33,428 nucleotides of DNA, taken from NCBI GenBank assembly GCA_021821045.1, contig JAKACW010000048.1, positions 1 to 33,428 of the forward strand, in the 5' to 3' direction. Source of the stretch: Pseudomonadota bacterium (lineage in GTDB: Bacteria; Pseudomonadota; Gammaproteobacteria; JAADHS01). A model generated the notes under the pieces. It saw nothing but the letters and a program-made list of their open reading frames with translations, was not told the origin of the DNA and did not search any database. A program made the position numbers and the translations under genes. Below, piece by piece: positions 1 to 33,428 of the stretch (within the stretch, counting starts at the first letter, position 1; every line of letters begins with the position of its first letter).

Positions 1-1181
1 CTGGCGCGCTGAGTGTTGCCGGCTTGATAGGCTTCGTACGCCGCGGTCAGATCGCGGTACACGACGCTCTCCTGCGGTTCTTGCTTCTTTACTTCCACCG
101 GCGGGCGCGGCTTTTCAGCGGGTATCTCCGAGACCGTCGATTTCGATGTCGTTTGGTTCGCTGCCGTCGGGGGCGTTTCCGCGGGAACGGTGGCGGCTCG
201 GCCTTGGACTGGCGCCGCGGCTTTCGGCGTTTTTTCCACCGCTGCGGCGGGCGTTGCCGTCGCTGATTGTGTCGCTTGGGTCGGCGCGGGTTCGATTAGC
301 ACGGTGTCCTGTGTGTCAGCGTCGCGGGCAGCGATCATGCCGTCTGGATCAGTGTCCTCTGTCACTTCCCCGTCGAATCCTTCCTGCAGGGGCGCGGGCA
401 AAGGCGGCGGCAGGCGGGCCATCATGGGCGTATTGAGCTTCTGGTACTCATAGTAGAAGTAGCCGCCGCCGAGTCCGCCGACCAGCAACAGCGCGCCGCC
501 GCCAAACAATGCAGTACGCAGCCAGGGTGTCGTGGACGCGGGTTTGGCCGAGGCGGCGAGAATGCGCGCCGCCTGACGGGGATGTTCCGCTTTCGGTTTC
601 GGTTGGACCGGCTGCGCCGGCGCAGTCGCCGCGGACGGCTTTTCGGCCGCTTGCGGCGGCGGATTTACACGCGGCGGTTCGGCTTTGATCGCGGCGGGCG
701 GTGGAACGTGCGCGGATTGCGGCTGCTTTGCCAGATCCTTTTCCAATTCACTCAAGACGTCGTCGCAGATGGCCGTGGCCATGGGCGCAGCGGGAGTCGG
801 CGGCGGCGCAAGAGGCGCATCCGTTGTGTCGAGTTGCAGTCCCAAGTCATGCTTGGGCGCGTAGGTTTTGACCACGCTGCGCTCCTCGCTTTCGACGACC
901 ATTCCCAACGGTGCGCTCGGCGCCGTGGTTGTGTCATCCAGGCTGAGAGACAAGTCCGGCGCAACACTTGAGATTGGACTTGCCGGTGCCTGCATTTGCG
1001 ACGAAGCTGGCGTCGGCTGATCGCTCCCACCCTCGGTCGCGGGTTTCTTCGCCATAAACGCAGCAAATTCCGCATCGTCGATCTTCGCGGTGTCGACGGC
1101 CGCGTCGGCAACGGGCCCCTCGGTCTGCCCTTGTGTCTTCGCCTCTTGCGCCTTTTTAAGGGCGTCCATCAGCAAGCTCAT
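1..1181 (-). CDS. MSHA/type IV pilus-associated TPR protein (MshN-like), C-terminus outside window
   Basis: This partial gene starts at 1181 and is still open at the left edge (393 full codons). The start ATG follows the mshL stop codon directly (TAAATG), so translation is probably coupled. The protein begins MSLLMDALKKAQEAK, a signature of the TPR proteins that accompany ExeA/MshM ATPases and secretins. Then comes a long low-complexity Pro/Ala/Lys-rich cytoplasmic stretch, one transmembrane helix at about residues 218-242 (Gly/Leu-rich, ending YFYYEY), a second Pro/Ala linker, and, just before the edge, AAYEAYQAGN, which looks like the first TPR helix. This gives a single-pass inner-membrane protein with periplasmic TPRs, as in MshN. 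The role in pilus assembly is inferred from family and neighbours. A GspB-like function is possible, and the repeats themselves are not visible here. Confidence 0.8.
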   Translation of the reverse strand, partial: MSLLMDALKKAQEAKTQGQTEGPVADAAVDTAKIDDAEFAAFMAKKPATEGGSDQPTPASSQMQAPASPISSVAPDLSLSLDDTTTAPSAPLGMVVESEERSVVKTYAPKHDLGLQLDTTDAPLAPPPTPAAPMATAICDDVLSELEKDLAKQPQSAHVPPPAAIKAEPPRVNPPPQAAEKPSAATAPAQPVQPKPKAEHPRQAARILAASAKPASTTPWLRTALFGGGALLLVGGLGGGYFYYEYQKLNTPMMARLPPPLPAPLQEGFDGEVTEDTDPDGMIAARDADTQDTVLIEPAPTQATQSATATPAAAVEKTPKAAAPVQGRAATVPAETPPTAANQTTSKSTVSEIPAEKPRPPVEVKKQEPQESVVYRDLTAAYEAYQAGNTQRA

Positions 1182-2798
1182 TTACGACCCCCGCCCGCTG
1201 CTCTCGGCGCGCTTGGACTGCAACTCGCCATCCTGCGGCAAGTGAGTGCGCCATTTATCCCACTCTTTTCCGTCCATGGTGTCGGAGACCAATACCGGGC
1301 GCAGGAAAATCACCAGCTCGGTCTTGGTGAAATCGTCGTCCTGATATTTGAACAGGGAACCCACCACCGGCAGCCGGGATAGGAACGGCACGCCGCTGTT
1401 GTTCTTGTCCTGCTTGTTCTGCATCAAGCCGCCCATGACGACGGTTTGTCCGCTGCCCACCTGGAGCACGGACTCCAGTTCGCGGATCTGAATCTCGGGC
1501 ACCAAATTGTCGAAGTCCGCCCCAATCAGTTTCGGCGCCGGATCGGTCGCGTAGCCGGTGATGCGGGTGATGGTCGGTCGAATGTTCAAGCCGATGACGC
1601 CGGCGTCGTTGATTTGCGGCGTGACTGACATCACCACGCCCACGGGCACGGTGTGAATCTCGCTGGTATAGGTGCGGTTGATTTCCCGCCCGGTTTCACT
1701 GTCGCGCTCGATCTCCAGTTCGACGTTGAAATAGACCTTCTCGTCGACGACCTTGAGCAGCGCCGTTTGGTTGTTTAGCGCCATGATCTTCGGACTGGAC
1801 AACACCTTGGCGTCGCCGAAGGTTTCCAGCAGGCGTACCGTCGCGAGAATCGTTTTCTCGGTCGATGTGCGGTTGAAATCCAACAGAAATGTCGGCGGGC
1901 TCTGCAGATTGGCGCCGAGCATGTTGCTGGACGCCGTCAGGGTCTTGCCGCCCTTGTTTTGTATCCACGTCCAGTCGATGCCGGCTTGGTAGCGGTCGCC
2001 CAGTTCAACTTCGACGATCGTGGCCTCGATCAGTACCTGGCGCTTGGCGCTGGTTACTACCGAGTCGACGAACTTCTGCACTTCGCGATGCTGTTTCTGC
2101 GTGGCCCGCACGTTGACGACCCCGGACGCCGCATTGACCACAATGTTGCCGGAGGCGGTCGATGTATCCCCGCCCGTCTCCCGCAGCAACATTTCCAGGT
2201 TGCCGGAGATGGCCGTCCAGAAGTCGGATGTCACTTCGCTGGTTACAGTGGTGGTGGAGTGATTGCCCATATCCGTCGAGCCCTCGGCAACGCTGCCGCC
2301 GGTGGTGGCAATGCGGGTGGCGACCCCGGTTGTGCTCGAGCTGGAGCGCACCGCATTGAAGTAATCCACTTTGTAACCGCGCCAAAACGGAATGTCGGGT
2401 GTTATGAATAGGTTCTGGCCTTGCAGTTCATAGGTCAGCGCGACTTGATCCGCCACGCGGCTGAGGATCTGAATGAGCGTCTGGTTGACTGCATTGATGG
2501 TCACGTTGCCGCTGACCAGAGGATGAATGTCTACGTTCACATGGGCGTCGCGCGCAATCGCGAACAGCAACTCCTTCACAGGAACGTCCTCGACCACCAC
2601 AGTGTAGGTCTCTTCCCGCTTCGGCGGTTGGGGCGGCGGCACGAACGGCCGGGATACCAGCGGCGGCGGAGTCGCGTTGCCGTCGCCGGGGGGAACGGTT
2701 AAGTGGCCGTCCACCGGCGGCGGATTGGTCGCTGCGCAACCTGCGATGACGAGCCACACGAGTGTGATCGCCGCGCGTTGTACAAACTGCCGAATCAT
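1182..2798 (-). CDS. mshL: MSHA-type pilus secretin MshL (outer-membrane lipoprotein)
   Basis: This 538-residue protein is the secretin through which a type IV/MSHA-like pilus or pseudopilus crosses the outer membrane. The N-terminus carries a lipoprotein signal with lipobox VIAGC (Cys about residue 21), followed by a Pro-rich linker. An STN/secretin N-terminal part covers about residues 65-150 (VPVKELLFAIARDAHVNVD). Then comes a Ser/Thr/Gly-rich insert at about 155-220 (repeated STTG, TVTSEV), a KQVLIEATIVEVEL segment, and the C-terminal secretin beta-barrel, with the typical VGSGQTVVMGGLM near residue 450. Its ATG overlaps the stop of the upstream ATPase by 4 nt (ATGA), and its own stop abuts the next ATG, so the three genes form one operon. 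Length is normal for MshL/PilQ-like secretins. MshL is preferred over GspD because of the ATPase and MSLLMDALKKA neighbours. Confidence 0.9.
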   Translation of the reverse strand: MIRQFVQRAAITLVWLVIAGCAATNPPPVDGHLTVPPGDGNATPPPLVSRPFVPPPQPPKREETYTVVVEDVPVKELLFAIARDAHVNVDIHPLVSGNVTINAVNQTLIQILSRVADQVALTYELQGQNLFITPDIPFWRGYKVDYFNAVRSSSSTTGVATRIATTGGSVAEGSTDMGNHSTTTVTSEVTSDFWTAISGNLEMLLRETGGDTSTASGNIVVNAASGVVNVRATQKQHREVQKFVDSVVTSAKRQVLIEATIVEVELGDRYQAGIDWTWIQNKGGKTLTASSNMLGANLQSPPTFLLDFNRTSTEKTILATVRLLETFGDAKVLSSPKIMALNNQTALLKVVDEKVYFNVELEIERDSETGREINRTYTSEIHTVPVGVVMSVTPQINDAGVIGLNIRPTITRITGYATDPAPKLIGADFDNLVPEIQIRELESVLQVGSGQTVVMGGLMQNKQDKNNSGVPFLSRLPVVGSLFKYQDDDFTKTELVIFLRPVLVSDTMDGKEWDKWRTHLPQDGELQSKRAESSGRGS

Positions 2799-4270
2799 CT
2801 TGTTTGCTCCCTATCCGATCCCGTTCCGATTTCCGCGCGCAAAGATCCCAAGCTGCGCACCAAAGGTTGAAAGCGCGTTAGCTCCGGAGGCAGCGTCGTG
2901 ACCGCGGAACGCGCCGCGCGCGCGCTGTCAAATCCGCCGAGCGTCAGCACCAATACCGGTTTGCCGTCGATGGCGCCGCGATGTAAATACAAGTGCTCGA
3001 GCCAGGGAGTCACGGCGGCACCGGCCATCAAGCGTTCCAAACCGCGAACTTCGTTTTCCCGGTTCTCGAAGGTGGTCATGATCTGGGCGGTGAAGAGTTT
3101 GTTCGCTGCGGTCGGCGCCCAGTTTTCGGTTGCCCCGAGGCGGTCGAGAGCGACGGCGCTGCGCAGCGCGGTGGAGGCACTTGGGCGTACAGGCGAAGCG
3201 CGGCGCGGGGTCGAGGATGTCGCAATCTCCTGGGATGCCTGGTGCAGTGCGGCCTCGAATGCGCTCAGAGGCAGAGGCACGTCGGTCATGCTCCGCAACG
3301 GCGATTCAGTGTGCGTGGCAACGGACGGCGCGCTTGTCGTCGCGGGCGTTGCGGCGACCTGGCGCACGGGTGCGCGACTTATCCATTGCCAGGCCACCAG
3401 CGTGGCCACGGCAAGGGCGCAGCCGATGGCGAAGTATTTGATTGGACTTGCCGCCGTGCCGGCAAATTCGCAGTCGCGAGCGGCACGCCGTACGTGGCGC
3501 GGCTCAACGGTCAACGCGTTTTCCGAGAATGCGGCAAGCAATGTTTTGTCGGCAAGAAAATTCACCCGCCGCACCAGCCCCTGGGAATAGCGATGAACGG
3601 CGCGTCCCGCGCGGGCGCTGAACAAGCCCGGTGCGCTGTCGCCCGCCGCTTTGAGCTTGAAGTTCAAATAGTCGTTGACGTCGTTCTGATCGAAGGGCTC
3701 CAAATGAAAGCGGTGGCTGATGCGCTCGCGCAGTTGACGCATGGACGGCAGCGCGAGTTTCTCGTCCAATTCCGGCTGACCGAACAACACGATCTGCAAC
3801 AACTTGTGCCGGTGGGTTTCCAGATTCGACAGCAAGCGAATCTCCTCCAGCGTTGCAAGGGGCATGCATTGAGCCTCCTCTACCAACATCACCACTTGAC
3901 GGTCGTTGGCGTGGCGCTGCAGCAAATAGGCCTGCAAAGCCTGCAGCACTTCGAGCTTGCTCGTCGCCGGTGTTACGTTAACGAGTTTAAGTTCCGCGGC
4001 GATGGCGTGCAGGATGGTGTCCGGCGACAAGCTGGGATTGGCCAAATACACCACTTCGATATGCGCGGGCAGCGTATCGGCCAGCATGCGGCACAACATC
4101 GTCTTGCCGGTGCCGACCTCGCCCACGACTTTGACGATGCCTTCGCCCCGTTCGATGGCATAGATCAGCGCATCGAGTATGGCGCCCCGTTTGGCACCGG
4201 GAAAAAAGCGATGGGTGTCCGGAACGTTTGCGAACGGTTCGCCGAGTACGCCGAAATGCGCCTGATACAT
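2795..4270 (-). CDS. ExeA/MshM-like AAA ATPase with C-terminal SPOR-like domain
   Basis: This 491-residue protein has an N-terminal ExeA-type AAA domain: MYQAHFGVLGEPF start, Walker A GEVGTGKT at residues 50-57, Walker B VVMLVEE at 126-132, sensor region LFGQPELDEKL at about 162-172. A single transmembrane helix follows at about 279-296, then a Pro/Ala/Thr-rich periplasmic linker, and finally a 90-residue domain (about 390-480, FTAQIMTTFENRENEV through VLVLTLGGFDSARAARSA) that reads like the SPOR peptidoglycan-binding fold of DamX. In ExeA and MshM families the ATPase helps open or mark the cell wall so that the secretin can be inserted. A SPOR-like tail fits a peptidoglycan-localising role, but that domain call is inferred from pattern alone. 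It is the first gene of the run and overlaps mshL by 4 nt. It is longer than Vibrio MshM because of the tail. Confidence 0.85.
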   Translation of the reverse strand: MYQAHFGVLGEPFANVPDTHRFFPGAKRGAILDALIYAIERGEGIVKVVGEVGTGKTMLCRMLADTLPAHIEVVYLANPSLSPDTILHAIAAELKLVNVTPATSKLEVLQALQAYLLQRHANDRQVVMLVEEAQCMPLATLEEIRLLSNLETHRHKLLQIVLFGQPELDEKLALPSMRQLRERISHRFHLEPFDQNDVNDYLNFKLKAAGDSAPGLFSARAGRAVHRYSQGLVRRVNFLADKTLLAAFSENALTVEPRHVRRAARDCEFAGTAASPIKYFAIGCALAVATLVAWQWISRAPVRQVAATPATTSAPSVATHTESPLRSMTDVPLPLSAFEAALHQASQEIATSSTPRRASPVRPSASTALRSAVALDRLGATENWAPTAANKLFTAQIMTTFENRENEVRGLERLMAGAAVTPWLEHLYLHRGAIDGKPVLVLTLGGFDSARAARSAVTTLPPELTRFQPLVRSLGSLRAEIGTGSDREQTR

Positions 4271-4307
4271 GGCTAAGAATTCCTTTACTTAGGCCAAGAC
4301 GAAAAAC

Positions 4308-4336
4308 ACTGAATGTGGGCCAGCCCCGCATTCAGT
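4308..4336 (-). terminator. Hairpin plus T-run in the msh operon leader (attenuator-like)
   Basis: ACTGAATG at 4308-4315 is the exact reverse complement of CATTCAGT at 4329-4336, and the loop contains a further GGGC/GCCC pairing. Read on the minus strand the hairpin is followed by five Ts (4306-4302), the form of an intrinsic terminator. It lies 38 nt upstream of the ATPase start at 4270, between two divergent genes. It could attenuate the pilus operon or stop transcription coming from further right. Operator function as a DNA dyad is the alternative. Confidence 0.45.
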
Positions 4337-4536
4337 ATCGGACGTCGCCTTCAAGACGTTAATTCTTGAGCGGAAAATGCGTGAAAAAAGTGTTTCCGTT
4401 CGAGACAGCTGACGCACCGCCTATCCCGCCCAAACTGATGCTGAATCCCCTACTTTTGTCGCGACATGTCCTTAAATTTCTCACCCACATGACGATAGTT
4501 GCCAAGACCTTGCGTGAATTACAGGGAGTACAGCCA

Positions 4537-5856
4537 GTGCGAATGGGAAAGATGAACCGAGCGTGGCTCTGCAGCGCGCTTTGCGCGTTCAGCGCGGCGG
4601 GCTTTGCGCCTGTTATCCACGCGACCAACGGCTACTTTCAAATCGGCTACGGCGCGAAATCCCGTGCCATGGTCGGTGCTACCACAGCGCTGCCCCAGGA
4701 CAGTCTCGCCGCCGCGATGAATCCGGCCGGCATGGGATTGATTAAACAACAAGCCGATGCGTCCCTGGCCCTGTTCAGTCCGATCCGCTCCGCCAGCAGC
4801 GCGTTCGGCGGCACCGAACGTGCCAGCGAAAGCGACAACAATCTGTTTCCCATTCCTAACGTCGGCTATGTGGACCGCTTCAATGACCGAGTAAACATCG
4901 GAATTTCGATCTATGCCAATGGCGGGATGAATACCACTTACAAAACCGACACAGCCGGCGAGTTGAGTTTATTCGGCGCCGATACGGATCTCGGGATCAA
5001 CATGTCGCAGCTTATTTTCGCGCCGACTGTAAGCTTTCGCGCCGCGCCGGATCATGTGTTCGGCGTCTCGCTGTTGGCGGGTTATCAGCAATTCAAAGCA
5101 TACGGTTTGAAGAATTTCTGCGGACTGCGAGCCAGCGGCTGTGCGGATCCCTATACAAAACTGACGGACCAGGGAACGGACACCGCCCACGGCTTCGGCG
5201 GACGCATCGGCTGGATGGGACGTATCAATACGCGCTGGAGCATGGGCGCGGCGTATTCCACCAAGATCTACATGACTGAGTTCGATAAATACAAAGACTT
5301 GTTTGCCGAGCAAGGGGACTTCGACGTGCCGGAGAACTATTCGGTCGGCGTTGCCCTGCGCGCGCGGCATAATGTTACCTTCGCTTTCGATGTGCAACGG
5401 ATTCTATACAACGACGTAAAGTCCATCGCCAATCCCGGTCCGTCCCTGGTCGGGATGAATCCTTTCGCCGACGGACAGGGTTTAATGGGCAGCGCGACTG
5501 GCCTGGGATTCGGCTGGCAGGACATGACGGTGTACAAACTGGCGATGGTGTACGAGAAAAACGCTTTTTGGACTTGGCGCGCCGGCGTAAGCCACGGCAA
5601 GCAGCCCATTCTCGAGGACGAAGCCACCTTCAACATCATTGCCCCGGCGGTGATCGAAACCAACGTCGCCATGGGATTCAGCTATCGCCCAGGAGGAAAT
5701 AACCGCTCCGAATGGTCGGTGACCTACCACCGCGCAATGCAGAACGAAGTCAAAGGCGACTTCCCCCAGGCCTTCGGCGGGACTCCGGGCGCGGAGGAAG
5801 TCGAACTCAAAATGTACGAGAATATTCTCGACATCGGCTACACGCTGCGCTACTAG
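4537..5856 (+). CDS. FadL/OmpP1/TodX-family outer-membrane transporter
   Basis: This is an outer-membrane beta-barrel of the FadL family, which takes up long-chain fatty acids or hydrophobic compounds. The GTG at 4537 is chosen as start because AGGGAG sits 8 nt upstream (4523-4528); ATGs at 4543 and 4552 are alternatives, and an ATG at 4366 would put 57 non-conserved residues before the signal peptide. From 4537 the protein has 439 residues. It has a signal peptide ending PVIHA, then the family hallmark start of the mature protein TNGYFQIGYGAKSRAM and the hatch segment LAAAMNPAGMGL. The rest alternates like beta strands and ends in LDIGYTLRY with a terminal aromatic residue, as barrels do. 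It is transcribed divergently from the pilus operon with a 266-nt gap. The actual substrate cannot be read from the sequence. Confidence 0.9.
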   Translation: MRMGKMNRAWLCSALCAFSAAGFAPVIHATNGYFQIGYGAKSRAMVGATTALPQDSLAAAMNPAGMGLIKQQADASLALFSPIRSASSAFGGTERASESDNNLFPIPNVGYVDRFNDRVNIGISIYANGGMNTTYKTDTAGELSLFGADTDLGINMSQLIFAPTVSFRAAPDHVFGVSLLAGYQQFKAYGLKNFCGLRASGCADPYTKLTDQGTDTAHGFGGRIGWMGRINTRWSMGAAYSTKIYMTEFDKYKDLFAEQGDFDVPENYSVGVALRARHNVTFAFDVQRILYNDVKSIANPGPSLVGMNPFADGQGLMGSATGLGFGWQDMTVYKLAMVYEKNAFWTWRAGVSHGKQPILEDEATFNIIAPAVIETNVAMGFSYRPGGNNRSEWSVTYHRAMQNEVKGDFPQAFGGTPGAEEVELKMYENILDIGYTLRY

Positions 5857-5867
5857 GCCGAAGCCGG

Positions 5868-5883
5868 CGCGCGTTAACGCGCG
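5868..5883 (+). terminator. GC-rich palindrome after the FadL-family gene
   Basis: CGCGCG-TTAA-CGCGCG is a perfect 16-bp palindrome starting 12 nt after the stop codon. It could form a short stem and end the transcript, but the T-rich stretch (CTTTTCC) comes only about 11 nt later, so terminator activity is uncertain. Confidence 0.35.
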
Positions 5884-5927
5884 ATAGCCGTGACTTTTCC
5901 TCAGCCCCATTGACGCGGCCCGACTCG

Positions 5928-5950
5928 ATCGCGGAATGATCCGCTCCCAT
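5928..5950 (+). repeat. REP-like palindrome (single unit)
   Basis: This 23-nt unit has the form ATCGCGGAAtgaTCCGCTCCCAT. It matches units at 24412-24433, 23656-23678 and 14188-14210, sharing the ATCGCGG...CCGCTCC(C/T)A(C/T) pattern. It lies in the intergenic space between the FadL-family gene and the TVP38 fusion. These are like the short extragenic palindromes of Pseudomonas and relatives. Confidence 0.65.
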
Positions 5951-6101
5951 ATCAGGCCACGCGGCCAAGTATCTTCGCGCCCAGCAGGTGTAAGGAACGC
6001 CGGGATGCCGCGACCAACGGAAGCGGCGCAATACCTTCTCTTTGTGATAGGGTAGCGTCCAACCCGTCGGCGCGAGCGCCGAGTGCGAAAGGACGGTCTC
6101 G

Positions 6102-8252
6102 ATGAAGAAAATCTTGCTCATTGCGATTCTAGCGGCACTGGGCACCGCGTTCTTCGCCTTTGATCTACACCACTGGCTGACCTTCGACGCGTTAAAGCAG
6201 AGTCAGGCACGCTTCGCCGAAGTGAGGCAGCAGTCCCCTTGGCTTACGCTGGGAGGGTACTTCGTCCTTTACGTGGCCGTTACCGCGCTCTCCCTCCCCG
6301 GCGCGGCCATCATGACCCTCGCCGCAGGGGCGTTGTTTGGGCTGGTCACGGGCAGCATTCTGGTCTCCTTTGCCTCAACCATCGGCGCCACGCTGGCGTT
6401 CTTGGTTTCGCGCTATGTGCTGCGCGACACCGTGCAGCGCCGCTTCGGCGATAAGCTCAGGGCGGTCAACGATGGGATTGCCAAAGACGGTGCGTTTTAC
6501 TTATTTACCCTACGCCTGGTGCCGGTGTTTCCGTTCTTTCTCATCAATCTGGCGATGGGCGTAACGCCGATTCGGACAGCGACCTATTATTGGGTCAGTC
6601 AGATCGGGATGCTCCCTGCGACGCTTGTGTATGTCAACGCGGGAACCCAACTGGCCCGGCTCGACAGTCCCGCGGGGATTCTCTCGCCGGCGCTGTTGCT
6701 GTCGTTCGGGTTGCTCGGTGTGTTTCCGTTCATCGCCCGCGCCATCGTGCGCCGCATTCAACGCCGGCGCGTGTACGCGCGCTGGCAGCGGCCGGCGCGT
6801 TTCGACCGTAATCTGGTGGTCATCGGCGCGGGCGCGGCGGGATTGGTCAGCGCCTACATCGCCGCGGCGGTGAGAGCCAAAGTCACGTTGATCGAAGCCC
6901 ACAAAATGGGCGGCGATTGCTTGAACTATGGCTGTGTGCCGAGCAAGGCCCTGATCAAGAGCGCCAAGGTCGCCCATCAAATGCGCCACGCCGACCGCTA
7001 CGGTCTGCACGCGGCGGTCCCGCAACTCAGCTTCCGCGATGTGATGGCGCGCGTGCACGACGTCATCCGCGCGGTGGAGCCCCATGACAGCGTCGAGCGC
7101 TACACCGCGCTCGGGGTCGAGGTGCTGCCAGGTTACGGGCGCATCGTCGATCCGTGGACGGTGGAAGTGACATTGAACGACGGCGGCACGCAACGGCTGA
7201 CCACTCGGGGCATCGTCATTGCCGCTGGAGCAAGTCCGTTCTTGCCGAATCTGCCCGGTATCGAGGATGTGGGCTATATCACCAGCGACACGCTGTGGGA
7301 CGCATTCGCCAAACGCGACGCGCCCCCGGCGCGGCTGGTCGTGCTGGGCGGCGGCCCCATTGGCTGCGAATTGGCCCAATGCTTCGCTCGCCTCGGATCG
7401 CAGGTGATCCAGCTTCAACGCGGTCCGCGCATCCTGCCCAACGAGGATGCTGAAGTTTCGCAGTTGGCGCGCGCCGCGCTGGAAAAGGACGGCGTACAAG
7501 TGCTCACCGAGCATCAAGCCGTGCGCTGTGAACGCGATGGCGAGCGCAAATATATCGTCGTCGAACACCAGGGCGTGCAACGCCGCATCGAGTTCGACGA
7601 ACTGCTTTGCGCGGTGGGACGTTCACCGCGACTGAGCGGCTATGGTCTGGAAGAGCTGGGCATTCAAACCGAGCGCACCGTCGTCACCAATGACTATTTG
7701 GAAACGCTCTACCCGAACATTTTCGCAGCCGGCGACGTGGCCGGGCCGTACCAATTCACTCACACCGCCGCCCACCAGGCGTGGTACGCCGCCGTTAACG
7801 CGCTCTTTGGCGACGTGAAGCGTTTCAAAGTCGACTACTCCGTCATACCCTGGTCCACCTTCATCGACCCGGAAGTTGCGCGTGTCGGCATAAACGAGCA
7901 GGAGGCACGGGAAAAAGGCATCGCCTACGAGGTCACCAAATACGGCATCGATGATCTCGACCGCGCCATCGCCGACAGCGCGGCACACGGTTTCGTTAAG
8001 GTGCTCACGGTGCCGGGGAAGGATCGCATTTTGGGCGCGACCATTGTCGGCGAACACGCCGGCGATTTACTGGCGGAGTTCGTGCTGGCAATGAAACACG
8101 GATTGGGACTGAACAAGATTCTTGGGACGATTCACATCTATCCCACGCTGGCCGAGGCCAACAAATACGTCGCCGGAGAATGGAAGCGCGTCCACGCGCC
8201 GCAACGCCTGCTGGCCTGGGTGGAGCGCTATCACGCTTGGCGGAGAGGATGA
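6102..8252 (+). CDS. TVP38/TMEM64 (VTT) membrane domain fused to mercuric-reductase-like flavoprotein
   Basis: This 716-residue two-part protein begins at an ATG with AGGA 8 nt upstream. Residues 1 to about 225 are a TVP38/DedA-like (VTT) membrane domain with several helices and the typical GAAIMTLAAGALFG and LRLVPVFPFFLINL segments. From about residue 240 it is a class I pyridine nucleotide-disulfide oxidoreductase: FAD-binding VVIGAGAAGL, redox-active disulfide GGDCLNYGCVPSKAL (C-x4-C), NAD(P)H motif VVLGGGPIGCELAQ, second FAD motif NIFAAGDVAG, and a C-terminal dimerisation domain. The usual C-terminal His-x4-Glu pair is represented by HIYPTLAE. MerA-type N-terminal or C-terminal mercury-binding cysteines are absent, so mercury reduction is unlikely. 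Such fusions are known in bacteria but their substrate is not established. It is convergent with the sulfur-transport genes, 28 nt apart. Confidence 0.9.
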   Translation: MKKILLIAILAALGTAFFAFDLHHWLTFDALKQSQARFAEVRQQSPWLTLGGYFVLYVAVTALSLPGAAIMTLAAGALFGLVTGSILVSFASTIGATLAFLVSRYVLRDTVQRRFGDKLRAVNDGIAKDGAFYLFTLRLVPVFPFFLINLAMGVTPIRTATYYWVSQIGMLPATLVYVNAGTQLARLDSPAGILSPALLLSFGLLGVFPFIARAIVRRIQRRRVYARWQRPARFDRNLVVIGAGAAGLVSAYIAAAVRAKVTLIEAHKMGGDCLNYGCVPSKALIKSAKVAHQMRHADRYGLHAAVPQLSFRDVMARVHDVIRAVEPHDSVERYTALGVEVLPGYGRIVDPWTVEVTLNDGGTQRLTTRGIVIAAGASPFLPNLPGIEDVGYITSDTLWDAFAKRDAPPARLVVLGGGPIGCELAQCFARLGSQVIQLQRGPRILPNEDAEVSQLARAALEKDGVQVLTEHQAVRCERDGERKYIVVEHQGVQRRIEFDELLCAVGRSPRLSGYGLEELGIQTERTVVTNDYLETLYPNIFAAGDVAGPYQFTHTAAHQAWYAAVNALFGDVKRFKVDYSVIPWSTFIDPEVARVGINEQEAREKGIAYEVTKYGIDDLDRAIADSAAHGFVKVLTVPGKDRILGATIVGEHAGDLLAEFVLAMKHGLGLNKILGTIHIYPTLAEANKYVAGEWKRVHAPQRLLAWVERYHAWRRG

Positions 8253-8280
8253 GCGACGACGGCGATACTTCGGCGTTGGC

Positions 8281-8691
8281 TTACTTCCGGGCCAGCGTAA
8301 ATACGGCCATGCCCGCGAACATTGCGCCGATGAACACGTACCCCTCCAACTGTCCGAACAGCGCGCTGAGGAAGCCTGGCGCCGGACAGAAACCGCTCAA
8401 TCCCCAGCCGATACCGAAAAGTCCCGAGCCGATGATGAGGCGTTTGTCGATGTTTTCCAGGCGCGAAGCGCCGAATGATGGCGCGAACAGCGGTTGGCCC
8501 CGTCGACCGGCCAGCTTGAATCCGATGGCGGCGGTCACCACCGCGCACCCCACAACGACGCCAACGCTGGGATCCCAGTTGCCGGCCACGTCCAGGAAAT
8601 CGATCACTTTCGAAGGATCGGTGAGATTGGCGATCACCAAACCGATGCCCAACAGCATTCCGGAAACGAGGGCGACGATGAGTTGACCCAT
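8281..8691 (-). CDS. YeeE/YedE-family sulfur-transport half protein (DUF6691/PmpB-like)
   Basis: This 136-residue, very hydrophobic membrane protein has about four helices. The family motif GWGLSGFCPAPG with its conserved Cys lies at about residues 95-106. It is the second half of a two-gene YeeE/YedE transporter. In the full-length relative YeeE (TsuA) paired Cys motifs move thiosulfate, and the split PmpA/PmpB form is linked to sulfur metabolism. It starts 9 nt after the stop of its partner (8701-9123), so the two are co-translated. Specificity for thiosulfate, sulfite or another sulfur species is inference. Confidence 0.85.
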   Translation of the reverse strand: MGQLIVALVSGMLLGIGLVIANLTDPSKVIDFLDVAGNWDPSVGVVVGCAVVTAAIGFKLAGRRGQPLFAPSFGASRLENIDKRLIIGSGLFGIGWGLSGFCPAPGFLSALFGQLEGYVFIGAMFAGMAVFTLARK

Positions 8692-8700
8692 GACGATGTC

Positions 8701-9123
8701 TCAGAAGACGTGCTTGACGAGAAAAACCGTGACGCCGCCGCAGCCCATGAATACCAACACCGCGACGAACGAACGGAACGAAAACCGGGCCAAACCGCAC
8801 ACACCGTGACCGCTGGTGCAGCCGTTGCCAAGACGAGTGCCGTAGCCCACGAGAAACCCGGCGATGGCCATCGTGACCAAGCCGGCATCGAATCGAACGT
8901 TGATACGTTCGGGAAGAAACGCCAGAACAATTGCTCCGCCCGCCAACATGCCCACGGCGAACAGCACTCGCCACAGGCGATCGCCCTGCTCTTTGTCACC
9001 GATCAATCCACCGAGAATGCCGCTGACGCCGGCAATTTTGCCGTTGAACGCATATATCAGCGCCGCGGACAAACCGACAAGAATGCCGCCGATCGCCGCC
9101 GTGACGGGCGTAAAGTTTTCCAC
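8701..9123 (-). CDS. YeeE/YedE-family sulfur-transport half protein (PmpA-like)
   Basis: This 140-residue membrane protein has about four helices and the strong family signature GNGCTSGHGVCGLARFS at about residues 99-115, with two Cys that in the YeeE family line the path for thiosulfate. It pairs with the downstream half protein 9 nt away. A secreted diheme cytochrome c is encoded 65 nt upstream on the same strand, so a three-gene unit is likely. The start ATG gives MENFTPVTAAIGGILVG, a normal N-terminus for this family. Confidence 0.88.
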   Translation of the reverse strand: MENFTPVTAAIGGILVGLSAALIYAFNGKIAGVSGILGGLIGDKEQGDRLWRVLFAVGMLAGGAIVLAFLPERINVRFDAGLVTMAIAGFLVGYGTRLGNGCTSGHGVCGLARFSFRSFVAVLVFMGCGGVTVFLVKHVF

Positions 9124-9188
9124 TACTGCCTCCGGCCAAAATCAGGCCCCGCCGCGCCCGAATGACGCGGCTTTATGGGTCGTTGGTG

Positions 9189-9854
9189 TTATCGACCGGA
9201 AGCCGCGTGAGATTGAAGAAAACTCATAGCCTTAGCGAGAGCGTCGTCGCCCGGGTCCGGAACGCCGAGCAGGCGCATGTTTTCCCGCATTCGCAGTACG
9301 ACATTACGCCACTGGTCGGCATCGTGCAGGGATGGGTCAGGCAGGGCATGGCATTGCGCGCACACATGGCGAAACGCCTTGCCGATGTCGGTATCGATAT
9401 CCGGGTAGTTGGCGAGGTCGATGGGCTTGTAACCAAACCGGCTGAGGTAATCGATGATGGCTGTTAACTCTCCGCTCTCGGGCACCCGAACCTCGTTTAA
9501 CACTTCGCGTTCGCTCTTAGAAAAGCGATCTATGCGATTGAACATGCGGCCAACAACGCTCGGCCATTCATCGGCCGTGTGCAAACCCGGGCCGGGCAAT
9601 TCGTGACATTGCGTGCAGTATGTCTTCACGAGCTGCGCGCCCTTGCTGTCTTTCTCCGGCAGTGCATCGGGGTCGGTTGGCGGCGGCAGCACCGATCCCA
9701 TGACGCCGGACATCAGATCCTTGGTCGGCTTGGCGACACCCTCGTCGACAGCCGGATCATCCGGCGCTGCATACACCGCAGCAGACGCCGTGATGGAACA
9801 CAGCACGGTCCAGAAAATTCCATGACGGACCTTTTTCGACGCGGCGTTGATCAC
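9189..9854 (-). CDS. Secreted diheme cytochrome c
   Basis: The GTG at 9854 is preferred as start because AAGGAG lies 5 nt upstream (9865-9860) and it yields a compact signal peptide ending ASAAVYA; an ATG at 9884 is in frame but would add ten residues before the signal. The protein is about 221 residues long. It has two heme-binding motifs, CTQCH and CAQCH, each followed by LPxPxLHxADxW, so two copies of one cytochrome c module are in tandem. It is a periplasmic electron carrier. Its position upstream of the two YeeE/YedE genes hints at electrons from or to sulfur compounds, which is inference. No terminal-oxidase or SoxX-specific features are seen. Confidence 0.85.
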   Translation of the reverse strand: MINAASKKVRHGIFWTVLCSITASAAVYAAPDDPAVDEGVAKPTKDLMSGVMGSVLPPPTDPDALPEKDSKGAQLVKTYCTQCHELPGPGLHTADEWPSVVGRMFNRIDRFSKSEREVLNEVRVPESGELTAIIDYLSRFGYKPIDLANYPDIDTDIGKAFRHVCAQCHALPDPSLHDADQWRNVVLRMRENMRLLGVPDPGDDALAKAMSFLQSHAASGR

Positions 9855-10243
9855 ATTGACTCCTTTTTCCACGAATGGCGCCACACAATCATAGCCGTGA
9901 ATGGCGCCAAAAAAAACGTCGGACTTGAGATTCGCCTATCGGCGCGAATTCCGGCGGCGGTTCATTTAAAGTGCACTATGATAACAATGGTCCATAATTC
10001 TGTTTTGTTGATATTGTTATTGCGCCACCGATGAAGCTATCCAAACGTACGGGAACTGCGCGTCTGTGGCAATGCCCTAGTGGAGCCGAATCATTGGGGT
10101 CGGCCTGATGGCCATCGCGTTTTCAACACTGTTGGAACCGACGGGTGAAGCGAACGCTCAAGACCTCGCACCCGCGCGTAAGCGACGTTTCGCCAGCGAT
10201 CGCGAACGCAAAGAATAGCTTCTAAGTCAGAATCGCCGCTGGG
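9855..10243. other. Gene-poor stretch with cytochrome promoter region and a possible mini-ORF
   Basis: No convincing gene fills this stretch. The AT-rich segment at about 9960-10025 is the likely promoter region of the diheme cytochrome. On the plus strand a reading frame is open from 10081 to 10218. From the ATG at 10108 it encodes 36 residues (MAIAFSTLLEPTGEANAQ, then a basic tail ending RKE). Extended upstream without a start codon it looks like a signal peptide ending ANA. I see no ribosome-binding site, so it is most likely a gene remnant or chance. Confidence 0.35.
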
Positions 10244-10606
10244 TCAGCGTCGAACGCGCGATTCCGCCGTGTGTCGCCGAGTTCTGCGCTGCTCCCGCGC
10301 GGCATCCACCGCAAGCAACAGGGTTGCGCGATGGTCGGGCTCCAGATTCGTCCAATGTCTATCATGCAGCGCGCCTTCCAGCGCCCACAGCAAGTTGAGG
10401 CTGGGCATGAATCCCGCTTCTTCGACTTTGATGAATGCGGCCAGGGCGCCGACTTGTCGTAGATCGTCGACGGTGTCGATGCCGACGGCTTTCAGCCAGT
10501 TGGCCGAGCGCACGCCGAGGTTACGCAGTTGAGCCAAATCGTCCGCCGAGCCGATAATTTTCGCTCGGCGCAGCGCGCGGCGGGATGTGTTGAATCTCGT
10601 TGACAT
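10244..10606 (-). CDS. TfoX C-terminal domain protein
   Basis: This 120-residue protein matches the C-terminal domain of TfoX/Sxy: LRNLGVRSANWLKAVGIDTV is the helix-hairpin-helix-like core, followed by LRQVGALAAFIKVEEAGF and NLLWALEGALHDRHW. The N-terminal TfoX domain is absent, which is common for stand-alone copies. TfoX proper is a competence regulator; the role of stand-alone C-domains is not established. Its ATG at 10606 lies inside mobA, an 86-nt overlap in another frame, with only a weak ribosome-binding site, so it is probably translated by coupling. It is the last gene of the nitrate series. Confidence 0.8.
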   Translation of the reverse strand: MSTRFNTSRRALRRAKIIGSADDLAQLRNLGVRSANWLKAVGIDTVDDLRQVGALAAFIKVEEAGFMPSLNLLWALEGALHDRHWTNLEPDHRATLLLAVDAAREQRRTRRHTAESRVRR

Positions 10607-11150
10607 TGAGAAACCCGGCTTTGATGTCCCGACAGTTGGTCCTTACATAGACTTGGCTTCGCAGCCAGTCGCGGATGGACCGGTTGCCGGACAAATAATA
10701 ATTCAAAAGCCGCGCTTGCGCACTTTGATTGAGCAACATGAACAGCGGTTGATCGCGCAAGCCGTCATGGGCCACGGCGACGCCGGCGCCGGTACGGTTG
10801 GCGCTGGCCAGCAGGCGATCTAACACCAGAGGCGGCGCCTTGGGACAGTCCACCGGCATAATCCACATCCAGGGTGTAGAACACGCCACTGCGCCCGCGA
10901 GTATCCCCGCGATCGGGCCTTGGTAGTCCGTGGTGAGGTCCCGCACGACCGTGACGCCCAAGGCGGCGTAGCGCTCGACATTGCGATTGGCCGAAACGAG
11001 CGTCGCGCCGCAGCGGCCGCACACAATGTTCAAGGCGTGCACGACGAGCGGCAATTCTTCGTAGTCCACCCAACCTTTGTCGACGCCGCCCATGCGGCTG
11101 CCTGCCCCACCGGCAAGAATGAGCGCGGTAATGTCCGATCGTTCGATCAT
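10521..11150 (-). CDS. mobA: Molybdenum cofactor guanylyltransferase MobA
   Basis: MobA joins GMP to molybdopterin to make the bis-MGD cofactor that nitrate reductase needs. The start at 11150 is chosen because its ATG overlaps the nitrate reductase stop by 4 nt (ATGA), and the protein then opens with MIERSDITALILAGGAGSRM, the nucleotide-binding LAGGxGxRMGGxDK loop of the family. Other motifs are the QGPIAGILAG region, MPVDCP with the metal-binding Asp, and the late FLNVN. The product is 209 residues, slightly longer than usual because the last residues run into the overlapping TfoX-like gene. Placement right behind the molybdoenzyme gene fits a dedicated supply of cofactor. Confidence 0.92.
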   Translation of the reverse strand: MIERSDITALILAGGAGSRMGGVDKGWVDYEELPLVVHALNIVCGRCGATLVSANRNVERYAALGVTVVRDLTTDYQGPIAGILAGAVACSTPWMWIMPVDCPKAPPLVLDRLLASANRTGAGVAVAHDGLRDQPLFMLLNQSAQARLLNYYLSGNRSIRDWLRSQVYVRTNCRDIKAGFLNVNEIQHIPPRAAPSENYRLGGRFGSTA

Positions 11151-13798
11151 AGGGTTTGCCTTATCAATGCCTTCAATTCGGGCACGCAGGAGCCGCAGTT
11201 CGTCCCGGCTTTCAAGGCCGCGCCGATGGTTTCCGCCGTGGTTAAGTGCTGCTTGGTGATGGCTTCCACCAAGGTATTCACGCCGACGCTGAAACATGCG
11301 CAGACGATGCGTCCCACATCGGCCTGTTCTTGCGGTGGCTTGCCGCTCAATACGGCCACGCGTTCTTTGTCGGATAGACGTTCTCGGCCAAACAGCGAGG
11401 CCAACCAGCTGCGCGATGGCAAATCATGTTGCGGTGCGATGAACAGACAGCTCTCGATGCGACCGGCCACCAGGCGCACGCCGCGGTAGCGCTGTGTCTT
11501 CACATCATGGTATTCGACCCAGTTCACCGCCTCGTCCTTGGCGCACAGCAATTGTCGCGCCCATGCCGGCCAGGCGGAGGGCGATTGGTCGCCCGCGATC
11601 TCGTAACGATAGAAGCCGTCGCCTTTGGCTCGCGCCCAATAGGTTACGCCGGATAGCGCCAATTGACGACGGGTGAGCAAGAAGCCGTACCACGCGGGCC
11701 GGTACGCTTCGACGCGCACCGGGGTGTGTTTTAATTCCGGCTGTCCCGAGACTGGATCGACAACCGCATTGACCAGTTTGTCTACCGCGGCGTGGGAAGC
11801 GAATTGATCGTTCCAATGCATTGGCGCGAAGACGCTGCCGCGCTGCTGTGCATCGCTGACGCGCACGCGCAGAATATTCTCGCCGTAGCGGCTCGTCACG
11901 CGGCCCAATTCGCCGTCTTTGACGGCGATTTCCACGGCATCGCGCGGATGTATTTCCAAATACGGTTCGGGCGAATGGTCAGCCAAACGCGGCGCTTTGC
12001 CGGTGCGCGTCATGGTGTGCCATTGATCGCGCACGCGGCCGGTGTTGAGGGACCAGCGATAGTCTTGATCCACGGCATTTTGCGGCGGACGGGGCGTTAT
12101 GGCGATAAAACGCGCTTTGCGCTCGGGGGTGAAGAATCGTCCGTCGGCAAACATGCGCTGGGTGCCGTAAGGCTGGGCGGCGGTCACCGGCCATTGCAGC
12201 GGTTGCAACCGGTTGTATTGCGCTTCGTCGATTTGCGCCAACCCGGAAATATCGAAATCGCGGCTACCGTTGTTTTCATATCCAGACAGCGCGGCGTACT
12301 CGCGAAAGATGTGCGCCGGGTGTTCGTAAGGAAAGTCCGTGGAATAACCCATGGCCCGAGCGACCTGCGTGACAATCCACCAATCCGCTTTGGCTTCGCC
12401 GGGCGCCGGCAGGAATGCCGCCTGGCGAGAGATACGCCGCTCCGAATTGGTCACCGTGCCGTCTTTCTCGCCCCATCCCAGCGCGGGAAGCAGCACATGG
12501 GCATAGGCCGTGGTGTCGGTTTTTTCGATGCAGTCGGAAACGACGACGAACGGACAGATCGCCAACGCCTGCCGCACGCGGTTCGCATCCGGCATGCTGA
12601 CGGCGGGATTGGTGCCCATGATCCACAGTGCTTTGATCTTGCCGTCCGCTACGGCATTGAACAGATCGACGGCTTTCAGGCCCGCTCTGCTCGCGATGGT
12701 GGGCGACTGCCAAAATGACTGAACCACGTTTTGGTGCTCGGAATTACCCAGATCCATGTGGGCGGCCAGTTGATTGGCCATGCCCCCCACTTCGCGCCCG
12801 CCCATGGCGTTGGGCTGACCGGTGAGTGAAAACGGACCCATGCCCGGTCGACCGATGCGACCCGTGTAGAGATGGCAGTTGATGATGGCGTTGACCTTGT
12901 CCGTGCCGCTGCTCGATTGATTGATGCCTTGGGAGAACACCGTCACCACCCGCTCAGTCTCGGCGAACAACTTATAGAAGCGCACGATCTCGTCGACCTT
13001 GAGACCGCACATCTCAGCGACGGTCTCCACGTCCGGCGTATGGGTCCGCGCGGCGGCTAACGCCTCGGCGGCGTTTTGCGTGCAGTGCTCGACATAGATG
13101 GGATTGGCGTGGCCGTGACGTTCGAGGAACGCAAGCAAACCGCTGAAAATGAGTGCATCGGCGCCGGGTTTTAGCGGCAAGTGCAAATCGGCGATGTCGC
13201 AGCTGGCGGTGCGGCGCGGATCGATGACGACGATTTTCAGATCGGGGTTGTCGTTCTTGGCCTTTTGTATGCGCTGGTACACGACCGGATGGCACCATGC
13301 CGTGTTCGACCCGACGAGAACAATCAGTCGGGCTTGCTCCAGATCTTCGTAACTGCACGGCACCGTATCGCTGCCAAAGGCGCGCTTGTATCCCGCCACG
13401 GTCGAGGCCATGCACAAGCGGGAATTGGTGTCGATGTTGGCCGCGCCAATGTAGCCCTTCATCAGTTTGTTGGCGACGTAGTAGTCTTCGGTCAGCAACT
13501 GGCCGGAGACGTAGAAGGCGACGGCATCGGGACCGTAGCTGTCGACCGCTTCGCGGAACTTCGAGGCAACCGTTGCGATGGCCTCGTCCCACGCCGCACG
13601 CTTGCCCGCGATTTTCGGGTGCAGCAAGCGGTCGTCTAGAGTTAGAGTTTGGCCCAGTGCCGCGCCTTTGGAACACAAGCGGCCCAAGTTGGCCGGATGT
13701 TCCTTGTCGCCGCGCAGTTTCAGCTCGCCATCGTCGTCCCGTTCGGCGACAACGCCGCAACCCACTCCGCAATAGGGGCAGGTTGTTTTGATAGACAT
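11147..13798 (-). CDS. nasA: Assimilatory nitrate reductase, catalytic subunit
   Basis: This 883-residue cytoplasmic molybdoenzyme reduces nitrate to nitrite for nitrogen assimilation. The N-terminus has a [4Fe-4S] site (Cys 7, 10, 14 and 42: TTCPYCGVGCGV ... LCSKG), followed by the molybdopterin oxidoreductase core and the molydopterin dinucleotide-binding domain (about 590-700, LNTGRVRDQWHTMTR). The C-terminus adds a BFD-like [2Fe-2S] domain (VCACFSVG ... NCGSCVPEL), a mark of the NAD(P)H-linked NasA/NasC type. There is no twin-arginine signal. It starts 2 nt after nirD ends, with GGAG upstream, and overlaps mobA by 4 nt. In Pseudomonas this gene is often called nasC and the transporter nasA, so the symbol is ambiguous although the function is not. 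Confidence 0.95.
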   Translation of the reverse strand: MSIKTTCPYCGVGCGVVAERDDDGELKLRGDKEHPANLGRLCSKGAALGQTLTLDDRLLHPKIAGKRAAWDEAIATVASKFREAVDSYGPDAVAFYVSGQLLTEDYYVANKLMKGYIGAANIDTNSRLCMASTVAGYKRAFGSDTVPCSYEDLEQARLIVLVGSNTAWCHPVVYQRIQKAKNDNPDLKIVVIDPRRTASCDIADLHLPLKPGADALIFSGLLAFLERHGHANPIYVEHCTQNAAEALAAARTHTPDVETVAEMCGLKVDEIVRFYKLFAETERVVTVFSQGINQSSSGTDKVNAIINCHLYTGRIGRPGMGPFSLTGQPNAMGGREVGGMANQLAAHMDLGNSEHQNVVQSFWQSPTIASRAGLKAVDLFNAVADGKIKALWIMGTNPAVSMPDANRVRQALAICPFVVVSDCIEKTDTTAYAHVLLPALGWGEKDGTVTNSERRISRQAAFLPAPGEAKADWWIVTQVARAMGYSTDFPYEHPAHIFREYAALSGYENNGSRDFDISGLAQIDEAQYNRLQPLQWPVTAAQPYGTQRMFADGRFFTPERKARFIAITPRPPQNAVDQDYRWSLNTGRVRDQWHTMTRTGKAPRLADHSPEPYLEIHPRDAVEIAVKDGELGRVTSRYGENILRVRVSDAQQRGSVFAPMHWNDQFASHAAVDKLVNAVVDPVSGQPELKHTPVRVEAYRPAWYGFLLTRRQLALSGVTYWARAKGDGFYRYEIAGDQSPSAWPAWARQLLCAKDEAVNWVEYHDVKTQRYRGVRLVAGRIESCLFIAPQHDLPSRSWLASLFGRERLSDKERVAVLSGKPPQEQADVGRIVCACFSVGVNTLVEAITKQHLTTAETIGAALKAGTNCGSCVPELKALIRQTL

Positions 13799-13800
13799 GA

Positions 13801-14124
13801 TCAGCTTCTCCGCTTCACCGGATTGAGCAGTATGACACCCTTATCCACCTGCACCGCGTAACAGCCGGTGGCGCCGATGTCGGGCGCGACGGCGCCGCCG
13901 CTGTTCAATTCGATCTGCCAGTTGTGCAGCGGACAAGTGACACGGCCGCCGTGCACGATGCCCTGCGACAACGGACCGCCCTTGTGCGGGCAGCGATCAT
14001 CGAGGGCGAAGACGTTGTCGTCGGCGGTGCGGAATACGGCGATATCGCCGTTGGATGTTTTCACGACGCGAGCGCCGAGCTTGGGGATGTCGTCGAGTGT
14101 TCCAATTTCTATCCAGTCAGTCAT
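13801..14124 (-). CDS. nirD: Nitrite reductase small subunit NirD
   Basis: This 107-residue Rieske-type protein has the two Fe-S ligand boxes CPHKGGPLSQG and CPLHNWQIEL, with Cys-x-His and Cys-x2-His ligands both present. NirD is the small subunit of the NADH-dependent siroheme nitrite reductase that makes ammonium from nitrite. It lies 82 nt downstream of nirB, with a REP doublet in that gap, and 2 nt upstream of the nitrate reductase gene. Length and motifs are normal for the family. Confidence 0.95.
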   Translation of the reverse strand: MTDWIEIGTLDDIPKLGARVVKTSNGDIAVFRTADDNVFALDDRCPHKGGPLSQGIVHGGRVTCPLHNWQIELNSGGAVAPDIGATGCYAVQVDKGVILLNPVKRRS

Positions 14125-14148
14125 GATCTCTCTCTAGCTTGGCTTTTC

Positions 14149-14210
14149 GTGGGAGCGGTTTCCTACCGCGATTCTTCGTCGGTTTCCATCGCGGATAAAT
14201 CTGCTCCTAC
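14149..14210. repeat. REP doublet (REPIN-like) between nirB and nirD
   Basis: Two REP-like units face each other: 14149-14172 (GTGGGAGCGGTTTCC... ending CCGCGAT) and 14188-14210 (ATCGCGGATAAATCT... ending GCTCCTAC), 15 nt apart. They can fold into one long hairpin in the nirB-nirD transcript. The TAG stop codon of nirB (14209-14207) lies inside the outer end of the second unit. Such doublets can stabilise upstream mRNA and make unequal levels of the two subunits; that effect here is inference. Confidence 0.7.
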
Positions 14211-16645
14211 ACGACCTGTTTGAGCGGCGTGAATTCATGTTTCTCAATACCTTCCGCGGCGCGCTCTGCCCAGGGATCTTTCTGAAAATATTTCTGGGAC
14301 TCCATGAACCGTTCGTGCAGCGCCTTGCGGTTTTTCACATCATCCACGATGCGCTCTTTGATATAGCCCAGACCAATGCGCTCGATCCACGGCGCGGTGC
14401 GTTCGAGGTAATGCGCCTCTTCTCGATACAGTTGGACAAACGCACAACCGTATTCTATCGCCTCCGCTTCGCTGGTCACTTTGCACAGCAAATCCGTCGC
14501 CCGGATCTTCACGCCGCCGTTGCCGCCCACATGCAGTTCGTAGCCGGAGTCGACGCACACTACACCGAAATCCTTGATTGTCGCTTCTGCGCAATTGCGC
14601 GGGCAACCCGACACGGCCATCTTGAACTTGTGCGGCATCCACGAACCCCAGGTGATGCGCTCCAATTGCACGCCCAGTCCGGTTGAGTCTTGGGTGCCGA
14701 AGCGACACCACTCCGAGCCGACACAGGTTTTCACCGTTCGCAACGACTTGCCGTAAGCGTGCCCGGACACCATGCCCGCCTGATTCAAATCGAACCACAC
14801 CGCCGGCAAGTCTTCTTTCTTGACGCCGAGCAAATCGATGCGTTGGCCGCCGGTGACTTTCACGGTCGGAATGTTGAATTTATCCGCCACATCGGCGATG
14901 GCGCGCAGCTCCTTGGGATTGGTCAAACCGCCCCACATGCGCGGCACCACCGAATAGGTGCCGTCCTTCTGAATGTTGGCGTGCGCCCGTTCGTTGATGA
15001 AGCGGGATTGGGGATCGTCCGCCGCCTCGCCCGGCCACGTGCTAATGAGATAGTAGTTCAGCGCGGGGCGGCAGGAATGACATCCGTCCGGCGTGCGCCA
15101 CTCCAGATATTGCATGGCTTGGGGAATGCTTGTCAGGTGTTTGTCCTTGATCGCTTTGCGCACCGCTTCGTGAGTGTGGTCGGTGCATTTACACATGGGC
15201 TTTTCTTTGGGCGTGGTAGAGTAGTCACCGCCCAAAGTGGACGCCAGAATCTGCTCCACCAAACCGGTGCAAGAGCCGCAGGATGACGATGCTTTAGTGT
15301 GGGAACGCACGTCGTCAAGGGTGAACAACCCCTTGGTGGTGATCGCTTTGACGATGTCGCCTTTGCAGACACCGTTGCAGCCGCAAATCTCGGTTTTGTC
15401 GCTCATGGTACTGACGCTCGACGCGCCGCCGTGACCGGAGTCGCCGAGATGGGCCTGGCCGAACATCAATTGTTCACGCATGGCGCTGATGTCGGTGCCT
15501 TCGCGCAGAAGCTGGAAATACCACGAACCGTCCATGGTATCGCCGTACATCACGGCGCCTTTGATTTTGTTGTCTTTGATGACCAGCTTCTTGTAGACGC
15601 CGCGGCCGGCGTCCTGCATGACGATGTCCTCGGTCGTTTCGTCGCCGTTGAAATCGCCGGCGGAGAACAGGTCGATGCCGGTGACTTTCAATTTGGTGGA
15701 AATGGCCGAACCCTGATAACGGGCGTAACCCAGTTGAGCCAAATGATTAGCGCAGACCTTTGCCATGTCGAACAACGGCGCTACCAGACCATAGGTGTTG
15801 CCGCGATGCTCCACGCATTCGCCTACGGCGTAAATGCGCGGATCGAACGTCTGGGTGGTGTCGTTGATGACGATGCCGCGCTGGCAGTGCAAGCCGGCGC
15901 TTTTGGCCAATTCGATGTTGGGGCGAATGCCCACCGCCATGACGACGATGTCCGCGGGAATCTCGCGGCCGTCCTTGAATTTGACCCCGGTTACCCGGGC
16001 ATCGCCGACGATTTCCGCGGTTTGAGCTTGCAGCGCGAATTTCAGCCCCTTCTCTTCCAACGCCCGTTTCAGCAACCCGGACGCCGGTTTATCCAATTGG
16101 CGCTCCATGAGGCTGTCGAGCAAATGCACGACCGTCACGTCCATGCCGTGGTTGCGCAAACCGTAGGCTGCTTCAAGACCGAGCAATCCGCCGCCGATGA
16201 CCACCGCGTCGCGATATTTTTGTGCGGCCTCCAGCATGGCGTTGACGTCGTGAATGTCGCGAAAGGTAATCACGCCGGGGAGATTGGCGCCGGGGATGGG
16301 AAGAATGAACGGATTCGATCCGGTGGCCAGGATCATCCGATCATACTGCACGACGGTGCCGTCGTCCGCTTTGACAAAACGTTTGCCGCGATGGATTTGG
16401 ACGATCTTCTTTCCCGCGTGCAGCGTGATGCCGTTGTCGCTGTACCATTGCAGGTCGTTGAGCATGATGTCGTCGAGCTTCTTTTCCTTGGCCAGCAACG
16501 GCGACAATAAGATTCGGTTGTAATTGCCGAAAGGCTCGGCACCGAAAACCGTGATGTCGTATTTTTCCGGCGCCAGTTTCAGCACTTCTTCCAGCGTGCG
16601 CACGCCGGCCATGCCGTTGCCGATCAATACCAATTTTTCTTTCAT
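14207..16645 (-). CDS. nirB: NADH-dependent nitrite reductase large subunit NirB
   Basis: This 812-residue siroheme/FAD enzyme reduces nitrite to ammonium. The ATG at 16645 is chosen (MKEKLVLIGNGMAG, with AGGA 5 nt upstream); an ATG 18 codons further out has no family match. In order it has an FAD-binding GNGMAG motif near the N-terminus, an NAD-binding VVIGGGLLGLEAAYGL near residue 150, and a BFD-like [2Fe-2S] domain (CGCNGVCKGD ... SCGSCTGLVEQIL). A second Cys-rich stretch follows (CKCTDHTHEA ... CHSCRPAL). The siroheme-[4Fe-4S] region carries C-x5-C in CVGSEWC and C-x3-C in CPRNC. The stop codon lies within a REP element. Upstream, a 231-nt gap holds a candidate promoter and hairpins. Confidence 0.95.
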   Translation of the reverse strand: MKEKLVLIGNGMAGVRTLEEVLKLAPEKYDITVFGAEPFGNYNRILLSPLLAKEKKLDDIMLNDLQWYSDNGITLHAGKKIVQIHRGKRFVKADDGTVVQYDRMILATGSNPFILPIPGANLPGVITFRDIHDVNAMLEAAQKYRDAVVIGGGLLGLEAAYGLRNHGMDVTVVHLLDSLMERQLDKPASGLLKRALEEKGLKFALQAQTAEIVGDARVTGVKFKDGREIPADIVVMAVGIRPNIELAKSAGLHCQRGIVINDTTQTFDPRIYAVGECVEHRGNTYGLVAPLFDMAKVCANHLAQLGYARYQGSAISTKLKVTGIDLFSAGDFNGDETTEDIVMQDAGRGVYKKLVIKDNKIKGAVMYGDTMDGSWYFQLLREGTDISAMREQLMFGQAHLGDSGHGGASSVSTMSDKTEICGCNGVCKGDIVKAITTKGLFTLDDVRSHTKASSSCGSCTGLVEQILASTLGGDYSTTPKEKPMCKCTDHTHEAVRKAIKDKHLTSIPQAMQYLEWRTPDGCHSCRPALNYYLISTWPGEAADDPQSRFINERAHANIQKDGTYSVVPRMWGGLTNPKELRAIADVADKFNIPTVKVTGGQRIDLLGVKKEDLPAVWFDLNQAGMVSGHAYGKSLRTVKTCVGSEWCRFGTQDSTGLGVQLERITWGSWMPHKFKMAVSGCPRNCAEATIKDFGVVCVDSGYELHVGGNGGVKIRATDLLCKVTSEAEAIEYGCAFVQLYREEAHYLERTAPWIERIGLGYIKERIVDDVKNRKALHERFMESQKYFQKDPWAERAAEGIEKHEFTPLKQVV

Positions 16646-16680
16646 AGCGTTCCTGAATCGAAGTGAGCGGATAAGCTCTC

Positions 16681-16698
16681 CAATCAAACACCGTGCCA
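16681..16698 (-). promoter_or_regulatory. Candidate sigma-54 promoter for nirB
   Basis: On the minus strand the sequence TGGCACG-GTGT-TTGAT matches the sigma-54 consensus TGGCACG-N4-TTGCW, with the GG element exact and the spacing to the -12 element correct. The invariant -12 GC is GA here, which lowers confidence. The expected start of transcription is about 16673, leaving a leader of about 27 nt before the nirB ATG. Sigma-54/NtrC control of nitrate assimilation is established in other proteobacteria. Confidence 0.35.
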
Positions 16699-16778
16699 CT
16701 CCAGCGCGCCGCCCGGAGTGCAGATCAAGTGTCTGTTTTACTTACAGCTTTCAAGTTGGCGCGGGAACCGGGAGCGGC

Positions 16779-16801
16779 TTGGCGCAGTGTGGTTGCACCA
16801 A
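16779..16801 (-). promoter_or_regulatory. Second imperfect dyad upstream of nirB
   Basis: On the minus strand TTGGTGCA and TGCGCCAA are separated by 7 nt and form an inverted repeat with one mismatch. It shares the GGTGC core with the perfect stem at 16830-16861. Either an RNA hairpin or a protein-binding site is possible. Confidence 0.3.
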
Positions 16802-16829
16802 AAGGACGCGGCTTCCGGGGCGGCACCGG

Positions 16830-16861
16830 TCAAAGTGGTGCGAAGCGTCGCACCACTTTGA
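16830..16861 (-). promoter_or_regulatory. Perfect 14-bp stem between kinase gene and nirB
   Basis: TCAAAGTGGTGCGA at 16830-16843 is the exact reverse complement of 16848-16861, with a 4-nt loop. It starts 15 nt beyond the kinase stop codon. It has no T-run on the minus strand, so it is not a classic terminator. It may be a processing or stabilising hairpin, an RNA element for an antiterminator of the NasT/NasR type, or an upstream activator site. The arms read TGGTGC...GCACCA, the opposite order to the NtrC consensus. Confidence 0.45.
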
Positions 16862-16876
16862 ATCCCCTAGAGGACT

Positions 16877-18574
16877 TTAGCGCCAGGACACGAACAGCCA
16901 GGTCGCGACGTTTATGGCCAGAAGAACGAGACAAACCATTTTCCAAAAGCGTATCGGATTGGCTTCCAACAAGGGCACCGATCCTTGCTGCATGAACGCC
17001 GGATTGGGGTGGGAAAGATCATAGATAAACTCCGACGACGACTCGTAGCGGCGGTCATAGCTCAACTGCACCGCTTTGCGAAGCGCCCCGTCGACCCACG
17101 GCGGAATCGACTCGACGTGCGTTCGTGCCGGGATGTAGGTTGCGGAGCGGGCCGCCTTGCGTGACAGTGCACCGCCATAAGGTAGCTTGCCGGTCAGCAT
17201 CTCGTAGGCGATGACGCCAAGGGCGTAGCCATCGCTGCGGTTTGTGCAGGGCGAATCCAGAAACAGTTCGGGGGCGGCGTAACCCATCGTGGCCAAGGGA
17301 TCTTCGTTCCGTTCCGGGCTGGGCGTTTCCTCCAGACCGGCGATTTTTGTCGAACCGAAGTCCACGATCTTTACCGTGCCGTCTAGATCGATCAGCACGT
17401 TTTCAGGCTTGATGTCTTGATGCACCATGTCCAAGCGATGAAATGCACGCAGCCCTTTCGCGAGTTGTTCGACAATGGGACGTACTTGGCTCAACGGCGC
17501 CGCCGGGTGATCGTTCATCCACTGCCGCAGCGTTTGACCGTTCACATGCTCCATGACGTAATACAAGCACTGACGCGGCCCGTCCGCCGGAACGATTTTC
17601 GCCACATGCACATTGTCGATGCGCCGGCCGACCCACTCCTCGTGCAAAAACCGGTCGATGTAGCGCGGATCGTCGGCGTAATTCACCGAGGGTGTTTTGA
17701 GTACAACATGCTTGTCCGTACGTGTGTCAACCGCAAGATAGACTTGCGTGCGCCTGCTGGCATGCATTTCGCGCACGATCCGATAGCCGTCCAGAACCAT
17801 GCCGGGTTCGAGGGGCGGCGGAAACGGCAGCTTGGCCAGTCGCCGGTAAAACGATTCCTCGTCGACCTTGGGTACCTCGTCGATACGCAACAACTGGCAC
17901 GTGAGGTTATCATCGCTGCCTCGCGCCTGGGCCAGTTCGACGATGGCGCGCGCACCCCGTTCCAGGTTGTCGCGGTGGAGCGCGATCTGGGCCGACAGCA
18001 GACCGTCAGGCAGCCACTGATACACACCGTCCGTCGTCAGCAGAAACACGTCGCCGGCTTCGACGGACGCCGTGCGGTAGTCGATCTCGATATTGACATC
18101 CGCCCCCATGGCGCGGGCCAGAACGGGTTTATCCCCGCGCAGAGCGATCATGTGGTCTCGGGTGAGGCACTCCAGCGTGCCGTTGCGCCAGCGATACACC
18201 CGAGTATCGCCGACGTGAAATACATGGGCCAACCCGCCTTTGAACACGGCGATACTGAGCGTCGTCAGCAAGGCGCGGTCGCAGCGATAGGCGCGTTGGG
18301 CGGTGCCGTAGAGCCAGCGATTTAACGCGCCGAGGATGCGGTGCGAGGCGGTCTTGACGGTCCACGAGTCGGGCGCACTGAAGTAGTCGCTGATGTAGCC
18401 TCGCACGCAGGCTTCGGCGGCCTCGCGCCCGGCTTCCGACGAGCTGACCCCGTCGGCGACGACGGCGACGACGCCTTTGGTGAACAGTGTTCCGTCCTTC
18501 GGAACGAGTATCCCGCAGGCGTCATCGTTTTGGGATTTGATTCCCGCAGTGCTGAATTGCCCGGCGGCAATCAT
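16877..18574 (-). CDS. PP2C phosphatase - Ser/Thr kinase fusion, membrane-anchored
   Basis: This 565-residue signalling protein has two opposing enzymes. Residues 1 to about 235 are a PP2C phosphatase with metal-binding Asp motifs: ADGVSSSEAG (Asp41), VGDTRVYR (Asp123), TTDGV (Asp182) and SDDN (Asp221/222). Residues about 262-525 are a Hanks-type kinase: Lys293 in VVLKTP, catalytic loop HQDIKPEN at 385-392 (His-Gln-Asp instead of His-Arg-Asp), DFG at 405-407, and an APE-like APEL. One C-terminal helix (about 543-562) anchors it in the inner membrane with both enzymes in the cytoplasm. It sits between the nitrate transporter (6 nt upstream) and nirB. The same position is held by a kinase gene in the Pseudomonas aeruginosa nitrate cluster (recalled, not searched). 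Control of transporter or reductase activity by phosphorylation is inference; HQD suggests a non-RD kinase. Confidence 0.92.
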   Translation of the reverse strand: MIAAGQFSTAGIKSQNDDACGILVPKDGTLFTKGVVAVVADGVSSSEAGREAAEACVRGYISDYFSAPDSWTVKTASHRILGALNRWLYGTAQRAYRCDRALLTTLSIAVFKGGLAHVFHVGDTRVYRWRNGTLECLTRDHMIALRGDKPVLARAMGADVNIEIDYRTASVEAGDVFLLTTDGVYQWLPDGLLSAQIALHRDNLERGARAIVELAQARGSDDNLTCQLLRIDEVPKVDEESFYRRLAKLPFPPPLEPGMVLDGYRIVREMHASRRTQVYLAVDTRTDKHVVLKTPSVNYADDPRYIDRFLHEEWVGRRIDNVHVAKIVPADGPRQCLYYVMEHVNGQTLRQWMNDHPAAPLSQVRPIVEQLAKGLRAFHRLDMVHQDIKPENVLIDLDGTVKIVDFGSTKIAGLEETPSPERNEDPLATMGYAAPELFLDSPCTNRSDGYALGVIAYEMLTGKLPYGGALSRKAARSATYIPARTHVESIPPWVDGALRKAVQLSYDRRYESSSEFIYDLSHPNPAFMQQGSVPLLEANPIRFWKMVCLVLLAINVATWLFVSWR

Positions 18575-18580
18575 GGACGG

Positions 18581-20050
18581 CTAATGCACATCGATCATTT
18601 GAACCGTACCGTCGGGCAGAACTTCGGCGATTTGGCCGTGGGGTTCCTCGAGAAAGAAATACACGGCAAGCCAGACTACCGCGGCCGACGCAGCGATCAC
18701 CAAGAAAAAGACCTGCGGCGACACGAACGACAGCACCGTCAGGAACACGACCCCGCCCACGTTACCGTAGGCGCCCGCCATTCCGGCAATTTGGCCCGTC
18801 ATGCGCCGCTTGATCAACGGCACCATGGCGAAGACCGCCCCGTTACCCGCGTGGACGAATAAGCCGCAGCCGATAATCGCGGCCACGGCGACAAGCAAAG
18901 GCCATTGAGGGTTGATGGAAGCCATGAGCAAGTATCCCGCGGTTGTGCCGGCAAGGGAAATACCCAAGGTGCGCCGCCGGCCCAGTTTGTCGCTGATGAA
19001 TCCGCCCCCCGGTCGGGCAAACAACACGATGAACGCAAAGGACCCGCCCAGCATGCCGGCGACCACCTGGGACAAGCCGAAGACGTCGCGGAAATACAAC
19101 GGCAGCATCGAAACGACGGCCAGTTCCGAGCCGAAGGTCACAAGATAGGTCAATTGCAGCAGCGCCACTTGCTTGAACTTGTAGCGATGAATTTCGGCTA
19201 CGGGCTTGGCAAAGATATCGCGGTTGATTTGGAACACGCGGTAGCATTGATAGGCATAGGTCGCCGCCAGAAAAAAGTAAACCGAGTTGACGAAACCCGC
19301 ACTCAGCAGTGCCAGACCGGTGGGCGACAGTTTCCATGCCAGCACGGCAAGGGCGAGATACAGCGGGATATTCATCACCAAGTAGAAGATGAAATCGCCT
19401 TTGCTGGTCACCTCCAAGGCCCCGGTTTTCTTCGGTTTGAAGTAGGTCGACCCCTTGGGGGTGTTGTGGACCGAAAGGTAATAAATCACGGCGTAAACCA
19501 GAGCCACGACCCCTGTCGAGCCAACGGCGTAGCGCCAACCGTTGTCGCCGCCAACGGCCAGCGCGAGCGCGGGCAGGGCCATGGCTGCGGCGGCCGAGCC
19601 GAAATTGCCCCACCCGGCGTAGATTCCTTGCGCGAATCCGACTTGTTTGGCGGGGAACCACTCGCCGATCATGCGTGTGCCGACGACGAAGCCGGCGCCG
19701 ACGAAGCCCAGCAGGAAACGGGACAATGCAAGTTGGTCGTAGTTGTCGGCGGCCGCGAATATCAGACACAGCACGCCGGCGATTCCCAGCAGACTGGAAA
19801 ACATGAGCTTGGGACCAAGCTTGTCCACCATCATCCCGACGATGATGCGGGCCGGAATGGTGATGGCCACGTTGATAATCAACAGTGCTTTGACCTGCTG
19901 CTCGGTGAGGTCGAACGCGTCACGTATGGAACCTAACAGCGGTGCGTGGTTGAACCACACGACAAAGCTAATGAAGAAAGCGATCCAGGTGAGATGAAGA
20001 ATACGGAACTTGTCGTGGAACGACCAAAGTGGAAACCGATTGTCGGACAT
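18581..20050 (-). CDS. NarK-family nitrate/nitrite MFS transporter
   Basis: This 489-residue, 12-helix inner-membrane protein imports nitrate for assimilation. The start at 20050 (MSDNRFPLWSFHDKFR) is preferred, with GGGG upstream, over a start 54 codons further out that adds a Pro/Arg-rich tail. The nitrate signature segments are clear: NS1 AGWGNFGSAAA near residue 155 and NS2 AGAYGNVGG near 440, along with the RMIGEWFP segment that bears a substrate-binding Arg in NarK. It heads the run of six more minus-strand genes down to the TfoX-like gene and is followed after 6 nt by the phosphatase/kinase. The soluble N-terminus is typical of NasA-type transporters of Pseudomonas. Confidence 0.93.
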   Translation of the reverse strand: MSDNRFPLWSFHDKFRILHLTWIAFFISFVVWFNHAPLLGSIRDAFDLTEQQVKALLIINVAITIPARIIVGMMVDKLGPKLMFSSLLGIAGVLCLIFAAADNYDQLALSRFLLGFVGAGFVVGTRMIGEWFPAKQVGFAQGIYAGWGNFGSAAAAMALPALALAVGGDNGWRYAVGSTGVVALVYAVIYYLSVHNTPKGSTYFKPKKTGALEVTSKGDFIFYLVMNIPLYLALAVLAWKLSPTGLALLSAGFVNSVYFFLAATYAYQCYRVFQINRDIFAKPVAEIHRYKFKQVALLQLTYLVTFGSELAVVSMLPLYFRDVFGLSQVVAGMLGGSFAFIVLFARPGGGFISDKLGRRRTLGISLAGTTAGYLLMASINPQWPLLVAVAAIIGCGLFVHAGNGAVFAMVPLIKRRMTGQIAGMAGAYGNVGGVVFLTVLSFVSPQVFFLVIAASAAVVWLAVYFFLEEPHGQIAEVLPDGTVQMIDVH

Positions 20051-20085
20051 GTGCACCCCAAATAAGTCATCGTGTGCCGGAGTGG

Positions 20086-20101
20086 TGCAATTCTTATACC
20101 G
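20086..20101 (-). promoter_or_regulatory. Candidate sigma-54 promoter of the nitrate series
   Basis: On the minus strand CGGTATAAGAATTGCA has GG and GC spaced by exactly 10 nt and a perfect -12 TTGCA, while the rest of the -24 element (GGTAT instead of GGCAC) is weak. Transcription would begin near 20075, giving a leader of about 25 nt. The alternative is a sigma-70 promoter somewhat further upstream. Confidence 0.35.
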
Positions 20102-20240
20102 CGGAGATAACAGTCTGTTTGTATTGAAGCAATGCGGACTTGGCCGAAGTCGCGGCGGACGCCGTGGCACCGGCTTGGGGCGGAGGCAGCGGCCTGGGCT
20201 GCCGTCTCGCACGATTGTTGTGCGTTGACCGAAAATGCAA

Positions 20241-20262
20241 CCGCCCGCGCGGTGGCGGGCGG
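20241..20262 (-). terminator. Probable terminator of the DUF2934 gene
   Basis: CCGCCCGC at 20241-20248 pairs perfectly with GCGGGCGG at 20255-20262 around a 6-nt loop. On the minus strand the stem is followed by TTGCATTTTC, a loose T-rich tail. It lies 28 nt beyond the stop codon of the DUF2934 gene. Confidence 0.5.
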
Positions 20263-20290
20263 CGAGGTTGGTTTTATCGCGGGCGGGCGG

Positions 20291-20647
20291 CTAGTCTTTG
20301 CCCGTGTTGCTTTCCATGATGACGCGATCGATCTGCGCGGCAGCCTCCAGCCAGTCCTGCTGCGGGTCGCCCCCTTGGAATCCCCGCTTCTCGGCAATGT
20401 AATAGGCTGCTTCGTTGATCATCCGGGTTCGCTCTTCGGAGGTGATCACATTGCGGTTCGGCGCGCTCTTGCGTTTCGCAGCGCTGGTAGCAGCGGGTGT
20501 CTTAGTCGATTTTGCCGGTTGCGCCGGCGAAGAGGTCGTCTTCGCAGCGCTTTTGGAATTACTCTTCGTTGCAATCGCGGGGGCGTTCTTCGCCTTGCTC
20601 GGGCGGGCGGGCTTTTTGCCCTCGGAAGTTCCTTTTGATGTGCTCAT
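20291..20647 (-). CDS. DUF2934 domain protein with Lys/Ala/Ser-rich N-terminus
   Basis: This 118-residue protein starts at the ATG at 20647, with GGAG 7 nt upstream; an in-frame ATG five codons earlier is less well placed. Residues 1 to about 65 are a low-complexity basic tail rich in Lys, Ala, Ser and Pro (KPARPSKAKN, TPAATSAAKR), similar to histone H1-like tails. The C-terminal 45 residues match DUF2934: RTRMINEAAYYIAEKRGF, GGDPQQDWLEAAAQID. The function of DUF2934 is unknown; a nucleic-acid-binding role is only suggested by the basic tail. It stands alone, upstream of the nitrate operon on the same strand but with its own terminator. Confidence 0.8.
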   Translation of the reverse strand: MSTSKGTSEGKKPARPSKAKNAPAIATKSNSKSAAKTTSSPAQPAKSTKTPAATSAAKRKSAPNRNVITSEERTRMINEAAYYIAEKRGFQGGDPQQDWLEAAAQIDRVIMESNTGKD

Positions 20648-20982
20648 GGACGTTCTCCTCACTCAATGTCCTCGTCGTGATAGATGTTCACTGGTTCTGA
20701 AGCAATTTCTAATGCAATTTTAGGACCGAACTGGTTAGGTAAAATCATTTTAGACGGTATTTCTTTCCGTGCGATGACAACCGCCTCAGGGAAATGCTTA
20801 GCGATCGCTGGACGAGGTTTCCGACTGCCGGCAAGTATACTCCATTGGGGCGGCGTACCGCCTGTCGTAAATCATGCTCCAGGCCACTTTGGCGGGGCGT
20901 ACCCTCGGTTATCCATTATTTACGCGCGGGGACCCCTGGACTACAGTTTGTTTACATTTGTTCTCTCCAAGACAGAATCCCT
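20648..20982. other. Intergenic region between divergent genes
   Basis: This stretch of about 335 nt separates the DUF2934 gene and the small Sel1-repeat gene. I find no coding signal. It holds AT-rich segments at about 20700-20770 and 20910-20970 that may be promoters, a TATACT hexamer at 20836-20841, and an octamer GGCGTACC repeated at 20852 and 20896. Their use is unknown. Confidence 0.4.
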
Positions 20983-21534
20983 ATGAAACGATCCTCCGCC
21001 CGGCGACAAACGGCTAACGTGGTTGAATTGTGGCTCCCGCTCGCGGTGAAGGGGCATGCCCGCGCCCAATACATCCTGGGGCGGGTGTACGCCGAAGGGA
21101 AAGGCGCCCCGCGTGATCAGAAACAGGCCTTCGATTGGCTGGCCAAGTCGGCCGAGCAAGGCAACGCCGATGCCCAACTTTACCTTGGCGTGATGTACGC
21201 CAAAGGTCGTCATATTCCACGCAACGATCTCAAAGCCAGCCACTGGCTGCGATTCGCGGCCGAAGCGGGTTTGGCCAAGGCGCAGTGTTATCTCAGTCGA
21301 ATGTACGCGCAGGGCATTGGTGTGCCGCGCAGTTTCGTATACGCCTACATGTGGGCCATGTTGGCGGCCACCGGCGGACGGCGCGGGGCGGACATCTCGC
21401 GGGTGGGAAATGAAAAGATTCGCGCCTATGCGCTCAACACGCTGGAAACGTTTGCGCGGAACATGAGCCGGGAAGAGGCCAGCGCGGCGATTCGCATGGC
21501 CAAGAAATGGCGCAGCCGGCAAATTGCGCCGTAA
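20983..21534 (+). CDS. Small Sel1-repeat protein
   Basis: This 183-residue protein starts at the ATG at 20983 (MKRSSARRQTANVVELW), although the ribosome-binding site is weak. It has three Sel1-type helical repeats (about residues 18-125): AQYILGRVYAEGKGAPRD, AQLYLGVMYAKGRHIPRN and AQCYLSRMYAQGIGVPRS. These are followed by a helical tail with two clustered basic stretches ending AKKWRSRQIAP. No signal peptide is seen, so it is probably cytoplasmic. Sel1 repeats mediate protein contacts; the partner is not known. It ends 4 nt from a convergent second Sel1 protein, which is secreted, so the two may be related by duplication. Confidence 0.85.
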   Translation: MKRSSARRQTANVVELWLPLAVKGHARAQYILGRVYAEGKGAPRDQKQAFDWLAKSAEQGNADAQLYLGVMYAKGRHIPRNDLKASHWLRFAAEAGLAKAQCYLSRMYAQGIGVPRSFVYAYMWAMLAATGGRRGADISRVGNEKIRAYALNTLETFARNMSREEASAAIRMAKKWRSRQIAP

Positions 21535-21538
21535 CTTT

Positions 21539-22744
21539 CTACTCCACCACCACCAGCGCCCGATTGTCCTCCAACCACTGCGCCGCCTGCTCTCTGGCCG
21601 CTTGAATTTGGTTGGTTGACATCTTTTCAGCCAATTTTTCTTTGCTCAGCTCGGCCGCAACCCGCATGCTGACGTTGGTGAGGGCGAATTGCTTTTCCGC
21701 GATGGTGTACCACTTGTACGAGGTCACCCAATTCTGCGGCACGCCCAGGCCGAAACGGTACATGGTGGCGAGATTGACTTGAGCCACGGCGTGCCCCTGA
21801 GCGGATGCGGCGGTATACCAGTTCACCGCTTCCTTGAGATCCACTTTCACGCCATGACCCTCGGCATACATGACACCCAAGCTGTTTTGCGCATCCGCCA
21901 AACCCTTCTTGGCGGCACGGTGGTACCAGTTAGCCGCCTCAGGTTGATCTTGGGCGATGCCCGCCTCCCCCATATAAAATAACAGTCCGATCGCATACTC
22001 GGCTTTGGCGTGTCCTTGATCCCCCGCGACGCGGTACCACCGCATGGCTTCCGCGCCGTCTCGGGGCACGCCTCGCCCCTCTTCGTATACCTTGCCTATT
22101 TGATAAGCGGCTTCGGCGTTGCCTTTTTCCGCCGCCATTCGCAGGTATTGCAATCCTTTGGCTTCGTCGGCGGCAACACCGCGACCGCGCAGGTACATCA
22201 AGCCTAACTCGGCTTGGGCATCGGCATCGCCGTTCGAAGCGGCGGTTTCGAACCAACGCATGGCCTCGGCACCGTCGGCCGCCACGCCCCAGCCATTCAA
22301 AAACATTCGCCCCATGCGGGTTGAGGCTTCGGCCGAACCGAGCAGGGCCGCGCGTCGATACCAATTCGCCGCTTCGGTATAACTTTTCAGCACGCCGTTG
22401 CCTTCCGCGAAAAGGTCACCCAACTTCAGCTGGGCGTCCACGTTGTCGGCTTCCGCCGCTTCGCGCAGCAAAGGCGCGGCGGCCTGCGCGTTGCCTTCGT
22501 TGAGTAAGGCTTGCGCGCGTTCGAAGGAATCGGCGGACGTTGGCGTTCGCGCGTCGTCAACGGCATCAGCCGCGCTGTCGCGGGAGGACTGCTTGCCACT
22601 CGACGACTTTGATGTTGTGGTTTTTTCCGCAGATGAGCGAGCGCTAAAAACGTCCAAGTTGCTGCAGCCCTGCAATGCAACTGCGACGATGAGTGCGAGG
22701 CCGCCGACAAAGCGAAAGTGCGGGCCCGAGCGAAATCCAGACAT
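21539..22744 (-). CDS. Sel1-repeat lipoprotein
   Basis: This 401-residue lipoprotein has a signal peptide with lipobox ALQGC (Cys about 27), a Ser/Thr/Lys-rich linker to about residue 65, and then about eight Sel1 repeats of 36 residues in tandem (for example AQLKLGDLFAEGNGVLKS, AQAELGLMYLRGRGVAAD, AAYQIGKVYEEGRGVPRD). A helical C-terminus ends EDNRALVVVE. It is membrane-attached by lipid, with the repeats facing the periplasm. Sel1 lipoproteins often act as scaffolds in envelope processes, but no specific role can be deduced. It is convergent with the small Sel1 protein and divergent from lexA. Confidence 0.9.
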   Translation of the reverse strand: MSGFRSGPHFRFVGGLALIVAVALQGCSNLDVFSARSSAEKTTTSKSSSGKQSSRDSAADAVDDARTPTSADSFERAQALLNEGNAQAAAPLLREAAEADNVDAQLKLGDLFAEGNGVLKSYTEAANWYRRAALLGSAEASTRMGRMFLNGWGVAADGAEAMRWFETAASNGDADAQAELGLMYLRGRGVAADEAKGLQYLRMAAEKGNAEAAYQIGKVYEEGRGVPRDGAEAMRWYRVAGDQGHAKAEYAIGLLFYMGEAGIAQDQPEAANWYHRAAKKGLADAQNSLGVMYAEGHGVKVDLKEAVNWYTAASAQGHAVAQVNLATMYRFGLGVPQNWVTSYKWYTIAEKQFALTNVSMRVAAELSKEKLAEKMSTNQIQAAREQAAQWLEDNRALVVVE

Positions 22745-22921
22745 CAGCGAATTCCTCTATTTCGTTATGCGCTATTGCGAACCAAGGGAGGTCAGGAGTA
22801 TATTCTAGCGAAAAATCAATTAAAAAATAATAAATTATCTGAAAACAAAGGATTGAGTTGTTGTATTAATGCGCAGCGGCAAGCCGCCGTGGCGTGTTTA
22901 TCGGTTTTATCTTTATTTATC

Positions 22922-22954
22922 TTGCGGCCGCCTAGTGGCTGTATATAATAACAG
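22922..22954 (+). promoter_or_regulatory. lexA promoter with embedded SOS box
   Basis: The SOS box CTGTATATAATAACAG (22939-22954) is a perfect CTGT-N8-ACAG dyad. It overlaps a sigma-70 -10 element TATAAT (22944-22949), with TTGCGG at 22922-22927 as -35 and a 16-nt spacer. LexA binding would block RNA polymerase directly, so lexA, and probably imuA behind it, is self-repressed and induced by DNA damage. Confidence 0.88.
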
Positions 22955-23040
22955 TATCCTCTGGAAAGAATCAAAATCAACGGTCTCGAAGCGATTTTTC
23001 ATCACATAACGATAACGATAGAAAAACGAAGGAGGGAAAC

Positions 23041-23643
23041 ATGGAAGGACTTACCGTTCGTCAATCGGAAATTCTGCAATTGATTCGCGACCACATCGAG
23101 GAAAACGGCATGCCGCCGACGCGGGCGGAGATCGCCGCCACGTTGGGGTTTCGCTCGGTCAACGCCGCCGAGGATCATCTCAAGGCGCTGGAACGCAAAG
23201 GTGCCATCGAAATCATGCCCGGCACTTCGCGCGGCATTCGCCTGATGCAGGAAACCGGATTGCCGGTCATCGGCCGTGTCGCCGCCGGCAATCCCATGTT
23301 GGCCGAGCAGCACATTGAAACGTATTACGACGTGGATCCGCGACTGTTCAAGCCGCGTCCGCACTATTTGCTCAGGGTCAAAGGCATGAGCATGAAGAAC
23401 GCCGGCATTTTGGATGGCGATTTATTGGCCGTGCATCGCACCAAGAATGTCGACAACAACCAAATCGTCGTCGCGCGCATCGGCGAGGAAGTGACCGTCA
23501 AGCGCTTTAAGCGCAAGTGGAAGAATCAAGTTTGGTTGATGCCGGAAAATCCGGACTTCGAAACCATCGTGGTGGATTTGCGCGATCAGAACTTGACGAT
23601 CGAAGGCTTGTGCGTCGGCGTCGTTCGTCCGGGGATGATGTAG
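23041..23643 (+). CDS. lexA: LexA repressor
   Basis: This 200-residue SOS repressor starts at 23041 with GGAGG just upstream. The winged-helix DNA-binding domain is at residues 1-70 ([16 protein letters not shown] ... [13 protein letters not shown]). The self-cleavage site Ala82-Gly83 lies in GRVAAGNPM, catalytic Ser117 in KGMSMKN and Lys154 in VTVKRFKR. All three sit two residues before their E. coli positions, so the protease is intact. RecA-stimulated cleavage should release the SOS genes including itself and imuB, both of which carry matching boxes in this window. Length is normal. Confidence 0.96.
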
Positions 23644-23655
23644 GCGCGAAGGCTT

Positions 23656-23776
23656 GTCGCGGAAGACTCCGCTCTCACGCGGGATGATGCCTTTGTTGTG
23701 AGAGCGGTTTCCTGGCGCGATGACATCCGGCGTGGCAGCGAGCCGCGCAAAGAATCGCGGTTAAAACCGCTCCTAC
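23656..23776. repeat. Three REP-like units between lexA and imuA
   Basis: The units are 23656-23678 (GTCGCGGAAGACTCCGCTCTCAC), 23698-23721 in the opposite sense (starting GTGAGAGCGGTTTCC) and 23754-23776 (ATCGCGGTTAAAACC... ending GCTCCTAC). The first two can pair as a doublet. The third ends 7 nt before the imuA ATG and leaves no room for a normal ribosome-binding site. Confidence 0.7.
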
Positions 23777-23783
23777 GGCAAAT

Positions 23784-24380
23784 ATGGGCTTACATCCGCA
23801 AGTTTGGCGCGCAAATGAGCTTCTTAAAGCCTCGCTGCCCGCCATTCCCACCGGCTTTGCCGCCCTGGATGAACAGTTATCCGGCGGCGGCTGGCCGCAG
23901 GGCGCGCTGACCGAAATCCTGCTAAGCAACGAGGGCATCGGCGAGCTGCGCTTGTTGATGCCGGCCTTGGCGCAACTTAGCCAACAACAACGTTGGCTGG
24001 CATGGATCGCTCCGCCCTATATTCCTTACGCACCCGCGCTGGCCGCCAGCGGCGTGGATCTTTCCCGGGTATTGTTGATTCACCCCCGGGCCAACAAAGA
24101 CGGTTTATGGGCGATCGAACAAGCCTTGCGCTCAGGCACCTGCAGCGCGGTGATGGTATGGCTCGCCGCCAACGATCAACGCTTGCAGCGGCGCCTGCAA
24201 TTGGCCGCCGAAGCCGGACACTGCGCCTGTTTTCTGTTTCGCGATGAACGCACCGCCCTGCGCACATCCTACGCCGCTTTACGTCTGCGCTTGGAGGCGG
24301 TGAATGAAGGATTGAAAGTGCATATTCTCAAACGTCGCGGCGGATGGGCGGGCGCGCCAATTGTTCTAAGCAACCTTTGA
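23784..24380 (+). CDS. imuA: ImuA, SOS mutagenesis accessory protein
   Basis: This 198-residue protein is of the ImuA (SulA/RecA-like) family, which works with ImuB and the polymerase DnaE2 in error-prone lesion bypass. It opens MGLHPQVWRANELL and has IPTGFAALDEQLSGGGWPQG (about residues 21-40), the conserved RecA-like core motif, then ALTEILL and a helical C-terminus ending IVLSNL. The ATG at 23784 is the only plausible start, though it has no clear ribosome-binding site and directly follows a REP unit. There is no SOS box of its own, so it likely depends on read-through from the lexA promoter 140 nt upstream of it. Confidence 0.9.
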   Translation: MGLHPQVWRANELLKASLPAIPTGFAALDEQLSGGGWPQGALTEILLSNEGIGELRLLMPALAQLSQQQRWLAWIAPPYIPYAPALAASGVDLSRVLLIHPRANKDGLWAIEQALRSGTCSAVMVWLAANDQRLQRRLQLAAEAGHCACFLFRDERTALRTSYAALRLRLEAVNEGLKVHILKRRGGWAGAPIVLSNL

Positions 24381-24411
24381 TTCTCTGGATCTAAACGCTC
24401 TCTACAGCATT

Positions 24412-24523
24412 ATCGCGGAATAATCCGCTCCCACAAAAATGCATACTCCTAGGAGCGGTCATTTAAGCCCCTTGGGTATGGCCGAGAATCTGGCGCTCAT
24501 TCGCGAGCATGCTCGCTCCTACA
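24412..24523. repeat. REP-like units between imuA and imuB
   Basis: A clear unit lies at 24412-24433 (ATCGCGGAATAATCCG... ending CTCCCAC), a partial one at 24450-24466 (TAGGAGCGGTCATTTAA), and a third of slightly different type at 24499-24523 (TTCGCGAGCATGCTCGCTCC core). The last is nearly identical in form to the classic Pseudomonas REP. It ends 16 nt before the imuB SOS box. Confidence 0.68.
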
Positions 24524-24539
24524 TCAAGCACCGTCTAGA

Positions 24540-24555
24540 CTGTATACTTAAACAG
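24540..24555 (+). promoter_or_regulatory. SOS box of imuB
   Basis: CTGTATACTTAAACAG is a perfect CTGT-N8-ACAG LexA site centred about 30 nt before the imuB ATG at 24577. A TATACT hexamer inside the box (24543-24548) may be the -10 element. It shows that imuB has its own LexA-controlled promoter in addition to any transcript from lexA. Confidence 0.85.
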
Positions 24556-24576
24556 TATATAGCTCGGGCGACGGCA

Positions 24577-26022
24577 ATGAATACGGTCAATCAAAAAGCA
24601 TGGCTGAGTCTTTATCTCCCCACGCTCGCCGTGGATGTCTTCAGCCGCGGCCGGGCAGACTCCTCCCCTTTAGCCGTCGCCGAAGGTCAAGGCCACAACC
24701 GGCGCGTGGTGCAGTGCAACGCCGGCGCCTATAACGCCGGTGTTCGCCCCGGCATGAAACTCGGCGCGGCCTTGGCTTTGGAATCGGGTCTGACGTTATG
24801 CGAACGCAACGAACAACTGGAACAGCAAGCCCTGCAGCAATTGGCCGCGTGGGGCTTGGGTTACACCTCCCATGTCAGTTTGAATTTCCCCAGTTGCGTT
24901 CTGCTCGAAGTGGGCGGCAGCCGCAAACTGTTCGGTGATGCGGTGGTGTTGGGACAGCGCATCGCCCAGGAGGTGAGCGCTTTGGGTTATACCGCGCAAC
25001 TGGCCGCGGCGCCCACGCCGTTGGGCGCGTATTGGTTATCGCGTGGCGGGAAAGAGTTGACCGAAGGATTCGCTACGCAAGCGGAATTTGATAAAGCGTT
25101 GGCGTCGTTGCCATTGGACGGACTCGATCTCGCCGCAGCCATCCTCGACGGTTTGAATAAATTGGGCATACGCCGCCTCGGCGAGTGCTTTCAACTGCCG
25201 CGCGATGGCTTGCGCCGCCGTTTCGGCAGAGAATTGTTAGTACGGCTCGATCAAGCTCGCGGCTTGCATCCCGATCCACAGCCGATATTTGTTCCGCCCC
25301 CTGCCTTCAACGCCGAACTCATCCTGCCGGCGGAAGTGTATGATCACGAAGCGCTGTTTTTCGGCGTCCATCGTTTGATATTGGATCTGTGCGGTTTTCT
25401 CGCGGCGCGCGAACTGGGAATGCAGCATTTTCAAATCGAACTGAGCCATCCGCGCTTGGCGCCCAGCGTGCTGCCTATCGGCTTAGTCAAGGCGACGCGC
25501 CGCGGCGAGCATTTGTCTTTGGTTGCGCGCGAGCGCTTGCAACAACTGTCGTTGCCGGCGGCGGTGGAAAAAATTCGTTTGCGCAGCGACGAACTCATGC
25601 CCTTGGCGGCGCGCAATGCCTCCTTGTTCGACCAAAGCCCCGCGTCCGCCATGACCGCCGAAGAATTCATCGAGCGTTTGCGCAGCCGTTTGGGCGATGC
25701 CGCCGTGCAGGGGCTTTGCCAAGTGGCGGAACACCGGCCGGAATACGCCTGGCGCGCCGGCGCACCGGGTGAAAAACAGCCAAGTTATTGCTGTCGCGGC
25801 CGCCCGCTGTGGTTACTGCCGGCGCCGAAACCCCTGCCCCCTCACGTTGCCGCTACGCTGACGCTGCGGAGCACCGCGGAGCGCATCGAAAGCGGCTGGT
25901 GGGATAGTCACGATGTCGCGCGCGATTATTTCGTCGCCCGCGCCGCCGGCGGCGAAACCTTGTGGGTCTTTCGCGAGCGACGGCCGCCCCACGGCTGGTA
26001 TATTCACGGCCTATTCGGCTAG
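24577..26022 (+). CDS. imuB: ImuB, Y-family polymerase-like SOS mutagenesis protein
   Basis: This 481-residue protein is of the DinB/UmuC fold but of the ImuB type, which lacks polymerase activity and links DnaE2 to the beta clamp. The start at 24577 (MNTVNQKAWLSLYLPTL) follows the SOS box; an ATG at 24439 would place REP and box DNA inside the gene. The catalytic acidic residues of true Y-family enzymes are missing at the N-terminus (LYLPTLAVDVF in place of DMDAFFASVE). Family features are NAGVRPGMKLGAALAL, LLEVGGSRKLFG, the little-finger/C-terminal region, and the tail FRERRPPHGWYIHGLFG. No dnaE2 follows, unlike the usual imuA-imuB-dnaE2 order. Confidence 0.93.
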   Translation: MNTVNQKAWLSLYLPTLAVDVFSRGRADSSPLAVAEGQGHNRRVVQCNAGAYNAGVRPGMKLGAALALESGLTLCERNEQLEQQALQQLAAWGLGYTSHVSLNFPSCVLLEVGGSRKLFGDAVVLGQRIAQEVSALGYTAQLAAAPTPLGAYWLSRGGKELTEGFATQAEFDKALASLPLDGLDLAAAILDGLNKLGIRRLGECFQLPRDGLRRRFGRELLVRLDQARGLHPDPQPIFVPPPAFNAELILPAEVYDHEALFFGVHRLILDLCGFLAARELGMQHFQIELSHPRLAPSVLPIGLVKATRRGEHLSLVARERLQQLSLPAAVEKIRLRSDELMPLAARNASLFDQSPASAMTAEEFIERLRSRLGDAAVQGLCQVAEHRPEYAWRAGAPGEKQPSYCCRGRPLWLLPAPKPLPPHVAATLTLRSTAERIESGWWDSHDVARDYFVARAAGGETLWVFRERRPPHGWYIHGLFG

Positions 26023-26236
26023 GGGGAGCCAACACGCCTTCATCACCGCGATCGTGGACGTCGCGCATTGTCCTAGTGCTCCAACGGTTTTTCATGGCTA
26101 CGATAGGCACTCACGCAGATTTAACAAGACGTATTAAATCTCTACACTAACTCTCCGTTTTTATGAATCTTTTCGCCCTGTTCTCCGCCACTTGTTAGGG
26201 TATGCGGCCGCTATATGTTGGGTTTCGAGATGTTTC

Positions 26237-26250
26237 TTGTTTGTAAACAA
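26237..26250 (+). promoter_or_regulatory. FNR/CRP-like 14-bp palindrome
   Basis: TTGTTTGTAAACAA is a perfect dyad (TTGTTT-GT-AAACAA). It has the length and half-site layout of an FNR/ANR box (TTGAT-N4-ATCAA), with one substitution per half. It lies about 160 nt before the cytochrome start. Oxygen or redox control would suit a multiheme cytochrome, but this is inference. Confidence 0.35.
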
Positions 26251-26350
26251 TTTCTAAAGCCTCAATTCTGCGCGGCCGATAGCCTTTTCATACGAAGCAT
26301 CCGCCGTGGCGGGCTGCGGGCTTCCTCCGCAACCCGCGACGCGTAGGACT

Positions 26351-26370
26351 GTGACGGTTGAAACCGTCAC
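26351..26370 (+). promoter_or_regulatory. 9-bp inverted repeat in the cytochrome leader
   Basis: GTGACGGTT (26351-26359) and AACCGTCAC (26362-26370) are exact reverse complements separated by 2 nt. It could be an operator or an RNA stem with its inner pair opened. It is 38 nt upstream of the proposed TTG start. Confidence 0.45.
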
Positions 26371-26389
26371 CCAAGAACAATGTAAGAAA

Positions 26390-26403
26390 CCCTTGTAAGG
26401 GGG
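26390..26403 (+). promoter_or_regulatory. Hairpin overlapping the ribosome-binding site
   Basis: CCCT-TGTA-AGGG forms a 4-bp hairpin whose 3' arm is part of the AAGGGGG ribosome-binding site (26397-26403). The TTG start at 26409 follows after 5 nt. A weak start plus partial masking suggests low or regulated translation. Confidence 0.35.
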
Positions 26404-26408
26404 CCAGG

Positions 26409-29400
26409 TTGGATAAGCACAGCTACCGCGACAATCTTCGATGGCTCATCATTCTCGCCATTGCGCTGCTCGGCAACGTCAGCCTAGTGGCCAATGCGCA
26501 GATCGGCGTGAGCGGTTTCGATCACACCAGCACAGGCTTTGCGCTCGAAGGTGTTCATGCATCGTTGACTTGCGAGTCCTGCCACGTGCGCGGCGTATTC
26601 AATGGCACGCCGGCCACATGCAACAGCTGTCATAACGGCAGCATCGCCGACGGCAAGCCACCCGACCACATCCCCACCAATGCCGAGTGCGACGTTTGCC
26701 ATAACAATCAAGTAGGCAGTTGGAACTTTTTTGCCGCAGGTTTCGATCATGCGACCGTGACGGGCACCTGCGTCAGTTGCCACAACGGCAGCCGCGCCAC
26801 CGGAAAGAACGCCGATCATGTTCCCACCACGAACACCTGCGACAGTTGTCACCTCACGGCTGCGTGGGTGCCGGTGATGGTCGACCACAGCCAAGTGCGC
26901 GGCACATGCTACGGCTGTCACAACGGCAACATCGCCGGTGGCAAATCGGCCGATCACATGGCGACCACCAACGTGTGCGAGGATTGTCACCGCGACGCTG
27001 CTTGGGTGCCTGTTGTCACCGTGAATCACGCCCATGTGTTGGGCACCTGCGCCAGCTGTCATAACGGCGTGATCGCGCTGGGCAAGACCGCCGCCCATAT
27101 TCCCACCACCGCCGACTGCGAGACATGCCATGACACGTCCGCTTTCAGTGCGGCGGTTTTCACCCACGACAACATCAGCAGCGGGTGCGGCGGTTGCCAC
27201 AACGGCGTGAGCGCCACGGGCAAGACGCCGAACCACATCGCATCGACCTCCGTTTGTGAGGCATGCCATGTCTCGACAGCGTGGGTACCCATCGTCACCG
27301 TCGATCACGCACACGTTATGGGCGCCTGCGCCGTGTGCCACAACGGCACCGCCGCGACCGGCAAGACACCCAATCACATCGCGACCAGCAATGCCTGCGA
27401 GGCCTGTCACGTTAGCAGCGCGTGGATACCCGTGCGCGCGGTTGACCATGGCCAGGTTCAAGGCAGTTGCTCAAGCTGTCATAACGGCACCACGGCGACC
27501 GGCAAGTCGGTCAACCATATTCCGACGACGGCCGAGTGCGACACCTGCCACGCGACGGTTGCCTGGAACACGGCCACTTACGATCACAGCGGCGTCACGG
27601 GCAATTGCACCAGTTGCCATAACGGCACCAACGCGACGGGTAAGTCGGCCAACCACATCTCGACGACCGCGACCTGCGAAGCGTGCCATACCACCATCGC
27701 CTGGGCGCCGACTCGAATCGTCGATCATACCCAGGTGCTTGGCGTATGCTCGGCTTGCCATAACGGCGGCAGCGCAACCGGAAAATCGGTCAACCACATC
27801 CCGACAACGGCGGAGTGCGACACCTGCCACGACACGACGGCGTGGAATACCGCAGTTTTCGACCACACCGGAATCACCAACAACTGTTCCGGCTGCCACA
27901 ACGGCGTCGCCGCCACCGGCAAGAACGCCGCGCACATCAATACCAGCAATACCTGCGAGGGGTGTCATAGCACGACGGCGTTCGCTCCCGCGATAACCGT
28001 CGACCATACGGAAGTCCGCGGCACCTGCGCCAGTTGCCACAACGGCACCCTCGCAACCGGCAAAGCGGCCACGCACATCCGCAGCACCGACCAGTGCGAC
28101 GCGTGCCACGTGACCAACGCGTGGCGTCCGGTGCCCGCGGTCGACCACACCCAAGTGCTCGGCGTGTGCTCAAGTTGTCATAACGGCGCAATCGCGACGG
28201 GCAAATCGCCGAATCACATCGTGACCAGCGACGAGTGCGACACCTGCCATAACACCGTTGACTGGAGCGCCGCGACCTTCAATCACACAGGCATCGTCGA
28301 CAACTGCACCCAATGTCACAACGGCACCAACGCCGTTGGCAAAGCGGCCGCCCACATCAACACGACCACGGCCTGCGAAGCCTGCCATATCACCACCGCC
28401 TGGGTGCCGACGCGCACCGTGGACCATAGCCAGGTGCTGGGCACCTGTTCGAGCTGCCACAACGGCACGACGGCGATGGGCAAAACAGTCAACCATATTC
28501 CGACCGTCGCCGAGTGCGACGTCTGCCACACCACGATCACCTTCAACACGGCCGTGTTCGACCACACCGGCGTGACCGGCAACTGCTTCAGCTGCCACAA
28601 CGGCGTCAGTGCCACGGGCAAGTCGGCCAACCATATTTTGACCAGCACCACCTGCGAGGCGTGTCACGCCACGGCGGCATGGGTGCCGGAATTGCGCGTG
28701 GACCATTCCCAGGTTCAGGGAAGCTGCGCCAGCTGTCACAACGGCACCAGTGCAACCGGCAAGCCCGCCAATCATATTCGTACCACCAACATGTGCGATG
28801 CCTGCCACAACAGCAACGCCTGGCTGCCGGTTCTTCTAGTCGATCACACGCAAGTGCAAGGGGTCTGCTCGAGCTGCCACAATGGCACGATCTCGACGGG
28901 CAAGTCCGTCAATCATGTCGCCACGACGCTGGAGTGCGATCGCTGCCATAGCACGACGGCGTGGACGCCGGCCGGGTTTGATCATACGGGCATAACTGAC
29001 GGCTGCAGCACCTGCCACAACGGAACGACGGCGATCGGCAAATCCGCCGGTCACATCACCTCGACCAATTTGTGCGAAACCTGCCACGCCACCAACGTCT
29101 GGCGACCGGTCCTGCGCGTAGACCACACGCAAGTGCTCGGTGTCTGCTCGAGTTGCCACAACGGCACGACGGCAAGCGGCAAGTCCGCCAACCACGTGCC
29201 TACGACCTTTGAATGCGATCGCTGCCATACCACTAATGCCTGGACACCGGCGACGTTCGACCACACCGGAATCTCCAGCAATTGCCTCAGCTGCCACAAC
29301 GGCACGACGGCGACCGGCAAGTCGGGTAGCCATATCGCCAGCTCCGGCGTTTGCGAAGCCTGCCATACCACGAATGCGTGGGAGCCGGTGCGCACAGTGG

Positions 29401-30260
29401 ATCACGCGCAAGTGCAAGGGTCATGCTCGAGCTGTCACAACGGCACGACGGCAACCGGCAAATCGGGCAGTCACATCGCCAGCTCCAACGTGTGCGACGC
29501 GTGCCACAGCACCAATCGCTGGAGTCCGGTCACCACAGTCGATCACGCCGAAGTTCAAGGCAGCTGCTCGGCCTGTCACAACGGCACCACGGCAACCGGC
29601 AAACCGGCGAACCACATTCAAACCACACAGGAGTGCGATCGCTGCCACAGCAACAACGCCTGGCTGCCGGCCGGCTTCGACCACACCGGCATCACCAACA
29701 ACTGTTCGAGTTGTCATAACGGCACGACGGCCGGCGGCAAGTCCAACAATCACATCAGTTCAAGCAACGTGTGCGAAGCCTGCCACAGCACGACCTCTTG
29801 GCAGCCGGCAGTCCGGGTCGACCATACGCAAGTACAAGGCAGTTGCTCGAGCTGCCACAACGGCAATGCCGCGCAGGGCAAGTCAAGCGGGCACTTCGTC
29901 ACCACACGCGAATGTAACGTCTGTCACTCAACCAATGCGTGGGCACCGGTGACTTATCGCCACACATCGTCGAACTACCCCGGTGATCACAACTCGAGCG
30001 TGACTTGCCGCGACTGCCACGGCGGCAACACGGAAGCGGCGACCTGGACATCGGCAACGTACAGACCCGATTGCGCCGGCTGCCACGCGAATGACTACGA
30101 CGCTGGCGAGCACAGGAAGACTCAATCCCCGTCCACAAACTATAGCGTGTCCGAGCTGCGAGACTGCTCGGGGCCATGCCACACCTACACGGACTCCAGC
30201 CTCACCACGATCGCGAACCGCCGCGACAGCGAACATCGTGCCCGCGACGGGGACTGGTAA
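26409..30260 (+). CDS. Giant secreted multiheme cytochrome c (about 52 hemes) with ten-heme super-repeat
   Basis: This 1283-residue protein starts at the TTG at 26409, chosen because AAGGGGG is 5 nt upstream and it gives a clean signal peptide (LIILAIALLGNVSLVANA, cleavage about residue 30). A TTG at 26358 is an in-frame alternative. I count 51 CxxCH motifs and a final CxxxCH (CSGPCH), roughly one heme per 24 residues. The repeating two-heme unit reads C(E/D)ACHxTxAWxPV, VDHxQVxGxC, SSCHNGTTATGK, SxNHIxTT. Units are 47 residues (VDH type) or 46 (FDH type). Hemes 7-46 form four blocks of 233 residues with order 47-46-47-47-46. Non-CxxCH His in VDH/FDH and NHI occur once per heme, enough for bis-His ligation. 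The C-terminus has three variant heme sites and a basic tail ending HRARDGDW. There is no membrane anchor or other domain. It is probably a periplasmic or extracellular electron conduit or store; no substrate is implied. Confidence 0.93.
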   Translation: MDKHSYRDNLRWLIILAIALLGNVSLVANAQIGVSGFDHTSTGFALEGVHASLTCESCHVRGVFNGTPATCNSCHNGSIADGKPPDHIPTNAECDVCHNNQVGSWNFFAAGFDHATVTGTCVSCHNGSRATGKNADHVPTTNTCDSCHLTAAWVPVMVDHSQVRGTCYGCHNGNIAGGKSADHMATTNVCEDCHRDAAWVPVVTVNHAHVLGTCASCHNGVIALGKTAAHIPTTADCETCHDTSAFSAAVFTHDNISSGCGGCHNGVSATGKTPNHIASTSVCEACHVSTAWVPIVTVDHAHVMGACAVCHNGTAATGKTPNHIATSNACEACHVSSAWIPVRAVDHGQVQGSCSSCHNGTTATGKSVNHIPTTAECDTCHATVAWNTATYDHSGVTGNCTSCHNGTNATGKSANHISTTATCEACHTTIAWAPTRIVDHTQVLGVCSACHNGGSATGKSVNHIPTTAECDTCHDTTAWNTAVFDHTGITNNCSGCHNGVAATGKNAAHINTSNTCEGCHSTTAFAPAITVDHTEVRGTCASCHNGTLATGKAATHIRSTDQCDACHVTNAWRPVPAVDHTQVLGVCSSCHNGAIATGKSPNHIVTSDECDTCHNTVDWSAATFNHTGIVDNCTQCHNGTNAVGKAAAHINTTTACEACHITTAWVPTRTVDHSQVLGTCSSCHNGTTAMGKTVNHIPTVAECDVCHTTITFNTAVFDHTGVTGNCFSCHNGVSATGKSANHILTSTTCEACHATAAWVPELRVDHSQVQGSCASCHNGTSATGKPANHIRTTNMCDACHNSNAWLPVLLVDHTQVQGVCSSCHNGTISTGKSVNHVATTLECDRCHSTTAWTPAGFDHTGITDGCSTCHNGTTAIGKSAGHITSTNLCETCHATNVWRPVLRVDHTQVLGVCSSCHNGTTASGKSANHVPTTFECDRCHTTNAWTPATFDHTGISSNCLSCHNGTTATGKSGSHIASSGVCEACHTTNAWEPVRTVDHAQVQGSCSSCHNGTTATGKSGSHIASSNVCDACHSTNRWSPVTTVDHAEVQGSCSACHNGTTATGKPANHIQTTQECDRCHSNNAWLPAGFDHTGITNNCSSCHNGTTAGGKSNNHISSSNVCEACHSTTSWQPAVRVDHTQVQGSCSSCHNGNAAQGKSSGHFVTTRECNVCHSTNAWAPVTYRHTSSNYPGDHNSSVTCRDCHGGNTEAATWTSATYRPDCAGCHANDYDAGEHRKTQSPSTNYSVSELRDCSGPCHTYTDSSLTTIANRRDSEHRARDGDW
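26976..29771 (+). repeat. Four tandem 699-nt ten-heme blocks inside the cytochrome gene
   Basis: Equivalent Cys codons that open each block lie at 26976, 27675, 28374 and 29073, and again at 29772 where the partial fifth block begins. The spacing is exactly 699 nt every time. Each block encodes five two-heme units in the order 47-46-47-47-46 residues. DNA of the blocks has diverged considerably (by eye about two thirds to three quarters identical between neighbours) but without any net insertion or deletion. Confidence 0.9.
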
Positions 30261-30555
30261 GTTCCATCGGATTCTCAAAACCCGCCCCTTTGCCTGCAGA
30301 ACCGTCGGCACTGACGCCCTCCGGTAGACGCCCGACTGGACTCGGAACCTGTCTTGGTTCTGATCACATTCCTACTGCTGGGATATGGAATAATGGGCGC
30401 GATCTCCGAGTTTGCCAATCAAATAATCCGCGGTTCGTTAAAGGCTACAGACATTCGTCCGTTACATCTTCGACACGAACGGCGATCGCGCCTAGAAAAT
30501 GTGCGCTAACAATTCCGCCAATCGATTAACAAAACCGCGACACGGGAGAAGTACT
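30261..30555. other. Intergenic region after the cytochrome
   Basis: About 295 nt with no gene, no clear terminator stem with T-run and no recognised promoter. The size leaves room for a separate promoter of the rhodanese-like gene, but I cannot point to one. Confidence 0.35.
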
Positions 30556-31179
30556 ATGGGAAGTATTCTGCGCACGACCTCCTCAGTTTTTGCTGCACTG
30601 ACGCTGCTGCTCGGTGCGGCGTTGGCTCACGCCGAAGACGGCGTGCCGATCGGCGAAGCCGCCGCCGCCCAGGAAAGAACCTACGCAAAAGCCGTGAAAC
30701 TGCCTGCCTTCACGATGAACGGGACCAAATTGATCCAAGATCGTGCCATGGCCCTGCCCGAGGCGTTCAAGAATCCGGCCGCACGACTGTGCAAACCGTT
30801 TTGCGTGCAGCCGGCGACGGTCGACGGCGCAACAACAGTCACGCTGGAAGATTTCCCGAAAATGGCCGACGACATCAACTCCGGTAAGATCCTTTTGGTC
30901 GACATGCGCACGCCGGACTGGTACGAGAAAGAAACCCTACCGGGATCGATCAACATCCCCTACTCCGACCTCACTGGGCCGACGACCAAAGCCAAAGCCC
31001 GCATGAACAAATTGCAGGGCAAAGACATCATTGCGTTCTGCAACGGCTGGTGGTGCGGCCAAAGCCCGACCGGCATCAAAGCCCTGCAGCAGTTGGGCTA
31101 CAGCGGAAAGATCTACTACTTCCGCGGCGGCAACCAAGACTGGGCCGATGCCGGGCTGCCATCCGTAAAGCCAAACTAA
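30556..31179 (+). CDS. Secreted rhodanese-like protein
   Basis: This 207-residue protein starts at the ATG at 30556 (GGGAGAAG upstream); an ATG at 30499 would bury the signal peptide. The signal peptide ends ALAHA at about residue 26. A preamble at about 27-95 carries a CKPFC pair (Cys79, Cys83). A rhodanese domain follows at about 95-205: ILLVDMRTPDWYE, then the LPGSINIPY motif, the active loop FCNGWWCGQSP with Cys162 and Cys167, and YYFRGGNQDWADAGLP. Rhodaneses move sulfane sulfur through a Cys persulfide; the extra cysteines suggest persulfide transfer or a disulfide. It acts in the periplasm. It stands between the giant cytochrome and a chemoreceptor. Enzymatic activity is not certain because the loop differs from the standard C-R-x-G-x-R form. 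Confidence 0.88.
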   Translation: MGSILRTTSSVFAALTLLLGAALAHAEDGVPIGEAAAAQERTYAKAVKLPAFTMNGTKLIQDRAMALPEAFKNPAARLCKPFCVQPATVDGATTVTLEDFPKMADDINSGKILLVDMRTPDWYEKETLPGSINIPYSDLTGPTTKAKARMNKLQGKDIIAFCNGWWCGQSPTGIKALQQLGYSGKIYYFRGGNQDWADAGLPSVKPN

Positions 31180-31227
31180 CTGGGGCAATGGTGTAACGGC
31201 TGATAGCACGGTCACCGAGGAACAAGA

Positions 31228-33096
31228 ATGAAGGACATGTTTTCTGCTCACTTGCGTATCGTCTCGCAGTTACGGATTCTGCTGGGCGTTTCCTTCGTCA
31301 TTTTCGCCTCGGTGATCGGTCTAAACTATCTCGCAATCGGCGAGGTGCAGGAGTTAAACGGGGAACTGCGCGACGGCGCATTGGCCGATCGCGCCCGATG
31401 GACGCGGGCGCAAGCGCAAATCGCCGAAGCCGAAGTGATCCGCATGCAATTTATCACCACGCGCGATGCCGCTCTAGCGGCGGACTTGTCGGCAAAACTC
31501 AGTCAGGCTCGCCAGGAGTTAGCCCCCGTCAGCGGCCTCACTGTCGAAAAAGTATTCAAGAGTCTGGACGAGTACGGAAGCAATTTCGCCGCGCTGGCCG
31601 ATACGGACGGCAAGCGCATCGCGCAGAGCAATGAATTGAAAGACGACCGGACAGCATTGGAAACGTTGGTGTACGAAGCCGAGGACGCCTCGCTGGAAAG
31701 CGCAATCGCAGAACTTCTCGTCGCCGAGATGACCTATTTCTCCGCGACATCGCCCGCTTCCGCGAACTCTGTGCGCGTGTTTCTCGATCGTTTTCTTAGG
31801 GATACGGCTGACAAGGCCGCAGGTGCCAAGATCTCCGAGGCAGTGCGTGAATATCGAAATACTTATGACAGTCTTGTCGACACCAACAAGCGAATCGACG
31901 ACTTCGCACTTGCGCTGGGTAGCACGGCAAAAACGATGGTCGCGCTGGCCGATCGAGGTTTAGATGAAGCGGCGGAAGTCGCCCGTCGAAGCATTGAAGC
32001 CGAGCAGCAATCGGTTGCGCAGACGCGTCACCAAAGCCTTCTGTGGACCGGCGTTGCGTTGATCGTGGTGATCGCGTTCTCGATCGTCTTCGAACGATCG
32101 CTCAAGATTCGCGTTGCGCAGTTGTTAAGAGGTTTGGAAACGCTGGCGCAAGGCGATTTGCGAATGCGATTCGGCGCGCCGGCGGATTCCGCAAATGAGT
32201 TATCTCGGATTATGCGCCAGGCGGACATCATGGCGGATCGCTTCCAGGGGCTGATCCGAGACATGGAGGAGTCGTCCAGCCAACTGGCCTCGGCGGCGGA
32301 AGAAATGAGCGTGGTAACGGAAGAAAACAGCAAGGACGTGCGCCGCCAACAGGCGGAGACGGATCAGGTCGCCTCGGCGATGAACGAAGTGTCCACGACT
32401 GTGGAACAAATGGCGGGAAACGCGCAGCAAGCCGCACGAGCCGCTGAGCAAGCAGGCAATGACGCCGACAAAGGCCGTCAAGTCGTTCTACAGGCAGTGG
32501 AAGCCATTAACATCGTCGCTGGCGAGGTCGAAAAGGTTGCCGGTGTGATGCAGAAGGTCGAGAGCGACAGCGCAAGCATCGCTCGCGTCGTCGAGATCAT
32601 CAAGGCGATCGCCGATCAGACCAACCTACTGGCATTGAACGCCGCCATTGAGGCGGCGCGAGCGGGCGATCAGGGTCGCGGTTTCGCGGTCGTCGCGGAC
32701 GAAGTACGAACCCTCGCCTCGCGCACTCAGCAGTCGACGAACGAGATTCAGAACATCATTGATCAACTCCAGGGCGGTACCTCGCAGGCTGCGGAGGTTA
32801 TGCTGCAGGCCCAGCATCTTGCCCAAGACAGTGTGACAAAAGCAGCGGAAGCCGGCACGTCATTCGACGCGGTGACATCGGCCGTCGCTACCATCAGCGA
32901 AATGAACTCCGTTATCGCCCAAGCAGCAGAACAGCACTGCGCCGTATCAGAAGACATCAACCGGAGCATTTCCAACATCACCCAGGTGGCGGATGAAACC
33001 TCGAGCCGTACTCAGCAGGCCGCGAGCGCTTCCGAACAACTGGCGCAATTGGCCGAACAACTGCGCGCGCAGGTTCAGCGGTTCAAAGTTCAGTAG
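31228..33096 (+). CDS. Methyl-accepting chemotaxis protein
   Basis: This 622-residue chemoreceptor has transmembrane helices at about 16-36 and 271-288, enclosing an all-helical periplasmic sensor of about 234 residues, a size that fits the helical bimodular (HBM) type, known to bind small organic acids. A HAMP domain covers about 289-345. The long cytoplasmic coiled coil has the conserved tip [20 protein letters not shown] and [15 protein letters not shown], where it contacts CheA and CheW. The C-terminus (QRFKVQ) lacks a CheR-tethering pentapeptide. It starts at 31228 with GAGGAAC upstream and lies 48 nt behind the rhodanese-like gene, so co-transcription is likely. The ligand cannot be read from sequence; the HBM assignment is inference from size and helicity. 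Confidence 0.93.
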
Positions 33097-33104
33097 CGAA
33101 GACT

Positions 33105-33131
33105 CGCGGTAGTCAGCAAACTACTTCCGCG
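33105..33131 (+). terminator. Possible terminator of the chemoreceptor gene
   Basis: CGCGG (33105-33109) pairs with CCGCG (33127-33131), with an inner TAGT/ACTA pairing and a small bulge. It begins 8 nt after the stop codon; only a weak T-rich tail (ATTCTGTTT) follows. Confidence 0.3.
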
Positions 33132-33290
33132 ACCATTCTGTTTGATACTGACGCCCCATCAATATTTCGAACACTGTTAGAACAACCAACATGGCGATGA
33201 CACGACGCTTGCTTTTCGCCGGTACGGGGAAAGTCGTGGGACCGGAAAGTAAACGGTACGGCGCCCCAATCGCACCAATAATCTTCTGAC

Positions 33291-33428
33291 TTAAAATTCC
33301 GCCTCCAGCGTCACATTGTCGAACACCGCGCTGGTGAGCGTGCCGTCGGCGTGGCTGGTGGCCGCCAAACCGATGTAGACATTGCTCGCCATGGCAATGG
33401 TCTGCTGACTGAACAGCGTACAGCTTCC
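33291..33428 (-). CDS. C-terminal end of a probable secreted beta-sandwich protein (partial)
   Basis: The last 45 codons of a minus-strand gene are visible, with the stop at 33293-33291 and the rest beyond the right edge. The peptide includes IAMASNVYIGLAATSHADGT and then LTSAVFDNVTLEAEF. The pattern VYIGLAxTSH...xxAxFDNVxL is the end of a lectin/laminin-G-like beta-sandwich module found in many secreted or surface proteins that bind or cut polysaccharides. The full architecture is unknown. Confidence 0.7.
   Translation of the reverse strand, partial: GSCTLFSQQTIAMASNVYIGLAATSHADGTLTSAVFDNVTLEAEF

Follow-up and report, generated by a model that had tools for sequence, protein, structure and literature searches.

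The gene at 26409-30260 of the window (the whole 33,428-nucleotide stretch of DNA analysed, which is one whole contig) probably encodes an orphan paralog of the PCC3-type extracellular multiheme cytochromes, whose product would extend, or exchange electrons with, the PCC3 conduits of the same genome. We put the probability of this reading at about 0.7. The family identity of the protein, a sequence-based assignment, rests on its two end caps, which are listed here with the other features of the gene.

26351..26370, + strand: perfect 9-bp inverted repeat GTGACGGTT-GA-AACCGTCAC, 38 bp 5' of the start codon
26392..26408, + strand: putative ribosome-binding region (AAGGGGG) 5' of the TTG start, read from the sequence
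26409..30260, + strand: 52-site multiheme cytochrome c gene, probable orphan paralog of the PCC3 extracellular cytochromes
26409..26498, + strand: predicted signal peptide, residues 1-30 (...SLVANA-Q), without a lipobox cysteine, by eye from the translation
26499..26643, + strand: N-terminal cap FDHTSTGFALEGVHASLTCESCHVRGVFNGTPATCNSCH with the first two heme sites, common to PCC3-type extracellular cytochromes
29967..30257, + strand: C-terminal cap CRDCHGGNTEAATW...CAGCHANDYDAGEHRKTQ...ELRDCSGPCHTYTD...EHRARDGDW, from alignment A1

The gene and its heme repeats

Translation gives a single intact frame from a TTG start, with 1283 residues and one terminal stop. An alternative earlier TTG for the same open reading frame lies at 26358; the TTG at 26409 has a Shine-Dalgarno-like stretch, AAGGGGG, just 5' of it and is followed by RWLIILAIALLGNVSLVANA-Q, by eye a Sec-type signal. 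The protein contains 51 CxxCH motifs and one CxxxCH (residue 1253), all of its CH dipeptides fall within these motifs, and shuffles of its composition yielded on average 0.7 CxxCH, with a maximum of 5. The initial annotation was therefore right to count about 52 heme sites, and its description of a signal peptide ahead of an almost pure heme repeat also stands; neither a lipobox nor another membrane anchor is visible. That the gene is real and encodes about 52 heme sites is confirmed; that the protein is secreted is predicted from its N-terminus.

The repeat units have 23 or 24 residues and are of two alternating types (NGxxATGKxxxHIxTxxx and xTxAWxPxxxVDHxxVxGx), and the protein matches the Pfam families Cytochrome_C7 and Cytochrom_c3_2. 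Nearly every unit outside the caps has one further His, so bis-His ligation of every heme would be feasible. The similarity between units peaks at 0.63 at a lag of 10 hemes, compared to 0.49-0.56 at lags 2-8, and the protein thus has a decaheme higher-order repeat. Overall there are 24.7 residues per heme (52 sites in 1283 residues), and T, A, S and G make up 42% of the protein. A pattern search for pairs of CxxCH with a single set spacing gave no matches, the chosen spacing not fitting the repeat. AlphaFold models of residues 820-1283 and 31-446, made from alignments of 21 and 23 rows, had pLDDT values of 49.8 and 51.6 and pTM values of 0.23 and 0.24, respectively. With pLDDT near 50 for both segments, the models are too poor to give heme distances, and the single-chain wire suggested in the initial annotation is at most a possible geometry.

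A fragmented assembly (140 contigs) and the broken look of some paralogs on another contig, C19, might suggest that the gene is an assembly artefact or a functionless, decaying duplicate. The frame, however, is single and intact, and the longest exact DNA repeat within the gene is shorter than 27 bp, which indicates that the repeat copies are old and could be resolved by the assembler; a repeat-collapse artefact is thus unlikely. Together with the substitution pattern described below, these observations make artefact or decay hardly credible.

The inverted repeat in the leader is unique in the genome. It was rejected as a shared operator, since it has this single copy and no equivalent 5' of the seven other cytochrome genes examined. 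The leader (26290-26420) folds more stably than shuffles (z -2.5), and in the predicted fold the Shine-Dalgarno stretch is partly paired with CCCTT, a pairing that could serve translation control. Rfam, searched with the window and the leader, gave no family at the gathering threshold and one chance-level match.

The gene stands between lexA-imuA-imuB upstream and genes for a rhodanese and a chemotaxis receptor downstream. The lexA-imuA-imuB cassette (23041-26022) lies directly upstream. As dnaE2 is commonly next after imuB, the cytochrome gene occupies the place where dnaE2 would stand; dnaE2 is not adjacent. The rhodanese (30499-31179) is encoded 3' of the cytochrome gene on the same strand and has an N-terminal hydrophobic stretch; a PHROGs search with it gave no match. 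Unlike the gene of a PCC3 extracellular cytochrome, the window gene has no porin, inner-membrane protein or 21-heme cytochrome beside it. Such components are found only elsewhere in the genome, and we have therefore filed the protein as an orphan paralog and not as part of a PCC3 cluster.

End caps, kinship and comparison with known cytochromes

The initial annotation saw no non-repeat region of note, a view that has to be revised, since the caps at both termini are conserved in this family. The N-terminal cap has the pattern FDHxxTGFxLxGxH... and occurs as a block in nearly all of the complete relatives aligned. The C-terminal cap, some 95 residues that hold the last CxxCH sites and the CxxxCH, is present in 30 of 369 gammaproteobacterial genomes and is 81% identical to that of a 24-heme PCC3-type paralog encoded on contig C126 of the same genome. 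Identity to this paralog is 63% over the C-terminal 464 residues of the window protein, and a tree built on its last 200 residues places the protein in a clade with the 24- and 34-site proteins of C126 (support 99/97). The cap differs from those of the paralogs by 0.135 at nonsynonymous and 0.79 at synonymous sites (the latter saturated), and low nonsynonymous change beside saturated synonymous change indicates an old duplicate maintained by selection. Judged by its sequence, then, the protein is a paralog of the 24- and 34-heme members that arose long ago and has been kept by selection.

As described by He et al. (2017), PCC3 comprises a porin, an extracellular multiheme cytochrome (median 34 sites, record 85), a periplasmic one (median 21) and, in the inner membrane, a protein that carries SGxxG and two WX3HX13H motifs (PMC5566968). 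Its extracellular cytochromes have 22-39 residues per heme, a low value being taken as the mark of a conducting wire (PMC5566968), and AlphaFold models of PCC3 proteins from the Gallionellaceae pangenome are described as long and mostly linear (PMC10734462). The window protein resembles these cytochromes in its 23-24-residue heme repeats, rich in T, A, S and G, and in its low number of residues per heme, which falls within the reported range; its 52 hemes are above the reported median and below the maximum. It also has the same caps as, and the homology described above to, cluster-encoded members, the C126 cluster being assigned to PCC3 by gene order and motifs. The heme number is neither new nor as rare as the initial annotation implied: cytochromes with 63 and 85 hemes were published in 2017 (PMC5566968), and the genome itself encodes a 73-site relative.

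The periplasmic 21-heme cytochrome of PCC3 clusters matches the same two broad Pfam families as the window protein, but it has a constant 21 sites in the loci examined, begins with MPG..I.GHA..E..C..CH and lacks the common C-terminal cap. This difference bears on whether the window protein could be a periplasmic reservoir or a periplasm-spanning relay that never appears at the surface. Its signal peptide, the lack of an anchor and the lack of an adjacent porin would all suit such a location, and PCC3 cytochromes have been proposed to act as capacitors (PMC10734462). Against this, the caps are those of the predicted extracellular subunit; the periplasmic subunit with 21 hemes has another N-terminus and another end. 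We regard a purely periplasmic role as unlikely and prefer assignment to the extracellular type.

The MtrA/DmsE-type decaheme model TIGR03508 scores 202.8 bits (cut-off 192.2) over the whole window protein, a score that is the sum of many repeat matches. Several of the CxxCH sites align in register with PDB 6r2q chain A, which we take to be MtrA (the record names it otherwise). Proteins of this type have 10 sites, compared to 52 in the window protein, and the genome offers no porin partner, as the MtrB/PioB porin model PF11854 has no match in it. A conduit of the MtrCAB type was rejected because the genome has no MtrB.

OmcS, OmcE and OmcZ, the cytochromes to which the initial annotation compared the protein, are polymeric with 4-8 hemes per subunit. 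They have in common with the window protein many c-type hemes and a proposed long-range conduction, but they are not its kin: sequence searches of the PDB (E 0.01-0.1) returned MtrA/MtrC-type decahemes and nothing described as OmcS, OmcE or OmcZ, and its relatives are the PCC3 extracellular cytochromes. It has to be asked whether the protein might nevertheless polymerise into, or sheathe, an extracellular filament like theirs. Profile A2 gave a weak match (E 0.0012) to 8e5g, a short c-type cytochrome chain of 262 aa, for which CxxCH alone could suffice. The searches of solved structures gave no match to any of the three filament proteins and the single-chain repeat already provides a chain of hemes, making such a filament very unlikely.

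PCC3-type loci and further giant cytochromes

The genome of origin (4.5 Mb, 140 contigs, 98% complete) was searched for further giants. Contig C126 encodes, in order, a 21-heme protein (561 aa), 24-, 34-, 73- and 37-site proteins and a 1098-residue TPR/beta-barrel protein, while C135 encodes a 42-site protein and then a 785-residue barrel, and C91 a lone 35-site protein. On C19 there are broken-looking cytochrome pieces fused to PKD domains. With the window protein, the tally is at least seven giant cytochromes (24, 34, 37, 73, 42, 35 and 52 sites), alongside two porins and a single recognised partner of 21 hemes. The inner-membrane proteins of C126 and C135 each have two WX3HX13H motifs and one SGxxG, and the two porins match the porin of a Ca. 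Thiodiazotropha cluster (E 5e-95 and 5e-68). Assigned in this way by gene order, heme numbers and motifs, and not by alignment to published PCC3 proteins, the genome is taken to hold two PCC3-type loci.

Three side observations concern these contigs and one other. The C19 pieces (L049, 3468-6710) include an in-frame TAG that was read through in the search, and are likely a decaying paralog. The 73- and 37-site cytochromes of C126 (L045, 4783-13424) have a different common C-terminus, with long runs of proline and a tail of Gly and His (GGGGGGHGGGH), which is possibly a surface or metal-binding end. On contig C116, a protein of the RCC1/fibronectin type with 1039 aa (L050, 3975-7094) has two CxxCH and one stretch of the same cytochrome repeat, as though a unit of that repeat had entered a different extracellular protein by insertion.

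One gene order recurs in other gammaproteobacterial genomes, those of Ca. Thiodiazotropha among them: a membrane protein of about 300 residues is followed by a 21-heme cytochrome, then by a giant with 16-70 sites and finally by a barrel. This order matches PCC3 in gene order, heme numbers and inner-membrane motifs as He et al. define them. Beside most of the PCC3-type clusters examined, an ankyrin-repeat protein and an FAD/4Fe-4S oxidoreductase are encoded divergently on the opposite strand (L032, 1778-5138; L046, 7669-11853; and equivalent loci); neither is named in the PCC3 description examined. Orphans similar to the window protein, with the same cap and with 38, 44 and 46 sites, were found in two further gammaproteobacterial genomes, and for one of these a normal PCC3 cluster was confirmed. 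In that genome, G102, the surface protein of the cluster has 22 sites (L067) and the lone proteins have 38 and 44 (L066 and L068); for the other, G057, the comparison covered its lone 46-site protein (L075).

The giants also differ in the period of their blocks, which is 10 hemes in the window protein, 12 in the 73-site protein, 4 in L051 and 18 in Thiodiazotropha. These differences point to independent growth by tandem duplication. In the PCC3 papers examined, we found described neither the different block periods nor recurrent porin-less paralogs of the surface type, which here extend to one further genome with a confirmed normal cluster.

Proposed role

Most likely, the window protein would extend the extracellular heme relay away from the PCC3 conduit. 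It would be exported by Sec, as the signal peptide seen by eye suggests, loaded with heme in the periplasm by cytochrome c maturation, and delivered to the cell surface. There, electrons would be relayed or stored along closely packed bis-His hemes and exchanged with the C126 and C135 conduits (inner-membrane b-type protein, periplasmic 21-heme wire, porin and extracellular cytochrome), adding reach or capacity. The role of conduit or electron store put forward in the initial annotation would agree with the PCC3 literature, which had earlier arrived at the same likeliest role (PMC5566968, PMC10734462). This overall reading is weakened by the missing gene neighbourhood that defines the system and by the lack of a lipobox or other visible anchor. 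It is weakened too by the PCC3 record itself: the function of the system has never been verified (PMC12442390), and proteomes of Sideroxydans ES-1 did not show its extracellular cytochrome (PMC12016527).

The window protein might instead be an interchangeable subunit: under some conditions it would replace the 24-, 34- or 42-heme subunit by docking in one of the two PCC3 porins of the genome, and the conduit would become longer. Both of its end caps match those of cluster-encoded subunits, and against at least six such cytochromes the genome search found only two porins of this kind; the C126 cluster, however, already has four extracellular-type cytochromes for one porin. We consider docking of this kind possible but doubtful and retain the orphan that extends the relay as the preferred reading.

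As to direction, we would guess that electrons more likely flow inward, by uptake from, for example, Fe(II) or a mineral, in an organism with RuBisCO genes. Electron uptake for autotrophy seems a reasonable guess for the setting, as RuBisCO large-subunit genes are present in the genome and dsrA, soxB and MtrB are not found above the cut-off. Sulfur oxidation was rejected as the donor pathway, the dsrA and soxB models giving only sub-cut-off matches in the genome.

The PCC3 cytochromes rank with the largest bacterial heme wires so far proposed, and at least seven giants against two porins and one recognised 21-heme protein in one genome show that duplication and changes in size of the surface subunit have gone on without the conduit. 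Were the orphans to plug into one common conduit, the number of hemes would become a variable, with length set against reach, rate and charge storage. More tentatively, some Gammaproteobacteria may keep porin-less "satellite" giants (38-52 hemes) with PCC3 surface caps as swappable single-chain wires that lengthen one shared conduit outward, each with its own history of growth by tandem duplication of differently sized heme blocks; we offer this as a speculation. Another gammaproteobacterial metagenome-assembled genome (L031, 3032-13796) encodes adjacent cytochromes of 79 and at least 51 sites, with Gly-rich tails, near the record of 85 from 2017.
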